A stretch of 64,000 nucleotides of DNA from Gemmatimonadaceae bacterium (GTDB lineage: Bacteria; Gemmatimonadota; Gemmatimonadetes; Gemmatimonadales; Gemmatimonadaceae). Below the pieces are notes generated by a model. That model was not told the DNA's origin and did no database searches. It saw only the letters and a list, made by a program, of their open reading frames with translations. This document shows positions 1-64,000 of this stretch, in pieces (the first letter of the stretch is position 1; each line of letters starts with the position of its first letter). A program made the translations under genes and the position numbers. The stretch is taken from positions 270,147-334,146 of the forward strand of contig JBBEBQ010000010.1 of NCBI GenBank assembly GCA_040882285.1. The letters run 5' to 3'.

Positions 1-247
1 AGGCGGGGTGGATCAGACAGCAGGGCGAGCGGGCAGAGAACCGCGAAGCTCTTGCGACCAAGCATTCGCCTCGTAAATCCGGCGCTCGTTGCAGGGAGGG
101 CGCTCTATATTTTCGGCCGAGAGGCAAGTTCGGCGTGAGCGCCCTCCGCCACTTACCCCACAGCGGTATGAGACGGTGCAGGGTCTCTCATCACTCGCAC
201 CCTGAACTCGTACTCATAGCTCGCATCGCGCCTGCTCCCTTCCCGAT
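1..247. other. Left edge without a supported gene
   Basis: No reading frame here looks protein-coding. The only structure is a perfect 11-bp inverted repeat (GGAGGGCGCTC at 95-105 with its complement at 137-147) around a 31-base AT-richer loop. It lies downstream of the minus-strand MBL gene and could be part of its termination region, but there is no U-tract next to it. Confidence 0.5.
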
Positions 248-1138
248 CTACATGAGATCCAAAGAGTACTGGATCGGCACCGAAGCTGTGGTAACGGGGC
301 TACTCACACGTCTCGAGGCTCCGACATTGTTCGGATGCCCGGCGAGATGCTCGGCGTCGAGTTCCATGGCCCGCAGGTGCGCCGCGAACACCGGCGACCC
401 GTGCACCGTGTAGATCTTCGTCGCGCCACTCTCCACCGCCGTCCGCACCAGATCGTCGAAGTCCGCGTGATCCGATATCGGCAGCACCAGATCACAGTGG
501 CCGTACATGTATCGCGCGCGCGGATTGCACGCCCACCCGGTCAGCTGGACTGTGCGCGCCCGCGGTATGTCGGCCGCGGGATGCTTATTCCACCCAGGCG
601 TCGCCAGGACCACTCGCCCCGGCAGTAGCTCCGGAGAGAACCGCTCCCACGTGCCCGGACCGGGAAAGGGGTAGCCGAGCTCGACGTGCAGATCGCACAA
701 AGCCGCCGTCGGCTCCTTCACCAGCACGTCGCACTTCGGGACGAGAGCGAGCGGCGAGAACGGATTGTCACGCAGCTTGTAGTCGCCAGTGTAGACCAGC
801 GTGCCCTTCTCCGACCTGATCATCGCCATGGCCGAGCCCAGCGTGTGCCCGGCGGGCAGCAGCTCGATCGTCGCGTCGCCGCAGGTGAAAGGCTGATGGA
901 AATCGAGGGTCACCGCTTCTTTCTTGCGCTTCCGTCTCGCATGCAGCGCGGCGGTCTCCCGCGTGCAGATGATTCGCGGCGCCGACGAGCAGTGATCGGA
1001 ATGCGCGTGCGACACGAACACGGTGCCGGGCGCGGAGCGGGCGTCGAGATGGATATTCGCCGGCGGCGCGTGGAGGCCGTGTCGGGAGCGTGTCACGAGG
1101 GCGGAAGCGGGCACCTCGAAACATAATGCGCGCTCCAT
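248..1138 (-). CDS. MBL-fold exonuclease-like metallohydrolase
   Basis: A metallo-beta-lactamase-fold hydrolase of the group related to mRNA 3'-end processing factors and ligase-associated DNA exonucleases. Visible metal motifs are HAHSDH (residues 44-49), GHTLGSA (97-103), TGDY (117-120), SDHADF (222-227) and the C-terminal YTVHG (243-247). At 296 residues it is slightly shorter than typical members, and the usual EST-type loop after TGDY is replaced by an unusual KEPTAALCDLHVELGYPF segment (141-158). Ligase-associated exonucleases normally neighbour an ATP-dependent ligase; here LigD and a ligase remnant are about 28 kb away, so a DNA-repair role is inferred. Nuclease versus another hydrolase activity is not settled by sequence alone. 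Confidence 0.8.
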   Translation of the reverse strand: MERALCFEVPASALVTRSRHGLHAPPANIHLDARSAPGTVFVSHAHSDHCSSAPRIICTRETAALHARRKRKKEAVTLDFHQPFTCGDATIELLPAGHTLGSAMAMIRSEKGTLVYTGDYKLRDNPFSPLALVPKCDVLVKEPTAALCDLHVELGYPFPGPGTWERFSPELLPGRVVLATPGWNKHPAADIPRARTVQLTGWACNPRARYMYGHCDLVLPISDHADFDDLVRTAVESGATKIYTVHGSPVFAAHLRAMELDAEHLAGHPNNVGASRRVSSPVTTASVPIQYSLDLM

Positions 1139-1214
1139 TCGTTCTCAGCCCGGTACATTGTGTGCAGAGGGTACCGCGCATCGCGTCTAGAAATCCTCAG
1201 TCACGGAGTAGTTC

Positions 1215-1343
1215 ATGAGCAAGCTGTTGCGAGGGCTGGCGGCGGGATACGGCGCCAAGAAGCTGGGCGGCGGCTGCTTCAGCACGGTCCTCATCTTCCT
1301 GATTCTGTGGTGGCTGCTCAGCAAATTCCAAATCTTTCAGTAG
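1215..1343 (+). CDS. 42-residue single-span membrane protein
   Basis: A short frame of 42 codons with ATG at 1215, a GGAG ribosome site at 1205-1208 and a TAG stop 3 bases before the next gene. It encodes a basic, glycine-rich N-terminus (MSKLLRGLAAGYGAKKLGGG), then a hydrophobic helix (about residues 21-36, TVLIFLILWWLL) and a short tail. The layout suggests a small inner-membrane peptide with its basic end in the cytoplasm. The tight spacing to the Met-sulfoxide reductase gene suggests co-transcription. I do not recognise a named family. Function unknown; possible roles are a stress-related membrane peptide or a membrane anchor. Confidence 0.7.
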   Translation: MSKLLRGLAAGYGAKKLGGGCFSTVLIFLILWWLLSKFQIFQ

Positions 1344-1346
1344 GCC

Positions 1347-1847
1347 ATGGCTGAGATGACGCTCGATCTAGCGGGCGTCGCGAAGCCGGAGGCGTACGCC
1401 GGGCTGGCGCGGCAGATCGACGTCGTCCTCGAAGGAATCGACGACGAGATCGCCGCGATGGCTACGATCAGCTCCGCGGTCCACAACGCGATGCATCACC
1501 TGTGGACGGGCTTCTACCGGGTCGTCGTACCGGGAAAGCTCCTGCGCGTCGGGCCGTACCAGGGCACGATTGGCTGCCTCGAGATCGAGTACGGCCGTGG
1601 CGTGTGCGGGACGGCAGCCGCGACGGGCAAGACGGTGATCGTGGACGACGTCACCGCGTTTCCCGGCCACATCACCTGCGACGCGCGTGCGCGCTCCGAG
1701 ATCGTGGTTCCCGTGTTCGACGCAAATCGCGTGTTGCTCGGCGTCTTCGACATCGACTCCGACCAGCGGGGGAAGTTCGACGCGCAGGATCGCGACGGAT
1801 TGGAGTCGATCGTGGCCCGGTTCGCCCGGCCGCGTACGGCGGCGTGA
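1347..1847 (+). CDS. msrC: Free methionine-(R)-sulfoxide reductase (GAF domain)
   Basis: A single GAF-domain protein of 166 residues matching free methionine-R-sulfoxide reductases (fRMsr), which reduce the free amino acid rather than protein-bound Met-SO in the cytosol. The diagnostic residues are present: LWTGFY (52-57), the GPYQG turn (69-73), and the three family cysteines at 77 (IGCLEI), 87 (GVCGT) and 111 (HITCD), followed by SEIVVPV. In E. coli the equivalents of Cys111 and Cys77 are the catalytic and resolving residues. It follows the 42-residue membrane peptide by 3 bases. The neighbouring downstream HD gene starts 48 bases later and could share the transcript. Confidence 0.9.
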   Translation: MAEMTLDLAGVAKPEAYAGLARQIDVVLEGIDDEIAAMATISSAVHNAMHHLWTGFYRVVVPGKLLRVGPYQGTIGCLEIEYGRGVCGTAAATGKTVIVDDVTAFPGHITCDARARSEIVVPVFDANRVLLGVFDIDSDQRGKFDAQDRDGLESIVARFARPRTAA

Positions 1848-1895
1848 GATGAAATCGTCCCGTCGCTACATTGATCGAATGACCGATTTCGTCGG

Positions 1896-2495
1896 ATGAA
1901 CGGCTACTCGGACAGGGTCAATCACGCCTTCGCCTTCGCGGCGAAGCACCACGACCGGCAGGTGAGAAAGGGCACGGCTCTGCCCTACCTGACGCATCCC
2001 GCCAACGTCGCCGTGATTCTCACGCGCTACGGCCAGGACGAGGACACGGTGATCGCCGGCATTCTGCACGACGTGATCGAGGACTGCGTGCGCGACGGGT
2101 ACACCAGCCACTCTCTGTGCGACCGCATCGGTGACAAGTTCGGACAAACCGTCCTCGACACGGTGCTCGCGGTGACCCACAGGGAGACCGACGACAACGG
2201 AGATCCGCTGGACGGCGAGCAGAAGAAGCAGGACTATCTCGACCGGCTGGCGCAGGCTCCCGAGCGCGCCCGTTGGGTGTGCGCTGCCGACAAGATCCAC
2301 AACGGCAGCTCGATACTCGCCGACCTTCGGCGCACGCAGGACCCGGACACGATCTGGAGCCGGTTCAAGGCCGGGCGCGAAGCGACGATCCGCTGGTACC
2401 GCAGCGTGCACACGCGCTTGCGCGAGCTCGGGTTCGACGGGCCGATCATGTCCGAGCTCGACGAAGTCGCGGCAGGTCTCGAGAAGTACGCATAG
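1896..2495 (+). CDS. HD-domain (p)ppGpp hydrolase-like protein
   Basis: A stand-alone HD phosphohydrolase of 199 residues resembling the hydrolase half of RelA/SpoT and the small Mesh1-type enzymes. Metal-binding features visible are the YLTHPANVA motif with His34, the HD pair at 58-59 followed by IED (61-63), and the second-site Asp132 in AADKIHN. No synthetase or TGS region follows. A role in removing (p)ppGpp or a related nucleotide is plausible from family knowledge, but other HD hydrolases share these motifs. It starts with ATG shortly after the GAF-domain gene. Confidence 0.8.
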   Translation: MNGYSDRVNHAFAFAAKHHDRQVRKGTALPYLTHPANVAVILTRYGQDEDTVIAGILHDVIEDCVRDGYTSHSLCDRIGDKFGQTVLDTVLAVTHRETDDNGDPLDGEQKKQDYLDRLAQAPERARWVCAADKIHNGSSILADLRRTQDPDTIWSRFKAGREATIRWYRSVHTRLRELGFDGPIMSELDEVAAGLEKYA

Positions 2496-2521
2496 GGCAG
2501 TAACAACGCCCTCGCTTCGCT

Positions 2522-2774
2522 CGGGGGCGGGCGGTGTGGCGGGATGCCGCTCGGCCCCTACGCTCGCAAACTGCGCTCGCTAACACGGGGCCGGTGCGGC
2601 ACCCCGCCACACCGCCCGCCAGCAACGGCACCCGTTCCTCCCGCACTTCGTCGCGGCGCAGCGCGAGCTGCGGACGCACCGTACAGGAGGCTCGGGTCTA
2701 GCCCGTTCGAGCCACCGTGTTAGCGAGCGTAGTTTGCGAGCGTAGGTGGCGAGGACGAGCTAGACCCGAGCCTC
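2522..2774. repeat. Compound inverted repeat between HD gene and ispG
   Basis: Three inverted pairs lie between the convergent HD gene and ispG. An 18-bp pair rich in GGC/GTG joins 2526-2543 with 2603-2620 (perfect). A 31-bp pair joins 2558-2588 with 2715-2745 (one mismatch). A 15-bp pair joins 2687-2701 with 2760-2774 (perfect), the right arm overlapping the ispG stop codon. The pairs cross rather than nest fully, so alternative folds exist. Likely roles are bidirectional termination or a decayed palindromic mobile repeat. Confidence 0.75.
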
Positions 2775-4028
2775 CGCGGCAACATCAGGCGTTCGTGCGT
2801 ACCGGCGTGTGACATAGCTCTCGAGCAGCCGCAAGAACTCGGGAACGATGTCGTCGCCGCGGAGGGTGACGGCGAGCTTGCCGTCGACGTACACGGGCGC
2901 GACGGGGTCCTCGAACGTGCCGGGCAGGGAGATGCCGATGTCGGCGTGCTTGGACTCGCCCGGCCCGTTGACGACGCAGCCCATGACGGCGACGCGCATG
3001 TCCTCGACTCCGGGATACAGCGCGCGCCACGCGGGCATCTGCTCGCGCAGGTACGCCTGGATGTCCTCGGCCATCTGCTGAAAGAACGTGGACGTCGTGC
3101 GGCCGCAGCCGGGACACGCGCTTACCTGAGGCGCGAAGCTTCTGAGCCCGAGCGATTGGAGGATCTGCTGTGCCACCTGCACTTCCTCGGTGCGGTCGCC
3201 ACCCGGACGCGGCGTGAGCGAAACGCGAATGGTGTCGCCGATCCCCTCGGCGAGCAGGATCGCGAGCGCGGCGGTGCTCGCGATGATTCCCTTGCTGCCG
3301 AGTCCGGCTTCGGTGAGCCCGAGGTGCAGCGGAAAATCACACCGCGCGGCGAGCCGGCGGTACACGTCGAGCAGATCCTGCACCGCCGAGACTTTCGCGG
3401 AGATGATGATCCGGTCGTGGCCGAGTCCCGTGGCTTCCGCGAGCTCGGCGGAGCGGAGCGCGCTCGCGAGCATCGCCTCGATGTACACGTCGCGCGCGTC
3501 GGCGGGCTCGGCGTCGCGCGCGTTGGCGTCCATCATCTGGGTGAGCAGGTCCTGGTCGAGCGAGCCCCAGTTCACGCCGATACGCACGGGCTTGCCGTTG
3601 TCGGCGGCGATGCGCACGATCGTCTGGAAGTTCTCGTCGCGCCGCCTGGTGCCGACGTTGCCGGGATTGATGCGGTACTTCGCCAGAATCCGGGCGCAGT
3701 CGGTGAAGCGCGCGAGCAGCAGGTGCCCGTTGTAGTGAAAGTCGCCGATCAGCGGGACGGAACAGCCCAGGTCGGCGAGCCGCGCGGCGATCTCGGGGAC
3801 CGCGGCCGCCGCGTCCTCGTTGTTGACGGTGATCCGGACCAGCTGGGATCCCGCCGCGGCGAGCGCCGCCACCTGTTGGGCGGTAGCTTCGGCGTTCGCC
3901 GTGTCGGTATTGGTCATCGACTGGACCACTATCGGATGACCGGAGCCGACCGGAACTCCGCCGACGGAGACCGTCACGGTCTGCCGGCGCGACTGGATGG
4001 CGCTCGGATTTGCTGTGCGAAGCGACAT
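2760..4028 (-). CDS. ispG: 4-hydroxy-3-methylbut-2-enyl-diphosphate synthase (IspG/GcpE)
   Basis: IspG converts 2-C-methyl-erythritol 2,4-cyclodiphosphate to HMBPP in the MEP isoprenoid pathway, using a [4Fe-4S] cluster. The 422-residue protein shows the N-terminal TIM-barrel signature ([20 protein letters not shown]) and the C-terminal cluster ligands Cys305 and Cys308 (SACPGCGRT) and Cys351 ([10 protein letters not shown]). I chose the ATG at 4028 because the protein similarity begins there; the frame stays open further upstream but that part looks non-coding. The stop codon lies within an inverted-repeat arm. It is divergent from the gene at 4128. Confidence 0.95.
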
Positions 4029-4127
4029 ATGATTAGTACCGAAAGCTAAAGCGCTGGCCCCGGCGATGCAGTTCAACGGAGACAGCCGTCGAGAACCAAT
4101 GTTGGCCGCACTCAACCGGAAGCTGAG

Positions 4128-4667
4128 ATGATAGAGCCCAGATCTCCCAACGATCCCGACGATCCCGGCATTCCCGATCCCGCCGACGCGCCGCCGCCCA
4201 AGCCGCCGCTGCCCACGGAAGACGTGGAGCGCGAGCGAGCTCCGGACTCGGCTGTTCCCCCGCCGGTCGCCAAGCCGGTCGTCGTGGAGAAGCCGTGGCA
4301 CAAGCGCTGGTCCACGCGCGTGCTCGCGGCGCTGATCATCGTACCGCTGCTGATCTTCGCGGTGTGGGCCGCGGTCACGCTGAACGTCGTGTACGAGAGG
4401 GGCGAGCGGTACGGCTACGTGCAGGCCTTCGCCAAGCAGGGCGTCGTCTGCGCGACCTGGGAGGGAGAGCTGGCGGAGACCAACGTGCCGGGCCTGGCTC
4501 CGGAGATCTTCCGTTTCAGCGTGCGCGACAACGCTGTGGTTGCGGACGTCCAGGCGAGCATCGGCAAGCGGGTCGCGCTCCGGTATGAGGAGCACAGGAA
4601 CGTCCCGACGTCGTGCTTCGGCAAGAGCGACCACTTCGTGACCGGGGTCCGGGTAGAGGAGCCCTGA
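4128..4667 (+). CDS. Conserved membrane-anchored protein of unknown function
   Basis: A 179-residue protein with a proline- and acid-rich N-terminal tail (1-55), one membrane helix (about 68-88, [21 protein letters not shown]) and an extracytoplasmic C-terminal domain with two cysteines ([16 protein letters not shown]). The C-terminal part, from [12 protein letters not shown] through [15 protein letters not shown]-type text, belongs to a widespread conserved family that is often mis-annotated as 6-phosphogluconate dehydrogenase; no dehydrogenase motif is present. The gene is divergent from ispG with about 100 bases between them. Function unknown. Confidence 0.75.
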
Positions 4668-4883
4668 ACGGTACCGTTTAGAGTCGGAACGATTAGAGCC
4701 GGATGGCCACGGTATTGTCCAAGCCACCCGGCCCGCTTACTTTTTGCGCTGTGCGGCGGGGGTGCGCAGCAACCTCGAGGCATGGATCCAGGGCGGGGGG
4801 TCGATTCGGTCCCGCCACAAGCCGATGGCAGGAGTAGTCAAAGCTCGCTCCGCGGCGTCACGCTACCAATTGCAGGAGTAGGA

Positions 4884-5099
4884 ATGCGCACGACCGGAAA
4901 GGTGAAGTGGTTCAATGACGCGAAAGGGTTTGGCTTCATCACCCCTGATGATGGCACGAAGGATTGCTTCGTCCATTACAGCGCGATCAGTGGCAGTGGC
5001 TTCAAGTCGCTGGCAGAAGGCGACGCTGTCGAGTTCGACGTGGTGCAGGGGCAGAAGGGTCCCGCGGCAGAGAACGTGACCCGGGCCGGCGCGAGCTGA
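4884..5099 (+). CDS. Cold-shock domain protein
   Basis: A 71-residue CspA-type single-strand nucleic-acid binding protein. RNP1 (KGFGFI, residues 14-19) and RNP2 (CFVHY) are present in the five-stranded OB fold. It acts as an RNA chaperone in the cytosol. The ATG at 4884 is preferred because it follows a CAGGAG site (4873-4878) and starts the fold; the frame continues upstream into a 200-base leader that may carry the long 5' UTR typical of csp mRNAs. A strong terminator follows at once. A paralog with nearly the same C-terminal half lies at 32746. Confidence 0.95.
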
Positions 5100-5117
5100 C
5101 CAGTCAGAAATGAAGAA

Positions 5118-5147
5118 GCGCCCTCCGAGAGGAGGGCGCTTTTTTTT
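5118..5147 (+). terminator. Intrinsic terminator of the cold-shock gene
   Basis: A perfect 9-bp stem (GCGCCCTCC / GGAGGGCGC) with a GAGA loop is followed directly by eight T. It begins 19 bases after the cold-shock stop codon. Confidence 0.93.
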
Positions 5148-5169
5148 GGCCGCAGCCGCTAACTGCTGG

Positions 5170-5640
5170 CTATTTCGACTCTGGCTTCTCATTTCTTGGA
5201 TTCCCCATCCAAGTCCGGGGGGCCACGGCGGGTTGGCTGGATGCTCGCCCCATTTTTGGCGGCCGCCCGCGTTTCGGTCGCGGCGCCATCTCCAGGGCTT
5301 CGGCCACAGCCTCCGCGACACGGGCCCGCAACGCGGCCCGGCCAAGGTACAGCTCGAGCTCACCGGTCCGAACCGTGGCGGTATCGGCTGCGTCGGTATT
5401 TTGCGGGGAGCGCCAGAGCTCGTGCGCCAGTCGGAGGGCGGCTCCCACAGGAATTTGGAGCTCCCCGTTCAGCCGGTGCACCGTGGCGATCACGTGCAGC
5501 GCGCCCGGCCCGAGTCTTCGCGATACTCCCTGCCTCGCCTGGATGACTTCGTCCACCCGGTCATGCGACAGCAAGTTGTCGAGCCACTTGGGTTCTACGC
5601 CGAGTGCAAGTGCAGCGATACCAACGGAATAGCCTCTCAT
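5170..5640 (-). CDS. Unrecognised helical protein with repeat-encoded tail
   Basis: A 156-residue protein whose first ~75 residues look like a helix-turn-helix region (GYSVGIAALALGVEPKWLDN, then SRRLGPGALHVIATVHRL). The middle (about 90-120) is an alpha-helical RARVAEAVAEAL stretch, followed by a basic GRPPK motif of AT-hook type at about 125-129. I do not recognise a named family; a DNA-binding role is inferred. The last ~11 residues (GNPRNEKPESK) and the stop come from a dispersed palindromic repeat arm, so the native C-terminus has probably been replaced. It is divergent from the outer-membrane barrel gene. Confidence 0.65.
   Translation of the reverse strand: MRGYSVGIAALALGVEPKWLDNLLSHDRVDEVIQARQGVSRRLGPGALHVIATVHRLNGELQIPVGAALRLAHELWRSPQNTDAADTATVRTGELELYLGRAALRARVAEAVAEALEMAPRPKRGRPPKMGRASSQPAVAPRTWMGNPRNEKPESK
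5182..5213. repeat. Single arm of the GGAATCCAAG palindrome family
   Basis: The arm TGGCTTCTC..TTCTTGGATTCCCC matches the right arms of the elements ending at 28636 and 33573. Here it is fused into the 3' coding end of the minus-strand gene. A short CATCCAAG follows, so the left arm is lost or rearranged. Confidence 0.6.
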
Positions 5641-5671
5641 TGATAAATAACCTAGAAAACTAAGAAGATTA

Positions 5672-5700
5672 TTGCAATAGCCGTGGAAACTCGCTAATAA
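5672..5700 (+). promoter_or_regulatory. Sigma-70-type promoter of the barrel gene
   Basis: TTGCAA (5672-5677) and TAATAA (5695-5700) are separated by exactly 17 bases in an AT-rich stretch. Transcription would start near 5707, giving a 5' UTR of about 120 bases before the outer-membrane protein gene. Confidence 0.6.
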
Positions 5701-5825
5701 CCGTACAATAGAAACTGTTGAAATGGTCGAACTTTGGCGCGAGGCGGGGTACCAATGCTACCTGTCGCGCGAGGCAAATAGGCAAGAATGCGCGCGACTT
5801 GAACCAGATAAAGAGGATCTCGAAA

Positions 5826-6350
5826 ATGCGTAGAGTTTTGTCTGCATTCGTAGTCGGCGCGGCCCTGGTGGTCGGCGCCTCGAGCGCGGAAGCGCAGCGC
5901 CCCTTTACGATCGGCCTGTCGGCCGGCGCGTCCCTCCCGCTCTCGGATTTGAGCGACAGCCACAAGGTCGGCTACAACGCCGCGGCCCACCTCGGCATCA
6001 ACATGCCGATGTCGCCCGTCGGCTTCCGGCTCGAAGGCTTCTACAACAAGTTCGCCGGGCAGGACCTAACGGGCGGCTCCATACCGGACCTTCGCGTCGC
6101 GGGCGGTAACGTCAACATCACATACGCGTTCGGCGGCGTGGGCATGCGGCCGTACGTGATCGGTGGCGTGGGCTCGTACAACGTAAAAGCTGATGGTGGT
6201 GAGTCGCGCACCGACTTCGGCATCAACGCCGGCGTCGGCGCGAAGTTCCAGCTCTCGGGCCTCGGCACGTTCGTCGAAGCCAGGCTGCACACGATCAGCG
6301 GCGACCCGCAGCTGCAGTTCGTTCCGATCACGTTCGGAATCGAGTTCTAA
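5826..6350 (+). CDS. Outer-membrane beta-barrel protein
   Basis: A 174-residue protein with a cleavable signal peptide (MRRVLSAFVVGAALVVGASS, then AEA-Q cleavage near residue 23) and alternating amphipathic strands ending in FGIEF, the terminal aromatic that marks outer-membrane barrels. The size fits an eight-stranded OmpA/OmpW-like barrel. The start is the ATG at 5826, preceded by AGAGGA at 5812-5817. It has its own promoter and terminator, so it is a single-gene unit. Role (adhesin, small-molecule pore) cannot be told. Confidence 0.85.
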   Translation: MRRVLSAFVVGAALVVGASSAEAQRPFTIGLSAGASLPLSDLSDSHKVGYNAAAHLGINMPMSPVGFRLEGFYNKFAGQDLTGGSIPDLRVAGGNVNITYAFGGVGMRPYVIGGVGSYNVKADGGESRTDFGINAGVGAKFQLSGLGTFVEARLHTISGDPQLQFVPITFGIEF

Positions 6351-6377
6351 GAAGGCTGCAATTCTGTAAAAAGAAGT

Positions 6378-6403
6378 CCCCGCGAAGACGCGGGGGCTTT
6401 TTT
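6378..6403 (+). terminator. Intrinsic terminator of the barrel gene
   Basis: The stem CCCCGCG / CGCGGGG with an AAGA loop is followed by GC and six T, 27 bases after the stop codon. It separates the barrel gene from convergent argH. Confidence 0.93.
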
Positions 6404-6426
6404 GTGGAGCGGGCCACGAGTGGGGC

Positions 6427-7880
6427 TCACGGCCTGGATTCCGCTTGGTATGAGTTCGTGGCCTCCGTGAGCGCGGTCCTCGCTGCCTCGATTTGTTCCC
6501 GCACCGCATTCGGCCCGGTTCCCCCCGCGACATCCCTCCGCGCGATCGACGCCCGTGCATCCAGCCACCCCCGCGCATCGGCGCCGAACTTCGCGTGCGC
6601 GCTCGCGAATCGCTCCGGCGGCAGCTCACTCAGCTCGCACTCCGCTTCTTCCGCCGCTAGCACGAGACTCCCGACGGCGCTGTGCGCGTCCCGGAAGCTC
6701 ACGCCCTTGCCCACGAGATAGTCCGCAAGGTCAGTCGCCATCATCCCGCTCGACACCGAGCGTTCCATCGCGTCAGTCTGGAACGTGCATTCCGCCAGCG
6801 CGCCGGTCACCGCCGGCAGCACGAGCAGCACGCTGTCCACGGCGTCGAACAGAATTCTTTTGTCGTCCTGCAAATCCTTGTTGTAGCCGCTCGGCAATCC
6901 TTTCATCGTCGCCAGAATCGAAGTAATTCCGCCGAGCGAACGGGCGGCGAAGCCACGGGCGATTTCCATTGCGTCGGGATTCCGCTTCTGCGGCATCATG
7001 CTCGAGCCCGTCGTGAAAGTGTCGCCGAAGCGGATGAAGGCGAACTCCGACGAGCCGAACAGGATCATGTCCTCCGCCAGCCGCGACAGGTGCACGCCGA
7101 GCAGCGAGATGGCGTACAGCAGATCGGCGACGAAGTCGCGATCGCCGACGGCGTCGATGCTGTTCTCGGACAGCCGCATGAACCTGAGCTGCTTCCTCAG
7201 CTCCTCGCGTGGAACACGGTACGCGGCCCCCGCGATCGCGCCGGAGCCGAGCGGCAGGGAGGAGGCCGCTATCGAAGCCATGGCGATCCGGTTGCAGTCG
7301 CGCTCGAGCGGCCAGAAGTGCGACAGCATCCAGTGCGTGGCCGAGACGGGCTGCGCCCGTTGCAAGTGAGTGTATGCCGGCATCACCGCGTCCACGAGCG
7401 ATTCGGCGTGCTGCAGCATCACGGCCTGGAGCGCGCGCACTTCGGTCTCGATGGAATCGGTCGCGACCATGGCCCACAGCCGTGTGGCGGTCGACACCTG
7501 ATCGTTGCGGCTCCGGCCCGTATGCAGCTTGGACGCGACGTCGCCGATCTCGTCGTGCAGCAGCCGGTCGATCATCGTGTGCACGTCTTCGTCCGAATCC
7601 ACCGGCAGCTCGCCGCTCTCGAATCGCTTCCCGACCTGCGCGAGGCCATTCTGAATCGTCGAGCTCTCGTCGGCGGTGAGCACGCCCACGCTCGCGAGCG
7701 CGCCGGCCCACGCCTGGGACGCCCAGACGTCGTAGGGCCACAGGCGGAAGTCGACTTCAATGGAACGGTTGACCGCGGTGAGCGCCGCCGCCGGGCCGGC
7801 CTTGAACCGGCCGCCCCAGAGCTTGTGGGTCTTGCCGGAGCCGTCGCCCCGGGCAGAGTCCCCGGGTGGCGACGACTGCG

Positions 7881-7884
<4 letters not shown>
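6427..7884 (-). CDS. argH: Argininosuccinate lyase
   Basis: ArgH splits argininosuccinate into arginine and fumarate, the last step of arginine synthesis. The 485-residue protein carries the fumarase/aspartase superfamily signature [12 protein letters not shown] and the [12 protein letters not shown] motif. It begins with GTG at 7884, overlapping the argG stop as GTGA, so the two genes are translationally coupled on one minus-strand transcript. An Ala/Pro-poor N-terminal extension (about 20 residues, rich in Ser, Gly and Asp) precedes the usual LWGGRF start. Confidence 0.97.
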
Positions 7885-9113
<1,229 letters not shown>

Positions 9114-9121
9114 GGCGGGAA

Positions 9122-9303
9122 GCTCTTGGCTGTTGGCTATTGGCTTTTGGCTAACTACTTAGCCGTGTAATTATGCATGAATAGTGAATAAATACACTGT
9201 AGGGGCCCCAGTCAAGTATATTTTCAGCCACGTACGTAGTGGTCCACCTGCTGGCAGTAGCCAACAGCCAATAGCCAACAGCCAATAGCCAACAGCCAAG
9301 AGC
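9122..9303. repeat. Inverted AGCCAAY heptamer arrays bracketing the argG/argR region
   Basis: The left arm (9122-9153) reads GCTCTTGGCTGTTGGCTA and onward; the right arm (9258-9303) is its complement extended by extra AGCCAAC/AGCCAAT units. Between them lie 104 bases holding the divergent promoters and the ArgR-like dyad. The arms end 8 bases from the argG and argR starts, so both 5' UTRs carry an arm. Unit length is 7 bp, as in the other repeat families of this window. Confidence 0.9.
9165..9197. promoter_or_regulatory. ArgR-box-like dyad between argG and argR
   Basis: GTGTAATTAT (9165-9174) faces ATAAATACAC (9188-9197) with 9 of 10 positions paired. The inner TGCATGAATAGTGAATAA resembles tandem ARG boxes. 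It overlaps the -10 of the candidate argG promoter (minus strand, -35 at 9215-9210). An 11-base string, ATTATGCATGA, recurs at the argC start. ArgR binding is inferred. Confidence 0.65.
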
Positions 9304-9313
9304 CCTCTTAGTG

Positions 9314-9769
9314 ATGGCCAATAAGTCTGACCGGCAGTCCGCCATTCTCGACATCGTCGGCTCCCGCCGCGTCTCCAGCCAGGAGGAGCTGCGGCGGTTG
9401 CTGCGGAGCCGGGGCTGGGACGTGACGCAGGCGACCCTGTCCCGGGACCTGCGCGATCTCAGGGTCGCGCGCGTGCCGAGCCCGGACGGGCCGCGGTATT
9501 CCGCTCCCGACCAGGGAGCGGCGCCGGCGCTGGCGCTCGAGTCGATCCTGCCGCAGCTGTTCCTGCGGGCGGACGGGGTGGGCGAGCTGATAGTCGTGCG
9601 GACGATTCCCGGCGGGGCTCAGTCGGCCGCCGTCGCGCTCGATTCGCAGGGGTGGCCGGAGGTGCTCGGCACCGTCGGCGGGGACGACACGGTGCTCGTC
9701 ATCTGCCGGTCAGCCAGCGGAAGGCAGAAGCTGCTGCAGCGGATCCGGGAGATCGGCGAGAGGGGCTGA
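9314..9769 (+). CDS. argR: Arginine repressor
   Basis: ArgR is the hexameric arginine-sensing repressor of arginine synthesis genes. The 151-residue protein has the N-terminal winged helix (RQSAILDIVGSRRVSSQEEL, with ATLSRDLRDL recognition helix) and the C-terminal arginine-binding/oligomerisation domain (GDDTVLVICRS). Either GTG 9311 or ATG 9314 can start it; ATG is chosen. No Shine-Dalgarno is seen, and the AGCCAAY repeat arm runs to 9303, so translation may be weak or leaderless. It lies between the divergent argG and downstream argC, from which a palindromic repeat separates it. Confidence 0.95.
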   Translation: MANKSDRQSAILDIVGSRRVSSQEELRRLLRSRGWDVTQATLSRDLRDLRVARVPSPDGPRYSAPDQGAAPALALESILPQLFLRADGVGELIVVRTIPGGAQSAAVALDSQGWPEVLGTVGGDDTVLVICRSASGRQKLLQRIREIGERG

Positions 9770-9787
9770 CTCCCGGGATGTTGACAG

Positions 9788-9899
9788 GGAATCCAAGTTC
9801 GGAGTGTGGCAGTGGGGAGTGGCGCAGTATGGAGTAAGAGTCCGGTGACAGACTCCCGACTGCCACACTCCCCACTGCCACACCCCAAACTTGGATTCC
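9788..9899. repeat. GGAATCCAAG palindrome, GTGTGGCAGT subtype
   Basis: The element starts GGAATCCAAG (9788-9797) and ends CTTGGATTCC (9890-9899). The inner arms GGAGTGTGGCAGTGGGGAGT and their complement give an almost continuous stem of about 45 bp. It begins 19 bases after argR and may end its transcript. The same subtype occurs at 32551-32647. Confidence 0.9.
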
Positions 9900-9927
9900 A
9901 GTGACCGATCCAGGAGCCAGTAAAACA

Positions 9928-9970
9928 TTGACATAGCCTTCCTGCAAGATTATGCATGATAGATGCATAA
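9928..9970 (+). promoter_or_regulatory. argC promoter with ArgR-box-like palindrome over the start codon
   Basis: TTGACA (9928-9933) with a 17-base spacer precedes a weak -10 TATGCA (9951-9956). The perfect palindrome TTATGCAT-GATAG-ATGCATAA (9950-9970) covers the -10, the likely start of transcription and the argC ATG (9963). No ribosome site fits between, so a leaderless transcript is suggested. ArgR binding is inferred from the palindrome and the context. Confidence 0.65.
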
Positions 9971-10922
9971 GGTTGCGGTCGGAATCCTGGGCGCGAGCGG
10001 CTACGCCGGCAGGGAGCTGTGCGGGCTGGTCGCGCGCCATCCGGGGATGGAGCTGGCGTTCGCCGCGGCCAACGGCCAGCGGGGGCAGCGCGCGCGCTTC
10101 GGCGCGAGCGAGATCACCTTTCTCGCGCCCGACGACGTCAAGCTCGACGACGCCCGAATGGTGTTCAGCGCGCTGCCGCACGGCGCGTCCGCCGAGTGGG
10201 TGGACGCCGCGCGACAAACCGGCGCGCGCGTGATCGATCTCTCGTCGGACTTCCGCCCCGGGAACAGCGCGAACGCCGCGCCGTACGGGCTGACCGAGAT
10301 CATGCGCGACACGATCGCCGGTGCCGAGCTGGTCGCGAATCCCGGCTGCTATCCCACCGCGGTGCTGATCGGACTCGCGCCGCTGCTCGCGCGCGGGCTC
10401 GTGCGCGCGGGCGCGACGATCAACGTCAACGCCGCGAGCGGAGTGACCGGCGCGGGCTTCGCGCCCAGGCAGGAGTTGATGTTCGCCGAGGTCGCCGAGG
10501 ACTTCCGGGCGTACGCGCCCGGCAACGTGCACCGCCACCTCGCCGAGATGAACGCGCTGGTGCGCGAGCTGGGCGGCGACGCCGACATTCTGTTCACGCC
10601 GCACCTGCTGCCCGTCGCGCGCGGCATTCTCGCGACGATCACCGTTCCCCTCGCCGCCGAGCTCGCGCATCCCGCCGCGCTCTGGCGCGGGTTCTACGCC
10701 GGCGAGCCGTTCGTCGAGATCGCCGACGCGCCGCCCTCGCTGCGCGACGTCGTGCACCGCAACGTCGTGCGGCTGAGCGTGCACGCCGCCGCGAACGTGC
10801 GGCAGCCGACGCTCGTGATCGTAGCGGCGATCGACAACCTGCTCAAGGGCGCCGCGGGCCAGGCGGTACAGAACGCCAATCTCCTGCTCGGCCTGGACGA
10901 ACGTCTCGGGCTGCCCGCGTGA
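9963..10922 (+). CDS. argC: N-acetyl-gamma-glutamyl-phosphate reductase
   Basis: ArgC reduces N-acetylglutamyl phosphate to the semialdehyde with NADPH. The 319-residue protein begins MHKVAVGILGASGYAGREL, the Rossmann glycine motif, and carries the catalytic Cys in NPGCYPTAVLIGL. The ATG at 9963 is fixed by the protein start and by an in-frame TAG immediately upstream. It heads argC-argB-argD-argA and is coupled to argB by a GTGA overlap. The ATG is part of an ArgR-box-like palindrome. Confidence 0.97.
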   Translation: MHKVAVGILGASGYAGRELCGLVARHPGMELAFAAANGQRGQRARFGASEITFLAPDDVKLDDARMVFSALPHGASAEWVDAARQTGARVIDLSSDFRPGNSANAAPYGLTEIMRDTIAGAELVANPGCYPTAVLIGLAPLLARGLVRAGATINVNAASGVTGAGFAPRQELMFAEVAEDFRAYAPGNVHRHLAEMNALVRELGGDADILFTPHLLPVARGILATITVPLAAELAHPAALWRGFYAGEPFVEIADAPPSLRDVVHRNVVRLSVHAAANVRQPTLVIVAAIDNLLKGAAGQAVQNANLLLGLDERLGLPA

Positions 10923-11683
10923 AGACGGTCGTGAAGATCGGCGGGCGCGCGCAGTCGTCGCCCGCGCTGGCTGCCGTGCTCGCCGCGGCGTGGAATGCCG
11001 CGCCGGGCGCGATGTGCGTCGTGCACGGCGGCGGCGAGGAGATCTCCGAGATGCAGCGGAAGCTGGGCCGATCGCCTGGGTTCAGCGGCGGCCGCCGGGT
11101 CACGTCCGAGGAGGACATCGCCATCGTGCGCATGGTGCTGTCGGGCCTGGTCAACAAGCGGCTCGTGGCGCTGCTCGCCGGCGCCGGAATTCCCGCAGTC
11201 GGGATCTCCGGCGAGGACGGCGGATTCATCGAAGCGCAGCCGCTGGGCATCGAGGAATTCGGCCACGTGGGCATGCCCGGACGCGTCAACGGCGCGGTCG
11301 TCGCGACGCTGCTCGGCGCGGGCTATCTGCCCGTGATCTCGCCATTGGCGAAGAACGCGCACGGCCATGGCGCGCTCAACGTGAACGGTGACGACGCAGC
11401 GGCGGCGATCGCGGTCGCTACCGGCGCAGCCGAGCTGCTTCTCATCGCGGACATGGACGGCGTCCTCGGCGCGGAAGGAACAGTGCTCGAGGACCTCGAC
11501 GTGGAGACGGCGCGCAATCTGATCGCGAACGGCACCGCGTCCAACGGAATGGCCGCCAAGCTCGAGGCCGCGCACGCCGCGCTGGCCGGAGGAGTTTTGT
11601 CGGTGCGGATCGCGTCGCTCGCCGGAGTGCTCGATGACGCGCTGGGCACGACCATGACACTCGCGCCGGGTCGCGCCGCGTGA
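10919..11683 (+). CDS. argB: Acetylglutamate kinase
   Basis: ArgB phosphorylates N-acetylglutamate. The 254-residue amino-acid-kinase-fold protein starts at GTG 10919 (overlap GTGA with argC) with MKTVVKIGGRAQ, and carries VVHGGGEEIS, the RRVTSEEDI acetylglutamate-site segment and NVNGDDAAAAIA. It is short and lacks the N-terminal helix used for arginine-sensitive hexamers in some bacteria, so feedback inhibition by arginine may be absent; that is inference. In several phyla this LysZ-like subtype also acts with an amino-group carrier protein, but no carrier (LysW) gene is seen here. Confidence 0.93.
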   Translation: MKTVVKIGGRAQSSPALAAVLAAAWNAAPGAMCVVHGGGEEISEMQRKLGRSPGFSGGRRVTSEEDIAIVRMVLSGLVNKRLVALLAGAGIPAVGISGEDGGFIEAQPLGIEEFGHVGMPGRVNGAVVATLLGAGYLPVISPLAKNAHGHGALNVNGDDAAAAIAVATGAAELLLIADMDGVLGAEGTVLEDLDVETARNLIANGTASNGMAAKLEAAHAALAGGVLSVRIASLAGVLDDALGTTMTLAPGRAA

Positions 11684-12888
11684 CGACGCTCTCTCTGCCG
11701 GTGCTCGACGAGGAGGCGAGCGCCGCGAAGCAATCGGCGATCCTCGGGACGTACAAGCGCGCGCCGCTCGAGATCGTCGGCGGGCGCGGCGTCGACCTGC
11801 TCGGCGCCGACGGCCGAAGCTATCTCGATTTCGCCAGTGGAATCGGTGTGAACGCGCTGGGCTACGCCGACGCGGGCATCCGGGACGCGATCGCGGCCGC
11901 GGCCGGCACAGGCGTGCTGCATACATCCAACCTGTACGCGACCGGGGCCGGCGAGATGCTGGCGCAGCGCCTCGTAGACCGGTCGTTCGCTGCGTCGGTG
12001 TTCTTCTGCAACTCCGGCGCGGAGGCGAACGAAGGTGCGTTCAAGTTCGCGCGGCGGTGGGCGCGGACCATCGGCGGCTCGCGGAAGCACGAGATCGTCG
12101 CGCTCCGTGGAGGCTTTCATGGCCGGCTGTTCGCCTCGCTCGCGGCAACCGACCGGCCGTCGTACCGCGCGCCGTTCAGACCGCTTGCGCCCGGCATATC
12201 CATCTGCGAGCGCGACCTGGACGACTTGGCGCGCATGCTCGATGGCGACACTGTCGCGGCAGTGATAGTGGAGCCGGTGCAGGGCGAGGGCGGGGTGCGG
12301 GTACTCGAGCCCGCGTTGCTGCAGGGGCTGCGGCGGCTGACGAGCGAGCGCGAGATCGCGCTGATCTTCGACGAGGTGCAGTGCGGGCTCGGCCGGACGG
12401 GGACGCTGTTCGCCTACGAGTACAGCGGCGTCGTGCCCGACATGCTCACGCTCGCGAAGCCGCTGGCCGGCGGCCTTCCGATGGGCGCGGTGCTGCTCTC
12501 GCCGGAAATCGCGAAGACGATTCAGCCGGGCGATCACGCGACGACGTTCGGCGGGGGACCGTTCGTGGCCTCCGTCGCGCTGCACGTGTTCGACCGGCTG
12601 TCGGACGAAGCGCTGCTCGAGAGCGTCGCTGACAACGGGCTCTTCATCGAAGGAATACTGACCGAGCTGGCGGCGAGCACGCCGCGCGTGCGCGCGGTGC
12701 GCGGCGTCGGCTACATGTGGGGGATCGACGTCGTCGAGCCCGCGGCCGGCGTCGTGGCGCGGGCGCTCGACGCGGGCCTGCTGATTCTGTCCGCGGGCGA
12801 TTACACGCTCCGGCTGCTCCCGCCGCTGGTTGCCGACCGGGACGACCTGGCGAGGGGTCTCGCGATCCTGGAAGGAGTCGTCGCGTGA
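11680..12888 (+). CDS. argD: Acetylornithine aminotransferase
   Basis: ArgD is the class-III PLP aminotransferase that makes N-acetylornithine from the semialdehyde with glutamate. The 402-residue protein shows the SGAEANEGAFKFAR region, the EPVQGEGGVR motif, FDEVQCGLGRTG and the PLP lysine in LAKPLAGGLPMGA. GTG start at 11680 overlaps the argB stop (GTGA), and the gene overlaps argA in the same way. It may double as succinyldiaminopimelate aminotransferase, as in other bacteria. Confidence 0.95.
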   Translation: MTTLSLPVLDEEASAAKQSAILGTYKRAPLEIVGGRGVDLLGADGRSYLDFASGIGVNALGYADAGIRDAIAAAAGTGVLHTSNLYATGAGEMLAQRLVDRSFAASVFFCNSGAEANEGAFKFARRWARTIGGSRKHEIVALRGGFHGRLFASLAATDRPSYRAPFRPLAPGISICERDLDDLARMLDGDTVAAVIVEPVQGEGGVRVLEPALLQGLRRLTSEREIALIFDEVQCGLGRTGTLFAYEYSGVVPDMLTLAKPLAGGLPMGAVLLSPEIAKTIQPGDHATTFGGGPFVASVALHVFDRLSDEALLESVADNGLFIEGILTELAASTPRVRAVRGVGYMWGIDVVEPAAGVVARALDAGLLILSAGDYTLRLLPPLVADRDDLARGLAILEGVVA

Positions 12889-13415
12889 TTCAGCCGAGCC
12901 TTCGCTCCATCGCCCCACGGCAGGAAGAGGTCACGCTTCGTCCCGCGCGCCGGGCCGACGCGGACGCGATCGTGCGGCTGGTGAACGGATACGCGGCCGA
13001 GGGGATCATGCTGCCGCGGTCGCTCGACTCCGTCGTGCACGCGCTCGACGACTTCGTCGTCGCCGTGGACCGGCGCGGCAAGCTGCTCGGCTGCGGCGCG
13101 CTGAAGGAGTATTCGCCGTCGCTGGCCGAGGTGTCGTCGCTCGCGATTGTGCGCGAGGCGCACGGGATCGGACTGGGGAAGCGCATCGTGCGAGCAGTCG
13201 AAGCGCTCGCTCGCAAGCGGGCCATCGACGAGTTGTTTGCGCTAACGCTTTCGCCGGCGTTCTTCGAGTCCGCGGGATATGCACTCGCGGATCGCGCCGC
13301 GTACCCGGAGAAGATCCGGCGCGACTGCCTGCGCTGCCCGCGCCGGATTCGCTGTGACGAGATATGCGTGAGCCGCTTGCTGGCGGCATCGCCCGCGCTC
13401 GAGGCCGCCGCGTAG
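12885..13415 (+). CDS. argA: GNAT-type N-acetylglutamate synthase (short ArgA)
   Basis: A 176-residue GNAT acetyltransferase that begins GTG at 12885, overlapping argD as GTGA. The acetyl-CoA loop HGIGLGKRIV and the substrate region ALKEYSPSLAEVSSLAI match short, kinase-domain-free N-acetylglutamate synthases. Its position as the last gene of the arg operon supports making N-acetylglutamate for ArgB. The C-terminus has a cysteine cluster (CLRCPRRIRCDEIC) found in this short subtype, possibly a metal site. Specificity is inferred from context. No argJ, argE or argF is seen in the window. Confidence 0.85.
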   Translation: MIQPSLRSIAPRQEEVTLRPARRADADAIVRLVNGYAAEGIMLPRSLDSVVHALDDFVVAVDRRGKLLGCGALKEYSPSLAEVSSLAIVREAHGIGLGKRIVRAVEALARKRAIDELFALTLSPAFFESAGYALADRAAYPEKIRRDCLRCPRRIRCDEICVSRLLAASPALEAAA

Positions 13416-13462
13416 CCGGACCAGCGCGCGCGCTGTATTCTGAGGCAGATGGTGACGGGGGT

Positions 13463-13596
13463 CGGTTCTCTCTCTCCCCGTCGGGACCTACGCGAATCGG
13501 GCCGTGCCCATGCGAGTGCGTCTTCGCGAGGCATGACTCCGTTGAGGGCACGGCCCGATTCGCTAAGACGGTCCCTTTGGGGAGAGAGACAAACCG
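13463..13596. repeat. Long palindrome after the arg operon
   Basis: A nearly continuous inverted repeat: the inner perfect arms GCGAATCGGGCCGTGCCC (13492-13509) and its complement (13546-13563), then GGGACC/GGTCCC, then GTTCTCTCTCTCCCC paired with GGGGAGAGAGACAAAC. The loop is 36 bases. It ends next to a run of twelve C (13597-13608). It could stop arg-operon transcription or be a mobile palindrome. No U-tract follows. Confidence 0.85.
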
Positions 13597-13617
13597 CCCC
13601 CCCCCCCCGGAACTCCG

Positions 13618-14097
13618 ATGCCTATGACACGCACAGCTCTGGTCCTGATCGCATCAGCGGTGACCGCGTGCGCGACTGCGACCGTCGCCACGCCCGTGCC
13701 GCAAACGTCGTCAATCGCGGCCGACAGCGCCGAGGCGCTGGCGCTGTTCCGCGAGAACATCGACGCGATCCACAAGCGTGATCGTCCGCGGTACATCGCC
13801 ACGTACCTGCAAAGCCCGCGGCTCGCACGGAACGGGCCCGACGGGCTCGAGCTCGGCTTCGAGAGCTGGCCCGCACGCACCAGCACGAGCTGGCCCGACA
13901 CGCTGATGGCGCGGGACCTCACCGTGGTGCCGCTGGCGTCCGGAGTCGTGTATGGCACCTATCGCTACGACGTGCGGTATGGAGATTCCGTCAGCACCGG
14001 CGTGTCCGAGCGCGTATTCGTGAAGACTCCCGCCGGATGGCGGATCGCGGTCACGACCGCGTTCGGCAGTCCTCTAGTCTTTTCACCCAGGCCCTGA
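13618..14097 (+). CDS. SnoaL/DUF4440-like lipoprotein
   Basis: A 159-residue protein with a lipoprotein-type signal (TRTALVLIASAVTACAT, Cys at about 19) followed by a small NTF2-like fold of the DUF4440/SnoaL kind: helix SAEALALFRENIDAIHKRD, strand YIATYLQSP, and the ending KTPAGWRIAVTTAF. Such domains bind small ligands or act as accessory modules; no catalytic residue can be named. It is followed after 2 bases by the phosphatase gene, so the pair is probably one transcript. Confidence 0.75.
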   Translation: MPMTRTALVLIASAVTACATATVATPVPQTSSIAADSAEALALFRENIDAIHKRDRPRYIATYLQSPRLARNGPDGLELGFESWPARTSTSWPDTLMARDLTVVPLASGVVYGTYRYDVRYGDSVSTGVSERVFVKTPAGWRIAVTTAFGSPLVFSPRP

Positions 14098-14099
14098 TC

Positions 14100-15692
14100 A
14101 TGCGCTTTCGTTTTGCTGTCGCCGCAGTCTGCATCTCCATCGTTGGCTGCGCGGCCACTCTGCCACAGCCCGCGCCGGCCGCAAAGCCGGCTCTCGTCGT
14201 ATTCATCACCGTGGACCAGCTGCTGCCGGAGTACTACGACCGGTGGAAGCACCAGCTCGACGGCGGGCTCGCGCTGCTGTATCGCGAGGGCGCGGTATTT
14301 CAGAACGGGTATCAGGACCATGCCGTCACGGAGACCGCGCCGGGCCACGCCAGCACGATGTCGGGGCGGTTTCCCGTGAACACCGGCATAGCGTCGAACA
14401 GCGTGGGCGTGGCGGATCCGACCACGACGCTCACCGGCACGATCGGTCAGGGCGCGTCACCGCACCGGTTCGAGGGAACGACACTCACCGATTGGCTGCT
14501 GGCGCGCGATCCGTCGACGCGCGTCCTGTCCGTTTCCCGCAAGGACAGGGGCGCGATCCTTCCCATAGGCAAGAGCAAGGCGCAGGTGTTCTGGTTCTCG
14601 CCGGCTTGGTCGGGTGAAGGCAACGGCGCGTTCGTGACGAGCAGCTACTACGCCAGCGAGCTGCCGCGGTGGGTGCGCGACTTCAACGCGCGGCGCATCC
14701 CGCACTCGTACGCGGGGAAGGCGTGGGACCTGCTGCTCCCCGCGGCCGCGTACACGGAGCCGGACAGCGTCCCCGTCGAGAACCTCGGGCGCGACTTCTT
14801 GTTTCCGCACTTTGCGCCGGAGGATTCCGCGGCGATCGGCTACCTGCTCCCGAATTATCCCTGGATCGATGAAGTCACGTTGGAGCTCGCGCTCGAGGGA
14901 GTGAACCGAATGCAGCTCGGCGCCGGCGGGCGAACGGACCTGCTGGCGGTCTCGCTCTCGGGGATGGACGGCACCGGCCACGCGTTCGGACCCGACTCGC
15001 GCGAGGTGCACGACCACATACTCCGGCTCGACCGCATGCTCGGCCGGTTCCTCGACTCCCTGTTCACACTGCGCGGCCGCGGCAACGTCATCGTGGCGCT
15101 CACGGCGGACCACGGCGTCGCTCCCTTCATAGACGTCAGCGGAAAGACGAAGAATCCCGAGGCGACGCGGGTATTCATCGGCCCGGTGGTGGCGCAGGCG
15201 CGGCAGATGATTAGCGACGCCGGCGGAGACACGACGGCCATCGGATTCGGGAGCGGCGCACTGAGTCTCGACCGGGCCCGGCTCGGGAACGTGAACGTCG
15301 ACGCGCTGGTCGCGACGTTCGCCGACAGCGCCGCGCGCATTCCCGGCGTGCTGCGCGTGGACCGGCTCAGCGAGCTCGCGCGCAGAGACACCGTGCAGGA
15401 CCATATCGCGCGGCGCTGGCTGCACATGTTCCGGCCCGGCGACGACGAAGCCGCCCTGGTGATCACGCTGACGCCGTACAGCTACTGGGGGGCGGGCACC
15501 TACGCCACGCACGGGACTCCGCACGACTATGACGCCCGCGTGCCGATCATTTTCTTCGGTGCGCCCTTCAACGCCGGCATGCACCAGCAGGCCGTACGCG
15601 TCGTGGACATGGCGCCGACGCTCGCACGGGCGCTCGGCGTTACGCCGCTCGAGCGGCTCGACGGCGTGGCGCTGACGGCCGCGCTGCGGTAG
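14100..15692 (+). CDS. Alkaline-phosphatase-superfamily phosphohydrolase (PafA-like)
   Basis: A 530-residue lipoprotein (signal MRFRFAVAAVCISIVGCAAT, Cys17) of the type I phosphodiesterase/nucleotide-pyrophosphatase branch of the alkaline-phosphatase superfamily. Metal and nucleophile motifs are visible: FITVDQLLPEYY near 36-47, TETAPGHASTMSGRFP with the Thr nucleophile, MDGTGHAFGPDS, TADHGVAPF and THGTPHDYDARVPI. It probably releases phosphate from phosphomonoesters in the periplasm, like PafA; diesterase activity is possible. ATG at 14100 lies 2 bases after the upstream lipoprotein gene. Confidence 0.88.
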   Translation: MRFRFAVAAVCISIVGCAATLPQPAPAAKPALVVFITVDQLLPEYYDRWKHQLDGGLALLYREGAVFQNGYQDHAVTETAPGHASTMSGRFPVNTGIASNSVGVADPTTTLTGTIGQGASPHRFEGTTLTDWLLARDPSTRVLSVSRKDRGAILPIGKSKAQVFWFSPAWSGEGNGAFVTSSYYASELPRWVRDFNARRIPHSYAGKAWDLLLPAAAYTEPDSVPVENLGRDFLFPHFAPEDSAAIGYLLPNYPWIDEVTLELALEGVNRMQLGAGGRTDLLAVSLSGMDGTGHAFGPDSREVHDHILRLDRMLGRFLDSLFTLRGRGNVIVALTADHGVAPFIDVSGKTKNPEATRVFIGPVVAQARQMISDAGGDTTAIGFGSGALSLDRARLGNVNVDALVATFADSAARIPGVLRVDRLSELARRDTVQDHIARRWLHMFRPGDDEAALVITLTPYSYWGAGTYATHGTPHDYDARVPIIFFGAPFNAGMHQQAVRVVDMAPTLARALGVTPLERLDGVALTAALR

Positions 15693-15704
15693 CGGAGCAT
15701 CCGC

Positions 15705-16328
15705 GTGTCGCGGCGGAGCCGGTCTCCGGCGGGACGCCGGGTGCCCGGCGTATTGCGGGCGCTGGACGAGGCTTCATTTGGGGCCGGCCGCACCCTGAAC
15801 CTGCGCGCTGCGCTCCCGTCGGCCGCGGAGGCGACCACGCGGGCCGAGTCCTGGCTCCGCGAACGGCAGATGTCGCGAGCGGGGGACGTGCTGGTAATCA
15901 CCGGCCGCGGCAAGTCGAGCGAAGGCGGCGTGGCCGTCGTGAAGCCCGCGGTGGAGAAGCTGCTCTTCTCACTCCGGCGCCGCGGGGTAGTGGCGGACTG
16001 GCACGAGCACACCGAGGGGTCGTTCGTCGTATCGCTCGCTCCGATGAGCGCCCTGTTTGCCGCGCCGCGGCGGAAGCGGGACGCGGCGCCAAGAGCGCCG
16101 GCTCCCGACAGCCTGGCCGCACTGTCGCCGGCCACACTCGAGCTGTTGCGCGAAGTGGCGGTCAGATCGCTGGCCGGACTCGGGATGGCGGCCCCCAACC
16201 GCCGATTCGTGGAGGACGAGATGCTCAGCACATTCTCGAAGATCTCGGGCGCGCTGCCGCCGTCGGCGGATCGGGAGGATGCGCTCCGCGCTGCGCTGAG
16301 GCACGCGCTGGCTGAGCTGGAGGAGTGA
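15705..16328 (+). CDS. Smr-domain protein
   Basis: A 207-residue protein with a small MutS-related (Smr) domain: LNLRAALPSAAEATTRAESWL, then VLVITGRGKSSEGGVAVVKP and the ending GSFVVSLAP, matching the LDLHG..HGxGxG..GGxTxV layout although His is replaced at both core motifs (LNLR, ITGRG). Smr domains are endonuclease or nucleic-acid binding modules; loss of these His residues makes nuclease activity doubtful. The C-terminal half is helical and unassigned. GTG start, 13 bases after the phosphatase. Confidence 0.7.
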   Translation: MSRRSRSPAGRRVPGVLRALDEASFGAGRTLNLRAALPSAAEATTRAESWLRERQMSRAGDVLVITGRGKSSEGGVAVVKPAVEKLLFSLRRRGVVADWHEHTEGSFVVSLAPMSALFAAPRRKRDAAPRAPAPDSLAALSPATLELLREVAVRSLAGLGMAAPNRRFVEDEMLSTFSKISGALPPSADREDALRAALRHALAELEE

Positions 16329-16383
16329 TTTCAAACGGGCGCGGTGATTGCAATGGTGAGCGGTCGTCAACCGGTGCCTGCAA

Positions 16384-17046
16384 ATGTCGCAGAACGGACA
16401 GTTCCAGCCAGGACAGCTCACGCGGGATGACCTCGAGGTTCTCGCGGGATACGGCGCGAAGGCAAACTGGCCTTCGGGATTCGCCTTGTACGAGCGGGGC
16501 GCGCCGGCCAACGGACTTTTTGCCGTCGCCAGCGGGCGGATCGTGCTGAGCAACAGCGGGCGGAACAAGCGCGACTTCGTGTCGTGGGTCGCGTTCGAGC
16601 GGGAGACGTTCGGCTGCGAAGGTCTCTCGCCGGATGCATCTTACGCCACGAATGCATACGCCGCGGTCCAGAGCGAGACGCTGCATCTCAACTTCGACGG
16701 CTACCGCGCGCTCGTGCGCGAGCAGCCCGCGTGCGCCATCTCGCTGACCAGTCAGATGGTGACGGAGCGAGCCGCGATTCTCCAGCGGCTGCACGATTTC
16801 GCGGCCGCATCGGTGGACGCGCGCGTGCTGGCCGCGCTCGATCGTCTGAGTCACGATCCGTCCACCAAGGCGAATGGCTCGCTGGTCGTATCGCCGTCAG
16901 ATTACCGGCTCATCTGCGAGATGGTGGGCGCGACGCGGGAGTCGATATCGCTGGCGTTGGGGCGCCTCGTCGGAGCGGGAGTCGCGGAGCGGAAGGGCAC
17001 GTCGTACGTGATCAACCGCAACCAGCTCGCGCCATCGCCGGCCTGA
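16384..17046 (+). CDS. Crp/Fnr-family transcription regulator
   Basis: A 220-residue regulator with an N-terminal cyclic-nucleotide-binding-like barrel (about 15-125; FALYERGAPANGLFAVASG) and a C-terminal winged helix (about 150-215; YRLICEMVGATRESISLALGRL is the HTH). No Fnr-type cysteine cluster is present, and the phosphate-binding cassette of true Crp is degenerate, so the ligand is unknown. The downstream esterase overlaps its stop, which suggests a functional link. Confidence 0.88.
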   Translation: MSQNGQFQPGQLTRDDLEVLAGYGAKANWPSGFALYERGAPANGLFAVASGRIVLSNSGRNKRDFVSWVAFERETFGCEGLSPDASYATNAYAAVQSETLHLNFDGYRALVREQPACAISLTSQMVTERAAILQRLHDFAAASVDARVLAALDRLSHDPSTKANGSLVVSPSDYRLICEMVGATRESISLALGRLVGAGVAERKGTSYVINRNQLAPSPA

Positions 17047-17801
17047 TTCCCGGCGCCGGGCCCATAGACCTTCGCGGGACGGGCGACTCGGCCGTCCTGC
17101 TTCTGCACGGCTTCGGCGACACTCCTCAGACTTTTGACTATCTCGCCGCCGCGCTGCATGCGGCGGGATTCACGGTAAAGGCTCCGCTGCTCCCCGGGCA
17201 CGGCACCACCGTGGACGACTTCGACCGATCGCGCGCAGCCGAGTGGATCGAGCACGCCCGTGCTGCATACGATTCGATGCTGCCTTCGTTCGGCGCGGTG
17301 GGTCTCGCGGGGCTGTCGATGGGTGGGGCGCTCGCCGCAATCATAGCGGCGAACGCGCCGCGGCTGCCCGCGCTGGTGCTGCTCGCGCCGTACGTCGGAA
17401 TGCCGCGCTCGCTCGCCGTGGCGGCACGGCTCCATCGGTTGTGGGGGCCGTTTGTCGGGCAATTCAAGGCCCAAAGCGACCTTTCGATACACGACCCCGA
17501 CGAGCGCGCGAAGAATCTGGCGTATGGAGTCACGACCGCGAGCGCGATCCGGCAGCTGCTCGAGGTCACTCGGACCGCCAGGAAGGCGTTGCGATCGATC
17601 ACGGCGCCCACGCTGATACTCCAGTCCCGGAACGACAACCGGGTCTCGCGGAAAATCGCGAGGTACGCCTATAGTAAGATTCCCGCGAGCGAAAAGCGTC
17701 TGACATTCGTGGAGCGGGGCGGCCACATAATCACGGTGGATCACGACCGCGAGCTCGTCGCGGCCGTGGTCCGCGACTGGTTCTCGAGCCACATGCAATA
17801 A
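17043..17801 (+). CDS. Alpha/beta-hydrolase, Est30-like carboxylesterase
   Basis: A 252-residue serine hydrolase close to thermostable carboxylesterase Est30 and monoacylglycerol lipases. Triad motifs are GLSMGG (nucleophile Ser), SRNDNRV (Asp) and GGHIIT (His); the oxyanion segment is LLHGFGDTP. Homologs start at M-I-P-G-A; here the matching first codon is CTG at 17043, overlapping the regulator stop as CTGA. No ATG, GTG or TTG fits nearby, so a CTG start coupled to the Crp-like gene is proposed. It is likely cytosolic and acts on short esters or lipids. Confidence 0.85.
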   Translation: MIPGAGPIDLRGTGDSAVLLLHGFGDTPQTFDYLAAALHAAGFTVKAPLLPGHGTTVDDFDRSRAAEWIEHARAAYDSMLPSFGAVGLAGLSMGGALAAIIAANAPRLPALVLLAPYVGMPRSLAVAARLHRLWGPFVGQFKAQSDLSIHDPDERAKNLAYGVTTASAIRQLLEVTRTARKALRSITAPTLILQSRNDNRVSRKIARYAYSKIPASEKRLTFVERGGHIITVDHDRELVAAVVRDWFSSHMQ

Positions 17802-17805
17802 GAAA

Positions 17806-17834
17806 GGTGAGGCCTCTCGTCGAGAAGCCTCACC
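17806..17834. terminator. Hairpin between convergent esterase and H1-like gene
   Basis: GGTGAGGC-TCTCG / CGAGA-GCCTCACC forms a long hairpin with single mismatches. On the minus strand it is followed by CTTTCTTATT, so it probably ends the H1-like gene; on the plus strand the T-run is missing. Confidence 0.7.
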
Positions 17835-17849
17835 CGTTCCCGCACCGCC

Positions 17850-18218
17850 CTAGAACCTGTCGGTTACCTGGCTGGCGGTCTCGCTGATCTTGTGCCCGGC
17901 CGACTGGGCGAGATCGACCGCCTGTTTTGCGACCGTGGTTGCGACCCGTTGCGTGCGCTTTACGATCGCCCGCGCCCGCGCGCGCGGACTGGTCTTCCTG
18001 CCGGACGAGCGACGCTTCGTGGCCGACTTGCGTGCGCTGCCGCGCTTCGCCGAGCTGCGCTTCGCCATGCCTCCACGCTTGGTCGAGCCGCGCTTGCTCG
18101 CGCCGCGCCTGGCGCCACCGCGCCTGGCAGTGCCGCGCTTGGCGGAGCTTCGCTTCGCCGTCCGCTTCGACTTGCCCCGTGCCGCGGACTTGCTCCGCGA
18201 TGATTTTTTCGCCGCCAT
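17850..18218 (-). CDS. Histone H1-like DNA-binding protein
   Basis: A 122-residue, very basic protein. Residues 1-80 are nearly all Lys, Arg, Ser, Ala and Gly in loose repeats (KRSSAKRG, ARRGGARRGA, KRGSTKRG), like the tails of bacterial HctB/H1-type proteins. Residues 80-122 form a predicted amphipathic helix (AIVKRTQRVATTVAKQAVDL). It should coat DNA in the nucleoid. The start has an AGGAG site. No acidic domain or enzyme is attached. A second, larger H1-like gene is at 44464. Confidence 0.8.
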   Translation of the reverse strand: MAAKKSSRSKSAARGKSKRTAKRSSAKRGTARRGGARRGASKRGSTKRGGMAKRSSAKRGSARKSATKRRSSGRKTSPRARARAIVKRTQRVATTVAKQAVDLAQSAGHKISETASQVTDRF

Positions 18219-18347
18219 TGAGGTCTGCTCCTGTAGAGGAGGGTGGTCTTAACCGGACCAGATAGCAAGATTCGCGCACATAACCTGCGTGACGTTGCCC
18301 ATGGGGTACCTTCCCGGTTCCACCACGGTCTCAAGCGAGGGTGAAAA

Positions 18348-19037
18348 ATGCGCAAAAGAGTGCTGATATTCGGTCTTGTTCTGGGCGCGTGCGCGCCCGC
18401 CGCCAGCAGCGGCACCGCGGACACCGGTGCAGCCGCGCCGGCCGTCCAAACGGAGGCGGATCCGGACTTGAGGCCTACCGGTGCGGGCGGCTTGCCCGCC
18501 GGATATCTCGGCCGGACCGACCGGGCGAACACGAGCATCGCCGACGCCAAGTACGTCGTCTCGGCAAACAGGTGGGAGATTACGACGGGTCCGGCCCACA
18601 TCGTGTATTCCCCCAGGGACGCGGGCACGGGCAACTACACCGTGAGCTCGACGATCGAGCAGCTCGCCGCGCCGCGGCATCGGGAGGCGTTCGGGTTGAT
18701 TTTTGCCGGCCGGAACCTCGACACACCGGCCCAGGAGTACGTGTACTTCGTGGTTGCCGGGACGGGTGAGATGCTCGTGAAGCAGCGCCAGGGTGATGCG
18801 ACGCACGACCTGATCGCCTGGAAGAAGACACCGGCGGTGCCGGCTGCGGACTCGCTGGGGAGACAGACCTACCGGCTCCAGGTGCGCGTCGCCAGCGACT
18901 CGGTGAGGTTCGTCGTCGACGACGTCGTCGCGGGGGCGCTGAGCAAGGCGGCGCTCAACCAGACGGATGGAATCGCCGGTCTGCGGGTTAATCACAACCT
19001 TAGCCTGAGGGCGACGCCGGTTGTGGTCCAGAAGTGA
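18348..19037 (+). CDS. Lipoprotein of unknown function (beta-sandwich type)
   Basis: A 229-residue protein with a lipoprotein signal (MRKRVLIFGLVLGACAP, Cys15), a low-complexity Ala/Thr linker and a beta-rich domain (about 60-225) reminiscent of concanavalin-like/DUF1080 folds (FGLIFAGRNL, YVYFVVAGTGEMLVKQR, DGIAGLRVNHNL). No enzymatic motif is visible. A GAGGG site precedes the ATG. Its TGA stop is inside the TAGTCAC repeat at 19034. Confidence 0.7.
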   Translation: MRKRVLIFGLVLGACAPAASSGTADTGAAAPAVQTEADPDLRPTGAGGLPAGYLGRTDRANTSIADAKYVVSANRWEITTGPAHIVYSPRDAGTGNYTVSSTIEQLAAPRHREAFGLIFAGRNLDTPAQEYVYFVVAGTGEMLVKQRQGDATHDLIAWKKTPAVPAADSLGRQTYRLQVRVASDSVRFVVDDVVAGALSKAALNQTDGIAGLRVNHNLSLRATPVVVQK

Positions 19038-19060
19038 CTAGTCACTAGTCACTAGTCACC
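19034..19060. repeat. TAGTCAC heptamer array between convergent genes
   Basis: GTGACTAGTCAC followed by two more TAGTCAC units. The stop codons of both convergent genes (TGA at 19035-19037 and, on the minus strand, 19056-19058) lie within the array. Confidence 0.9.
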
Positions 19061-20180
19061 GTTGTACGGCTTCCAGCTGCTCCCGCAAGTGCGCCGGGCT
19101 CTTCATGCCGACCAGAGCGGAGGTGACCCGCGGGAGCGAGCGGACAAACGCCACCGCCCGCTGCGCGTCGGTCGCGAGATCGGGAAACGCTTCGGCGAGC
19201 TTGGCGGGCAGCCCGCTGGTGAGCTGACCCTGCATGAGCGGGGCGCTGGCGATCACCGTGATCCCCAACTCGCCGGCCGCCTGTAGCAGCGGAACCACGG
19301 CTTTGCCCAGTGGCTGCGTCGGCACGCGAACCGCCTCCGGCATCGCGAGGCTGATCGGCAGCTGTATTACGCGAAAATGGTGGTCGGTGCCACCGACCGT
19401 CTCCGCGATTTTCAGCAGCTCGGCGAGTGAGAGGTGTGACTTGTCGCCCGGCGCGACCCTGAATCCGCTCCACGTCGCGCAGCCGTAGCAGCCGATGTTC
19501 CCGGCCGCGACTTCCCGCTCCAGTTGCGTGAACGCCGCCGCAATCGCGTCGGAGAACGCGTCGCGCGACAGCGCATCGAGCTGCTGCTCGGGGTTGTGCA
19601 GGTAATAGATGTCGATGGTGGAGAGGCCGAGGTTGCGGCGGCTCCGTTGAACCTGGTCGGCCAGGTAACGCGGCGCGATGCAGTGTCCTCCGGCGACTAC
19701 CTGATCCGGCGAGACGATGCCCGAATCGAAGTACTGCGCCTTCAGCTGCGCGTCGTAGTCGCGGCGCGTCGCGGGCGGTGCGCCGTCGAGCGGTATGTAG
19801 CCCGCCTTGGTGCACACCACGATCTCGTCGCGTGACTCCGCGCCCGAGGAGAGGAGTGCTCGCAGCGCTTTCCCGAGCGCGCGCTCGGACCGCTGGCAGC
19901 GGTAGTTGATCGCGCTGTCCAGCAGGTTGATCCCGGAGCGCGCGGCCTGCTGCGCCGCCACTGCGTACCCGGCGTCGGTCCTGTCGTCGCAGTCGCCGAG
20001 GTAGGTGCCGAGCCCGATGGACGATACGCTGAGCACGTCGGCGACCGGCCGGTAGAAATCTTCGGCGCGGTTCGACGCATGCCGGCCGCGGTATCGCTCG
20101 GTGCCTTCGCGGGTGGCACAGCCCGCGATCAGCCTGTCTGCTTTCCTCGGCGCGCGCACTGCGGCACTGTAGTGGTGCAT
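19056..20180 (-). CDS. Aldo/keto reductase
   Basis: A 374-residue NADPH-dependent oxidoreductase of the aldo/keto reductase superfamily (TIM barrel). Catalytic-tetrad residues are in LDSAINYRCQRSERALGKAL (Asp, Tyr), VVCTKAGYIP (Lys) and YYLHNPEQ (His). The C-terminal SALVGMKSPAHLREQL helix is the NADP phosphate-binding end. The class is close to L-galactose-dehydrogenase-like AKRs; substrate unknown. ATG at 20180 gives an N-terminal arm of about 40 residues; a later start is possible. The stop codon is in the TAGTCAC array. Confidence 0.85.
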   Translation of the reverse strand: MHHYSAAVRAPRKADRLIAGCATREGTERYRGRHASNRAEDFYRPVADVLSVSSIGLGTYLGDCDDRTDAGYAVAAQQAARSGINLLDSAINYRCQRSERALGKALRALLSSGAESRDEIVVCTKAGYIPLDGAPPATRRDYDAQLKAQYFDSGIVSPDQVVAGGHCIAPRYLADQVQRSRRNLGLSTIDIYYLHNPEQQLDALSRDAFSDAIAAAFTQLEREVAAGNIGCYGCATWSGFRVAPGDKSHLSLAELLKIAETVGGTDHHFRVIQLPISLAMPEAVRVPTQPLGKAVVPLLQAAGELGITVIASAPLMQGQLTSGLPAKLAEAFPDLATDAQRAVAFVRSLPRVTSALVGMKSPAHLREQLEAVQR

Positions 20181-20229
20181 TGGTTACCCTGCAAGAACCA
20201 GATCTGACCCTCCAACTCGGCCCGTTTCC

Positions 20230-22230
20230 ATGAAAAGAACCGTCCTCGCGCTTTTCTGCCTCGCCTGCGCCCCGCAGCAGCCCGTCACCACCGCCCCGCG
20301 CCCCGCCGATGCTTCCGTCGTCCTCGAAAGCAAGGCTGGCGATTCGGCGGCGCCCGCCTCCGCGCGGTCTTCCGTACAGTGGCGAACAATCGACGAGGAT
20401 CTTTTCATTCTTCCGCAGCGGGGCACTTGGTCGGGACCCAATCGGTACCGATCCGCCGACGGCTCACCCGGACCCGACTACTGGCAGCAGCGCGCGGACT
20501 ACACGATCGCCACCCAGCTCGACACGGCGGCCAAGCGGATCAGCGGGACCGTGAGCATCCGCTACACCAACAACTCGCCGGATACTCTTCGATTCGTCTG
20601 GCTGCAGCTGGGCCAGAATCTGTACCGGGCCGGCAGCAAAGGCGCGGCACTCTATCCAGCCGATTCGCGCTGGGGAGTGCGCGGCTTTCTTGGCGGGTTC
20701 GACCTGAGCGACGTCAGAACGAACGGCCGCGCCGCGACACTGCACGTGGATGATACGATGCTGCGCCTGGCACTCGACCGTCCGCTGCCGCCGGGCGGAC
20801 GCGCGACGATCGCGATGAGCTTTGCCTTCCTCGTGCCGGAGTACGGCTCCGACAGGATGGCGAGAGACGGGAGCTTTTACGAGATCGCGCAATGGTATCC
20901 GCGAATGGCCGTGTACGACGACGTTCGCGGCTGGAACATCGAGCCCTACCTCGGCCAGGGCGAGTTCTATCTCGAGTACGGCGACATCGACTACTCCATC
21001 ACGGTCCCGGCCGGCTACGTGGTCGCGGGCAGCGGTGTGCTCGACAACCCGGAGCAGGTGCTGACAGCCGAGCAAAGACGGCGGCTCGCGGTCGCGGCGC
21101 GGAGCGACACGGTGGTGCGGATCATCCCGCCGGCGGAAGCGGTGGCTCGCCCGACGCCGGGGACGAAGACGTGGCGCTTCACCGCCCGCAACGTGCGCGA
21201 CGTAGCGTGGGCGGCGGCACCCGATTTCAGGTGGGACGCGACGAGCTGGAAGGGAATCCTGACGCAGGCGTACTACTACCCGGAAGCGGGAAAGGGGTGG
21301 GAGGCCGCGGCCGAGCAGACCCAGTTCAGCATCCGGACGTACTCCGAGCTGTTCTTCCAGTATCCGTATCCGCAGGCGACGAGCGTGGCCGGTCCCGTCG
21401 GAGGCATGGAGTATCCGATGTTCGTGATGGTGCACGGTGGCGCCACTCCGGCGGCGGTCTTTGGAACGCTGGATCACGAGCATGGGCATGAATGGTTTCC
21501 CATGATCGTCGGGTCGAACGAGCGGCTGTACGCGTGGCAGGACGAGGGATTCAATACCTACATCAACTCGTTCTCCAACGAGCGCAGATATCCGGGACGC
21601 GAGGCGTGGAGCGCCTACTCCGCGAATTGGAAGTCGATAGTCGAGCGGGGGATCGATTCACCGCTCATGACCGCGCCCGACAACGTGCATCCCTCCGCAC
21701 TCGGAGCCGTAGGATATCGCAAGCCCGCGGCGGTGCTGCTGATGCTGCGGAATCACGTGGTGGGACCCGAGCTGTTCGACGCGGCGTTTCGCGAATACAC
21801 GCGCAAGTGGGCGTTCAAGCATCCGACGCCGGCCGACTTCTTCCGCACGATCGAGAGCTACGCCGGCGGAGACCTGTCGTGGTACTGGCGCGCGTTCTTC
21901 TACGGGAACGACGTGCTGGACATCGGCGTCACCAGCGTGACGCAGAGCGACACCGGGCAGATGCTGGCCACGGTGGGCTTGAGACGGATGACGTCGGTGC
22001 CGTTTCCGGTGATGCTGCGCGTGCGCTACGCGGATGGAGGTACGGAGGACTTCCGGCTGCCGGAAAAGATCTGGGCGCGGGGTGACGCATTCGCCGCGAC
22101 GCTGCCCACCCGCGGGCGCGTGATCGGCGTGCGGCTCTGGCCCATTCCGTCGGTCCCCGACTGGAACAGCGAGAACGACACCTGGGGCGATGCGCCGCCG
22201 GCGGATTCGCCGGCCCCAACGACCCGCTGA
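20230..22230 (+). CDS. M1-family metallopeptidase lipoprotein
   Basis: A 666-residue zinc aminopeptidase-like protein exported as a lipoprotein (signal MKRTVLALFCLACAPQQ). The gluzincin site is HEHGH (416-420) with the third ligand in DEGF (Glu439); the exopeptidase-type GGMEYP motif is at 391-396. The N-terminal half is the beta-rich bowl domain. It probably trims peptides in the periplasm or at the envelope. A paralog of nearly equal length is at 33590. It is divergent from the aldo/keto reductase gene. Confidence 0.9.
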   Translation: MKRTVLALFCLACAPQQPVTTAPRPADASVVLESKAGDSAAPASARSSVQWRTIDEDLFILPQRGTWSGPNRYRSADGSPGPDYWQQRADYTIATQLDTAAKRISGTVSIRYTNNSPDTLRFVWLQLGQNLYRAGSKGAALYPADSRWGVRGFLGGFDLSDVRTNGRAATLHVDDTMLRLALDRPLPPGGRATIAMSFAFLVPEYGSDRMARDGSFYEIAQWYPRMAVYDDVRGWNIEPYLGQGEFYLEYGDIDYSITVPAGYVVAGSGVLDNPEQVLTAEQRRRLAVAARSDTVVRIIPPAEAVARPTPGTKTWRFTARNVRDVAWAAAPDFRWDATSWKGILTQAYYYPEAGKGWEAAAEQTQFSIRTYSELFFQYPYPQATSVAGPVGGMEYPMFVMVHGGATPAAVFGTLDHEHGHEWFPMIVGSNERLYAWQDEGFNTYINSFSNERRYPGREAWSAYSANWKSIVERGIDSPLMTAPDNVHPSALGAVGYRKPAAVLLMLRNHVVGPELFDAAFREYTRKWAFKHPTPADFFRTIESYAGGDLSWYWRAFFYGNDVLDIGVTSVTQSDTGQMLATVGLRRMTSVPFPVMLRVRYADGGTEDFRLPEKIWARGDAFAATLPTRGRVIGVRLWPIPSVPDWNSENDTWGDAPPADSPAPTTR

Positions 22231-22334
22231 TCGGCCGAAGGCGCGTTTCACCTGCTGCTACGTCACAAGGCGTATGTGGCCGCCATGGGCTGAGTGCGAT
22301 CGTCATCCAGCGATAACGGTGCAATCCACCTTCA

Positions 22335-22892
22335 ATGGAGAGGATGATGAACGCCGCACTCGGTATTCTGGTCGCTGTACTGGTTTTCTCTTCGCCCGTC
22401 GCCGCGCAGATGGCCGGGCTCGGCGCGGGCTCGCGCGTTCGCGTGACGTCGCCGCGCGATGATCTCAACAAGCACGTCGGTACTGTGCTGGAAGTGCGCG
22501 GCGATTCCGTCGTAATAGCCGGCCGGCACGGCTCGCGCACCATTGCGCTCGCCAACGTCACGCGGCTCGACGTGAGCACGGGAACCCGTCGTCACGTAGG
22601 GCGCGGCGCGCTCATCGGGCTCGGTGTGGGTGCGTTGCTCGGTCTAACCGTGGTCGATGAAGGGGTCGAGGACTGCACGGACGAATTCCTCATCTGCCCG
22701 GTTCCGGTGAGTCGGGCACAGATGGCAACGGCCGGCGCACTGGTATCCGGCGCGGCAGGAGTCGTCATCGGGGCGATCGTCGGCGCCTTCGTCAAGAGCG
22801 ATCGATGGGAGAGCCGCAGCGCGCCCTTCCGTGCCGCGATCAACCCGGGCCGATCGGGCGGGGTGCAGCTGTCGCTTTCACGGAAGTTTTAG
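22335..22892 (+). CDS. Secreted/membrane protein with glycine-zipper segment
   Basis: A 185-residue protein with a signal peptide (MMNAALGILVAVLVFSS, AQ cleavage near 25), an SH3-like beta region (GSRVRVTSPRDD, GTVLEVRGDSVVIAG, RLDVSTGTRR) and two glycine-rich membrane segments (ALIGLGVGALLGLTVV and AAGVVIGAIVGAFV). The layout suggests a periplasmic or outer-membrane lipid-interacting protein. ATG 22335, 22344 or 22347 may start it. The following 200 bases carry a decayed partial copy of its C-terminal part. Confidence 0.7.
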   Translation: MERMMNAALGILVAVLVFSSPVAAQMAGLGAGSRVRVTSPRDDLNKHVGTVLEVRGDSVVIAGRHGSRTIALANVTRLDVSTGTRRHVGRGALIGLGVGALLGLTVVDEGVEDCTDEFLICPVPVSRAQMATAGALVSGAAGVVIGAIVGAFVKSDRWESRSAPFRAAINPGRSGGVQLSLSRKF

Positions 22893-22910
22893 CTCGTCAT
22901 GCTCGTCGTG

Positions 22911-23089
22911 TGCAACCTTTGGCGGTTGGTGGTTACGCGATCGGCTACGCCTCATACGATGGGCCAGACTTTTTCTCCACCAGTCCAAGCCAGGACGGAA
23001 CATTCGTCGGCGCCGCGCTTGGTGTGATCGGCCTGTTCACGGGGGCGATTGTCGGCGTTTTCCACCGCGGGGATCATTGGGTTCCCTAG
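22911..23089 (+). pseudogene. Decayed partial copy of the glycine-zipper gene
   Basis: The frame ending at TAG 23087-23089 reads GGYAIGYASYDG, then GTFVGAALGVIGLFTGAIVG and FHRGDHWVP. The last part mirrors the upstream gene's GVVIGAIVGAFVKSDRWE at both protein and base level (about 18 of 21 bases at the core). No start codon or ribosome site fits, so it is read as a remnant of a tandem duplication. Confidence 0.6.
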
Positions 23090-23382
23090 CAGCCGCTCGT
23101 CCGAGCTTCGATCGGTGCTACGCGGTCCGGAGGCGTGTCTTTCGGCATTTCGAGAGCGTTCTAGAGGAGAATACATTCCCGGAGGGGGGTGCACGCTCTT
23201 TGCATTATCAACCCTCTGGAAACATGAGAGTTAGGGCCTCCGCCGCTAGCAAAATGAGCCAGGGTAGGTTAGATTTCGTACATCGCTCCGGGGAGCCACA
23301 AACGGCCTCGGAGCGCTTCTTTTCGGTTAGAAAACCGCGTCGCGGCGGAGGGTTCGTCCCCCGTCCATTGGAGCTTGTGTAA
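23090..23382 (+). other. Leader region of the desaturase gene
   Basis: No gene is supported. A hairpin CGCTCC..GGAGCG (23284-23315) followed by CTTCTTTT looks like a weak terminator or attenuator, 67 bases before the desaturase ATG. A GGAG site near 23368 serves that ATG. Confidence 0.5.
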
Positions 23383-24132
23383 ATGCCTTATTTCGCCGCC
23401 TGGGCGAGCGAGTGGTGGATACCAGTGGTATTCATCCTCATCGCCGGCCACATCACCAACGTCTGCGTAACTCTGTTTCTGCACAGGTCGCAAACCCACC
23501 GCAGCGTCAAGATTCACTCGCTGGCGGCGGTGCCGATGCGCGTCTGGCTCTGGATGTCCACCTCCATCATCACGAAGGAGTGGGTCGCCTGCCACCGCAA
23601 GCACCACGCGTTCGCCGATCGCGAGGGCGATCCGCACAGCCCCCTGCTCGAAGGCCTGCGCAACATCGTGCTGAAGGGCGCGCTGTACTACAGGAAGGCG
23701 GTCAACCAGCCCGGCGTCCTCGAGAAGTACGGCAAGGGCACGCCCAACGACTGGCTCGAGCGGCAGCTGCTGACGCCGCTCAACTGGCTCGGCATCCTGG
23801 TCATGCTCGCAGTCGACATCTACCTGTTCGGCTTCTTCGTTGGCCCGCTCGTCTGGGGCGTGCAGATGCTGTGGATTCCGTTCTGGGCCGCGGGGATCAT
23901 CAACGGCGTGGGTCACGCCGTGGGCTACCGCAACTTCAGCGTGAAGGACCACAGCCGGAACATCCTGCCGATCGCCATCTGGCTCGGCGGCGAAGAGCTG
24001 CACAATAACCACCACGCCGATCCTCACTCCGCCAAGTTCAAGGCGAAGTGGTACGAGTTCGACATCGGCTGGATCTATCTCCGCCTCCTTCAGCTCTTCG
24101 GACTCGCCAAGATCGAGTACGCCCGTACGTAA
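23383..24132 (+). CDS. Acyl-CoA/acyl-lipid delta-9-type fatty acid desaturase
   Basis: A 249-residue integral-membrane di-iron desaturase. The three histidine boxes are HRSQTH (34-39), HRKHH (71-75) and HNNHH (207-211), with membrane helices before the first box and at about 130-180. It introduces a cis double bond into fatty acyl chains and would adjust membrane fluidity in aerobic cells. The length is shorter than animal SCD but usual for bacterial DesC-like enzymes. A YggX-like gene follows after 2 bases, suggesting one transcript. Confidence 0.92.
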   Translation: MPYFAAWASEWWIPVVFILIAGHITNVCVTLFLHRSQTHRSVKIHSLAAVPMRVWLWMSTSIITKEWVACHRKHHAFADREGDPHSPLLEGLRNIVLKGALYYRKAVNQPGVLEKYGKGTPNDWLERQLLTPLNWLGILVMLAVDIYLFGFFVGPLVWGVQMLWIPFWAAGIINGVGHAVGYRNFSVKDHSRNILPIAIWLGGEELHNNHHADPHSAKFKAKWYEFDIGWIYLRLLQLFGLAKIEYART

Positions 24133-24134
24133 CC

Positions 24135-24413
24135 GTGCCAGCCAGGGTCACGTGCGTCCGCTGCGGCGAGACGCGCGAAGGATTTGAGAAGCCGCCGTTT
24201 CCGGGCCCCGTGGGGGCCCGGGCCGGCGAGGAGATCTGCCGCGAGTGCTGGGCGGCGTGGGTCAAGCAGCAGATGATGCTGATCAACCACTACGGGCTGA
24301 ACCTGATGGATCCGCAGGCCCGGGCCTTCCTCACCAAGCAGATGGAAGCCTTCCTTTTCGGCGGGAAGCGTGAGGAGATCGATACCAGCAAGCAGGGGAC
24401 GATCAGTCACTAA
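24135..24413 (+). CDS. YggX-like Fe(II)-trafficking protein with four cysteines
   Basis: A 92-residue protein, GTG start at 24135, matching Fe(2+)-trafficking/oxidative-damage protection proteins of the YggX family: the C-terminal MLINHYGLNLMDPQARAF and the EAFLFGG end match E. coli YggX (MLINEKKLNMMNAEHR..NFLFEG). Unlike E. coli YggX, which has one cysteine, this form has CVRC (7-10) and CREC pairs framing the domain, giving a zinc-ribbon-like or iron site. Placement after the iron-dependent desaturase fits a role in iron supply or protection. Stop TAA is next to the TAGTCAC repeat. Confidence 0.8.
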   Translation: MPARVTCVRCGETREGFEKPPFPGPVGARAGEEICRECWAAWVKQQMMLINHYGLNLMDPQARAFLTKQMEAFLFGGKREEIDTSKQGTISH

Positions 24414-24415
24414 CT

Positions 24416-24517
24416 GGTGACTGGTGACTAGTGACTCGTGACTAGTAAAAGCTACAACTCCCGCCTTGTCCGCGTCTTTCCGCTCGCCTAGTCACTAGTC
24501 ACTAGTCACCAGTCACC
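24416..24517. repeat. Paired TAGTCAC heptamer arms
   Basis: The arms 24416-24445 and 24488-24517 are 30 bp each with 29 positions paired, around a 42-base loop. Each arm is made of TAGTCAC/TGGTGAC-type 7-bp units. The element starts 2 bases after the YggX-like stop and ends 2 bases before the next ATG. Confidence 0.92.
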
Positions 24518-24519
24518 CG

Positions 24520-26295
24520 ATGAAGCTCTCCACGATCCTTGTCGCTGCGGCGTGCCTGTCATGCGCGGCGATCCCCGCGTCCACCCCGCAACCTGGCAGC
24601 GCGGCACAGGCTTCCAACTGGGTCGATTCGGTGCTCGCTTCCATGACTCTGCGCGAGAAGGCCGCGCAAATGGTCTGGCCCACGGTCCTCGGCGATTACA
24701 CGGCGCTCGACTCGCCGCAGTGGCAGCGCGTCCGCAGGGAAATCGTCGAGGACAAGGTCGGCGGATACACAGTGTCCGTCGGATCGCCGACGGAGATCGC
24801 CGCCAAACTGAACGCGATGCAGCGGCTCAGCGAGGTCCCGCTCCTCGTCGGCGCGGACCTCGAGTTCGGCGCGGGCTTCCGGGCGCGCGGCGGCTACTTC
24901 GTACCCAACGCGATCGACCTCGGCGGCGCGGTGCTCTTTCCCACGCAGATGGCGCTCGGCGCCACGCGCGATACGGCGCTCGCGTACGAGCAGGGACGGG
25001 TCACCGCGATCGAGGGGCGCGCGCTCGGCATTCACATCGCCTACGCGCCGATACTCGACGTCAACAGCAATCCGGCCAACCCGGTGATCAACGTCCGCTC
25101 CTACGGCGAGGACCCGCACCTGGACGGCAGGCTCGGCGCGTCCTTCATCCGCGGGCTGCAGGAGCACGGGATGCTCGCCACGGGCAAGCACTTCCCGGGA
25201 CACGGCGACACGGAGGTGAACTCCCATCTCGCGCTGCCGGTCATCACGGTCAGTCGCGCGCGGCTCGACAGCCTGGAACTCACGCCCTTTCGCGCTGCCA
25301 TCGCCGCCGGCGTTGGCGCGATGATGTCGTTTCACGGCGTGATGCCGGCGCTGGATTCGACGGGCGTGCCGGGCACACTGTCGCGTGAGGTCCTGACCGA
25401 CTTGCTGCGCGAGGAGATGGGATTCGGCGGCGTCATCATCTCCGACGCGATGGACATGCGCGGCGTGCTGGATCAGTTCGGCGCCGAGGAGGCGACCAAG
25501 CGCGCGGTCGCGGCCGGAGCGGACGTGCTGATCCAGCCGCTCGACATCCGCGCGACGATCGACGCGATCGTCGAAGGCGTGGCGGAGAACCGGTACACCG
25601 AGGCGCGGATCGACGCCGCGGTGCGGCGGCTCCTGGCTCTCAAGCAGCGCATGGGTCTGGACCGCAACCGGCTCGTGCCGCTCGACTCGGTGCGCGCGGT
25701 GGTGGGCGGCAGCGCCAACTACGCGGTGGCGCGTGAGATTGCGGATCGGTCGATAGTCCTCCTAAAGGATTCAGGCCGACAGCTCCTGCGCAATCCGACG
25801 CCCGGCATGCGCGTTCTGTCCATCACGGTCGCGCGTCGCGCCGACCTCGCCGCGGGTGCGGCGTTCAACGCCGAGCTGAGGCGGGTTTACCCGCGCTTGC
25901 GGACGATCTTCGTCCCCGCGGACGACATCTCCGGGTCGCTGGCACGGTTGGAGGCTGCCACGGATTCAGCCGACGTAACTATTATCGGCTCATACGTAGG
26001 CCAGGGTTGGGACGCCGTGACGGTTGGCGCCCCACGACCGTTTGTGGATTTCGTCCAGCGCAGCTCCGCTCGCGGCCGGGATCCGATCGTGGTGGCGTTC
26101 GGGAACCCGTACCTGCTGAGCCAGATTCCATCCGTGCCGACCTACCTCATTGCCTGGAGCGGCGCGCCCGTATCGCAGATCGCCGCGGCCCGAGCTCTGC
26201 TCGTCGAAATCCCCATTACAGGGCGCCTCCCGATCACCATTGGGGCGTTTGCGCCCGGGAGCGCGATCATCAAGCGGCCGCCGCGGAATCGATAA
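24520..26295 (+). CDS. Glycoside hydrolase family 3 enzyme, NagZ-like, lipoprotein
   Basis: A 591-residue GH3 beta-glycosidase exported as a lipoprotein (signal to LSCAA, Cys15). The barrel holds KHFPGHGDTEVNSH (223-236; the His-Asp dyad of NagZ-type beta-N-acetylhexosaminidases) and the nucleophile Asp309 in IISDAMDM. A second alpha/beta domain (about 405-591) follows, as in longer bacterial members. It probably removes GlcNAc from peptidoglycan or chitin fragments. The start lies directly after the repeat, with no clear ribosome site. Confidence 0.9.
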   Translation: MKLSTILVAAACLSCAAIPASTPQPGSAAQASNWVDSVLASMTLREKAAQMVWPTVLGDYTALDSPQWQRVRREIVEDKVGGYTVSVGSPTEIAAKLNAMQRLSEVPLLVGADLEFGAGFRARGGYFVPNAIDLGGAVLFPTQMALGATRDTALAYEQGRVTAIEGRALGIHIAYAPILDVNSNPANPVINVRSYGEDPHLDGRLGASFIRGLQEHGMLATGKHFPGHGDTEVNSHLALPVITVSRARLDSLELTPFRAAIAAGVGAMMSFHGVMPALDSTGVPGTLSREVLTDLLREEMGFGGVIISDAMDMRGVLDQFGAEEATKRAVAAGADVLIQPLDIRATIDAIVEGVAENRYTEARIDAAVRRLLALKQRMGLDRNRLVPLDSVRAVVGGSANYAVAREIADRSIVLLKDSGRQLLRNPTPGMRVLSITVARRADLAAGAAFNAELRRVYPRLRTIFVPADDISGSLARLEAATDSADVTIIGSYVGQGWDAVTVGAPRPFVDFVQRSSARGRDPIVVAFGNPYLLSQIPSVPTYLIAWSGAPVSQIAAARALLVEIPITGRLPITIGAFAPGSAIIKRPPRNR

Positions 26296-26380
26296 TTTTC
26301 CGCAGCAGCACATTTGTAGCATTTCGTACAGAAGGGCCCTGAAACTATTGCGCCAATTGGTGTAGTAGTTGCAAAGTGGA

Positions 26381-26405
26381 CCTGACGGAGGAAGTGGCCG
26401 TCAGG
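26381..26405 (+). other. Hairpin upstream of the small gene at 26429
   Basis: CCTGACGG / CCGTCAGG (perfect 8 bp, 9-base loop) ends 14 bases before the GGAGGG ribosome site of the next gene. It could act as an mRNA stability or translation element. Nothing else is seen in 26296-26428. Confidence 0.5.
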
Positions 26406-26428
26406 CGCCGATCCGTCACGGAGGGCCT

Positions 26429-26725
26429 ATGCTGGCATATGTAGACTCACTCTGCGCGGCGCTGCTCGCGAGGAATTCCGGCGAAATCCGGCGGCTGCTC
26501 GCGCTCCCGCAGGCCGGGAAGCTGCCGCGTCGCGTCCGCGAGGAAGCGACCGCGATCGCCAAGTCCGCCGGATATGGCCATGCCGCCCCGGTGCACGCCC
26601 TGCACTACTACTATACGCTCACCCACCTGCTCGACGAGAACAACGACCCGCTGTTCGAGGGGGAAATGGGCCAGGCGGAGCGCTCGCAGATCGAGCTTCC
26701 GCTGCGCACGGCCAGCGGTTTCTAG
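26429..26725 (+). CDS. Small conserved helical protein, unknown function
   Basis: A 98-residue, mostly helical cytosolic protein beginning ATG 26429 after a GGAGGG site. Recognisable only by composition: SLCAALLARNSGEIRRLLAL, RRVREEATAIAKSAG, then an aromatic YYYTLTHLLDENNDPLFEGE. No metal, nucleotide or membrane motif is visible. It is a single gene between a GH3 enzyme and the isomerase, with a hairpin upstream and a weak hairpin (26755-26774) downstream. Confidence 0.65.
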   Translation: MLAYVDSLCAALLARNSGEIRRLLALPQAGKLPRRVREEATAIAKSAGYGHAAPVHALHYYYTLTHLLDENNDPLFEGEMGQAERSQIELPLRTASGF

Positions 26726-26836
26726 CGCGAGCGTAGATTCGCATGCACCGCCGAAGCCAGGGGATTCTCCTGGCCTCTTGCGTTTGCGAGTGAGCCAGGG
26801 CGAGCCACGTGTGACGAAGCTAAACCGGACCGGCAG

Positions 26837-27736
26837 ATGATCAGGCGCGATTTCTTGAAGTCCGGCGTATTGTCCGTAGCGGCGATCCCGTCGCCGCGAT
26901 CGTCCTGGTTGCAGCCGCCGAGGACGTTCAGGCTCCGCTACGCGCCCCATTTCGGAATGTTCCGCGAGCACGCCGGGAGCGATCTCGTCGCGCAGCTGGA
27001 GTTCATGCGCGCGGAGGGATTCGTCGCGTTAGAGGACAACGGAATGAAGGACCGGCCGGTAGCGGATCAGGATCGCGTCGCGGCGGCAATGACGCGGCTG
27101 GGGATGCAGATGGGCGTGTTTGTGGCCCACACGATCAAGTGGCGTGAGCCTGATCTCGTGCAGGCCGAGAGCCGCGACGCGTTCCTGCGGGAGATTCGCG
27201 AGTCGGTGGACGTGGCGAAGCGGGTGAACGCTAGGTGGATGACGGTGGTGCCCGGGCACGTGGACATGCGCCTGCACAGGGAGTTTCAGACAGCAAACGT
27301 CATCGAGACGTTGAAGCGCGCGGCGGCCATTCTCGAGCCGCACGGGCTGGTGCTGGTGCTGGAGCCGCTCAACACGCTGCGGGATCATCCCGGGCAGTTT
27401 CTCATGCGAGTGCCGCAGGCGCACATGATCTGCAAGGCGGTGGGGAGCCCGGCGTGCAAGATCCTCTTCGACATGTACCACCAGCAGATCACCGAAGGGA
27501 ACCTGATCCCGAACATCGACGCGGCGTGGGACGAGGTGGCCTATTTCCAGGTGGGAGACAATCCGGGGCGGAAGGAGCCAGGGACCGGCGAGGTGAACTA
27601 TCGGAACGTCTTCCGGCACATTCACGCCAAGGGGTACACGGGGATCGTGGGGATGGAGCACGGGAACGCGCGGCCGGGGCGCGAGGGGGAGCGGGCGGTG
27701 ATCGATGCGTACGCGGCGGCGGACCAATGGGATTGA
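26837..27736 (+). CDS. Xylose-isomerase-like TIM-barrel protein (hydroxypyruvate isomerase family)
   Basis: A 299-residue protein of the AP_endonuc_2 superfamily, exported by Tat (RRDFLKSG at 3-10). The barrel motifs of hydroxypyruvate isomerase-like proteins are present: FRLRYAPHFGMF, VLEPLNT (Glu ligand), LFDMYHQQITEGNL (Asp/His) and GMEHGN at the end. It would isomerise or bind a small sugar or keto acid. It overlaps the DUF1080 gene by 10 bases, so the two probably work on the same carbohydrate in the periplasm. Confidence 0.82.
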   Translation: MIRRDFLKSGVLSVAAIPSPRSSWLQPPRTFRLRYAPHFGMFREHAGSDLVAQLEFMRAEGFVALEDNGMKDRPVADQDRVAAAMTRLGMQMGVFVAHTIKWREPDLVQAESRDAFLREIRESVDVAKRVNARWMTVVPGHVDMRLHREFQTANVIETLKRAAAILEPHGLVLVLEPLNTLRDHPGQFLMRVPQAHMICKAVGSPACKILFDMYHQQITEGNLIPNIDAAWDEVAYFQVGDNPGRKEPGTGEVNYRNVFRHIHAKGYTGIVGMEHGNARPGREGERAVIDAYAAADQWD

Positions 27737-28464
27737 TTCGCGTGGTGGCGCTGAGCGCCGCGCTTGCGTCGCCGTTGGCCGCCCAGGTTCAGCCGCAGTG
27801 GGAAGTGCACGATACGCTGCGGACGCTGCCGCGGATCGTGTCGGTGCGAGGTGGGCCGTCGGACGCGATTGTCCTGTTCGATGGAAGGGATTTGTCGGAA
27901 TGGCGGTCGGTGCGGGGCGGCGCTGCGCCGTGGCAGGTGCGGGACGGGTTCGTCGAGGTCGTGCCCGGCAGCGGCGATATCGAGACGGCGCGCGGCTTCG
28001 GCGACGTGCAGCTGCACATCGAGTGGGCGACGCCGGCGGAGGTGAGCGGTGAGGGACAGGGGCGGGGGAACAGCGGCGTGTTCCTGATGGGGCTGTACGA
28101 GCTGCAGATCCTGGATTCGCATGAGAATCGCACGTACGCGGACGGGCAGGCGGGCGCGCTCTACGGGCAGCATCCCCCGCTGGTGAACGTGTCGCGCTCC
28201 CCGGGGGAGTGGCAGACGTACGACATCGTGTTCCGGCGGCCGCGCTTCGATTCGACGATGGGCGCGGTGCTGTCGCCGGCGCGGATGACCGTGCTGCACA
28301 ACGGTGTGCTCGTGCAGGACAACGTCGAGCTGCTCGGGGCGACCGCGCACCGGCGGCGCGCGACGTACACGGCACATGCGGACCGGCTGCCGATCAAGCT
28401 GCAGGACCACGGCAATCGCACGAGGTTCAGGAACGTCTGGGCGCGCGAGCTCGAGCAGCCCTAG
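27727..28464 (+). CDS. DUF1080 (3-keto-disaccharide hydrolase) family protein
   Basis: A 245-residue secreted protein (signal MGLIRVVALSAALASPLAAQ). The beta-sandwich domain has the DUF1080 marks: LFDGRDLSEWRS, GDVQLHIEWATP, GNSGVFLMGLYELQILDS and the ending IKLQDHGNRTRFRNVW. Members bind or hydrolyse sugars (some cleave 3-keto-glycosides). The gene overlaps the isomerase by 10 bases. Its stop overlaps that of the convergent ligase remnant. Confidence 0.87.
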   Translation: MGLIRVVALSAALASPLAAQVQPQWEVHDTLRTLPRIVSVRGGPSDAIVLFDGRDLSEWRSVRGGAAPWQVRDGFVEVVPGSGDIETARGFGDVQLHIEWATPAEVSGEGQGRGNSGVFLMGLYELQILDSHENRTYADGQAGALYGQHPPLVNVSRSPGEWQTYDIVFRRPRFDSTMGAVLSPARMTVLHNGVLVQDNVELLGATAHRRRATYTAHADRLPIKLQDHGNRTRFRNVWARELEQP

Positions 28465-28590
28465 CCTCCCGTTTTTTCATCCTCGGCTTCGGCTTCGTCG
28501 AACGACAGCGCCTTGCCCACTGGCACGACGATCTCGCCATCGAGCACGAACCGCCTCGCGGGGAGCGCCTTCAGGGTTTCGACGCCCAAG
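28461..28590 (-). pseudogene. Remnant of a second ATP-dependent DNA ligase
   Basis: The minus frame from about 28588 down to TAG 28463-28461 encodes VETLKALPARRFVLDGEIVV, then PVGKALSFDEAEAEDEKTGG. The RRFVLDGE segment is the adenylation-domain motif after the KxDG lysine of ATP-dependent ligases, and SFDE matches the next conserved step. The frame has no start: it is cut at its 5' side by a palindromic repeat (28586-28636) that touches the ligD stop. LigD at 28639 has its own RRDFVLDGEVV, so this is from a different ligase. Confidence 0.75.
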
Positions 28591-28636
28591 AAGTGAGAAG
28601 CCAGATGTGAGATAGCCTCTCACTTCTTGGATTCCC
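28586..28636. repeat. GGAATCCAAG palindrome, GAAGTGAGA subtype, left-truncated
   Basis: CCAAGAAGTGAGA and TCTCACTTCTTGG pair around a 25-base middle; the right end continues ATTCCCC. The left end lacks the GGAATC part, where the ligase remnant begins. It abuts the ligD stop codon (28639-28641). Confidence 0.85.
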
Positions 28637-28638
28637 CG

Positions 28639-31560
28639 TCATTTCTCCTTGCGCGTGTTCGCGGCCAGCAGCTTCCGCAACGAGTTCTTCCGCTTCATCG
28701 CCGTTCCCCAGATGTCCCCTTTCGCAGTAAACCGCTCCATTACCGAATCGATCGTAAAGTCCCGTGGATCGAGCTCCGCAGTCAATTCGTCCCAGTCGAG
28801 GGGAGTCGAAACTGTCGCTCCATCGCGCGCCCGAACGCAGTACGGCCCGGCGACCGTCTTCCCCTTGATGTTCTGCAGATAATCGACGTACACCTCCGCC
28901 TCGCCGCGGTGTTTCGTGAACCGCTTGACCGTCGCTTCCTTCGGGTGCTCGCGCGCCACGCGCTCCGCGACAATCTGCGCGACCAGCGTGGACGCGTCAG
29001 TGGGCGTCCGCGGCGGGAGCGGGATGTACACGTGCAAACCCTCCGAGCCTGATGTCTTGAGCGCCGCGTGCAGCCCGAGCTCGTCGAGCACTTCCTTCAC
29101 CCAGATCGCTATCTGCACGACGCGCCCGAACTTCGCCTTCGGCCCCGGATCGAGATCGATGATCGAGTAGTCGGCGTACGCGAGATCGGGGAAACGGCCG
29201 TGCCACGGGTCCACCGAGACGGCGCCGAGCTGGATCGTGTAGAGCAGAGTGAGCAGATCGCCGCCCACTATGCGGCGCTGCTTCTCACCGTCGTCGTTGG
29301 TGACTACCTCGACGCGAACGCCGTCGGGTGTGTCGTCGGAAGCCTTCTGCTGGTAGAACGCCTCGCCGTGGATCCCGTTGGGAAACCGCTTGAGCACCAG
29401 CGGTCTGTCGGCGATCGTCGGGAGGATGAACGGAGAGACGAGCGTGTAGTAGCGGAGCAGGTCGCCCTTCGTGTGGCTGGTGGACTGGAAAAAGACCTTG
29501 GCCAGGTTCGTGACGGAGAGCGTCCGGCCTTTACCGAAGTCGAGCGTGCCGCGCTTGTCGCTGCCGCACAGCTCGTCTATCTGCTTGAGGACACGGGCCG
29601 CATCGGCGCGGAGCGGTGCCGGCGGCTCGGCGCCGGCGATCAGCTTGCCGGTGGATCTCGCCGCGCTCCTTCTCTTCGCCGGCGTGGTCTTTTTGGCGGC
29701 CGTGGTTTTCTTCGCGCGCGCGGCGGCTTTCGCCGTCTTTGCGCGTGTCGAGGTCTTTTTTGCGGGCATGGATTCCCTCGCTCGCGGCTGCGCGCTCATC
29801 GCCTCGCGGGTGATCTTGCTCGCCGACTTGTCGGTGCGGGTGCCGAGGTAGATGGGCTGGCGGAGCTTTCCGTCGGCGGTCCATTCGCTGAACTTCACTT
29901 CGACTACGATCTTCGGCTTTACCCAGTGCGGCTTCTCGTTCGTCTTAGGCCGCGTGCTGAACGGCGGCGTGTCCCGCTCGAGCGGCGCGAGCAGCTTGTA
30001 CATGTCCGCCAGCCCCTGATCGGTGAAGCCGCCGCCGGTGTGTCCGGCGTACACGAAGTCGTCGCCGTCGTAGTAGCCGAGCAGGATCGCGCCGATGTGC
30101 GAGCGGCTGTTGCGCGGCTCGGTGTAACCGCCGACGGCAAACTCCTGCCGGAACTCGATCTTGAGCTTGAGCCACGCGCGCGAGCGGACGCCCGGCTCGT
30201 ACGCGGCGCCGGTGCGCTTGGCTATGATCCCTTCCCAACCCTGCTGCTTCGCCTGCGCGAGCAGCTTCTCGCCGTCGTCGCTGGTCTCGCCGAGCCGGAT
30301 CACGCTCGACGTGCGCGAGGCGATCCGCTTCTCGAGGCGCGCGCGCCGCTCGCTCCACGGCTCGCGGACGAGCACGTCCTTCCCGTCGACCAGAATGTCG
30401 AACAGGCAGATCCCGACGGGCGATCCCTCCCGGTGGACCGCGATCGCCTTGTCATCGGTCACGTGCATGCGGCCCTGCAGCTCCTGAAAGCGCACGGGCT
30501 CTCCCTGCTTGAGCGCGACGACCTCGCCGTCGAGCACAAAGTCGCGCCGCGCGGAAGACGCGAGCTTGCGGAGCGCCTCGGCGATCTCGGGAAACTGCCG
30601 CGACTTGTCGTGCCCGTTGCGGGTGACGAGCCTCGCGTCCTTCGCGGTACAGAACGCGAGCACGCGCACGCCGTCGTACTTGGGCTCGAACGTCCAGTCC
30701 CCTTTCGGGATCTCGCTGCCGACGCTGGCGAACATCGGCTCGAGCACTTTCGAGAGCTTGAGCGGTTTCGGGTCGCTGCGCGCAACCGTCCGGGCAGGAG
30801 GCTTCTTCGCTTCGGCCTTCGCGGCCGCGCGCGCGGCCTTGCGCGCTTCGGCCGCGTTGCCGCGGTTGCTGTTCCACGCCTTGCTCTTCCTGTCCGCCGC
30901 GATCTCGTCCATCGTGCGGCCGCTGACGACCGAGCTGTCGTACGTCTCCGCGATGTCTTCGCGGCCGGCGAACTCGTCGCGGTGCTTGATGAACAGCCAC
31001 TGCGGCTTGTCGGATGAGCCGAACCTGGCACCTTTCATTCGAACGAGCACGTACGAGCCCTGCAACCGCTCGCCGTGAAAGTAGATCTTGAAATCGCCCT
31101 TGCGGTACCCTTCGCGGAGCGCCTCCTCTTCGTCGTCGACGGGCTCGACCGTGGTGTACGTGCCGCGGTCCCAGAGCATCACCGTGCCGCCGCCGTACTG
31201 GCCCGCGGGTATCGTCCCCTCGAACGTGTTGTACTCGATGGGATGATCCTCGACCTGCATCGCGAGCCGCTTCACCGTCGGATCGATGCTGGGCCCTTTC
31301 GGCACGGCCCAGCTCTTCATGACGCCGTCGAGCTCCAGGCGGAGATCGAAGTGAAGGTTGCGGGCCGCGTGTTTCTGGATCACGAAACGCAGGCCTTTCC
31401 GCGCCGACGTCTTCTTGCGCGCGGGCCCGGCTCCACCCGCCGGCTCGCGCGTACGCGAGAAGTCGCGCTTGCGGCGGTATTCCTTCAGCTGCCCGGCCGC
31501 GGCCTTCTCTTTTCCGGACGTTGCTCCGGCGCGCTTACGCGGCGCTTTGCTGCGCGCCAT
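28639..31560 (-). CDS. ligD: Multifunctional NHEJ ligase LigD (PE-LIG-POL)
   Basis: A 973-residue repair enzyme that processes and seals double-strand breaks with Ku. Domains: 3'-phosphoesterase (about 57-205; FVIQKHAARNLHFDLRLEL, PIEYNTFEGTIPAGQYGGG), ATP ligase (about 270-585; Lys294 in EPKYDGVRV, DFVLDGEVV, EGIIAKR) and primase-polymerase (about 677-965; DLDPGP with Asp802/804). Residues 598-640 are a Lys/Ala-rich, histone-tail-like linker between LIG and POL. The PE-LIG-POL order is the Pseudomonas type. It follows ku by 15 bases in one operon. Confidence 0.97.
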   Translation of the reverse strand: MARSKAPRKRAGATSGKEKAAAGQLKEYRRKRDFSRTREPAGGAGPARKKTSARKGLRFVIQKHAARNLHFDLRLELDGVMKSWAVPKGPSIDPTVKRLAMQVEDHPIEYNTFEGTIPAGQYGGGTVMLWDRGTYTTVEPVDDEEEALREGYRKGDFKIYFHGERLQGSYVLVRMKGARFGSSDKPQWLFIKHRDEFAGREDIAETYDSSVVSGRTMDEIAADRKSKAWNSNRGNAAEARKAARAAAKAEAKKPPARTVARSDPKPLKLSKVLEPMFASVGSEIPKGDWTFEPKYDGVRVLAFCTAKDARLVTRNGHDKSRQFPEIAEALRKLASSARRDFVLDGEVVALKQGEPVRFQELQGRMHVTDDKAIAVHREGSPVGICLFDILVDGKDVLVREPWSERRARLEKRIASRTSSVIRLGETSDDGEKLLAQAKQQGWEGIIAKRTGAAYEPGVRSRAWLKLKIEFRQEFAVGGYTEPRNSRSHIGAILLGYYDGDDFVYAGHTGGGFTDQGLADMYKLLAPLERDTPPFSTRPKTNEKPHWVKPKIVVEVKFSEWTADGKLRQPIYLGTRTDKSASKITREAMSAQPRARESMPAKKTSTRAKTAKAAARAKKTTAAKKTTPAKRRSAARSTGKLIAGAEPPAPLRADAARVLKQIDELCGSDKRGTLDFGKGRTLSVTNLAKVFFQSTSHTKGDLLRYYTLVSPFILPTIADRPLVLKRFPNGIHGEAFYQQKASDDTPDGVRVEVVTNDDGEKQRRIVGGDLLTLLYTIQLGAVSVDPWHGRFPDLAYADYSIIDLDPGPKAKFGRVVQIAIWVKEVLDELGLHAALKTSGSEGLHVYIPLPPRTPTDASTLVAQIVAERVAREHPKEATVKRFTKHRGEAEVYVDYLQNIKGKTVAGPYCVRARDGATVSTPLDWDELTAELDPRDFTIDSVMERFTAKGDIWGTAMKRKNSLRKLLAANTRKEK

Positions 31561-31575
31561 TGGGTGTGAGTCCGG

Positions 31576-32448
31576 TTAGGCGGTCTTTCGCTTCTTCGAG
31601 CGCGTCGTCTTCTTCGCCGCCGCCGGCTCGCGCTCCGCGCGGTTCGCCTTCGCGCCGCCCCGCTTCGCGGCTCTCCCGCCGCCGCCCTGCTCCAGGCTCT
31701 CGCGCAGCCGCGACATGAGATCGAGCACGCCGGTGTCCTCTACCTCCTCCGGCTCCTCGTACTTGATCTTCTTCCCCTTCATCTTGTCCTTGATGACCTT
31801 CATCAGCTTTTCGCGGTAGTCGTCCGTGTATTTGTCCGGACTGAACTGCTCCGTGAGATTGGCGACGAGCATCTCGGCCATCTGCAGCTCCTGCGGCCGG
31901 ACCATGTCGGCCTCCGGGAACGTGTACTCGGCCGGATCGACCAGCTCGTTGGAGAAGCGCATGATCTCCATGACCAGCGCGTCACCGACGACCTTGATCC
32001 CCGCGAGGTGCTGCTTCGTGCGAATGATGATCTTGCCGATGCCGACGGCGTCGGCGTTCTGCATCGCGGCGCGAAGCAGAGCGTAGGCCTTCTCGCCCCC
32101 CTTGGCGGGAACGAGGAAGTACGGCGTCTCGAAGTAGCGCGGGTCGATCTCCTCCTGTTTGACGAAATCAATGATGTCGAGCGTGCGGGAGGATTCGACC
32201 GCCGCGGCCTTGAAGTCGTCGTCGGTCATCACGACGAACTTGCCTTTCTCGTACTCGTACCCTTTGACGATCTCGTTCCACGGCACCGGCTCGCCTTCCT
32301 CCTGGCAGACCCGCTCGTACCGGATCGGAGACAGGTCCTCGGCGTGCAGCATCCGGAAGCTGATGTGATCGTCCCGGACCGCGGTCATGACTTCGACCGG
32401 GATGTTCACGAGGCCGAAGGTGACCGCTCCCTTCCAGATTGCCGCCAT
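31576..32448 (-). CDS. ku: Ku DNA-end-binding protein
   Basis: A 290-residue bacterial Ku that forms a homodimeric ring on broken DNA ends and recruits LigD. The Ku core is clear: MAAIWKGAVTFGLVNIPVEV at the start, YERVCQEEGEPVPW, DIIDFVKQEEIDPRYFE and FPEADMVRPQELQMAEML. The C-terminal ~45 residues are a Lys/Arg/Gly-rich tail (GGGGRAAKRGGAKANRAE), as in extended Ku proteins that bind ends without free termini. ku is the promoter-proximal gene of ku-ligD. Confidence 0.97.
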   Translation of the reverse strand: MAAIWKGAVTFGLVNIPVEVMTAVRDDHISFRMLHAEDLSPIRYERVCQEEGEPVPWNEIVKGYEYEKGKFVVMTDDDFKAAAVESSRTLDIIDFVKQEEIDPRYFETPYFLVPAKGGEKAYALLRAAMQNADAVGIGKIIIRTKQHLAGIKVVGDALVMEIMRFSNELVDPAEYTFPEADMVRPQELQMAEMLVANLTEQFSPDKYTDDYREKLMKVIKDKMKGKKIKYEEPEEVEDTGVLDLMSRLRESLEQGGGGRAAKRGGAKANRAEREPAAAKKTTRSKKRKTA

Positions 32449-32745
32449 TGCTCAAGATCTCCGTATGTCGAGTAAGGCCCGAGGGGGGGCAAGAGAGGTG
32501 CCCCTGTCAAATATGTGACGTGTGGCGGCAAGTTCCGAGTCTACGGCCGAGGGAATCCAAGTATGGAGTGTGGCAGTTTGGAGTGAGCAGTATGCAGTAA
32601 CTCCTGACTGCCGACTCCGTACCGCCACACTCCAAACTTGGATTCCCTTTCCACCACCTCGGAACCTCCAATAAAGCAAAACGCCCCACGATCCTCGCGG
32701 GGCGTTCGTCACCGTCACCGGGTGACTTCGCGCGTGGCGAACATT
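32449..32745. repeat. GGAATCCAAG palindrome (32551-32647) upstream of ku
   Basis: The 297-base gap has no gene. It holds a palindrome of the GTGTGGCAGT subtype bounded by GGGAATCCAAG (32551-32561) and CTTGGATTCCC (32637-32647), then the terminator of the second cold-shock gene. The ku promoter must lie in 32449-32550. Confidence 0.85.
32672..32706 (-). terminator. Intrinsic terminator of the second cold-shock gene
   Basis: On the minus strand AACGCCCC (32706-32699) pairs with GGGGCGTT (32687-32680), followed by TTGCTTTATT. It lies 40 bases after the cold-shock stop. Confidence 0.85.
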
Positions 32746-32958
32746 TTATTCGGCTTTGGTCACGTCCGCGGCCTGCGGTCCCTTTTGGCCCTGCACGATC
32801 TCGAACTCGACCTTGTCGCCTTCGGCGAGCGACTTGAACCCGCTGCCCTGGATGGCGCTGAAGTGCACGAACACGTCAGGCCCGCCCTCGCGCGAAATGA
32901 AGCCGAACCCTTTCGCGTCGTTGAACCACTTCACAGTACCCGTGATCCGTTCCGCCAT
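32746..32958 (-). CDS. Cold-shock domain protein (second copy)
   Basis: A 70-residue CspA-type protein with RNP1 KGFGFI and RNP2 DVFVHF. The half from [11 protein letters not shown] through VQGQKGP is almost the same as the copy at 4884, showing recent paralogy or strong constraint. It is a single gene with its own terminator. The two copies differ near RNP2 (CFVHY versus VFVHF), which may shift RNA preference. Confidence 0.96.
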
Positions 32959-33061
32959 TGCTTGCCCCCTTACCTTGCACTTCTCCCCTACCGTACGGGC
33001 GGCTTGCGCCGCGGTACCGCCAACCAGGAAAAATCGGGCAATTTTTATGCGCGGTAAGCGG

Positions 33062-33271
33062 TTACGCGGCTCCGGCGATGTACCGCGCGACCCGACCGCA
33101 CTCCTTGCAGGTCAGCGTCACATGAGTGGTAGCCGGGGGTGGCTCTTGATCGGGATGGCGCGAGATCGATCCGGAGCAGGAAGGACAGCTCAGCGGCTTG
33201 CCGTGCCGGTCGTGAGTAATGAGGCTGAGCGCTTGAGCGGGGTTGTACGTCGCGGGACGAGGCTTACGCAT
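33062..33271 (-). CDS. Small zinc-ribbon protein
   Basis: A 69-residue protein with CPSC (about 29-32) and CKEC (about 55-58) pairs, a treble-clef/zinc-ribbon arrangement. The start is backed by a strong GGAGGA site 6 bases before the ATG. The rest ([27 protein letters not shown]) gives no further family. It may bind nucleic acid or protein. It lies 103 bases upstream of the cold-shock gene on the same strand. Confidence 0.7.
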
Positions 33272-33589
33272 TCAAATCCTCCAATAAGCGACGCTCGTTG
33301 GCTACGTAGGGACGGAGCCAAGGTCGCTGCTCGTGTAATCTAACAGCCCCCGGAAGGGCCGGAACCAGATGTTCCTGGGAGCTGTTCCGGGGCGGAGTTC
33401 CTGGCAAGGGCTGCTACCCGGACCTGGGGAGCATTGTTCCGTGGGGAAGCTGTTCCTTGGCGGTGGAAGCGGAATCCAAGAAATGAGAAGCCAGAAAACA
33501 GAGGCCAGAAGAGAGATAGCCTCTTCTGACAATCTGGCTATCTGGCTTCTGGCCTCTCACCTCTTGGATTCCCTTACAGCATCCCGGGA
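33272..33589. repeat. Gene-free stretch with GGAATCCAAG palindrome
   Basis: No gene is supported in these 318 bases. At 33471-33573 lies a palindrome (GGAATCCAAG ... CTTGGATTCCC) whose inner arms are AGAAGCCAGA/GGCCAGAAG repeats and their complements. Upstream, 33360-33456 carries five copies of the word GTTCC in a loose GC-rich repeat (GGGAGCTGTTCC, GGGGAAGCTGTTCC), possibly another decayed element. The palindrome ends 17 bases before the M1 peptidase stop. Confidence 0.75.
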
Positions 33590-35593
33590 CTATGGACTCC
33601 AGGCCTGATTGGACCTGTCCAAGTCCGGGAAGAAGCCTTCGGGATCGATTTCGATCCGGGTCACTGTCCCCGCATTCTCGACCGTATGGGTCGCGCGGGG
33701 CTGCCCCCGCAACCAAACCTCGACCGGAATCTCCGCCCGTTCGGTCGTTCCGTCCGACCGGGTTACCACGAGTCTCGTCGGCATCGGCGCCGATCCGCGG
33801 TCCTCGACCGTCACCAGCAGCCGGTCGCCCGACCGCTGTACCGCGGCGATCGCCTGGTCGTGCGTCCATGTCTCGTAGAACCACGTGCGCCAGAACCACG
33901 ACAGATCACGGCCAGTGACGTCGTTGAAGGTGTTGAACAGATCCTGCGGCTGCGGGTGGCGATTGGTCCACCGGCGTCCGTACTCCCGGTACGCGCGCAT
34001 GAACAAATCCTCGCCGAGCATGCCGCGGAGCGCGTGCAGCGCGACCATCGGCTTGTCGTACGCGGCAACACCCCGCGCCGCGTCGCGCATGTAGTGGTCG
34101 CCGTGGCGCATGATCTCGAGCTCGGTGCCGGCGCGGGCGGTCCGGTAATACGAGGTCCCCATCAGCGTCGCGGGAGAGATCCCGGGGAAGAACTCGACCG
34201 ATCCGTTCCAGTCGTTGAAGCTCGTCAGCCCTTCGTCCTGCCACATGTTCCGCTTCTCGTCCGACCCGACGACCATCGGGAACCACATGTGGCCGATCTC
34301 GTGGATGGTCACGCTCTGCAGCGCCACCGAATCGCGGGGCGAGCCGGTGATGAACGTGGTCATCGGGAACTCCATCCCGCCGCCGACCGCGAGACCCTCG
34401 ACGACGGTCATGTGCGGGTACGGGTACGGCCAGAGGAAGCGCGACAGAAAGTCGATCGAGTGCCGGGCGTACCGCGCGGTCTCGCGCCAGAGCGTGTACT
34501 GCGGGCGATACAGCGCGTGTACCAGCGGGAAATCGCCGTCGCCGTCACCGTCCGCGTCGCCGACGCTTACTCGTGCCGCGTCCCAGACGTACTTGCCGCT
34601 CGCGGTCCACGCGAAATCGCGCACCTGATTCGCGGTGAACCGCCAGGCGAGCGTGCGGTCGGTCCCGCCGGTAGCCGTCGCGCGCCCCGGTCCGCGCTCC
34701 CCTTCTGACACGATGTGCACGATCCCTGAGTCCACCGCGCCTCTGCCTGTGCGGAGCCGCTCGAGCCGGCCGCGCACCGCGGGCGCGAGTACTTCCGATT
34801 CGTTCTCCAGCTCGCCTGTCGCCACGACCAGCAATCCCGCGGGCACGCGCACCGTCACGTCGTAGTCGGCGTAGCCCATGTAGAACTCGCCCGTGCCCAT
34901 GTACTGGTCGGTCTGCCAGCCCGTCACGTCGTCGTACACGGCGAGCTGTGGATACCAGTACGCGAGATGAAACACTTCCGCGTCCTGTCCCATGCGCGGC
35001 GAGCCGGGCAGCGGCGGGATCGGGAACGACCACGCTACGGCGAGATCGATGCTGTCGCCGGCGGCGAGCGGCGTTGGGAGATTGAGCCAAGCGATCGTTC
35101 CGTCGAGTCTGTAGCCGGTGTTGGTAGTGTCGCTGGATGCGAGCGCCGCGAGCTGCGTTCCGCGCGCGGACAGCCGCGACAGAGTTACGCCGCCCGTCAC
35201 GCTCACGACCCGGTTCCTCTGCGCGGCCGGCGCGTACAGGTTCTGGTACAGGTGCAGCGCCAGGCGCGGGAGGGCGTTGGGGGAGCGGTTGTAGTAACGG
35301 ATGGTGCCGGTGCCGCTGAGCGCCTTTGAAGCGGTGTCGAGTGAGGCGGAGAGCTGATACCGCGCGTACTGCTGCCAGTAGCGTGCGCCCGGCTGCCCGG
35401 CACGCGTTCTGGTGCCGCGCTCGACGGCCCGGGTGAAATTCGGCGGCTCGACGACCGAGAGGTAGCGCGGATGCAGCGCCGGCGCTGTGGCCGACGGGTC
35501 GTCGAGAATCTGAACTGGTAGGGTTACGACACCGGCCGGCGGCGCGCATGCGCCGGCAAGCACGAGCGCGCACGCGATCAGCGCGCGGCTCAT
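33590..35593 (-). CDS. M1-family metallopeptidase lipoprotein (second copy)
   Basis: A 667-residue zinc peptidase with a lipoprotein signal (MSRALIACALVLAGACAPP). The site is HEIGHMWFP followed by the third ligand in WQDEGLTSF; GGGMEFPMT stands for the exopeptidase motif. I chose ATG 35593 since the signal peptide starts there and it overlaps the upstream zinc-finger gene as ATGA. It is about the size of the M1 protein at 20230 but clearly diverged. Last gene of the minus run starting with the RepA-like gene. Confidence 0.9.
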   Translation of the reverse strand: MSRALIACALVLAGACAPPAGVVTLPVQILDDPSATAPALHPRYLSVVEPPNFTRAVERGTRTRAGQPGARYWQQYARYQLSASLDTASKALSGTGTIRYYNRSPNALPRLALHLYQNLYAPAAQRNRVVSVTGGVTLSRLSARGTQLAALASSDTTNTGYRLDGTIAWLNLPTPLAAGDSIDLAVAWSFPIPPLPGSPRMGQDAEVFHLAYWYPQLAVYDDVTGWQTDQYMGTGEFYMGYADYDVTVRVPAGLLVVATGELENESEVLAPAVRGRLERLRTGRGAVDSGIVHIVSEGERGPGRATATGGTDRTLAWRFTANQVRDFAWTASGKYVWDAARVSVGDADGDGDGDFPLVHALYRPQYTLWRETARYARHSIDFLSRFLWPYPYPHMTVVEGLAVGGGMEFPMTTFITGSPRDSVALQSVTIHEIGHMWFPMVVGSDEKRNMWQDEGLTSFNDWNGSVEFFPGISPATLMGTSYYRTARAGTELEIMRHGDHYMRDAARGVAAYDKPMVALHALRGMLGEDLFMRAYREYGRRWTNRHPQPQDLFNTFNDVTGRDLSWFWRTWFYETWTHDQAIAAVQRSGDRLLVTVEDRGSAPMPTRLVVTRSDGTTERAEIPVEVWLRGQPRATHTVENAGTVTRIEIDPEGFFPDLDRSNQAWSP

Positions 35594-35886
35594 TCGTACA
35601 CTACGTCGCCTTCCGCATCGATGCCGATCTCCTGATGTACTCCGCATACTCCACAGACCCTGGTGACGTGCCACGCCTCGCCCAGCTCCTCGCGATGTGA
35701 GGCGCTGGCGGGTTTGACGGTGAGCTTCTTGAAGCTGAATTCACCGCAGATCACGCAAGGATGGCTCCGCGCGATCTGGGTAGCGCGCTTCTCCCCGATA
35801 GCCAAGTCAGCGATCCCGCGATGTGCCCGCATCCGGTCGCGGGCCGAGCTGCGAAGGAACGGCTGAATCCCCTCCGCTTCCGCCAC
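35590..35886 (-). CDS. Small zinc-finger protein
   Basis: A 98-residue protein with CVIC (about 44-47) and CGVC (about 78-81) pairs, typical of a zinc-binding knuckle, and conserved-looking text FSFKKLTVKPASASHREELG. It overlaps the SPFH gene's 3' end by up to 80 bases (a start at Met19, 35832, would reduce this) and the M1 peptidase start by ATGA. This coupling suggests the three proteins are made together. No named family recognised. Confidence 0.7.
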   Translation of the reverse strand: MAEAEGIQPFLRSSARDRMRAHRGIADLAIGEKRATQIARSHPCVICGEFSFKKLTVKPASASHREELGEAWHVTRVCGVCGVHQEIGIDAEGDVVYE

Positions 35887-36892
35887 GCACGAGCAGCTCG
35901 CGCAGTCCGCCGAGCGCGCCCATGACGCCCGCCGCTTCGACCGGGAGAAAGATCGTCGAGCCCTTGCCCTGCGCGAGCGACGGCAGCGCTTCGAGATACT
36001 TGACGCCGAGCAGATAGACGGCGGCCTGCCCGTCGGGCAGCGAGTTGGCGATGCGCTGCAGCGCCTCCGCTTCCGCGTTCGCCATGGCCAGCCGCGCTTC
36101 CGCGAGACCCTGCGCCCGCAGCACCGACGCTTCCTTCTCGCCTTCCGCGCGGCGGATCTGCGATTCGCGCACGCCTTCGGCTTCGAGAATCGCCGCGCGC
36201 TTCCCCGCTTCCGCGTTCGTCACCGCCGCGCGGCGCTCGCGCTCGGCGCGCATCTGCAGCTCCATAGACTGCTGAATGTCGCGCGGCGGCTCGATCGCCT
36301 GCAGCTCCACGCGGGTGACGTCGACGCCCCAGCCGATCGACGCTTCCTCGATGACCTCGCGCATGCGCCGGTTGATGACGTCGCGGCTCGCCAGCGTGGA
36401 GTCGAGCTCCATCTCGCCGACGATGTTGCGCAGCGTCGTGCGGGTGAGCGTCTCGAGCGCGTACGGCAGGTTCTGCACGGAGTACGTCGCCTTTTGCGGA
36501 TCGGCAACGCGGTAGTACAGCACGGCGTCGATGTCGATCGTGACGTTGTCCTTGGTGATGACCGGCTGGCTCGGGAAGTTGAGCACCTGCTCGCGGAGGT
36601 CGATTCGCGACGTGGACGAGATCCTGAGGGTGTTGCCCGCAAGTCCGGATTCGAGGAAGCGCACGTCCAGCGTCTTGGGGCGCTCGACGAACGGAATCAA
36701 CAGGTTCAACCCCGAGCGCGCGACCCGGTTGAATCGCCCGAATCGCTCGATGACCATCACTTCTGCCTGGCCGATGATCTTGATGCCTTTCGAGAGCGTA
36801 AACAGCCCGAGGGCCGCGAGGACCGCGAGGATGATTGCCGTGGTGAGAATGGGGCGCTCCGGTTGGGACGGGTGAAGTTTACGGCGCCGCAA
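35807..36892 (-). CDS. SPFH/stomatin-family membrane protein (QmcA-like)
   Basis: A 361-residue SPFH (band 7) protein: one N-terminal membrane helix (about 17-36, TTAIILAVLAALGLFTLS), the SPFH domain (about 40-220; VIERFGRFNRVARSGLNLLI, NVTIDIDAVLYYRV), then a coiled coil rich in Ala/Glu (RAERERRAAVTNAEAGKRAA). Such proteins make membrane scaffolds that regulate proteases such as FtsH. The only in-frame start near the helix is TTG 36892, so the start is uncertain. It lies downstream of the CtpA gene with an AGCCAAY repeat between. Confidence 0.88.
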   Translation of the reverse strand: MRRRKLHPSQPERPILTTAIILAVLAALGLFTLSKGIKIIGQAEVMVIERFGRFNRVARSGLNLLIPFVERPKTLDVRFLESGLAGNTLRISSTSRIDLREQVLNFPSQPVITKDNVTIDIDAVLYYRVADPQKATYSVQNLPYALETLTRTTLRNIVGEMELDSTLASRDVINRRMREVIEEASIGWGVDVTRVELQAIEPPRDIQQSMELQMRAERERRAAVTNAEAGKRAAILEAEGVRESQIRRAEGEKEASVLRAQGLAEARLAMANAEAEALQRIANSLPDGQAAVYLLGVKYLEALPSLAQGKGSTIFLPVEAAGVMGALGGLRELLVRGGSGGDSAVPSQLGPRPDAGTSRDR

Positions 36893-36916
36893 GCCCGACC
36901 AACAGACAGCGCTGGC

Positions 36917-36981
36917 AGCTATTGGCTGTTGGCTCTTGGCTCTTAGCTAAGCCAACAGCCAATAGCCAATAGCCAAAAGCT
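36917..36981. repeat. AGCCAAY heptamer palindrome between ctpA-like and SPFH genes
   Basis: GCTATTGGCTGTTGGCTC and onward faces AGCCAACAGCCAATAGCC..AAAAGC with only a TAGCTA turn between, a near-perfect hairpin of 7-bp units. Its right end coincides with the CtpA-like stop codon (36980-36982). Confidence 0.9.
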
Positions 36982-38593
36982 ACTCTCTCGGCGCCGCGGC
37001 CAGAGTCCGCGCTATGGCGAACAGGTCCTGCTGCGTGCGGCCCCTGCCGAGCAGCTCGATCGCGCGCAGAAGCGGCCTGTCCTCGGCCACCGAGCGACGT
37101 TTTGCGGTGGAATCGCCAAATGCCACGACGGCTATGCGGTCGCTCAGAATGGCGTCGATCTCGCTCGCGCCTTCGTCGTACAGTTCCTTCTCGATCTTGA
37201 TTCCCGCTGCTGTCAGGCGCCGAAACAGCTCTTCTCTCCAAGCGGGCTGGAACACGAAATCGGGCGTCACCTGCGACTTGAGCTCACGCGCATAATCGTA
37301 CAGGGTTGTGCGGAAAATCTGACTCTGCGGGGCAAGCGCGGTAGCCAGACGCTGCTCAGCGGATGTGAGGGTGTCGGGACGCACGATCACGTCGGGCGTG
37401 ATCGCCCCGCCGCCGTAAACGATGCGGCCGGCGTCGGAGCGGAACTGCGGCTTGTTGCGCCGCGTCTCCTCGGTCTCGAGCGAGTCGGGCGCGACTTCGA
37501 CGAACTCGCCGTTCGGCATGAGCTTCCGCTCCTTCTGAATCGACCTGCCGCTGGGCGTGAACCACTTCGCGGTCGTCATCTTCAGCGCGTACCCGCCGTT
37601 GAGCGGATACACCGTCTGCACCAGTCCCTTGCCGAAGGAGGTCGTGCCGACGATGAGCGCGCGGTCGTGGTCCTGCAGCGCGCCAGCCACGATCTCCGAG
37701 CCGGAGGCCGATCCACCGTTCTGCAGAATCACCAGCGGCAGCTCCGCCGACAGCGGCCGCTCGCGCGCGATGAAAGTCTGCGGCTCCGTGCCGCGGCCGC
37801 GCATGCTGGAGATCTCCTGCCCTTCGCGCAGGAACAGGTTGCTGACCGTGAGCGCCTCGTCGAGAATGCCGCCGGGGTTGCCGCGCAGGTCGAGGATGAT
37901 CCCCTTTGCGCCCTGGCCCACGAGGCGCTGCACCGCCTCGGACAGCTCCTTCGTCGCCGTCTCGTTGAACTGGAGCAGGGGGATGTAGCCGTAGCTGTTC
38001 GCCAGCATTATCGCGTACGGCACCGCGGGGATGTGCACGATCGCCCGCGTGAACCGGACGGGGATCGGCTCGGGGACGCCGGGGCGCTGGAACTGCACGG
38101 AGACGCGCGTGCCGGGCGTGCCCTTGAGCGCGTCGGATACCTGCGTGACGGTCCAGCCGCGCGCCTGCACCGTGTCGATCACGACTATCCGGTCGCCTTC
38201 CTGCACGCCGGCCTGCTCGGCCGGAGTGTGCGGGAAAACCTTCTGCACTGTCACGAACCCGTTGACCTCGGCGATCTCCATCCCGATGCCGCCGTACCGG
38301 CCGCCGGTCTGCGCGTTGAAGTTCGACAGCTCGCGCGGCGAGAGCAGCGTGGTGTACGGATCGTTCAGCTCGTGCACCAGTCCGCGCGCCGCCTTCTCGT
38401 ACAGCTGCGCGTCGTTCAGCGTGTCCACGAACCGGTTGGACACGAGCTGCATGACCTGCTCGAGCAGACGGGCGTTCTCGAGCGAGCTCTGGTTTTGCTG
38501 TACGAACGCGCCTGCGATCAGGGGAAGGACCAGCGCGGCGGCGATGAAGTGCCTGCGGAAACGGCTCATTTTCTTCTGTTTGGGTGTCATCAT
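36980..38593 (-). CDS. S41 carboxyl-terminal processing peptidase (CtpA-like)
   Basis: A 537-residue periplasmic serine protease with an N-terminal signal anchor (RFRRHFIAAALVLPLIAGAF), a PDZ domain (about 100-185) and the S41 domain (about 190-400). The catalytic dyad is Ser297 in NGGSASGSE and Lys322 in SFGKGLVQ, the 25-residue spacing of Tsp. A C-terminal region (about 410-537) follows. It trims envelope proteins at their C-termini. It starts 5 bases after the RepA-like stop, in one operon. Confidence 0.93.
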   Translation of the reverse strand: MMTPKQKKMSRFRRHFIAAALVLPLIAGAFVQQNQSSLENARLLEQVMQLVSNRFVDTLNDAQLYEKAARGLVHELNDPYTTLLSPRELSNFNAQTGGRYGGIGMEIAEVNGFVTVQKVFPHTPAEQAGVQEGDRIVVIDTVQARGWTVTQVSDALKGTPGTRVSVQFQRPGVPEPIPVRFTRAIVHIPAVPYAIMLANSYGYIPLLQFNETATKELSEAVQRLVGQGAKGIILDLRGNPGGILDEALTVSNLFLREGQEISSMRGRGTEPQTFIARERPLSAELPLVILQNGGSASGSEIVAGALQDHDRALIVGTTSFGKGLVQTVYPLNGGYALKMTTAKWFTPSGRSIQKERKLMPNGEFVEVAPDSLETEETRRNKPQFRSDAGRIVYGGGAITPDVIVRPDTLTSAEQRLATALAPQSQIFRTTLYDYARELKSQVTPDFVFQPAWREELFRRLTAAGIKIEKELYDEGASEIDAILSDRIAVVAFGDSTAKRRSVAEDRPLLRAIELLGRGRTQQDLFAIARTLAAAPRE

Positions 38594-38598
38594 CTAAC

Positions 38599-39477
38599 CT
38601 AATGAGTACCGCCGGGCGCGGCCGGGGTTCCGGCCCTGCCGGCGATGACGTAATCGACCATCCATTCGCGATTGACCTGCTTGACACGGACGTTGCGCGC
38701 GATGCCGGCCGCAAGAAGCATCTCGTGTGCTGGCTGGAGGACGCGCTGCAGGTGCGAAGGGAAACGCTGGGCCAGCGGCAGCTGCTCGGCGAGGCTCTCC
38801 AGCGACGAGCGCCAGGTAAGGTGTCCCTCGGCGCGCGCGACTTCCAGCAGGCGATACAGCCGTCGCGCGACGGGACTGCTCAGGGCGAGATAGTGTGCCG
38901 GCGACAGGGTGATCGTGTGGCCGGCCGCGATGTTCGCGCGCATGAGCGGCGAAAGCGTGACCCTGGCCTCGCCGGGCTCGGCCGACTCGAGGGCGGGGAA
39001 GAAGCTGAGCTGCTCGCGATCGGTCAGCCGCCTGCGGTCGATCGCCACGGCGGTGAGCAGCGTGAAGCCGCCGTCGAGCGGTTTGCCCTCGGCTGCCACG
39101 AAATACGCGCCGTTGGATTCGGCCGTAGTCCGGTGCAGTCGGGCGAGGCCGGCCCGCAGCTGCTCGTACGTCCGTCCGTCCACCCGGCGTCCGATCGAGC
39201 GAAGAAAGGCATGAAGCGTGAATGTGAGGCACCCGTCGGCCGGGAAGCCGGACTCGTGATAGCGACGGAGCAGCTCCACGTAGATGTCCTGGTCGAACGT
39301 GCCGGGCAGGCGGTCGCCGGGGCTGGGAAGCACGCGCCAGCGCCCGCCGGACGGTGGTGAGTAGCTTATCGCGGAGTCGTCGGCGGAATCACTGAGGCGG
39401 AAGAACGGCAACGCCTCCAGCGATCGGTCGAGTACTATCGCCCGGGTGGCTGCTCGGCGGCGTGCTGCGACATTCAT
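38599..39477 (-). CDS. RepA-like replication initiator protein
   Basis: A 292-residue protein matching the RPA (replication initiator protein A) family of winged-helix plasmid initiators: YVELLRRYHESGFPADGCLT, YEQLRAGLARLHRTTAES and SPVARRLYRLLEVAR. ATG 39477 is preferred over TTG 39513 because GGCGGA lies just upstream. No iterons, parA/parB or plasmid maintenance genes are nearby, so this looks like a chromosomal relative used for another purpose, or a domesticated remnant. It heads the minus run with the CtpA-like protease and is divergent from the PLD gene. Confidence 0.75.
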   Translation of the reverse strand: MNVAARRRAATRAIVLDRSLEALPFFRLSDSADDSAISYSPPSGGRWRVLPSPGDRLPGTFDQDIYVELLRRYHESGFPADGCLTFTLHAFLRSIGRRVDGRTYEQLRAGLARLHRTTAESNGAYFVAAEGKPLDGGFTLLTAVAIDRRRLTDREQLSFFPALESAEPGEARVTLSPLMRANIAAGHTITLSPAHYLALSSPVARRLYRLLEVARAEGHLTWRSSLESLAEQLPLAQRFPSHLQRVLQPAHEMLLAAGIARNVRVKQVNREWMVDYVIAGRAGTPAAPGGTH

Positions 39478-39548
39478 TCCGCCGAAACTGTTCTGATTCG
39501 TGACTGGGAGCAAGCTTTGAGACCTTCAGGCAAGCGGAGAAACGCCGA

Positions 39549-40847
39549 ATGACGTTCATCAAATACGCCGGGTCGATTCTCCTGGTCCTGCTGGTGCTGA
39601 CGCTGACGCTGATAGGAATTCTATCGGTCACGCGCAGCCATACCGTCAAGCATGTCATCGCCGAAGGGGACGACGAGGGGCCGCCGCACGTGCGCGACTC
39701 TCTCTTCGCCAAGTCGATCGAGCTGTACACCGGGACGCACATCGACGAGGGCAACTGGGTCGACATCCTGCTCGACGGCGAAGGGACGTATCCGGTTCTC
39801 TGGAATGATCTGGCGGCGGCGAAGCGGACGATCACGGTGCAGATGTACTACTCGCAGCCGGGCGCCGTCGCGGACACGCTGGCGCACTACCTCTCCGAGC
39901 GGGCGCGGGCCGGCGTGCGGGTGCTGCTGCTGCTCGACGCGTTCGGGTCGGGGCAGTTGAAGGAAGAGTGGATCGAGGGGCTCCGGCAGGCAGGGGTCGA
40001 GGTCGCGTGGCTGCGTCCACTCAAGTGGTATACGCTGCATCAGGCGACGCAGCGGTCGCACGCGCGGGTCGTCGTCGTGGATGGCGAGATCGGCTACACC
40101 GGCGGCTTCGGGCTGGCCGATTACTGGCTGGGCGACGGACACAGCGAAGGGCAGTGGCGCGAGACCAACGTGCGCTTCGGCGGCCCGACCGTCGCGTCGC
40201 TGCAGGCGGCGTTCGCCGCCGGCTGGGTGGAAGCCACGGGCGAGCTGATCACCGGCGACATGTTCTTTCCGTGGCCCGCGCTGTCGAAGCGCGGGGAGAT
40301 CAACGCCGGGCTGATGCACACGATTCCCAGCGTGGGGAGCACCCCGGCCGAGCGGTTCCTCTCCGTTTCGCTGGCCGGTGCGCGCAAAACGCTGTACATC
40401 GCCAACTCGTACTTCGTCCCCGACGGCAACCTGAAGGCGCTGCTCATCGCGGCGGTGAAGCGCGGCGTGGACGTGCGCGTGCTCACGGCTGGCCCGCCGA
40501 TCGATGTCAAGACCACGTGGTACGCCGGCCGCGCGATGTACGACGAGCTGCTGGAAGGCGGAGTGCGCATCTACGAGTACCAGCCGTCGATGATGCACGC
40601 CAAGACCATGGTGGTAGACAGCTACTGGTCCACCATCGGGTCGATGAATTTCGACAACCGCTCCATCTCGTTCAACAACGAGACGAACATCGTCGTGCTC
40701 GACGAAGGCTTCGGCCAGCGCATGGAGGGCATCTTCTTCGAGGATCTCAACTACTCGAAGGAGATGACGCTGGAGGAAGTCCGCGGCTGGCCGCTCAAGG
40801 ACAAGCTGTTGAGCTGGGGCGCGGAGAAGCTGTGGCGCGTGCTGTAA
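39549..40847 (+). CDS. Phospholipase-D-type cardiolipin synthase-like protein
   Basis: A 432-residue protein with an N-terminal membrane helix (5-27) and two PLD domains. The second HKD motif is standard (HAKTMVVD, His350, Lys352, Asp357; then GSMNFDNRS). The first has Arg in place of Lys (HARVVVVD, His171, Arg173, Asp178; then GYTGGFGLADYW), an uncommon change. The most likely job is cardiolipin or related phospholipid synthesis at the inner membrane. A GGAG site precedes the ATG. A GCTGCGT array follows the stop. Confidence 0.85.
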   Translation: MTFIKYAGSILLVLLVLTLTLIGILSVTRSHTVKHVIAEGDDEGPPHVRDSLFAKSIELYTGTHIDEGNWVDILLDGEGTYPVLWNDLAAAKRTITVQMYYSQPGAVADTLAHYLSERARAGVRVLLLLDAFGSGQLKEEWIEGLRQAGVEVAWLRPLKWYTLHQATQRSHARVVVVDGEIGYTGGFGLADYWLGDGHSEGQWRETNVRFGGPTVASLQAAFAAGWVEATGELITGDMFFPWPALSKRGEINAGLMHTIPSVGSTPAERFLSVSLAGARKTLYIANSYFVPDGNLKALLIAAVKRGVDVRVLTAGPPIDVKTTWYAGRAMYDELLEGGVRIYEYQPSMMHAKTMVVDSYWSTIGSMNFDNRSISFNNETNIVVLDEGFGQRMEGIFFEDLNYSKEMTLEEVRGWPLKDKLLSWGAEKLWRVL

Positions 40848-40851
40848 CTGC

Positions 40852-40872
40852 GCTGCGTGCTGCGTGCTGCGT
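40852..40872 (+). repeat. GCTGCGT tandem array (3 units)
   Basis: Three perfect 7-bp GCTGCGT units begin 4 bases after the PLD stop codon. The same unit forms an 8-copy array at 54322. Confidence 0.9.
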
Positions 40873-40945
40873 CCTAGAGAGATCGAGAAGGGCGCGGCAT
40901 CGGTATTGCCCTCTTACAAGGGTGAGGACTTGAAGAGGAATACGG

Positions 40946-41242
40946 ATGAAGAAAAAGAGACAGAAGCCTGAGAGCATGCTGTGGGCGATCGTCGCCGCGG
41001 GATCGGCGATGCTGGCGGGCGCGATCGTGCAGAAGGCGCTCAACCGCGGCTGGCGCGCGGTGACGCACGAGGATCCGCCGAACGTAAAGCAGCTGCCGAT
41101 CGAACCGTGGAGGAAAGCGCTCAGCTTCACGCTGGCGTCGGCGATCACCGCGGGACTGGCGACGCTGCTGTCGCAGCGCGGCGCGGCGGCGGGGTGGGAG
41201 AAGGTGACCGGCGATCCGCCGATCAGACGGCTCAAGAGATAG
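40946..41242 (+). CDS. DUF4235 family membrane protein
   Basis: A 98-residue protein with two membrane helices (about 12-29, LWAIVAAGSAMLAGAIV, and 61-76, FTLASAITAGLATLL) joined by a loop carrying RGWRAVTHEDPP; the motif repeats near the C-terminus (AAGWEKVTGDPP). This is the DUF4235 layout. Function unknown. A GAGG-type site precedes the ATG. Confidence 0.85.
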   Translation: MKKKRQKPESMLWAIVAAGSAMLAGAIVQKALNRGWRAVTHEDPPNVKQLPIEPWRKALSFTLASAITAGLATLLSQRGAAAGWEKVTGDPPIRRLKR

Positions 41243-41262
41243 TCGGGAAAGTGGATCAAAAA

Positions 41263-41330
41263 CAGGGTTGGGTGAACGGTCGTCGGTGTTGGTTCTGGTT
41301 AACGACCGGTTAACGACCGGTTGACGGTCG
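41263..41330. repeat. Left arm of a palindrome split by IS256
   Basis: GGTTGGGTGAACGGTCGT..TTCTGGTTAACGACC pairs with the right arm at 42694-42775 (GGTTAACCAGAAC..ACCGTTCACCCATCC on the plus strand as TAACCAGAACTC..). Before insertion the arms were a long hairpin. The left arm also has tandem GGTTAACGACC units. Confidence 0.75.
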
Positions 41331-41340
41331 AAAGTTGCGG

Positions 41341-42684
41341 CGGTATCAGAATTTCTGTGTGTGAGGCTTTTGCTTAGAAGTGCGGTTCAGGGGTAAAGCG
41401 ATCTGGGAATAACAGGGCGAAGTGGGTCATTGCTGCATGCCATTCCTTGGATGCATGCCAGCGTTTGTGGATGTTGCGCAGCGCGAGATAGATAAGCTTT
41501 GCCGCGGCCTCGTCGTTCGGGAAGTGGCCGCGTGTCTTGATGATCTTCCGGAGCTGGCTGTGCAGGCTCTCGATCGCGTTCGTCGTCGTGAGCACACGGC
41601 GTATCTGCGGGGGGTACGCGAAGGCCGGCGTGATGTACTCCCACTGCCGGTCCCAGATCGGGGCGATCGTCGGATACTGCTCTCCGAGCGGGCCCTTCCG
41701 GAAGCGGTCGAGCGCGGCCTTGGCGGCGGGTACGGTTTCCGCGCGGTAGATCGACCGTAGCTCTGCGGCCACGCGTTTCCTGTCCTTCCAGGATACAAAA
41801 GCCAGGCTCCGCCGGACCACGTGCACTACGCAGCCATGGATCTGGGTCTGGGGGAAAACAGCGTTCACCGCTTCGGGAAAACCAGCGAGCCCATCGATCA
41901 GCGCGATCAGGATGTCCTCGACTCCGCGCGCCTTGAGCTCGGTCATCACGCGGTGCCAGAACCGGGCGCCCTCGGTCTGCTCGATCCAGAGCCCCAGGAC
42001 GTCCTTCGTGCCGCTGCGCGTGATGCCGAGCGCCAGGTACACGGCCTTGTTCCGCACCACGCCCTCGTCGCGGATCTTTACCCTGAGAGCGTCGAAGATC
42101 ACCACCGGGTAGCAGCTCTCGAGCGGCCGCTGCTGCCAGAGCGTGACCTCCTCCAGCACCTCGTCGGTGACCGTGCTGATAAACTCGGGCGAGACCTCCA
42201 CCTGGTAGAGCTCCTCCAGGTGCTCCCTGATCTCCCGCACCGTCATCCCTCTCGCGTAGAGCGAGAGCACGTTCTGGTCGAAGCGCGGGAGACGGCGCGC
42301 ATTCTTCGGCACGAGCTGCGGCGAGAACGTCCCCGATCGGTCGCGAGGGATCTCCAGCGGGATCGCGCCTTCCTCGGTGAGCACCGTCTTGGGCGTCGTC
42401 CCGTTCCGGTGATTGCTCACGCCCTCGGGCTTCTCCGCACCCCGCTCGTAGCCCAAGTGGTGCGTCAGCTCGCCGGAAAGGATCCGCTCCATCAGCGCCT
42501 TCTTCATCTGGCGGAAGAGCAGTTCGACATCCTCCGCCGTCTTCGCATTCCCGATCAGGGCGTCGAGCGACGCCGGGTCAAACCCCGCAGCAGGAACAGC
42601 GGGCAAATCCTTCTTGCGTGTCTTGGCCATACAGCCTCCTCATGGCTAGAGTATGACCTCACACACAGAATTCCTGAAAGGGCC
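41341..42684 (-). mobile_element. IS256-family insertion sequence
   Basis: About 1344 bp. Imperfect terminal inverted repeats: TCAGAATTTCTGTGTGTGAGG (41346-41366) against its complement at 42657-42677 with 2 mismatches in 21. The word AAAGTTGCGG stands on both sides (41331-41340 and 42685-42694), fitting the 8-9 bp target duplication of this family plus a chance base. The transposase is intact, so the copy may be active. Confidence 0.9.
41374..42630 (-). CDS. IS256-family (mutator) transposase
   Basis: A 418-residue DDE transposase of the IS256/MULE type. Hallmarks: LGYERGAEKPEGVSNHRNGT near the N-terminus, IPRDRSGTFSPQLVPKNARR, the first acidic residue in VVIFDALRVKIRDEG, IALIDGLAGFPEAV (second Asp), HGCVVHVVRRSL and the third acidic residue in LTTTNAIESLHSQLRK. 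It has full length and no frameshift. It cuts and pastes its element at 41341-42684. A GAGGAG-type ribosome site precedes the ATG. Confidence 0.97.
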   Translation of the reverse strand: MAKTRKKDLPAVPAAGFDPASLDALIGNAKTAEDVELLFRQMKKALMERILSGELTHHLGYERGAEKPEGVSNHRNGTTPKTVLTEEGAIPLEIPRDRSGTFSPQLVPKNARRLPRFDQNVLSLYARGMTVREIREHLEELYQVEVSPEFISTVTDEVLEEVTLWQQRPLESCYPVVIFDALRVKIRDEGVVRNKAVYLALGITRSGTKDVLGLWIEQTEGARFWHRVMTELKARGVEDILIALIDGLAGFPEAVNAVFPQTQIHGCVVHVVRRSLAFVSWKDRKRVAAELRSIYRAETVPAAKAALDRFRKGPLGEQYPTIAPIWDRQWEYITPAFAYPPQIRRVLTTTNAIESLHSQLRKIIKTRGHFPNDEAAAKLIYLALRNIHKRWHASKEWHAAMTHFALLFPDRFTPEPHF

Positions 42685-42693
42685 AAAGTTGCG

Positions 42694-42775
42694 GGTCGCT
42701 TCGCCACCAATGACCACCAACCCACAACCCGTAGTTAACCAGAACTCAAACCAACAACCGTTCACCCATCCCTGC
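42694..42775. repeat. Right arm of the palindrome split by IS256
   Basis: The complement of the left arm at 41263-41330: GTTAACCAGAACTC (about 42734-42747) and AACCGTTCACCCATCC (about 42757-42772). The arm also contains ACCACCAACCCACAACCC-type imperfect units. It ends 12 bases before the MerR-like gene's stop. Confidence 0.75.
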
Positions 42776-42786
42776 TGTTGGTCGTT

Positions 42787-43335
42787 TTAGTCGCGCACGT
42801 CCTCTCTGCCGAGCGCGGCACGAACCGCTTCCCGCATCGCGACCACGGCATTCTCTCTCGCCGCCGACACGTCCGACCGGACGTGGATTTCCACTCCTTC
42901 GGTGACATCCACTCTGCGCCATGACCGTGCCGGATCGTCGTCGTGCGCGACGGCTTCGGCGGTGCCGGCGCCGAGCGCGGGCGCAAGCGACGTAGCGATG
43001 CGCCGCTCGAGCGCGTCGCCCGTGACGCCGGTGAACTCCTGCTTGATCGACTCGAGACTCTGACCTTCGCGCTGCCGGATCTTGATCGCGAGGAGCTGCA
43101 GCAGATGCCGGTAGTTGTAAGTCGCCGCGGTGCCCGACCCGTCGGGCCGATCCATCAGTCCGCCGGCCACGTAAAACCGTACCGCTCGCGCTGTCGGCGC
43201 CGCGCGCGCCGACGCATTGGTTGGACGCAATCCCGCGGCGTCCACCAGCGCGGTCACATGCGCTGCGAGGCCTCGGGCGTTCCAGGGAGCGTGGCGGGAG
43301 TGGGCGCGGAGGAGAGCGACTGGCGACTCAGCCAT
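42787..43335 (-). CDS. MerR-like DNA-binding protein
   Basis: A 182-residue regulator with a MerR-type winged helix (about 35-110): TARAVRFYVAGGLMDRPDGS, TYNYRHLLQLLAIKIRQ, then SLESIKQEFTG. The C-terminal part (about 110-182) carries a charged region, EGVEIHVRSDVSAAREN. Effector unknown. It overlaps the upstream hydrolase by 82 bases with the ATG at 43335; GTG at 43257 would instead give the GTGA overlap common in this genome and a 156-residue protein, but would cut residues WNARGLA that look conserved. Confidence 0.78.
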   Translation of the reverse strand: MAESPVALLRAHSRHAPWNARGLAAHVTALVDAAGLRPTNASARAAPTARAVRFYVAGGLMDRPDGSGTAATYNYRHLLQLLAIKIRQREGQSLESIKQEFTGVTGDALERRIATSLAPALGAGTAEAVAHDDDPARSWRRVDVTEGVEIHVRSDVSAARENAVVAMREAVRAALGREDVRD

Positions 43336-44276
43336 GCGGAAACGATAACATTAAAGTCCTCGGCACGCTCATCGTGCGGCAGGTCTCCCGCGGGTGACAA
43401 AACGGTCAGCTCGATAGCGGGCTGAATTGAGCGATAGCGCGTCGCTTCGTCCAGAGGCGCCTCGGTGCTGTCGCTCCCCCACACGAGCAGGGTCGGCTGC
43501 ATGAGCCGGCGCACCGCGCGCGAGACGTCGATGTTGAGCTGTCCCGCGAATTCGGCGGCGAGCGCGTGCCGCGCCCCGCGCTGGTGCGTTGTCGTGTGCG
43601 CGACCCCAACGAGCTCCGGCGTCACGATGGTGTTGTCCGAGTACTTCTTGCGGAGATGCGCGCGCAGCGCGCGCGACGAGACCATGGCGTTGAACGCCGC
43701 GGTGCCGAGCACCGGCGAGTCGAGCGCGAGCCGCCCGGCGTCGAGCGCGATGCTGCCGGTCTCGGTCAGCCGCACCAGGCCTGACGGTGCGATTATCACG
43801 AGGCCGGGGAACCGCTGCGGATCGCGCGCGCCGAGCACGAACGCGTACGCCGCCGACAGGGACGACGCGATCAGCACGCACGGTGTGCCGATCACCTGCG
43901 CGGCGAAATCGGACAGGAGCGAGATGTACAGCCGCGCCGAATAGCGGATCGCGGGCCGGTCGGAGCGGCCGAAGCCGAGCAGGTCGATGGTGTAGACGGT
44001 GTTGGTGCGAGCGAGATAGTCGACGTTGTTCCGCCACTCGTACGACCACGCGGCCGGGTAGATGCCGTGCACCAGCAGCAGCGGGGGCCCGCTGCCGCGC
44101 TTGGTGAACGCGATCCGCCGGCCGCGCCAGCTGAACCCCCCCTCTTCGCCGCCGATCAGGTTCGTGAGACGGTCTACGCCCTGCCGCGCGAACGCGTTGA
44201 ACAACGCCGCGGCCCCGACGATCGCGCCGCCGGAGAGCAGCAGCTTTTTGAGTTTGGCGTTGCCGTCTTCTTCCAT
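43254..44276 (-). CDS. Alpha/beta-hydrolase with signal anchor
   Basis: A 340-residue alpha/beta-hydrolase: N-terminal helix (about 8-26, KKLLLSGGAIVGAAALFNAF), HGIYPAAWSYEW oxyanion region, LLGFGRSDRP, and a nucleophile elbow SSLSAA in which the usual GxSxG reads ASSLSA. The strand VLVWGSDSTEAPLDE holds the Asp, and DLPHDERAEDFN the likely His. Possibly a haloalkane-dehalogenase- or lipase-like enzyme; substrate unknown. It is coupled to the MerR-like gene. Confidence 0.82.
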   Translation of the reverse strand: MEEDGNAKLKKLLLSGGAIVGAAALFNAFARQGVDRLTNLIGGEEGGFSWRGRRIAFTKRGSGPPLLLVHGIYPAAWSYEWRNNVDYLARTNTVYTIDLLGFGRSDRPAIRYSARLYISLLSDFAAQVIGTPCVLIASSLSAAYAFVLGARDPQRFPGLVIIAPSGLVRLTETGSIALDAGRLALDSPVLGTAAFNAMVSSRALRAHLRKKYSDNTIVTPELVGVAHTTTHQRGARHALAAEFAGQLNIDVSRAVRRLMQPTLLVWGSDSTEAPLDEATRYRSIQPAIELTVLSPAGDLPHDERAEDFNVIVSAWLSRQSLSSAPTPATLPGTPEASQRM

Positions 44277-44330
44277 GGCAGTCGAAAGCTAGTGCGAGGG
44301 CGCTGCGTTCAACGACGCCTTGTGCGCGCG

Positions 44331-44433
44331 GACGCAACGAGGGTGGAGGCCCCAGGAGAGCTAGTAGCGCGCCCGCTCTTGCGAGCGGGCACCCGCGTTA
44401 CACGCTCTCCTGGATCTCCACCCTCGTTGCGTC
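44331..44433. repeat. Triple nested palindrome between hydrolase and H1-like gene
   Basis: Three perfect nested stems: GACGCAACGAGGGTGGAG (44331-44348) with 44416-44433; CCAGGAGAGC (44352-44361) with 44404-44413; GCCCGCTC (44371-44378) with 44383-44390 and a TTGC loop. Total 36 paired bases per side. It lies 30 bases after the H1-like stop and could terminate that gene. No U-tract follows on either strand. Confidence 0.9.
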
Positions 44434-44463
44434 TGTCCAGCACCACGCCAAGGCGCAAGCGGA

Positions 44464-45384
44464 TCAGCGGCGCGCCGCTCTCCCCTTGGCGCGACGCTGG
44501 CTGGCCGACCTTCCGGCAGCTCTGCCGCCGCCCGCGGCGCGGCCGCGGCTCGCCTTCGAGCCCCGTCCGCCGGCCGTCGATGCCCGGCCGGCGCCGGCGC
44601 GACCCGCCGTCTTGCGACCGGCTGGCCTGCGGGCAGCCGCGCGCTTCTTCGCACCGCGACCCGCGGATTTCTTCATGCCGCGCGAGGCCGATGCCGCGCG
44701 CTTGGACTTGGCGCCACGGCTGCCGCCCGAGGCTTTCGAGCCGCCGCGAGCCGACTTCTTTCTTGCACTGGTCGCACCCGACCTGCCGGCGGCTTTCTTC
44801 GCCGGCTTCCTGGCGGCCTTGGCCGCCTTCCTGGGAGCGGCCTTCTTCGCGGCCGGCTTCTTCGCCGTCTTCGCGGCCGGGCGAGACGTCTTGCCGGCTC
44901 CGCCGGTGTTCGCGCGCGTGGCCGTGGCTCCACTGGTGCCGGCCCCACCGGCGGCGTCGGTTGCCGCGGCGATTCCCGTGGCCGCACCGGTGTTCTGCGC
45001 GGCTCCGGGCGTCGACGGCGTGCCGGTGAGACCCGTAACGTCGCCCGTCTCGAAGATGCTCGGCTCGATCGGAGGCGCCGGCTTCACGCTGCGCGGCCTG
45101 CCGCGGCGGCGCGGGGCGGTCACCGCGAAGAGATCGGCCTCTTCGTCCTCATCCTCCGTCACCTCCGGGGTGAGGCCCGGCTCCTCGTCGTCGTCCTCAT
45201 GATCTTCCGCGCTGTCCCACAGACTCTCGGTGTGGTCCTTGTTTAACGCCCAACCGCTGCCGTCCTCGTCCTCGTCGTCATCGTACGACGGACGTCCGCC
45301 TCCACCGTAGCTGGGTACGTCTTCGCTGTCTTCGTCTCGATCGGCGAAGCTGAAACCCCGCTCGAGTCCATCTCTCCCCGGCAT
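44464..45384 (-). CDS. Acidic/basic H1-like nucleoid protein
   Basis: A 306-residue low-complexity protein in three parts: an acidic N-terminus (1-90; runs such as YDDDEDEDGSGW and EDHEDDDEEPG), an AT-hook-like RRRGRPRS (about 91-98) with a neutral Gly/Ala/Thr linker to about 155, and a Lys/Arg/Ala-rich tail (about 155-306; KKPAAKKAAPRKAAKAARKP) like histone H1 and HctB. The start has an AAGGAGG site. It should bind DNA; the acidic arm may tune binding or self-associate. Second H1-like gene besides 17850. Confidence 0.8.
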   Translation of the reverse strand: MPGRDGLERGFSFADRDEDSEDVPSYGGGGRPSYDDDEDEDGSGWALNKDHTESLWDSAEDHEDDDEEPGLTPEVTEDEDEEADLFAVTAPRRRGRPRSVKPAPPIEPSIFETGDVTGLTGTPSTPGAAQNTGAATGIAAATDAAGGAGTSGATATRANTGGAGKTSRPAAKTAKKPAAKKAAPRKAAKAARKPAKKAAGRSGATSARKKSARGGSKASGGSRGAKSKRAASASRGMKKSAGRGAKKRAAARRPAGRKTAGRAGAGRASTAGGRGSKASRGRAAGGGRAAGRSASQRRAKGRAARR

Positions 45385-45547
45385 GCCGCCTCCTTATCAG
45401 TAAAGCTGCTGGACCACAGTCAAATGCGATGGAGCGAGCCACACTTGGCCTGCACGACCTGTGCCCCCTCCGGCGTTCGTCACTTCGGTCACTTCCACGC
45501 TCCCACTTCCGAATACAACAGACATGTCGTGGCGTCAAGCGGTACGG

Positions 45548-46396
45548 CTAGTCCGCGAACTCCGCGGCCACGCGCCGGCCGATGATTCCGGCGTCGTGCC
45601 CGCGATCCAGCAGAACCTGAACCGCTTCCCTGCCGGTCGCACCATAATCGAGTGTCCACCGGTTCACATACATCCGGACGAACTCGTCGGCCGTGCCCCG
45701 GTCCAGACCGCGCGCGTACTGCATCGCGTGGTCCAGCGCGCCGCTCCGGTGGTCCAGCGCGTACGCAATGCTCTCCCGCAGGTGGCGCGAGACGGTCCGG
45801 ATCAGCTCCTCGCCCAGATCCTTGCGCACGACGTTTCCGCCCAGCGGCAGCGGCAAGCCGGTCTCCCGGAACCACCATTCACCCATGTCGGCGCTCAGCT
45901 TGAGCCCGCGCGTGGCGTACGTCAGCTGCCCTTCGTGAATGATCATTCCGGCGTCCACTTCGCCGGCCAGCACCGCGTCCTCGACCCGGTCGAAGGGCAT
46001 GTGTACGGTTTCTACCTCCGGTTGGTACAACCGCAGCGCCAGCGTCGCGGTGGTCAGCGGCCCCGGCGTGGCGACGCGCTTCCCGCGCAGCTCCTCCGCG
46101 GTGAAGACGCGCTTGCCCACCAGCCGCGGCCCATACTGGTCGCCCATCGAGCAGCCGTGCGGCAGGAGAGCGTATCGGTCCGCGATATGAGCGTACGCAT
46201 GGATGGACACCGCGGTGACCTCGAGCTCGCCGCGCATCGCGCGCTGGTTGAGCGTCTCGATGTCCTGCAGCTCGTGCACGTACTCGATCCCGCCGGTGTC
46301 TATCAACCCTTCGGCGAGCGCGTAGAACATGAACGCGTCGTCCGAGTCCGGGCTGTGCGCCACGCGGATCGTGCGCGAGAAAGTTGCGGGGGGCAT
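45548..46396 (-). CDS. MqnA/MqnD-family menaquinone biosynthesis protein
   Basis: A 282-residue protein with the periplasmic-binding-protein-like fold of futalosine-pathway enzymes MqnA/MqnD: VAHSPDSDDAFMFYALAEG, TAVSIHAYAHIAD, GPRLVGKR and AGMIIHEGQLTY. The SPDSDDAFMFYAL start matches MqnD (SPCPNDTF-like), the enzyme that forms 1,4-dihydroxy-6-naphthoate. ATG 46396 is chosen because the frame upstream is the AGCCAAY repeat. MqnA cannot be excluded. No other mqn gene is in view. Confidence 0.8.
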   Translation of the reverse strand: MPPATFSRTIRVAHSPDSDDAFMFYALAEGLIDTGGIEYVHELQDIETLNQRAMRGELEVTAVSIHAYAHIADRYALLPHGCSMGDQYGPRLVGKRVFTAEELRGKRVATPGPLTTATLALRLYQPEVETVHMPFDRVEDAVLAGEVDAGMIIHEGQLTYATRGLKLSADMGEWWFRETGLPLPLGGNVVRKDLGEELIRTVSRHLRESIAYALDHRSGALDHAMQYARGLDRGTADEFVRMYVNRWTLDYGATGREAVQVLLDRGHDAGIIGRRVAAEFAD

Positions 46397-46410
46397 CCCC
46401 AAAAATAAGC

Positions 46411-46474
46411 GCTGTTTGCTGTTGGCTATTGGCTTTTGGTTTTGCCAACAGCCAACAGCCAATAGCCAAAAGCC
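46411..46474. repeat. AGCCAAY heptamer palindrome upstream of the Mqn gene
   Basis: GCTGTTTGCTGTTGGCTATT and onward (46411-46440) faces GCCAACAGCCAACAGCCAAT..AAAAGCC (46444-46474) with a 3-base turn. It lies 4 bases after the CBS-protein stop and 15 bases before the Mqn-gene start, on the same strand as both. Confidence 0.9.
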
Positions 46475-46477
46475 GTC

Positions 46478-46921
46478 TTATTGAGAGTGCTTTCCGAACG
46501 GCTTCGAGATGTTCTCGACCATCTCCTCGGCCTTTCTGTCGTCCTTGGCCTCGAGCACGACGTCCGCCTGCGACACCATGCCGACCAGCGCGCCGCGCTC
46601 GTCCACGATCGGAATCCGGCGCACCTGCTCGCGACCCATCGTCTCCATCACGTCGTGGACGGGGGTATCGGAGCGGCACGTCATCACGTTCTCGCTCATC
46701 GCTTCGCTCACCGGACAGTCGGGCGACGAGTGTCCCTCGGCGACGTGCCGGATGGCGATGTCACGGTCGGTGATCACGCCCACGAGCTGCCGCGAGCCTT
46801 CCTCGGTCACCACGGGCAGCGCGCCGACATTGTGGTCCTTCATCAGCCGGGCGGCTTCCTCCATCGGCGTTCGCGGCGTCACGCACACGGGATCCGCCGA
46901 CATTATGTCCTGAGCTTTCAT
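46478..46921 (-). CDS. CBS-domain pair protein
   Basis: A 147-residue protein made of two CBS motifs (about 1-65 and 68-130): MKAQDIMSADPVCVTPRTPM, GVITDRDIAIR, and SENVMTCRSDTPVHDVMETM, RIPIVDERGALVG. CBS pairs bind adenosyl nucleotides and act as energy sensors. No catalytic domain is attached. A GAGGAGGAG ribosome site precedes the ATG. Its partner is unknown. Confidence 0.93.
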   Translation of the reverse strand: MKAQDIMSADPVCVTPRTPMEEAARLMKDHNVGALPVVTEEGSRQLVGVITDRDIAIRHVAEGHSSPDCPVSEAMSENVMTCRSDTPVHDVMETMGREQVRRIPIVDERGALVGMVSQADVVLEAKDDRKAEEMVENISKPFGKHSQ

Positions 46922-47016
46922 TGGCTCCTCCTCGAGAGTCGTCCACTCAAAGGAGTACTAACCAGCAACGGTTGTGCCGAAGGGGAAAAGCGCCGCGTGC
47001 TGCGTAGTTCAAGCCG

Positions 47017-49215
47017 TTACACCGGGAACAGCATCTCCCGGTATTTAGGCAGCGGCCAGTACTCATCTCCAACTGTTAACTCGAGCTCGTCACAAACCTC
47101 CCGCACCGCTGCCATGGAGCGCGCGCCCTCGGAGGTGAGGAAGCCGGCCTGCTTCCGCGGGTCGTCGTGCAGCTCGTTCGCGTCGTCGATCGCGTCGGAC
47201 AGCGCGTTCCGGCTCGCCACCAGGCGCTCGATCATCCGCCCGATCGCGTTCGCCGCCTCGAGCTGGGGGATCACCTCCACGCCGCCCGTCCTGGCCTCCG
47301 CGGCCGAGCGCGCCAGCGAGCCCGAGTACGCGAACGCCGCCGGAAGGATCATCGTGTCCACGACCTCGCGCAGCGCCGCCAGCTCGATGAGGATGTCCTT
47401 GGAGTACCGCTCGAGCCGGACGTGGTAGCGCGAATCCAGCTCCTCGTTCGTCAGCACGCCGAGGCCGGTGAACAGCTTGCGCGAGCTGTCCGTCACGAGC
47501 TGGTCGAGCGCGTCGGGACTGCGCCGGAAGTTCGGCAATCCGCGCCGCTCCGCCTCCTTTACCCACTCCTCGGAGTAGTTGTTTCCCTCGAACCGCACCG
47601 GCGTGCTCCACTTGAACGACTCGCGCACCACCGCGAGCACGGCGTCGTCCCGCGACTGGGTCTTCTTCAGCTCGGCGCGGAGCTTCCCGGTCAACTCGGC
47701 GATCGCCTCCGCGACCGCGGCGTTCAGGATCATCACCGGGAACGCGATCGACGCGCTCGAGCCGACGGCGCGGAACTCGAACTTCTGCCCCGTGAACGCG
47801 AACGGCGACGTGCGGTTGCGATCGGTGTTGTCGCGCTGGATCTCGGGCAGCTTCGCGACCCCGAGCTTGATCATCGCCTGCTCGGCGTTCGGGCTGGTCT
47901 TGCCGGTGCTGATCTCGTCGATGACGCGCGTGAGCATCTCGCCCATGAAGGCGGAGATGATCGCCGGCGGCGCCTCGTTGGCGCCCAGCCGGTGCTCGTT
48001 GCCCGACGACGCGATCCCCGCGCGCAGCAGCCCAGCGTGCTTGTGCAATCCCTGGAGCGCGGCGGCGAGGAAGATGAGGAAGCGCACGTTCTGGTGCGGC
48101 GTCTCGCCCGGCTTCAGCAGGTTGGCGCCGTCGAGCCGCGGATCGTCCGACCGCACCTGCATCGACCAGTTGCAGTGCTTGCCGCTGCCGTTGATCCAGG
48201 CGAACGGCTTCTCGTGCAGCAGTGCCTGCAGGCCGTGCCGCAGCGCGACGCGGCGCAGCGTGGACATCACCAGCATGTTGTGATCGCACGCGACGTCGGT
48301 CTCCTCGAACACCGGCGCCATCTCGAACTGGCAGGGCGCGACCTCGTTGTGCCGCGTCTTGATCGGCACGCCGAGCTTGTACAGCTCGTACTCGACCTCG
48401 GCGATGCACGCCTGTACGCGCTCCGGAATGCCGCCGAAGTAGTGGTCCTCGAGCTGCTGTCCCCGCGCGGGCGGCGCGCCCACCAGCGTGCGGCCGGCCA
48501 TCACCAGGTCGGGACGCAGCGCGAACTGCGTGCGGTCGATCAGGAAGTACTCCTGCTCCGGCCCGAGCGTGGTGTACACGCGGTGCACGTCGTCGCCGAG
48601 TATCTCGAGCAGCTCGACCGCCTTTTGCGACAGCGCGTCCGAGCTGCGCAGGAGCGGCGTCATCTCGTCGAGCGCTTCGCCGTTGTAGCCGATGAACACC
48701 GACGGCACGCACAGCGTGCGCACGCCGGCCCACTCCGCGATGAATACCGGCGACGCCGGGTTCCACGCCGTGTACCCGCGCGCTTCCCACGTCGCGCGCA
48801 AGCCGCCGGAGGGAAAGCTCGACGCGTCGGGCTCGCTCTGGATCAGCTGCTCGGCGGAGAATGCCTCGAGCGGATTGTGATCGGCATCGAACGAGAGAAA
48901 CGCGTCGTGCTTCTCCGCGGTCAGTCCCGTCTGCGGCTGGAACCAGTGCGTGAAGTGCGTCGCTCCGCGGGAGATAGCCCAGTCCTTCACCACCTGCGCG
49001 AGCACCGGCGCCACTTCAGCGTCGAGCTTTTTCCCCCAGCGAATCGACTCGTGCAGCTTCTGGTAGACTTCCTGCGGCAGCTTGTCGCGCATCTGGCGCG
49101 CGCCGAACGTATTTACGCCGAAGTAGTCGGAGATTCGGTGTGAGTCACCGCGGTCGTTGAGCAGCACCGAGCGCGTCGCGAGATCCTGGATAGCGGCGAG
49201 TCGTGGAGTGGGCAT
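47017..49215 (-). CDS. glnN: Glutamine synthetase type III
   Basis: A 732-residue GSIII enzyme forming glutamine from glutamate and ammonia. The length is that of type III (not the 470 residues of GlnA). Marks: VNTFGARQMRDKLP, THWFQPQTGLTAEKHDAF, LGPEQEYFLIDR, TRHNEVAPCQFEMAPVFEET and HEKPFAWINGSGKHCNWSM. It is the only glutamine synthetase in the window. Divergent from the ECF sigma gene, 85 bases away. Confidence 0.96.
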   Translation of the reverse strand: MPTPRLAAIQDLATRSVLLNDRGDSHRISDYFGVNTFGARQMRDKLPQEVYQKLHESIRWGKKLDAEVAPVLAQVVKDWAISRGATHFTHWFQPQTGLTAEKHDAFLSFDADHNPLEAFSAEQLIQSEPDASSFPSGGLRATWEARGYTAWNPASPVFIAEWAGVRTLCVPSVFIGYNGEALDEMTPLLRSSDALSQKAVELLEILGDDVHRVYTTLGPEQEYFLIDRTQFALRPDLVMAGRTLVGAPPARGQQLEDHYFGGIPERVQACIAEVEYELYKLGVPIKTRHNEVAPCQFEMAPVFEETDVACDHNMLVMSTLRRVALRHGLQALLHEKPFAWINGSGKHCNWSMQVRSDDPRLDGANLLKPGETPHQNVRFLIFLAAALQGLHKHAGLLRAGIASSGNEHRLGANEAPPAIISAFMGEMLTRVIDEISTGKTSPNAEQAMIKLGVAKLPEIQRDNTDRNRTSPFAFTGQKFEFRAVGSSASIAFPVMILNAAVAEAIAELTGKLRAELKKTQSRDDAVLAVVRESFKWSTPVRFEGNNYSEEWVKEAERRGLPNFRRSPDALDQLVTDSSRKLFTGLGVLTNEELDSRYHVRLERYSKDILIELAALREVVDTMILPAAFAYSGSLARSAAEARTGGVEVIPQLEAANAIGRMIERLVASRNALSDAIDDANELHDDPRKQAGFLTSEGARSMAAVREVCDELELTVGDEYWPLPKYREMLFPV

Positions 49216-49300
49216 TCTATGCGACGATTGTGGCGAAGGTTGAGAGCGACGAGGCGGGATTGGCGCGGTGCATCAAGCTGAAAGCTACTAATTTGTCCAC

Positions 49301-49909
49301 GTGATTCCAGCCGACATCGCTTCCGACCAACCGCGCGCGACGGACGACCTTGCCCTGGTGCGGCGCATAGCGCACGGCGACCCCGTCGCTCTGTCCGCGC
49401 TGTACGATCGGCACGCGCAAGCGCTCCACTCTCACGCGTTCCATCTACTGGGGGGCGTCGCCGAGGCCGAGGACGCGGTGGAGGAGACGTTCTGGCGGGT
49501 GTGGCAGCGGGCTGGAAATTACGATCCGACCCTGGCCGACGTCGCCACCTGGCTACTGCTGATCTGCCGCCAGCGCGTCGCCGAGCGGCTCAGGGGCAGG
49601 AAGCGTCCGCTCGACGGCGTGCTGGAAGACACCACGGGGCTTCCAGCCGCGGCCGCCGCGCACTCCGGCGGGATTCCCGGTGCCGCGCAGCAGCGGATCG
49701 CGGCGGCGCTCGCCTCGGTTCCGGCCGACCAGCGCACGGTCCTGGAGCTGGCGTTCTTCCGCGGGATGAGTTCGGCGGACGTCGCCACCTTGACGAAACA
49801 GTCGCCCGAGACCGCCCGCACCCGCCTGCGCGTGGCGATGCGGAAGCTGCGCGACGCGCTGGCCGAGCCCGCGGCGCCGGACGCGAGCGCGACGGAGGGG
49901 ACGCCGTGA
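49301..49909 (+). CDS. ECF sigma factor
   Basis: A 202-residue extracytoplasmic-function sigma factor. Region 2: LALVRRIAHGDPVALSALYD, EDAVEETFWRVWQ; region 4: IAAALASVPADQRTVLELAF, with the HTH MSSADVATLTKQSPETARTR. GTG start at 49301; stop overlaps the anti-sigma as GTGA. Such pairs sense envelope stress or ligands. A C-terminal Ala/Pro tail follows region 4. Confidence 0.93.
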   Translation: MIPADIASDQPRATDDLALVRRIAHGDPVALSALYDRHAQALHSHAFHLLGGVAEAEDAVEETFWRVWQRAGNYDPTLADVATWLLLICRQRVAERLRGRKRPLDGVLEDTTGLPAAAAAHSGGIPGAAQQRIAAALASVPADQRTVLELAFFRGMSSADVATLTKQSPETARTRLRVAMRKLRDALAEPAAPDASATEGTP

Positions 49910-50805
49910 CGGCTCCGCTGACGCACGGTCAGGCGGCGGAGGAGATCGAAGCCGTCGCCCTCGGCATCGCCCCGGACGATCTGTCCCAGGAAGTGGTGGC
50001 GCACGCCGCGGGCTGCCCGGAGTGCGCCGCAGAGCTGGGCAGCTTCTATCGCGTCGCCGCCTCGCTCTCGGCTCTGATCCCCGAGCGGGAGCTGAACCGG
50101 GGGCATTCCGCGGGCATCAAGTCACGGCTGGTCGCGAGGACGGGCGGGAAGGACGCGGCCACGCCGCGCCGCCCGGTGCGGGTCGAGCCGGCGCGGTCAC
50201 CCGAGCCCCGCGCTCCGGCTGCCAGACCGTCGCGGGTCGAGTCCGAGCCGGTCCGGGAGCGGCTGGACCGGAGCAGCATGCCGATCTGGATCGCGGTGGT
50301 GGCGACGCTGATCGCCGTGGGCTCGATCGCCGCGATGTTGAACTCGCGGGGCGAGCGCGACTCGCTGGCGGACGGTGGAGCGACGGAGTCCGCGGTCGAC
50401 GACTCGCGCGTGGCGGAGCTGGAGCAGGCCGTCGCCCAGCGCGACACGACGATCGCGTCGGTGACCGGGCCGGGCGTGCGGATCATCAGCCTGTACAACC
50501 GTGAGGCGCGCGAGCCGCTGGCGCGCATGTTCTGGGACAGGCGGAGCGACCGGTGGACGCTGTTCGTCTACAGCCTGCGGCAGCCGCGTCCGGGGAGGGT
50601 CTTCCAGGTCTGGCTGGGCACCGACGACGGCCGTGTCGCGCTCGGCACCTTCCGGCCGGGCGCCGATGGGACCGGGACGTTCAGCACGGAGCATCGGCTC
50701 GCGCTCGCCGCGCTGAACACGGTGTCGATCAGTGAGGAGGAGGACCTGGGCGGCGGCGCCCGGTCGCCGACGGGTCCGGTGGTCCTGGCCGGGGCGCTCC
50801 GCTGA
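49906..50805 (+). CDS. RskA-type anti-sigma factor
   Basis: A 299-residue membrane anti-sigma. N-terminal anti-sigma domain with a zinc-binding HAAGCPECAAE (about 29-39), a Pro/Arg-rich linker, one membrane helix (about 125-141, MPIWIAVVATLIAVGSIAAM), a coiled coil (VAELEQAVAQRDTTIASV) and the RskA C-terminal beta domain (about 186-299; RDTTIASV..GVRIISLYN, VYSLRQPRPGRVFQVWLG, PTGPVVLAG). GTG start overlaps the sigma stop. It should hold the sigma factor until proteolysis. Confidence 0.92.
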   Translation: MTAPLTHGQAAEEIEAVALGIAPDDLSQEVVAHAAGCPECAAELGSFYRVAASLSALIPERELNRGHSAGIKSRLVARTGGKDAATPRRPVRVEPARSPEPRAPAARPSRVESEPVRERLDRSSMPIWIAVVATLIAVGSIAAMLNSRGERDSLADGGATESAVDDSRVAELEQAVAQRDTTIASVTGPGVRIISLYNREAREPLARMFWDRRSDRWTLFVYSLRQPRPGRVFQVWLGTDDGRVALGTFRPGADGTGTFSTEHRLALAALNTVSISEEEDLGGGARSPTGPVVLAGALR

Positions 50806-50826
50806 TCTAGCTGTCGGGCGCGGTTC

Positions 50827-51135
50827 GTGCAAAACGCACATCTGCACATGACACGACGCGAGGGTAACGAGCGGGCGGCGGCGATCAGGCTGACGTCCGG
50901 CATCCACCCCGAGACCGCGCGGCGGGTACTCGAGCGCTGCCTCGCGGGCGACCTGCCGCCGTCGTCCGCGCTGCGCGAGCTGCTGGAGATGACGGAGGAG
51001 CCGGAGCGGGTGCGGTCGCTGGTGGATCAGGTGACGGACCGCGCGGCGGAGCTTTCCCGCGCGGGCGACCGGTTACTGCAGGACCGGGTGGACGAGCTGA
51101 CGCAGCTCGTGGTCGAGCCGGAAAAATATCACTGA
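50827..51135 (+). CDS. Small helical protein, unknown function
   Basis: A 102-residue (or 95 from ATG 50848) charged helical protein: GIHPETARRVLERCLAGDLP, PSSALRELLEMTEEPERVRS, then a coiled-coil-like DRAAELSRAGDRLLQDRVDE. No known family. It lies 21 bases after the anti-sigma gene on the same strand, so it may share the transcript. Its 3' end overlaps a convergent membrane gene by 7 bases. Confidence 0.55.
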   Translation: MQNAHLHMTRREGNERAAAIRLTSGIHPETARRVLERCLAGDLPPSSALRELLEMTEEPERVRSLVDQVTDRAAELSRAGDRLLQDRVDELTQLVVEPEKYH

Positions 51136-51359
51136 TCCCTCCGCTCGCCGCGCCGCCGGTCGCCGCGCCGCGGCCGGTACCAGCGGACTGTGAAGAAGAA
51201 CGCCAGCGCGGCCAGGATCCAGTAGCCGGGAATCAGGAGCTCGCGGGCGGCCGGCACCGTCCGGCCGATCCAGTACAGGCCCGCGGCGATGAGCAGCCCC
51301 GCCAGCCAGAACCTCACCAGGCCGCCGGTCCGCCTAGTCGTCACATCGAGTCGTCGCAT
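51129..51359 (-). CDS. Small two-helix membrane protein
   Basis: A 76-residue protein with two membrane segments (about 16-31, VRFWLAGLLIAAGLYW, and 43-59, IPGYWILAALAFFFTV) and an Arg-rich tail (RPRRGDRRRGERRD), so both ends face the cytoplasm. No known family. It is convergent with the previous gene and its coding potential rests on composition only. Confidence 0.55.
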   Translation of the reverse strand: MRRLDVTTRRTGGLVRFWLAGLLIAAGLYWIGRTVPAARELLIPGYWILAALAFFFTVRWYRPRRGDRRRGERRDQ

Positions 51360-51553
51360 GGCCGCCGTCGTTGAAGGGACCGTTTCCGTTCGATCGGCAT
51401 AGAAGTCATGGTAATGCGGTGCGGATGCTCTGGTGGCCGGGGCTGTACGGCTCCGGGGCGCGTCCGATTGCTTTGGCGGTTTCCAGTCATAGCTTCAATT
51501 TCGCATACGACACCCGGACCTCGAGCTCTCCTCATCATATGGTGGCATTGCGC

Positions 51554-53599
51554 ATGAGCGTTTTTTCCGCGACGAGAGTGCTCGTTGCCGCTGGTCTGAT
51601 GTTTACGGCTGCGTGCGGTGGGGGGGATGGTCCTACGCCGCCGGCCGGGCCGGCTTCGGTCGATCTGGTGCCGACCGGCAGTCTGCGGCTGTTTGTCATC
51701 GGAGAGACGGTCCAGCTCACGGCCACGCCCAAGGATGGTTCGGGCAATCCGGTCTCTGCGCCTGTCTCGTGGACGTCGGGCAACCAGGCGGTCGCGACGG
51801 TCAGTGGCTCCGGACTGGTAACGGCTACGGGATTCGGCACGACGACGATCCGGGCCACCGCGGGCACGGTGTTCAAGGAAACTTCTATTCTCGTGCAGGC
51901 GGCGGTGACCGAACAGTCGTTCAACGTGAACGCGGTGCAGTCGTGCAGCGACCCGATCATGGCGTCCGCCAGGCTCGAGGCCACGTCCGCCCACCTGTTG
52001 ATCTACGCCGACGTCAACAACCCGCCGAATGGATTCACGACGGCCGATTACGAGGCGTTCGCGGCGTCGTTCGAGAGTCTCGTCTGGCCCGTGCTCACCG
52101 AGAATTTCGGGGAGCCCGCCGACATAGACAACAACGCGAGGGTGATCGCGCTGTTCACCCGCGCGGTCAACGAGCTCACCGAAGCCGGCTCGACGGGCGT
52201 GGTGGGCGGGTTCTTTTTCGGGCGCGACCTGTTCCCGAAAACCGCCGGCGGAGGGCTTCCGGCCTGCTCGGCGAGCAACGTAGCCGAGATGTTCTATCTG
52301 CTCGTGCCGGATCCGACCGGCTCGATCAATCAAAATCCCCGGTCGGTGGATGATGTCAGACGCATCACCGTTGGCGTGATCGGGCACGAGATGCAGCATC
52401 TCATCAACTCCTCCCGGCGCCTGTTCATCACTCAGGGGGCGCTGTGGCCGGAGACCATTTACATGGAAGAGGGGCTGTCGCACATCGCCGAGGAGCTTCT
52501 ATTCTACGACGCCAGCGGGGACGCGCAGCCCAGGATGAACCTGGGGGCGAACGAGATCCGGGCCACGGAGCCGCGACGGCAGGCGTTCAACCTATTCGGG
52601 ATCTCCAACGCCGTGCGGTTCAGGAATTACCTCAGGACCCCGCACAACAACTCGCCGTACGAGAAGGGTGATGATCTCGAGACTCGTGGAGCCGCCTGGT
52701 CGTTCCTGCGGTATCTCGCCGATCGCATCGGTTCGACCGCCGTCACTGAGTCGACGTGCGCGGCGCCGGTATCGCTCGCGCTGGGCGGACGGTGCCGCAT
52801 AGACGGTGCCGCCGCGGCCCAGTTCGATGTCGCACCGGGCGCGAGCCTGGGCGAGTTCACGATCGTCGCCTTCGCGGCGGACATTCCCGCGACGGGTAGC
52901 GGCCCGACTGCGACGGACGGGACGATGACCACGACAGCCAGCGCGACTTCGAGTATCGCGGTCACGGGACCGCCTAACCCCTCGGCGGCCCCGGCTGGCG
53001 CGCGGCTCTCGACGTTCGCTGCGGGGAGCCTTGGACCGGGCAGCGGGGTGCAGCTCGACTACACGGTCCACGACAGGCTGCGCCGGCTGGAACGCCGCGA
53101 CTTGCCGAGCCGGGTCCCCGCAGCGCGCGCGGCGTACGCCAATCGGGCGCACACGGGTCCGCGGTTTTATTCGGCTCCCGCAACCGCGCCGTCCATGGCG
53201 GTGCTCGTCGTCGAGCCTATATGGGCACAGCTCGTTAAGAACTCGGTTGACACCGGCATGGTGAACCTGCGTAACAGGTTCGACCCGAATATCACCGGAG
53301 CCGCGAAGGACTGGGCGGTCGCGAACTACGTGGACGACATCGGGCTCAGCGGCCTTCTCGCGCAGTACACGCACCCGAGCTGGAACTTCAGGACGCTCCT
53401 GCCGGAGATCAATGATCCGAATGTGTATCCGCTCAAGGTCAACAGCCTTACCGAGGCGACGTCTCTGACGATGACCAATGGGGGTGCGGCCTACTACAGG
53501 CTGGGCGTGGCGGCGGGAACGACGAGCACGGTGCGATTCACGGTCAACAATGGCGTACCGACCGACAGGCTCAGGCTGGTCGTGGTGCGGACAAAGTAG
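51554..53599 (+). CDS. Ig-like domain metallopeptidase lipoprotein (M30-like)
   Basis: A 681-residue lipoprotein (signal RVLVAAGLMFTAACGGGD) with a BIG2 bacterial Ig-like domain (about 35-110; VDLVPTGSLRLFVIGETVQL, VATVSGSGLVTA) and a zincin domain holding HEMQH (in IGHEMQHLINSSRRL) with a following YMEEGLSHIAEEL, the hyicolysin/M30 pattern. The C-terminal ~200 residues look beta-rich and unassigned. It should act outside the cytoplasm on proteins. ATG 51554 starts the signal; Met 5 codons upstream is also possible. A perfect terminator follows. Confidence 0.85.
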   Translation: MSVFSATRVLVAAGLMFTAACGGGDGPTPPAGPASVDLVPTGSLRLFVIGETVQLTATPKDGSGNPVSAPVSWTSGNQAVATVSGSGLVTATGFGTTTIRATAGTVFKETSILVQAAVTEQSFNVNAVQSCSDPIMASARLEATSAHLLIYADVNNPPNGFTTADYEAFAASFESLVWPVLTENFGEPADIDNNARVIALFTRAVNELTEAGSTGVVGGFFFGRDLFPKTAGGGLPACSASNVAEMFYLLVPDPTGSINQNPRSVDDVRRITVGVIGHEMQHLINSSRRLFITQGALWPETIYMEEGLSHIAEELLFYDASGDAQPRMNLGANEIRATEPRRQAFNLFGISNAVRFRNYLRTPHNNSPYEKGDDLETRGAAWSFLRYLADRIGSTAVTESTCAAPVSLALGGRCRIDGAAAAQFDVAPGASLGEFTIVAFAADIPATGSGPTATDGTMTTTASATSSIAVTGPPNPSAAPAGARLSTFAAGSLGPGSGVQLDYTVHDRLRRLERRDLPSRVPAARAAYANRAHTGPRFYSAPATAPSMAVLVVEPIWAQLVKNSVDTGMVNLRNRFDPNITGAAKDWAVANYVDDIGLSGLLAQYTHPSWNFRTLLPEINDPNVYPLKVNSLTEATSLTMTNGGAAYYRLGVAAGTTSTVRFTVNNGVPTDRLRLVVVRTK

Positions 53600-53622
53600 G
53601 GAGAGCGGGGGAGATTTTCGAG

Positions 53623-53656
53623 AAACAGCCGGGCTCGCGCCCGGCTGTTTTTTTTT
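53623..53656 (+). terminator. Intrinsic terminator of the Ig-like metallopeptidase
   Basis: A perfect 12-bp stem AAACAGCCGGGC / GCCCGGCTGTTT with a TCGC loop is followed by six more T. It starts 24 bases after the stop codon. Confidence 0.95.
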
Positions 53657-53762
53657 GGCGCGGTGTGCGTTCACCGTCGTTCCGTTTTGCGTGAGGACGT
53701 AACGGCGGAAGGTTGTTGAGCGACGAGGCTGCGACTACAGCTTACCGCGCATAGAATTCGGG

Positions 53763-54317
53763 GTGATGAAGCGAGCGAACAGTGATTGGGGGGCCTTGGC
53801 GCGCACGGCGGTGCGTGCGGACGGCGCGGCGCGGTGCAGGCGGTGTCTCGGGCTCACGCAGTCCGATTTCGCCGACGCGGTGGGAGTGGGGCGGGTGACG
53901 GTGGCGCGGTGGGAGACGGGAGTCATCCGCCCGACTGCTCGGCACGTGTCCGCGATGCTCGATCTGCTCGCCGGGATGGTGACGAAGTCGCGCGTGCGGG
54001 GCGCCGAGAACGGCGAGCTGCGCGAGCGGTTCGCGGCGGTGGTGCTGTTCGGCGCGCGCACGCGGCTCGCGCCGGCGGCGTGGCGGGAGCTGCTGGATCT
54101 GCCCGCGAACGCGCTCGGGGGAGTGCCGACGGCGGAAGGGCGGGATGGCCGGCAGCTCGCTTCCGGGTATGACGTTGGGTTGTGGATAGAGCGGAAGCTC
54201 AGGCGGAAGAACCCTCGGCTCGCGGTCGAAGGTGACGGTGCGCGGGAGATCGGAGAGCGGCGGTTGATGAGCGAGATCGTGTTTTTCGCCGAAGGGCTGC
54301 GGGGGAAGAGCGGGTAA
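53763..54317 (+). CDS. XRE-family helix-turn-helix protein
   Basis: A 184-residue regulator with an XRE-type HTH at about 25-70 (RCLGLTQSDFADAVGVGRVT, VARWETGVIRPTARHVSAML). The C-terminal part (about 75-184) is helical with an Arg-rich end and has no named domain. Start GTG 53763 or ATG 53766. No toxin or phage partner is next to it. The TAA stop is 4 bases before a GCTGCGT array. Confidence 0.8.
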   Translation: MMKRANSDWGALARTAVRADGAARCRRCLGLTQSDFADAVGVGRVTVARWETGVIRPTARHVSAMLDLLAGMVTKSRVRGAENGELRERFAAVVLFGARTRLAPAAWRELLDLPANALGGVPTAEGRDGRQLASGYDVGLWIERKLRRKNPRLAVEGDGAREIGERRLMSEIVFFAEGLRGKSG

Positions 54318-54321
54318 CCGC

Positions 54322-54377
54322 GCTGCGTGCTGCGTGCTGCGTGCTGCGTGCTGCGTGCTGCGTGCTGCGTGCTGCGT
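54322..54377 (+). repeat. GCTGCGT tandem array (8 units)
   Basis: Eight perfect head-to-tail 7-bp GCTGCGT units start 4 bases after the XRE stop and are followed by GCTAACTGC and AGCCAAC-type units (54378-54428). The copy number is likely variable between strains. Confidence 0.95.
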
Positions 54378-54428
54378 GCTAACTGCAACAGCCAACAGCT
54401 AACTGCTAACAGCCAATAGCTAACAGCC
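54378..54428. repeat. AGCCAAY/AGCTAAC heptamer stretch upstream of tRNA-Cys
   Basis: Units AACAGCC, AACAGCT, AACTGCT, AACAGCC, AATAGCT run directly into each other after the GCTGCGT array. No opposite arm is seen, so this copy is one-sided. Confidence 0.75.
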
Positions 54429-54461
54429 TCCTTCCCGCTATTTTACGTATTCCCCACACAC

Positions 54462-54533
54462 GGCGCGGTAGCCAAGTGGTAAGGCAGCGGTCTGCAAAAC
54501 CGCTATTCGCCGGTTCGATTCCGGCCCGCGCCT
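54462..54533 (+). tRNA. tRNA-Cys (GCA anticodon)
   Basis: 72 bases without encoded CCA. Acceptor GGCGCGG / CCGCGCC with discriminator T, D arm GCC..GGC, anticodon stem GCGGT / ACCGC with loop CTGCAAA (anticodon GCA), T arm GCCGG-TTCGATT-CCGGC. The discriminator U is the known identity base for cysteine. Confidence 0.96.
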
Positions 54534-54535
54534 CT

Positions 54536-54688
54536 TTGACGGTTACAGAGTGGTTCAGTAGCCCCGAGAATCTCGCGAAGTTTCGGCATGAGATTGCCGA
54601 CGTCGTTATTTACGCGCTGCTGCTTGCCAATTCTGTCGGGATAGAGGTGCCCTCCGCCGTGCGGGACAAGCTGCTACTGAATTCTTGA
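54536..54688 (+). pseudogene. Truncated MazG-like nucleotide pyrophosphohydrolase
   Basis: The frame after tRNA-Cys encodes about 50 residues, from TTG 54536 to TGA 54688. The segment EIADVVIYALLLANSVGIEV, then AVRDKLLLN, matches the last two helices of MazG-like all-alpha NTP pyrophosphatases (EExxD-type ELADVLIYLLLLAD). The N-terminal half with the EExxE site is missing, so the gene is cut off exactly at the tRNA 3' end. It may be a remnant left by an integration event at the tRNA. Confidence 0.7.
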
Positions 54689-54936
54689 ACTTTCTTCGTG
54701 AAGACCCCGTGATGGGTTGGTTCATATTCTTTGCATTACTGGTAACTGTTGTGCCGGCAGCATCGGTGCTCTGGCGCAGGATATCTAGGCGTGACCAGGT
54801 GGAAGTGAAAAAGCAGACAGCTCCTGAAAGAAAATCGACACACTTCGGAAACCGGACGGAAGTTGTCATCCTGTTCGTCGGGTTTATGCTTCTGCTGGCC
54901 GTAATCGGCTGGATACGCAGCACCTTTTTTGGATAA
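54685..54936 (+). CDS. Small two-helix membrane protein, possibly acquired
   Basis: An 83-residue protein (TTG 54685; ATG 54712 would give 74 residues) with membrane helices at about 11-29 (WFIFFALLVTVVPAASVLW) and 60-78 (VVILFVGFMLLLAVIGWIR) and a basic loop between. Its AT content is visibly higher than neighbours. No known family. Adjacent to the truncated MazG-like gene and tRNA-Cys, it may belong to the same foreign fragment. Confidence 0.55.
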   Translation: MNFLREDPVMGWFIFFALLVTVVPAASVLWRRISRRDQVEVKKQTAPERKSTHFGNRTEVVILFVGFMLLLAVIGWIRSTFFG

Positions 54937-54989
54937 CTTGGCAAGCTTGGGCAGAGCGAAGCGAAATCCGCCCCGCGCGCGGCCGCTAG

Positions 54990-55742
54990 CTAGGGACCGA
55001 GACTAGCTCGTAGCACGTAGATCACCCACGGCGCGATCGCCGTCTCGCTGATCCAGCTCTGCCCGTCGTCGGGCCTGCCCAGCGGCGTGAATCGCGCGAC
55101 GAGCTCGAGCTCCGCGGCAGCGAAGAGCGCGAGATAGTCCTCGTGGAACCAGATGAGGTCGACGACCGGCCGCCGGTCGGGGACGTCCTGCATGACGATG
55201 CGCACAGGGTCCCCGCTCTTCGCGTCGCGATTGTCAGGAAAATCGCGCGTGGTGAACGAGGCCCACTCGTGCATGTAGATGTCGGGTGTGGACCCGAGCA
55301 GGATGATTCGCCCGCCGGGGCCGAGGAGCCGCCGAAGCCCGTGCAGCAAGTCGCGCCGTCTGCTCACGCCCGGGATGTTGTCGAACGCGAACGTCGACAG
55401 GACGAGATCGAAGCGGCCGGGCGCGAGCGCGCTGAAGTCACCGTCTTCGACCCTGTGATAGCTCCCGGCGGGGTCGAGCTTCCGAGCGAGCTCGACCATC
55501 TTCGCCGAGATGTCGATGCCGGTCGTGTCGAATCCGAGCTGCTTCAGGAACCGTGTGGACCGCCCGGCACCGCAGCCGAAGTCCAATGCCTCGCGCCCGG
55601 TGACGTGCCCGGCGATGATCGCCGGCAGGTCGCGGTAGGCGAGGAAGTACGTACCGGGGAAATCGAGCGCCGCGTAGGCAAGGGCCCGCGCGTCGTCGTC
55701 GTACACGTTCGAGAAGTGGCCCTCGTCTCCCTGCATGACCAA
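54990..55742 (-). CDS. Class I SAM-dependent methyltransferase
   Basis: A 250-residue methyltransferase with the Rossmann SAM site: ALDFGCGAGRSTRFLKQLGF (motif I), TGIDISAKMVELAR (motif II), and FDLVLSTFAFDNI (motif IV). The C-terminal lobe (about 160-250) is a small-molecule cap. It is close to Ubi/UbiE-like and methyltransferase-11 types; substrate unknown. A GTG start at 55742 is used; a few residues more or less are possible. Confidence 0.88.
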   Translation of the reverse strand: MVMQGDEGHFSNVYDDDARALAYAALDFPGTYFLAYRDLPAIIAGHVTGREALDFGCGAGRSTRFLKQLGFDTTGIDISAKMVELARKLDPAGSYHRVEDGDFSALAPGRFDLVLSTFAFDNIPGVSRRRDLLHGLRRLLGPGGRIILLGSTPDIYMHEWASFTTRDFPDNRDAKSGDPVRIVMQDVPDRRPVVDLIWFHEDYLALFAAAELELVARFTPLGRPDDGQSWISETAIAPWVIYVLRASLGP

Positions 55743-55807
55743 TAAGATGACCGGTTACAATCTCCGGGAAAGTTGCAGTTCCCTTTCGGTTCCCTCGAAG
55801 CCTGCCA

Positions 55808-55843
55808 ACAAAAAAAGCCCCTGCCGCCAACCACTCGGCAGGG
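55808..55843 (-). terminator. Intrinsic terminator of the cytochrome gene
   Basis: On the minus strand CCCTGCCG (55843-55836) pairs with CGGCAGGG (55826-55819), followed by GCTTTTTTT. It lies 139 bases after the di-haem cytochrome stop and 66 bases before the methyltransferase start. Confidence 0.88.
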
Positions 55844-55981
55844 ACTTTCACCAACCCCTGGTAGCAGGACGCGGCTGCCATGATCCGCGTCACAAGCATC
55901 CGGAGCTGCTACCTACGCGTGCTCTGATCTATGGGCTGGCGATGATGTTCCTGGTCCAGTGCCGGTTGCTCCCGAGCCACG

Positions 55982-57247
55982 TCACAACGATTTCAGGAAT
56001 TGAACGAGGTCGCCCTGCTGCGACGCGCTCAAGCCGAGGCGGCGAACGTTGTTGTAATGCGCGACCACGGCGTCGAGCGTCGCGGCGCTTCCATCGTGGA
56101 AATAGGGCGGATGTTGCCAGAGCCCGCGAAGTGGCGTGGTGCGATACCGCTTGTTGGCCGTGCGCATCGCATACGCGGCGCTCATGCCGGTCTCCGACGG
56201 ATCGTGCAGCACGCCGGAATTGTTGTCGGTCCCGGTCGCGCCGACGTGGCACGACGCGCAATTCGCATTGAAGACCAATCTTCCGCGCGCGGCCGCCGCG
56301 GCGTCGAAGCTCCCGGCCGGCGGCGCGGGCGTCTGCAGGCTGTGCTGGTACGCCCGCAGCGCGGCGAGCTTGGGCGCCACGAGGTCCGGCGACTGCCGTA
56401 TGTCGATCCCGACTCGCGGGTCGGAGAAGTTGCCGCGCCCGTGTAGCTGCGTGATCGCTACGTACGCGTTCCAGTAGGAGATAGGTCCTTCCGCGGTGAA
56501 CGTCACGTTGCGGGTGGAAGCCAGGCCGTACGCGGGTGGGAGGACGAGCGGCGTGCTCTTGCCGTCGAAGTTGAAGCGCGGATCGTACTTGCCGGGGCCC
56601 CATGAGCCATACACCGCCTTTTGCGCGGGGGTGATCGCGGGCGAGAGTGATATGATCGCTCCCACGTTCAGATCCCTATTCGGCGAGCCATCCATCCGCC
56701 GGCCGATTCCCCGTGCGAACGAGTTGTCCACGGTCGAATGGCATAGCGCGCACGTGATCCCGAGGCGGACGAGCGTGTCGCGGCCGCCCACCGTGTTCAC
56801 CGCTCCTTTGAGTCCAACGACGGCGTTCAGCTTCAGGAGCGTCACCGTCGTGGCCGGGCTGTTGAGGTCGACCTGACCTGCCTTGATTGCCTGGGCAACG
56901 TCCGGCGGAATCGCTTCGGCATCCACTTTCAGCCCGACGGACAGCGCGGTGTTGGGGCTGACCGATTTCTGCACGACTTCGTGCATGCGCGCCGTGTCGG
57001 TCCAGAATTGCTCGTCGCCGAAAGTCTCGAAACGGAAAATGTCCCGTCCCGCTGCGATCGTCTGCGGCGACATGTTGCCCGGCACGTCGAAGCCGGTGGG
57101 CGCGGATGCGGCCCCGGGCTGCGCCGCGGTGCAACCGGCGACCGCTCCGCCGACGACGAGCAGGAAGAGAGTCGTAACGATGATTGTGCGACCGGACCAG
57201 CGCGAATGTGTCCGCTCGATGCTCACGTCACTGCTCCTTGGCGACAT
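55982..57247 (-). CDS. Di-haem cytochrome c peroxidase-like lipoprotein
   Basis: A 421-residue exported protein (helix about 20-37, lipobox VAGCT, Cys39) with two haem-c motifs, CALCH (166-170) and CASCH (330-334). The two-domain MauG/CCP layout is clear, and PRVGIDIRQSPDLVAPKL separates the domains. TPLRGLWQHPPYFHDGSAAT is the C-terminal CCP motif. It could reduce peroxide or oxidise a small molecule in the periplasm. No MauG-substrate gene is nearby. Confidence 0.88.
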   Translation of the reverse strand: MSPRSSDVSIERTHSRWSGRTIIVTTLFLLVVGGAVAGCTAAQPGAASAPTGFDVPGNMSPQTIAAGRDIFRFETFGDEQFWTDTARMHEVVQKSVSPNTALSVGLKVDAEAIPPDVAQAIKAGQVDLNSPATTVTLLKLNAVVGLKGAVNTVGGRDTLVRLGITCALCHSTVDNSFARGIGRRMDGSPNRDLNVGAIISLSPAITPAQKAVYGSWGPGKYDPRFNFDGKSTPLVLPPAYGLASTRNVTFTAEGPISYWNAYVAITQLHGRGNFSDPRVGIDIRQSPDLVAPKLAALRAYQHSLQTPAPPAGSFDAAAAARGRLVFNANCASCHVGATGTDNNSGVLHDPSETGMSAAYAMRTANKRYRTTPLRGLWQHPPYFHDGSAATLDAVVAHYNNVRRLGLSASQQGDLVQFLKSL

Positions 57248-57410
57248 TTTCGAGCGAACTGTACCCGGAAGCGACCGGTTCGCGCTTGCCCGCGAGTGAC
57301 GGCTTAGGACGTAAGTGACGGGGAGTCCTGCTCTCGATTATGGTTGGTGGTTCGCGCGGCGAGTCGTGGAGGGCGTCGCGTGAGCCACGAACCATGCACG
57401 AGGAACCGTC

Positions 57411-58781
57411 TTGCGTCCCAGCCGGAGTGAATACGGCGCGCTGATCTCGCTCGCTACGCCCATCGTCGTCGTCCAGGTCGGACTGATGACGATGGGCGTG
57501 GTGGACGCGATCATGGCGGGACGGTTCTCCGCGGAAGCGCTCGCCGCCACCGCGATCGGGAACTTCTACTTCTTCGTGGTCGCGATCTTCGGCATGGGCG
57601 TGCTGCTCGTGCTCGATCCGCTCATCGCGCAGGCGGTGGGCGCGCGCGACGAGACGGGGATAGCGCTCGCGGTCCAGCGCGGGCTGCTGCTCGCGCTCGT
57701 GCTTAGTGCCGTGCTCGGCGCGCTGATGCTGCCGGCGGAAGGAGTGCTGCGCGCTCTCCGGCAGCCGGACGAGCTGGTGCCGCTGGCCGCGCGGTACGTG
57801 CTGATTTGTCTGCCCAGCCTCCTTCCCTTCAACGCGTTCCTCGTCTTCCGGCAGCTGCTGCAGGCGCTCGGCCTGACGCGCGCGATCGTCGCGACGATCC
57901 TGCTGTGCAACCTCGCGAACGTCGGGCTCAACTGGGCACTCATCTTCGGGAACCTCGGGTTTCCGCCGCTCGGGGTGACGGGCGCGGCGCTGGCGACGTC
58001 GATTTCCCGCACGCTGCTCGTCCTGGTTCTCCTGGCTCTCGCGTGGCGGCGGCTGCGACCGTACGTGCGGCCGTTGCGGCGGCAGGCTCTCGAGCGCGCG
58101 CCGCTCGCGCGGATGCTGCGCCTCGGACTTCCGATAGGCGCGCAGCACGAGCTGGAAGTGTCGTACTTCGGCGGACTGATCCTGCTCATGGGACTGCTCG
58201 GGATCGTATCTGTCGCCGCGCATCAGGCCGCCATCAATCTCGCGTCGCTGACGTTCATGGTTCCGGTGGGCGTGGGCTCGGCGACCGCGGTGTTCGTCGG
58301 ACGCGCGGTCGGGGCGCGGGACGAGCCGGCGGTGCGCCGGTACGCGGTCGCGGGACTGGTGTGCGGCGTCGGGTTCATGTGCCTCGCCGCGGCTGTGTTC
58401 CTGCTCTTTCCCTTCGGGCTCGCCGGCCTCTACTCGCGGGACCAGGAAGTGATCGCGCTCGCCGCGGGGCTGATTCCGATCGCGGGGCTGTTCCAGGTGT
58501 TCGACGGAACGCAGGTGGTATCCGCCGGTATCCTGCGGGGAATCGGCGACACGCGCTTTCCCATGATCGCGGCCGCGCTGGGCTTCTGGCTCGTCGGGCT
58601 GCCGCTGAGCTTGCTGCTCGGTTTCGGCGCGCGGCTGGGCGCGGAAGGGCTGTGGTGGGGATCGCTCGTCGCGCTGATGATGGTGGCGGCGCTGCTGCTT
58701 TACAGAGTGCGGATGCGGCTGCGCCGCAGTATGGAGCGAGTGATCATCGACCACAGGGAGCCGTTAGCTAATAGCCAATAG
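57411..58781 (+). CDS. MATE-family multidrug efflux transporter
   Basis: A 456-residue membrane protein with 12 predicted helices and MATE features: TPIVVVQVGLMTMGVVDAIM, ATAIGNFYFFVVAIFGMGVL, VPVGVGSATAVFVGRAVGAR. It is a Na+/H+-driven exporter of cationic compounds. TTG 57411 is the first start; an ATG later in the first helix would cut it. The last residues (LANSQ) and the TAG stop are within the AGCCAAY repeat. Confidence 0.92.
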   Translation: MRPSRSEYGALISLATPIVVVQVGLMTMGVVDAIMAGRFSAEALAATAIGNFYFFVVAIFGMGVLLVLDPLIAQAVGARDETGIALAVQRGLLLALVLSAVLGALMLPAEGVLRALRQPDELVPLAARYVLICLPSLLPFNAFLVFRQLLQALGLTRAIVATILLCNLANVGLNWALIFGNLGFPPLGVTGAALATSISRTLLVLVLLALAWRRLRPYVRPLRRQALERAPLARMLRLGLPIGAQHELEVSYFGGLILLMGLLGIVSVAAHQAAINLASLTFMVPVGVGSATAVFVGRAVGARDEPAVRRYAVAGLVCGVGFMCLAAAVFLLFPFGLAGLYSRDQEVIALAAGLIPIAGLFQVFDGTQVVSAGILRGIGDTRFPMIAAALGFWLVGLPLSLLLGFGARLGAEGLWWGSLVALMMVAALLLYRVRMRLRRSMERVIIDHREPLANSQ

Positions 58782-58797
58782 CCAACAGCCAATAGCT
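58763..58797. repeat. AGCCAAY heptamer array between convergent genes
   Basis: TTAGCTAATAGCCAATAGCC continues to AACAGCCAATAGC. It contains the MATE stop codon and ends just before the transglycosylase stop (58799-58801). Confidence 0.85.
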
Positions 58798-58798
58798 G

Positions 58799-59560
58799 CT
58801 ATTCAGTCAGCTCGGCTACCATCTGGCTGGCCGCGGTGCGGGAGTACCTGAGGACCTTGTTCGGATACGTGTGGCAGTTGGGCGTGTTCCTGCCGCGCAC
58901 GCACCCGTTGTAGCGGAGCAGCGCCTTCTCGACTGTCTTCGTCTTCCCCATGTACTCGGCCAGGATCGCGACGCCGTGGCAGATGTTCGCCTCGACGTTG
59001 TACAGGTCGGGTGACGAACAGCCGTACTTGCCGCTGTGGAACGGCATGATCTGCATCAGCCCGCGCGCGCCGACGCTGCTCCGCGCCTTCACGTCGAGTG
59101 TCGCGTCCTCGGTGAGCAGCACGCCGATCAACAGGGCCGGGTCGATGTTCTTCTTGCCGCCCTCGATGACGAAGGAGCGCGCGATCCTGTCGGCCAGCAG
59201 CGTGTCCTTGGTGTGGAGCCGGAGAACGCGCGAGACCCGGTAGATCTCGTCCTCCTGCGTGTTGGGCTGAACCACGGCGACGGGGAGGCTGAGTAGCCCG
59301 CCCGGCTTGGCGAAATGCAGCGGCTGCCGGCTGATGGCGAAGACGGTTCCGGCCGTGAGCAGCGCGATCGCTCCCAGGACCTGACCGGCGACGCGGGCGG
59401 CGCGGCGGCAGTACCACGCGAGGCATTCGCGCTTTTCCGGAACGCCGGGCTTGCCGGTTTTCCGGGTGTGGGGCGCGAGAAAGGCCGGCGGGGGAGCTGC
59501 CGCCTTCCGCCTGTCGTGTGCGAAGTCGCCGCTCATGCCCCGGAGAGTCGCAGGGGCCAT
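58799..59560 (-). CDS. Lytic transglycosylase (SLT domain)
   Basis: A 253-residue membrane-anchored protein: cytoplasmic basic arm (1-50), one helix (about 58-76, AGQVLGAIALLTAGTVFAIS) and an SLT goose-type lysozyme domain (about 120-250) with VLLTEDATLDVKARSSVGAR (catalytic Glu in TEDA), GLMQIMP and NICHGVAILAEYM. It cleaves peptidoglycan with 1,6-anhydro ends. ATG at 59560 or 59536 (MSGDF) may start it. Two cysteine pairs in the C-terminal part (NGCVRGRNTPNC) may form a disulfide. Confidence 0.88.
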   Translation of the reverse strand: MAPATLRGMSGDFAHDRRKAAAPPPAFLAPHTRKTGKPGVPEKRECLAWYCRRAARVAGQVLGAIALLTAGTVFAISRQPLHFAKPGGLLSLPVAVVQPNTQEDEIYRVSRVLRLHTKDTLLADRIARSFVIEGGKKNIDPALLIGVLLTEDATLDVKARSSVGARGLMQIMPFHSGKYGCSSPDLYNVEANICHGVAILAEYMGKTKTVEKALLRYNGCVRGRNTPNCHTYPNKVLRYSRTAASQMVAELTE

Positions 59561-59619
59561 GCCATCCTATAGGTGTGCCCGAAGGCCTCCATTGCGCATT
59601 CCGCCGCACTAAACCATTA

Positions 59620-59635
59620 TTTAGGGTACACTAAA
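59620..59635. promoter_or_regulatory. DtxR/MntR-type operator-like dyad
   Basis: TTTAGGGTACACTAAA: the arms TTTAG and CTAAA pair around G-GTAC-A. A second CTAAA..TTTAG pair (59609-59624) overlaps it. The dyad ends 9 bases before the oxidase ATG, where a repressor would block transcription or translation. Similarity is to manganese/iron-responsive DtxR-family boxes; the regulator is not in the window. Confidence 0.55.
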
Positions 59636-59644
59636 ACAGGGATT

Positions 59645-60715
59645 ATGTCTGATCAGAACGACCGGGCGCCGGAAGGAAAGGACCTCGTCGCGCCCTTGAT
59701 GAGCCGGCGGCAGGCCGTGAAATGGGGGGCGCTGGGTACCGTCGGGCTGGCGGCGGCCGGGACCGCCTGCGTCCAGCGCGGAGGCCCGCTGGCCGCCGGC
59801 GACACCTTGAAAGGCGGACTGGCCCCCGGGCACGGCTCCCATCACGACATGATGGCGGTGGGGGAGCTCCGGCGGGATTCGTTCGACCCGACGGCTTTCC
59901 TCACTCGCTTCGATTACGGCCGCGAGTCGACTCTTCCATCTGGGCAGACTCTGCGCGAGTACGACATGGAAGCCACGGAATTCGAGCTCGAAGTCGTGCC
60001 GGGCGTGTTCTTCCCGGCGTGGGGCTACAACGGGCAGGTTCCCGGGCCGACGATCCGCTGCACCGAAGGGGACCGTCTCCGCGTCCACTTCACCAATTCC
60101 GGGACGCATCCGCACACGATCCATTTTCACGGCTTTCACCCGGCGAACATGGACGGCGCGTTCGAGGTCGTGGCGCCCGGCCGGAGCTACACGTACGAAT
60201 TCGACGCCGCCCCGTTCGGGCTGCACCTGTACCACTGCCACACCGTTCCGCTCAAGCGGCACATCCACAAGGGACTGTACGGCGCATTCATCATCGATCC
60301 CAAGGAAGGTCGCCCGCCCGCGCGCGAGCTGGTGATGGTGATGAACGCCTTCGATACGAACTTCGACGGAGAGAACGAGATTTACGCGGTCAACTCCGTC
60401 GCGTTTCACTATCAGAAGCATCCGATCGAGCTCCGGCTGGGCGAGCCGGTGCGCGCCTACGTGGTGAATCTCACCGAGTTCGACCCGATCAACTCCTTCC
60501 ATCTCCACGGGAACTTTTACCGGCTGTACCGGACCGGCACGAATCTCACGCACCACGAATTCACCGACAACGTGATGCTCTGCCAGGGCGAGCGCGCGAT
60601 TCTCGAGTTCACCTACGACCACGAGGGGCCGTTTCTCTTTCACGCCCATCAGAGCGAATTCGCCGAGCTGGGATGGACCGGGATGTTCGTGGTGCGGGGC
60701 CCGGCCGTTGGCTGA
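59645..60715 (+). CDS. Two-domain multicopper oxidase
   Basis: A 356-residue exported oxidase (Tat-like SRRQAVKWGALGTVG, then Ala-rich helix to CVQRGG, which may be lipidated). Copper motifs: HPHTIHFHGFHP (N-domain), HLYHCHTVPLKRHIH (type-1/type-3), NSFHLHGNFY, and FLFHAHQSEFAELGWTGMF at the C-terminus. It resembles the small, two-domain multicopper oxidases/nitrite-reductase-like proteins and might oxidise Fe(II), Mn(II) or Cu(I). ATG 59645 gives the Tat motif. It overlaps the ZIP gene by 8 bases. Confidence 0.88.
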   Translation: MSDQNDRAPEGKDLVAPLMSRRQAVKWGALGTVGLAAAGTACVQRGGPLAAGDTLKGGLAPGHGSHHDMMAVGELRRDSFDPTAFLTRFDYGRESTLPSGQTLREYDMEATEFELEVVPGVFFPAWGYNGQVPGPTIRCTEGDRLRVHFTNSGTHPHTIHFHGFHPANMDGAFEVVAPGRSYTYEFDAAPFGLHLYHCHTVPLKRHIHKGLYGAFIIDPKEGRPPARELVMVMNAFDTNFDGENEIYAVNSVAFHYQKHPIELRLGEPVRAYVVNLTEFDPINSFHLHGNFYRLYRTGTNLTHHEFTDNVMLCQGERAILEFTYDHEGPFLFHAHQSEFAELGWTGMFVVRGPAVG

Positions 60716-61895
60716 CGCCGCGGGGGTATCCCGCCCGGACCGCACGCGCACCTGGCTTGCCGCGCTGCTGCCGCTCGTGGCGCTGCTCGTTTTTCTCCTG
60801 CTGTTTCTGCGCTTCGGACCCGCCGGCGTATTCACCGGATCGTTTCCTCCGGTGGAGGAGCTCACCATCACGCGGGTGACGCTGCCGGATCGCGGCGTGC
60901 TCCGGGTGCACGCCGTGAATGGAGGGCCGGCGCCCGTCACGGTCGCGCAGGTGCTCGTGGACGACGCGTCGTGGGTGCACACGGTTGATGGATCGCGGAC
61001 CATCGGCCGGCTGGAGTCGCGCGAGATCACCATTCCGTATCCGTGGGTGGAGGGCGAGCCGGTCGTCGTGCGGCTGGTGACGAGCACCGGACTCACCTTC
61101 GACAAGGAGGTAGCGGTCGCGGTCCGCACGCCCGCGCCGGACGCGCGCTATCTCACGACCTTCGCGCTGCTCGGGCTGTACGCCGGCGTGGTGCCCGTGT
61201 TCATCGGGCTGCTCTGGTTTCCGTTCCTGCGAAATCTCTCGCAAAGATGGATAGAGTTCTTCCTGAGCTTGACCGCCGGCCTGCTCCTGTTCCTCGGCGT
61301 CGACGCGCTGGCCGAGGCCGTCGAGCTTTCCGCGCTGGTTCCCACGGCATTTCAGGGGCTCGGCCTGGTTCTCCTCGGGCTCGTCGGTACGCCGCTCGTG
61401 CTGGCCGCGGTCGGCCGCCGGCGAAGGGGCGGTGGCTCGGCCTCGCCCGTGTACGTCGCGATGCTCGTCGCCTTGGCCATCGGACTGCACAACCTGGGCG
61501 AGGGGCTTGCGATCGGAGCGGCGTACGCGAGCGGGGAGATCGCGCTTGGCAGCTTCCTCGTGATCGGATTTCTGCTGCACAACACAACCGAAGGTCTCGC
61601 CATCCTCGCGCCGCTGACAAAGAGCAGGGTGACGCTCGGGCTGCTCGCGGTGCTCGGTCTGCTCGCGGGCGTCCCCACGATCATCGGAGCATGGATCGGC
61701 GGATTTACCTACAGCCCGGGGTGGACCGCGCTGTTCTTCGCCATCGGCGCCGGCGCGATCGTACAGGTGCTGGTCGAGCTGGCGCGCCTCTTCCCGGGTG
61801 ACGAGAAGGGCAGCATCGCCGCTCCGCTCAACGTCACCGGCTTTCTCGCCGGCATGCTGATCATGTACCTCACCGGACTTCTGGTAACCGCCTGA
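60708..61895 (+). CDS. ZIP-family metal transporter with N-terminal extracytoplasmic domain
   Basis: A 395-residue protein: signal-anchor helix (about 17-37), a beta-sandwich domain outside the cytoplasm (about 45-140; ELTITRVTLPDRGVLRVHAV, SWVHTVDGS), then eight ZIP helices (about 145-395). The ZIP metal motifs are HNLGEGLAIG and HNTTEGLAIL. TTG start at 60708 overlaps the oxidase stop. Zinc, iron or manganese import is inferred from family. The N-terminal domain is not usual for ZIP proteins. Confidence 0.85.
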   Translation: MADAAGVSRPDRTRTWLAALLPLVALLVFLLLFLRFGPAGVFTGSFPPVEELTITRVTLPDRGVLRVHAVNGGPAPVTVAQVLVDDASWVHTVDGSRTIGRLESREITIPYPWVEGEPVVVRLVTSTGLTFDKEVAVAVRTPAPDARYLTTFALLGLYAGVVPVFIGLLWFPFLRNLSQRWIEFFLSLTAGLLLFLGVDALAEAVELSALVPTAFQGLGLVLLGLVGTPLVLAAVGRRRRGGGSASPVYVAMLVALAIGLHNLGEGLAIGAAYASGEIALGSFLVIGFLLHNTTEGLAILAPLTKSRVTLGLLAVLGLLAGVPTIIGAWIGGFTYSPGWTALFFAIGAGAIVQVLVELARLFPGDEKGSIAAPLNVTGFLAGMLIMYLTGLLVTA

Positions 61896-62680
61896 TGCGA
61901 CGGTTGCCGCTGCTCCTTTGTCTCCTGTTTCTCCCGTCCACCGCGGACTCGCAGGATCCGCCGCCCATCCGCGACAACAGCTTCCTCATAGAGGAGGCGT
62001 ACAACCAGGAGCCGGGCGTCGTACAACACATCCTGCTGTTCGCTCGCGACCGCGCGACGCGCGACTGGGAGCTTGGCTTCACGCAGGAGTGGCCGTTCCT
62101 GAGCCAGGATCATCAGCTGAGCTACTCCGTCCCGCTCGTGAGCACAGCCGGCGGCTCCGGCATCGGGGACGTCGCGCTGAACTACAGGTATCGCTGGCTC
62201 GCCCAAGCGCGCAGCGAGTCCGTCCTTCGGATCAGCGCGCTGCTTCCCACCGGCAGCGCCGAGCGTGGGAGGGGCGCGGGGGGAGCGGGCGTCGAGCTAA
62301 ACCTGCCCGTCTCACTGGAGATTGGCCGTACGCTGGCGGCGCACTGGAACGTGGGCGGATCGGTGATTCCATCCGCGCGCGCCGTGGACGGAACGCGGCG
62401 CGCGGCGAGCGAGCTGTTCGCCGGAGCCAGCCTGGTGTGGCTGCTGCATCCAATGCTGAACCTGCTCGCCGAATCGGTGTGGTCGCGAGCGGAAACGCCG
62501 GGCATCGGCGGAACGCGAACGTCAGAGACGTCGCTCACTCTTGTGCCCGCAGTCCGCGGCGCGATCAATCTCCGCTCGGGTGCGCAGATCGTCCCCGGCG
62601 CCGGCCTGACGATCGACGCGCGGGACGGAATGCGGGTATCTGGCCTGCTCCTGTACTTGAGCTTCGAGCACGGGTTCTGA
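61895..62680 (+). CDS. Outer-membrane beta-barrel transporter-like protein
   Basis: A 261-residue protein with a signal peptide (RRLPLLLCLLFLPSTADSQ) and repeated amphipathic strands (SYSVPLVSTAGG, DVALNYRYRWL, LRISALLPTG) ending in LSFEHGF, a C-terminal aromatic signature. It resembles MetA-pathway/transporter barrels annotated as phenol-degradation or OMP. The ATG shares a base with the ZIP stop (TGATG). With the oxidase and ZIP gene it forms a three-gene operon that links outer membrane, periplasm and inner membrane. Confidence 0.8.
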   Translation: MRRLPLLLCLLFLPSTADSQDPPPIRDNSFLIEEAYNQEPGVVQHILLFARDRATRDWELGFTQEWPFLSQDHQLSYSVPLVSTAGGSGIGDVALNYRYRWLAQARSESVLRISALLPTGSAERGRGAGGAGVELNLPVSLEIGRTLAAHWNVGGSVIPSARAVDGTRRAASELFAGASLVWLLHPMLNLLAESVWSRAETPGIGGTRTSETSLTLVPAVRGAINLRSGAQIVPGAGLTIDARDGMRVSGLLLYLSFEHGF

Positions 62681-62690
62681 GCCACGCCGT

Positions 62691-62714
62691 TACTAGTCAC
62701 TAGTCACTAGTCAC
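62691..62714. repeat. TAGTCAC heptamer array between convergent genes
   Basis: TACTAGTCACTAGTCACTAG with a final TCAC: three TAGTCAC units. The RidA TGA stop (62713-62711 on the minus strand) lies in the array, 11 bases after the barrel gene's stop. Confidence 0.9.
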
Positions 62715-63073
62715 GTCTTCTCAATGAGCCCCTCCGCCTCGATCTCGACCAGCATGTCCGGATCGATCAGCCGCGCGACCTGGACCATGCTTGTGGCCGG
62801 GCGAATCTCGCCGAAGAAGGAGCAGTGCGCGCGGCCGATCTCCTCCCACTGGTCGATGTCGGTCACGTAGATCCGCGTCCGCACGATGTCGCTCAGCCGC
62901 GCGCCGGCGCGGTGCAGCGCGGTCTCGATGTTGGTAAGCGTCTGGATGGCCTGGGCGTGGGGGTCGCCCTTTCCCACGAGCGGGCCGCCGTCGCTCGTGG
63001 CCGTCGTGCCGGACACGTAGATGTGCGAGCCCACGCGGACGACCCGCGAATACCCCACCACGGGCTCCCACAT
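62711..63073 (-). CDS. ridA: RidA-family enamine/imine deaminase
   Basis: A 120-residue member of the YjgF/YER057c/UK114 (RidA) family: GSHIYVSGTTATSDGGPLVG, QAIQTLTNIETALHRAGARL, RTRIYVTDIDQW and EIEAEGLI. The residue aligned with the imine-binding Arg is in VVRTRIY. It removes reactive enamines from PLP enzymes. ATG 63073; the open frame starts a little earlier. Confidence 0.9.
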   Translation of the reverse strand: MWEPVVGYSRVVRVGSHIYVSGTTATSDGGPLVGKGDPHAQAIQTLTNIETALHRAGARLSDIVRTRIYVTDIDQWEEIGRAHCSFFGEIRPATSMVQVARLIDPDMLVEIEAEGLIEKT

Positions 63074-63385
63074 GCTGTCGGTCGAGATGTTTACGCGCGT
63101 CAGGGCCGCCTCCAGGAAGATTCTGAAGTAGAGGAATATGCTGCTTCCGACTGAGGACTGAGGACCTTGCGGACTCAGAACTAACTACAATTGCGGATCG
63201 GCGACTAATTGAGGACCGAGGATGGGCCCAACCGCGCGGAGGAAGCGATAGGTGTTTCTTTCCGCAATCCTCAATCAGTCCTCGATCGTCAATGGCCGTT
63301 AGTCCTGAGCCCGCAAGGGTCCTCAGTCCTCAGTCCGCAATCCTACGGATGTGACCCAAGCACGCCACCATATAGTCTATATCCT
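63074..63385. repeat. Divergent intergenic region with 30-bp ACTGAGG inverted repeats
   Basis: No gene is supported in 312 bases. GACTGAGGACTGAGGACCTT (63149-63168), continuing to GCGGACTCAG (63178), pairs with 63305-63335 with one mismatch and one inserted base. A second, weaker ATTGAGGACCGAGGAT / ATCCTCAATCAGTCCTCGAT-type pair lies inside. The unit is 7 bp (ACTGAGG). TATAGT at 63371-63376 may be the -10 of the sigma gene, only 9 bases from its GTG. Confidence 0.85.
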
Positions 63386-63937
63386 GTGACGGACCTCACT
63401 GACGAGCAGGTCGTCGACGCGGTGCTGGGGGGAGACACGGACGCATTCGCGGTCCTGGTGTCCCGTTATACCGCGCGATACGCGCGCTTCGCGGTGCGCA
63501 TGCTCGGCAACCGTGAGGACGGGGAAGAAGCTTTGCAGGATGCGTTCGTGCGCGTCTACCGCGCGCTGGGCAAGCGGGACCGGAAGAGCGCTTTTGGTCC
63601 GTGGTTTCATTCGATTCTGTCGAATCAATGCCGGACGGCGGCGAGCAGGCGCGCCAACCGGCTGCGGCTGGTGGTGCACGACGAAGGGGCGCTCGAGCGG
63701 GCGGCGGTTGATTCTCCGGCTCCCGCCGGCGGCGATGGGTCCGAGATCGAGACCGCGATCGGAAAGCTGGATCCGGCGCAGCGCGAAGTGTTCCTGATGA
63801 AGTACGTGGAAGAGATGAGCTACGAAGAGATTGCGGAGGTCACCGGTGTCGGAGTTTCGGCACTCAAGATGCGCGTGAAGCGCACGGCGGACCATCTGCG
63901 TGAACTGATGGGGGAGGTACCGCATGAAGCAGGATGA
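63386..63937 (+). CDS. ECF sigma factor (second)
   Basis: A 183-residue ECF sigma. Region 2: VSRYTARYARFAVRMLGNRE, EALQDAFVRVYRAL; region 4: AIGKLDPAQREVFLMKYVEE, HTH MSYEEIAEVTGVGVSALKMR. GTG 63386 is the chosen start because the text upstream is the repeat. It overlaps the following anti-sigma by 14 bases. The group is unlike the sigma at 49301. Confidence 0.92.
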   Translation: MTDLTDEQVVDAVLGGDTDAFAVLVSRYTARYARFAVRMLGNREDGEEALQDAFVRVYRALGKRDRKSAFGPWFHSILSNQCRTAASRRANRLRLVVHDEGALERAAVDSPAPAGGDGSEIETAIGKLDPAQREVFLMKYVEEMSYEEIAEVTGVGVSALKMRVKRTADHLRELMGEVPHEAG

Positions 63938-64000
63938 CGAGGATTTCCTCGAGCAGATTGCGAGGCCGCTTCGCGAGCCGGTGGAGATGAGCACGGGGTT
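63924..64000 (+). CDS. Anti-sigma factor, partial (runs off the window)
   Basis: The first 25 residues of a protein starting ATG 63924 with a GGGGGAGG site 6 bases upstream: MKQDDEDFLEQIARPLREPV and onward. It overlaps the sigma gene by 14 bases. The acidic start and REPVEMSTG text fit anti-sigma factors or zinc-finger domain proteins, but the cut prevents identification. Confidence 0.65.
   Translation, partial: MKQDDEDFLEQIARPLREPVEMSTG

What the first reader, a model, noticed from the sequence alone, without database searches (positions are those of the whole stretch)
59620..62680. Multicopper oxidase, fused ZIP transporter and outer-membrane barrel behind a metalloregulator-like box
Three overlapping genes (overlaps of 8 and 1 bases) give an outer-membrane channel, a periplasmic oxidase and an inner-membrane ZIP transporter with an unusual N-terminal beta-sandwich. 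The dyad TTTAGGGTACACTAAA lies 9 bases before the first ATG. A coherent model is oxidation-linked metal uptake or detoxification (for example Fe(II)/Mn(II)/Cu(I)) controlled by a DtxR/MntR-type repressor. I do not know of a described system with this exact trio.
Basis: partly seen in the sequence, partly recalled or inferred. Interest (0 to 1): 0.72.

Follow-up and report, generated by a model that had tools for sequence, protein, structure and literature searches.

The report
Manganese-regulated oxidase and metal transporter operon
A copper-containing oxidase and a metal importer are encoded side by side in many bacteria and some archaea, here with an outer-membrane channel, and the DNA switch in front of them is the one used for manganese uptake, so this looks like an undescribed way to take up manganese rather than the copper-handling system suggested for the pair before.

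Summary
In detail: three overlapping genes (two-domain multicopper oxidase, ZIP transporter with an N-terminal beta-sandwich, outer-membrane barrel) lie behind TTTAGGGTACACTAAA. The oxidase-ZIP pair is an old, mobile unit: the oxidase directly precedes the ZIP in 92 of 93 testable loci, from Gemmatimonadota to Chloroflexota, Planctomycetota, Acidobacteriota, Actinomycetota, Alphaproteobacteria, Bacilli, haloarchaea and Nitrososphaeria. The dyad is an operator of the DtxR/MntR class. It recurs 20 times in 15.6 kb upstream of the oxidase and 7 times in 560 kb elsewhere, nearly all of those also before the operon. The window's genome has one other good copy, directly in front of mntH (NRAMP), usp and mntR; that mntR is its only DtxR-family gene and carries Mn-type ligands. 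Elsewhere a MntR-family gene often sits beside the pair, with the matching operator type. The barrel is in the operon in part of Gemmatimonadota; in other lineages a PF13557 barrel lies between the two genes or stands alone under the same operator. Best reading: a Mn(II) acquisition module, overlapping Fe(II), repressed by MntR. What the oxidase does is inferred only. The pair was noted in ammonia-oxidizing archaea and assigned to copper; I found no report of the MntR link or the trio.

The parts
59620..59635 (+). DtxR/MntR-class operator TTTAGGGTACACTAAA
   Evidence: Only perfect TTTAGN6CTAAA in the genome; the second site of the genome is in front of mntH-usp-mntR on another contig; conserved upstream of orthologues
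59645..60715 (+). Two-domain multicopper oxidase, type B by its copper ligands, probably Tat-exported
   Evidence: Pfam; closest PDB sequences 7rab and 3gdc, E about 1e-115 and 1e-110; invariant copper ligands in 28 homologues
59702..59719 (+). Twin-arginine motif SRRQAV of the MCO signal peptide
   Evidence: Read from the translation; RR kept in the homologues whose N terminus is in the alignment; tatA or tatA-tatC lie beside the pair on two Bacilli plasmids
60233..60241 (+). HCH (residues 197-199): type-1 Cys and two type-3 His of domain 1; domain 2 has HAH instead
   Evidence: Invariant columns H197 C198 H199 and H333, H335
60708..61895 (+). ZIP-family transporter with extra N-terminal TM helix and beta-sandwich
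   Evidence: PF02535; BbZIP fold; AlphaFold pLDDT 87
60849..61121 (+). Beta-sandwich domain of the ZIP protein (residues 48-138), conserved in the family, no conserved His or Cys
   Evidence: weak fold match to archaellum FlaG and FlaF
61895..62680 (+). Outer-membrane beta-barrel resembling the COG4313/PF13557 kind
   Evidence: Fold match 4rl8, TM-score about 0.64; PF13557 only at E=0.016, below cut-off; homologues in the operon or next to mntR in Gemmatimonadota and in L035, L039

Best explanation
The three genes are a manganese-acquisition operon repressed by a Mn-loaded (and perhaps Fe-loaded) MntR. When Mn is scarce MntR leaves the operator, and mntH and the MCO-ZIP-barrel operon are expressed together. 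The barrel lets divalent metal through the outer membrane, and the ZIP carries Mn(II) across the inner membrane beside NRAMP. The periplasmic MCO, exported folded by Tat and possibly docked to the ZIP beta-sandwich, oxidises a metal with O2. The version I think most likely is that it oxidises Fe(II) (or Cu(I)), which competes for, or is harmful through, an unselective ZIP, so that Mn(II) is what enters. Shown by computation: gene identities, operon structure, synteny, operator conservation, shared operator with mntH-mntR, Mn-type ligands of the regulator. Inferred: repression rather than activation, Mn as the carried ion, channel function of the barrel, substrate and purpose of the MCO, any MCO-ZIP complex.
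For: MCO directly upstream of ZIP in 54/55, 23/23 and 15/15 loci of three sets. Operator: 20 hits in 15.6 kb upstream against 7 in 560 kb elsewhere, nearly all of the 7 upstream of the operon too. Own genome: its only DtxR-family gene lies in mntH-usp-mntR behind the second operator; the NRAMP matches MntH structures at E about 1e-116; Fur is a separate gene. Own MntR has Asp at the DtxR M10 position and Glu at the C102 position; changing DtxR at these two positions made it respond to Mn (PMC2628430). MntR-family gene in 27 of 59 loci, plus NRAMP in L002, L029, L053, and next to the pair on plasmids, three times annotated mntR. Where the regulator is the short MntR kind the box is TAGCN4GCTA instead. 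Same operator in front of ZnuA/TroA-type binding proteins and of stand-alone PF13557 barrels. ZIPs and the barrel MnoP are reported Mn importers elsewhere (PMC9334652).
Against: In other Gemmatimonadota the operator class also precedes feoB, and the closest-studied regulator of this build, DR2539, senses both Mn and Fe (PMC3327659), so iron is not excluded. Some plasmid copies sit in copper- or heavy-metal-resistance islands without an adjacent MntR, and the archaeal pair rose modestly under copper limitation (PMC7785015). No direct metal or transport data exist. A ZIP carries divalent ions, so oxidising its own cargo would not help uptake. No sigma-70-like promoter was found near the box, so its placement over a promoter is unproven.
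Confidence: 0.62

Rival explanations
1. Copper module: the MCO oxidises Cu(I) to Cu(II), and the ZIP takes up, or the module detoxifies, copper, as proposed for MCO1 and its adjacent permease in ammonia-oxidizing archaea.
For: Published proposal and mild induction (log2 0.8-1.3) under Cu limitation (PMC7785015); copper genes near some plasmid copies; cupredoxin genes after ZIP in L018, L022, L024, L040, L047 and a plastocyanin/azurin-family gene in a haloarchaeon.
Against: The adjacent regulators are DtxR/MntR-family, and the operator is shared with mntH and mntR. Copper-type regulators were rare among the annotated neighbours read: one metal-sensing repressor directly after zip in Shinella.
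Confidence: 0.15
2. Iron module: Fe(II) uptake or Fe(II) oxidation under a dual Fe/Mn DtxR-type repressor, the MCO acting as ferroxidase.
For: The operator also precedes feoB and a TonB receptor in other genomes; DR2539-like regulators sense Fe(II) too.
Against: In the window's genus the operator marks mntH(-usp-mntR), not feoB; adjacent regulators have Asp or Asn and Glu or Asp at the two selectivity positions wherever both could be read reliably, never the DtxR pair Met and Cys; a separate Fur exists.
Confidence: 0.15
3. Mn detoxification or Mn oxidation: MntR activates the operon in Mn excess, and the MCO oxidises Mn(II) outside or in the periplasm.
For: MntR can activate efflux genes in B. 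subtilis (cited in PMC9240420); Mn oxidation raised intracellular Mn in P. putida (PMC3798386).
Against: The box ends 9 bases before the start codon, a repressor's place; the operator is shared with the importer mntH; ZIPs are importers.
Confidence: 0.06

Closest known systems
MCO1 and adjacent ZIP permease of ammonia-oxidizing archaea (Nitrososphaera viennensis, PMC7785015)
   Same: Genome-linked two-domain MCO and ZIP permease; a Nitrososphaeria homologue of both is in hand (L059, MCO about 50% identical)
   Different: Assigned to copper, no MntR link and no outer-membrane barrel described; that the N. viennensis pair itself is orthologous was not tested
Fet3-Ftr1 oxidase-permease of yeast
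   Same: Multicopper oxidase paired with a metal permease
   Different: Fet3 has three domains and Ftr1 is not a ZIP; that system carries iron (own knowledge)
MntH and MnoP of Bradyrhizobium (reviewed in PMC9334652)
   Same: Outer-membrane channel used together with an inner-membrane importer for Mn
   Different: No oxidase, NRAMP instead of ZIP; relation of the barrels not tested
DR2539-mntH regulation in Deinococcus radiodurans (PMC3327659)
   Same: DtxR-family repressor with SH3-like domain, Lys at the MntR Glu11 position, acting on mntH through an inverted repeat
   Different: No MCO-ZIP target reported there; Deinococcus sp. QL22 does carry the pair behind two such boxes
PDB 3gdc (Arthrobacter sp. 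FB24 MCO) and 7rab/7rac
   Same: Closest solved structures; 3gdc matches the MCO encoded in the mntR-mco-zip locus of FB24 plasmid 1
   Different: I found no paper giving either a function
BbZIP (5tsa)
   Same: Eight-TM ZIP core, HNxxEG motif in TM4
   Different: Extra N-terminal helix and beta-sandwich here; TM5 has HNxxEG instead of QDxxEG

Membership tests
Two-domain multicopper oxidase, type B | Two cupredoxin domains with Cu-oxidase signatures | tested here: met
   PF07732 and PF07731 above cut-off
Two-domain multicopper oxidase, type B | Type-1 copper in domain 1 only, eight His for the trinuclear centre | tested here: met
   H157, C198, H206 (axial L211) in domain 1; H160, H162, H197, H199, H286, H288, H333, H335 invariant; HAH, no Cys, in domain 2 (site assignment by analogy with nitrite reductase, from my own knowledge)
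Two-domain multicopper oxidase, type B | Homotrimer with the trinuclear site at the interfaces | not testable with these tools
   No complex prediction available
Copper nitrite reductase | TIGR02376 cut-off and loss of the trinuclear His set | tested here: not met
   99.7 bits against 296.3; all eight His present
CopA/CueO copper-resistance oxidases | Curated family cut-off | tested here: not met
   TIGR01480 88.6 against 479; CueO 54 against 525
ZIP transporters | PF02535 match, 8 TM helices, HNxxEG in TM4 | tested here: met
   35.5 bits against 35.1; fold; invariant H261 N262 E265 G266
ZIP transporters | Metal transport activity | not testable with these tools
   No experiment
DtxR/MntR regulon | Dyad operator in front of the operon, conserved and shared with mntH or mntR | tested here: met
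DtxR/MntR regulon | Metal-dependent binding of MntR to the site | not testable with these tools
   Needs a gel shift
COG4313/PF13557 outer-membrane channels | Pfam gathering score | tested here: not met
   15.7 bits against 22
COG4313/PF13557 outer-membrane channels | Barrel fold of 4rl8 | tested here: inconclusive
   E=4.4e-7, TM-score 0.64, but FapF and NanC score similarly
Fet3-Ftr1 oxidase-permease | FTR1-type permease | tested here: not met
   Only PF02535 found in the permease

The most novel reading that the evidence does not exclude
MCO and ZIP form one oxidase-permease machine dedicated to manganese: the oxidase, docked on the ZIP beta-sandwich, changes the redox state of Mn itself (or of a Mn ligand) as an obligatory step of uptake, a manganese counterpart of Fet3-Ftr1 that spread across bacteria and archaea, partly on plasmids.
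Probability: 0.13. Interest if true: 0.85.

Novelty: new variant of a known kind. Interest (0 to 1): 0.62.

Why it matters
An oxidase-transporter pair present in many phyla and on conjugative plasmids has had either no function or a copper function. The operator and regulator evidence moves it to manganese (and iron) supply, gives a likely role to solved structures without a known function (3gdc, 7rab), and asks a sharp question: why does a cell short of manganese make a multicopper oxidase next to its importer? Cultured laboratory strains carry the pair beside mntR, so it can be tested directly.

Tried and rejected
Reading the dyad as chance: rejected. Nitrite reductase, CopA and CueO: rejected by cut-offs and ligands. 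The trio as a fixed unit: rejected, the P0003 barrel is in the operon or adjacent only in part of Gemmatimonadota and two further loci. Other one-mismatch boxes in the own genome (C7, C6) are not in front of metal genes. A first upstream scan stopped with an error and was repeated. A search of archaeal relatives was not accepted. No paper in the library names 7rab. Many weak box hits had no metal gene next to them and are treated as noise. I did not manage to confirm from a paper the E. coli MntR consensus that I recall.

Full report
Observation. The MCO ATG is at 59645, the TTG of the ZIP gene overlaps the end of the MCO gene by 8 bases, and the barrel ATG overlaps the ZIP stop by 1. The dyad TTTAGGGTACACTAAA occupies 59620-59635. 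The best in-frame start for the MCO is this ATG and not the longer GTG at 59573, because genus homologues align from residue 1 and the Tat motif SRRQAV lies at residues 20-25.

The proteins. The MCO has two cupredoxin domains, and its closest solved relatives are 7rab and 3gdc. Across 28 homologues the ligands of one type-1 copper in domain 1 and the eight histidines of a trinuclear centre are invariant, while domain 2 has HAH in place of HCH. That is the type B layout of two-domain oxidases (assignment from my own knowledge). The type-1 axial position is Leu211 in the window protein. Scores for nitrite reductase, CopA and CueO are far below their cut-offs. The transporter core is a ZIP like BbZIP. 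In front of it a TM helix and a beta-sandwich are predicted with good confidence (mean pLDDT 87); the domain is conserved in the whole family, without conserved His or Cys, so a docking or folding role is likelier than metal binding. The barrel model (pLDDT 79.5) matches FapF and the COG4313 channel 4rl8.

Synteny. A scan of a collection of 84,980 species genomes with the ZIP gave 59 loci in Gemmatimonadota, Chloroflexota, Planctomycetota, Acidobacteriota, Actinomycetota, Cyanobacteria, Halomonas, Nitrososphaeria and others. Where sequence upstream of the ZIP is held, the MCO is upstream of it on the same strand in 54 of 55; in the window's order it is 23 of 23, and on plasmid records 15 of 15, the median gap being about zero. 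The few longer gaps are Planctomycetota with a barrel or a second zip between (L019, L022, L024, L028). 150 plasmid records carry a ZIP homologue, 74 of those plasmids conjugative. The P0003-type barrel follows ZIP only in part of Gemmatimonadota. In L035 and L039 it is next to mntR instead, and in Planctomycetota (L019, L022, L028) a PF13557 barrel stands between mco and zip.

Operator. In 51 loci with upstream sequence, the pattern DTTAGN6CTAAH occurs 20 times in 15.6 kb before the MCO and 7 times in 560 kb elsewhere. Of these 7, L029 and L031 precede an mntR-mco-zip operon, L002 lies just upstream of an mntR-NRAMP-mco-zip-barrel run, and L004, L005 and L021 lie just upstream of an mntR-mco-zip run. 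The consensus of 36 sites is TTTAG-GCTAGC-CTAAA.

Regulon in the window's genome. There is one perfect site, the window's own, and three with one mismatch. One of these, TTTAGGCACGCCTAAC at C8:121784, lies just upstream of an NRAMP gene, a universal-stress-protein gene and the only DtxR-family gene of the genome. The NRAMP is closest to MntH structures. The regulator has Asp and Glu at the positions of DtxR Met10 and Cys102; these two changes made DtxR Mn-responsive, though it also answered to Fe when cell iron was high (PMC2628430). It has Lys at the MntR Glu11 position, like DR2539, which represses mntH with Mn or Fe (PMC3327659). Fur is present as a separate gene.

Regulon elsewhere. A MntR-family gene lies within 27 of the 59 loci, and beside most order-level copies that reach far enough upstream. 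On plasmids, Sinorhizobium, Shinella and Pseudosulfitobacter have a divergent gene annotated mntR, and Rubrobacter, Deinococcus, Rhodococcus, Arthrobacter, Paenarthrobacter and Salinigranum a metal-dependent regulator. With the short MntR the intergenic box changes to TAGCN4GCTA, and in Acidobacteriota to TTTTGAN4TCAAAA. The same operator searched in 34 genomes also marks mntH or mntR (L138, L139, L140), feoB with or without a DtxR gene (L141, L143, L144, L152), ZnuA/TroA-type binding proteins (L170, L171), a TonB receptor (L149) and stand-alone PF13557 barrels (L142, L145, L150, L153, L154), in genomes whose MCO-ZIP operon lacks the barrel. More than half of the non-MCO sites examined had no metal gene beside them, or were not followed, and may be chance.

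Interpretation. The strongest inference is regulatory: this is part of a Mn (and in some lineages Fe) supply regulon. A repressor-type site near the start codon shared with an importer argues for uptake in scarcity. ZIPs and outer-membrane channels are reported Mn importers in other bacteria (PMC9334652). The oxidase is the puzzle. It could remove Fe(II) or Cu(I) as competitors, act on Mn itself (Mn oxidation raised cell Mn in Pseudomonas putida, PMC3798386), or act on a ligand. I favour the first, without direct evidence. The published copper proposal for the archaeal pair rests on linkage and mild induction, and its authors call it unvalidated (PMC7785015).

Novelty. The parts are known families, and the linkage was noted in ammonia-oxidizing archaea. 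Not found in the open papers searched: the MntR control, the breadth, the barrel in cis or in trans. The literature library lacks most subscription papers, so prior description is possible.

Noticed in passing
L035:3502-4899 (-) and L039:2370-3848 (-): mntR and the outer-membrane barrel form one uninterrupted reading frame, so that a cytoplasmic repressor runs straight into a signal peptide and barrel; fusion or internal start is unclear.
   Followed up: partly
L019:543-1469, L022:4877-5848, L028:4846-5859: In Planctomycetota a different PF13557 barrel stands between mco and zip.
   Followed up: partly
L142, L145, L150, L153, L154: Stand-alone PF13557 barrels directly behind the same operator in genomes whose MCO-ZIP operon has no barrel: a candidate set of Mn/Fe-regulated outer-membrane channels in a family named after phenol degradation in Pfam.
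   Followed up: partly
L180:2721-3851: The MCO in the mntR-mco-zip locus of Arthrobacter FB24 plasmid 1 matches the sequence of the solved chain 3gdc.
   Followed up: yes
L182 and L185: tatA, or tatA and tatC, lie next to the MCO-ZIP pair on Bacilli plasmids, fitting Tat export of the oxidase.
   Followed up: no
window 60708-61121 (ZIP residues 1-138): The N-terminal TM helix plus beta-sandwich resembles archaellum proteins FlaG and FlaF in fold search (E about 1e-3).
   Followed up: no
L018, L022, L024, L040, L047, L021, L026, L181: A small cupredoxin or cytochrome c gene often follows zip, a possible electron partner.
   Followed up: no
L059:5005-6200: The Nitrososphaeria ZIP homologue is split by an apparent frame change.
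   Followed up: no
L189, L190, L191: Three further multicopper-oxidase-like loci (E 1e-30 to 1e-7) in the window's genome, not examined.
   Followed up: no
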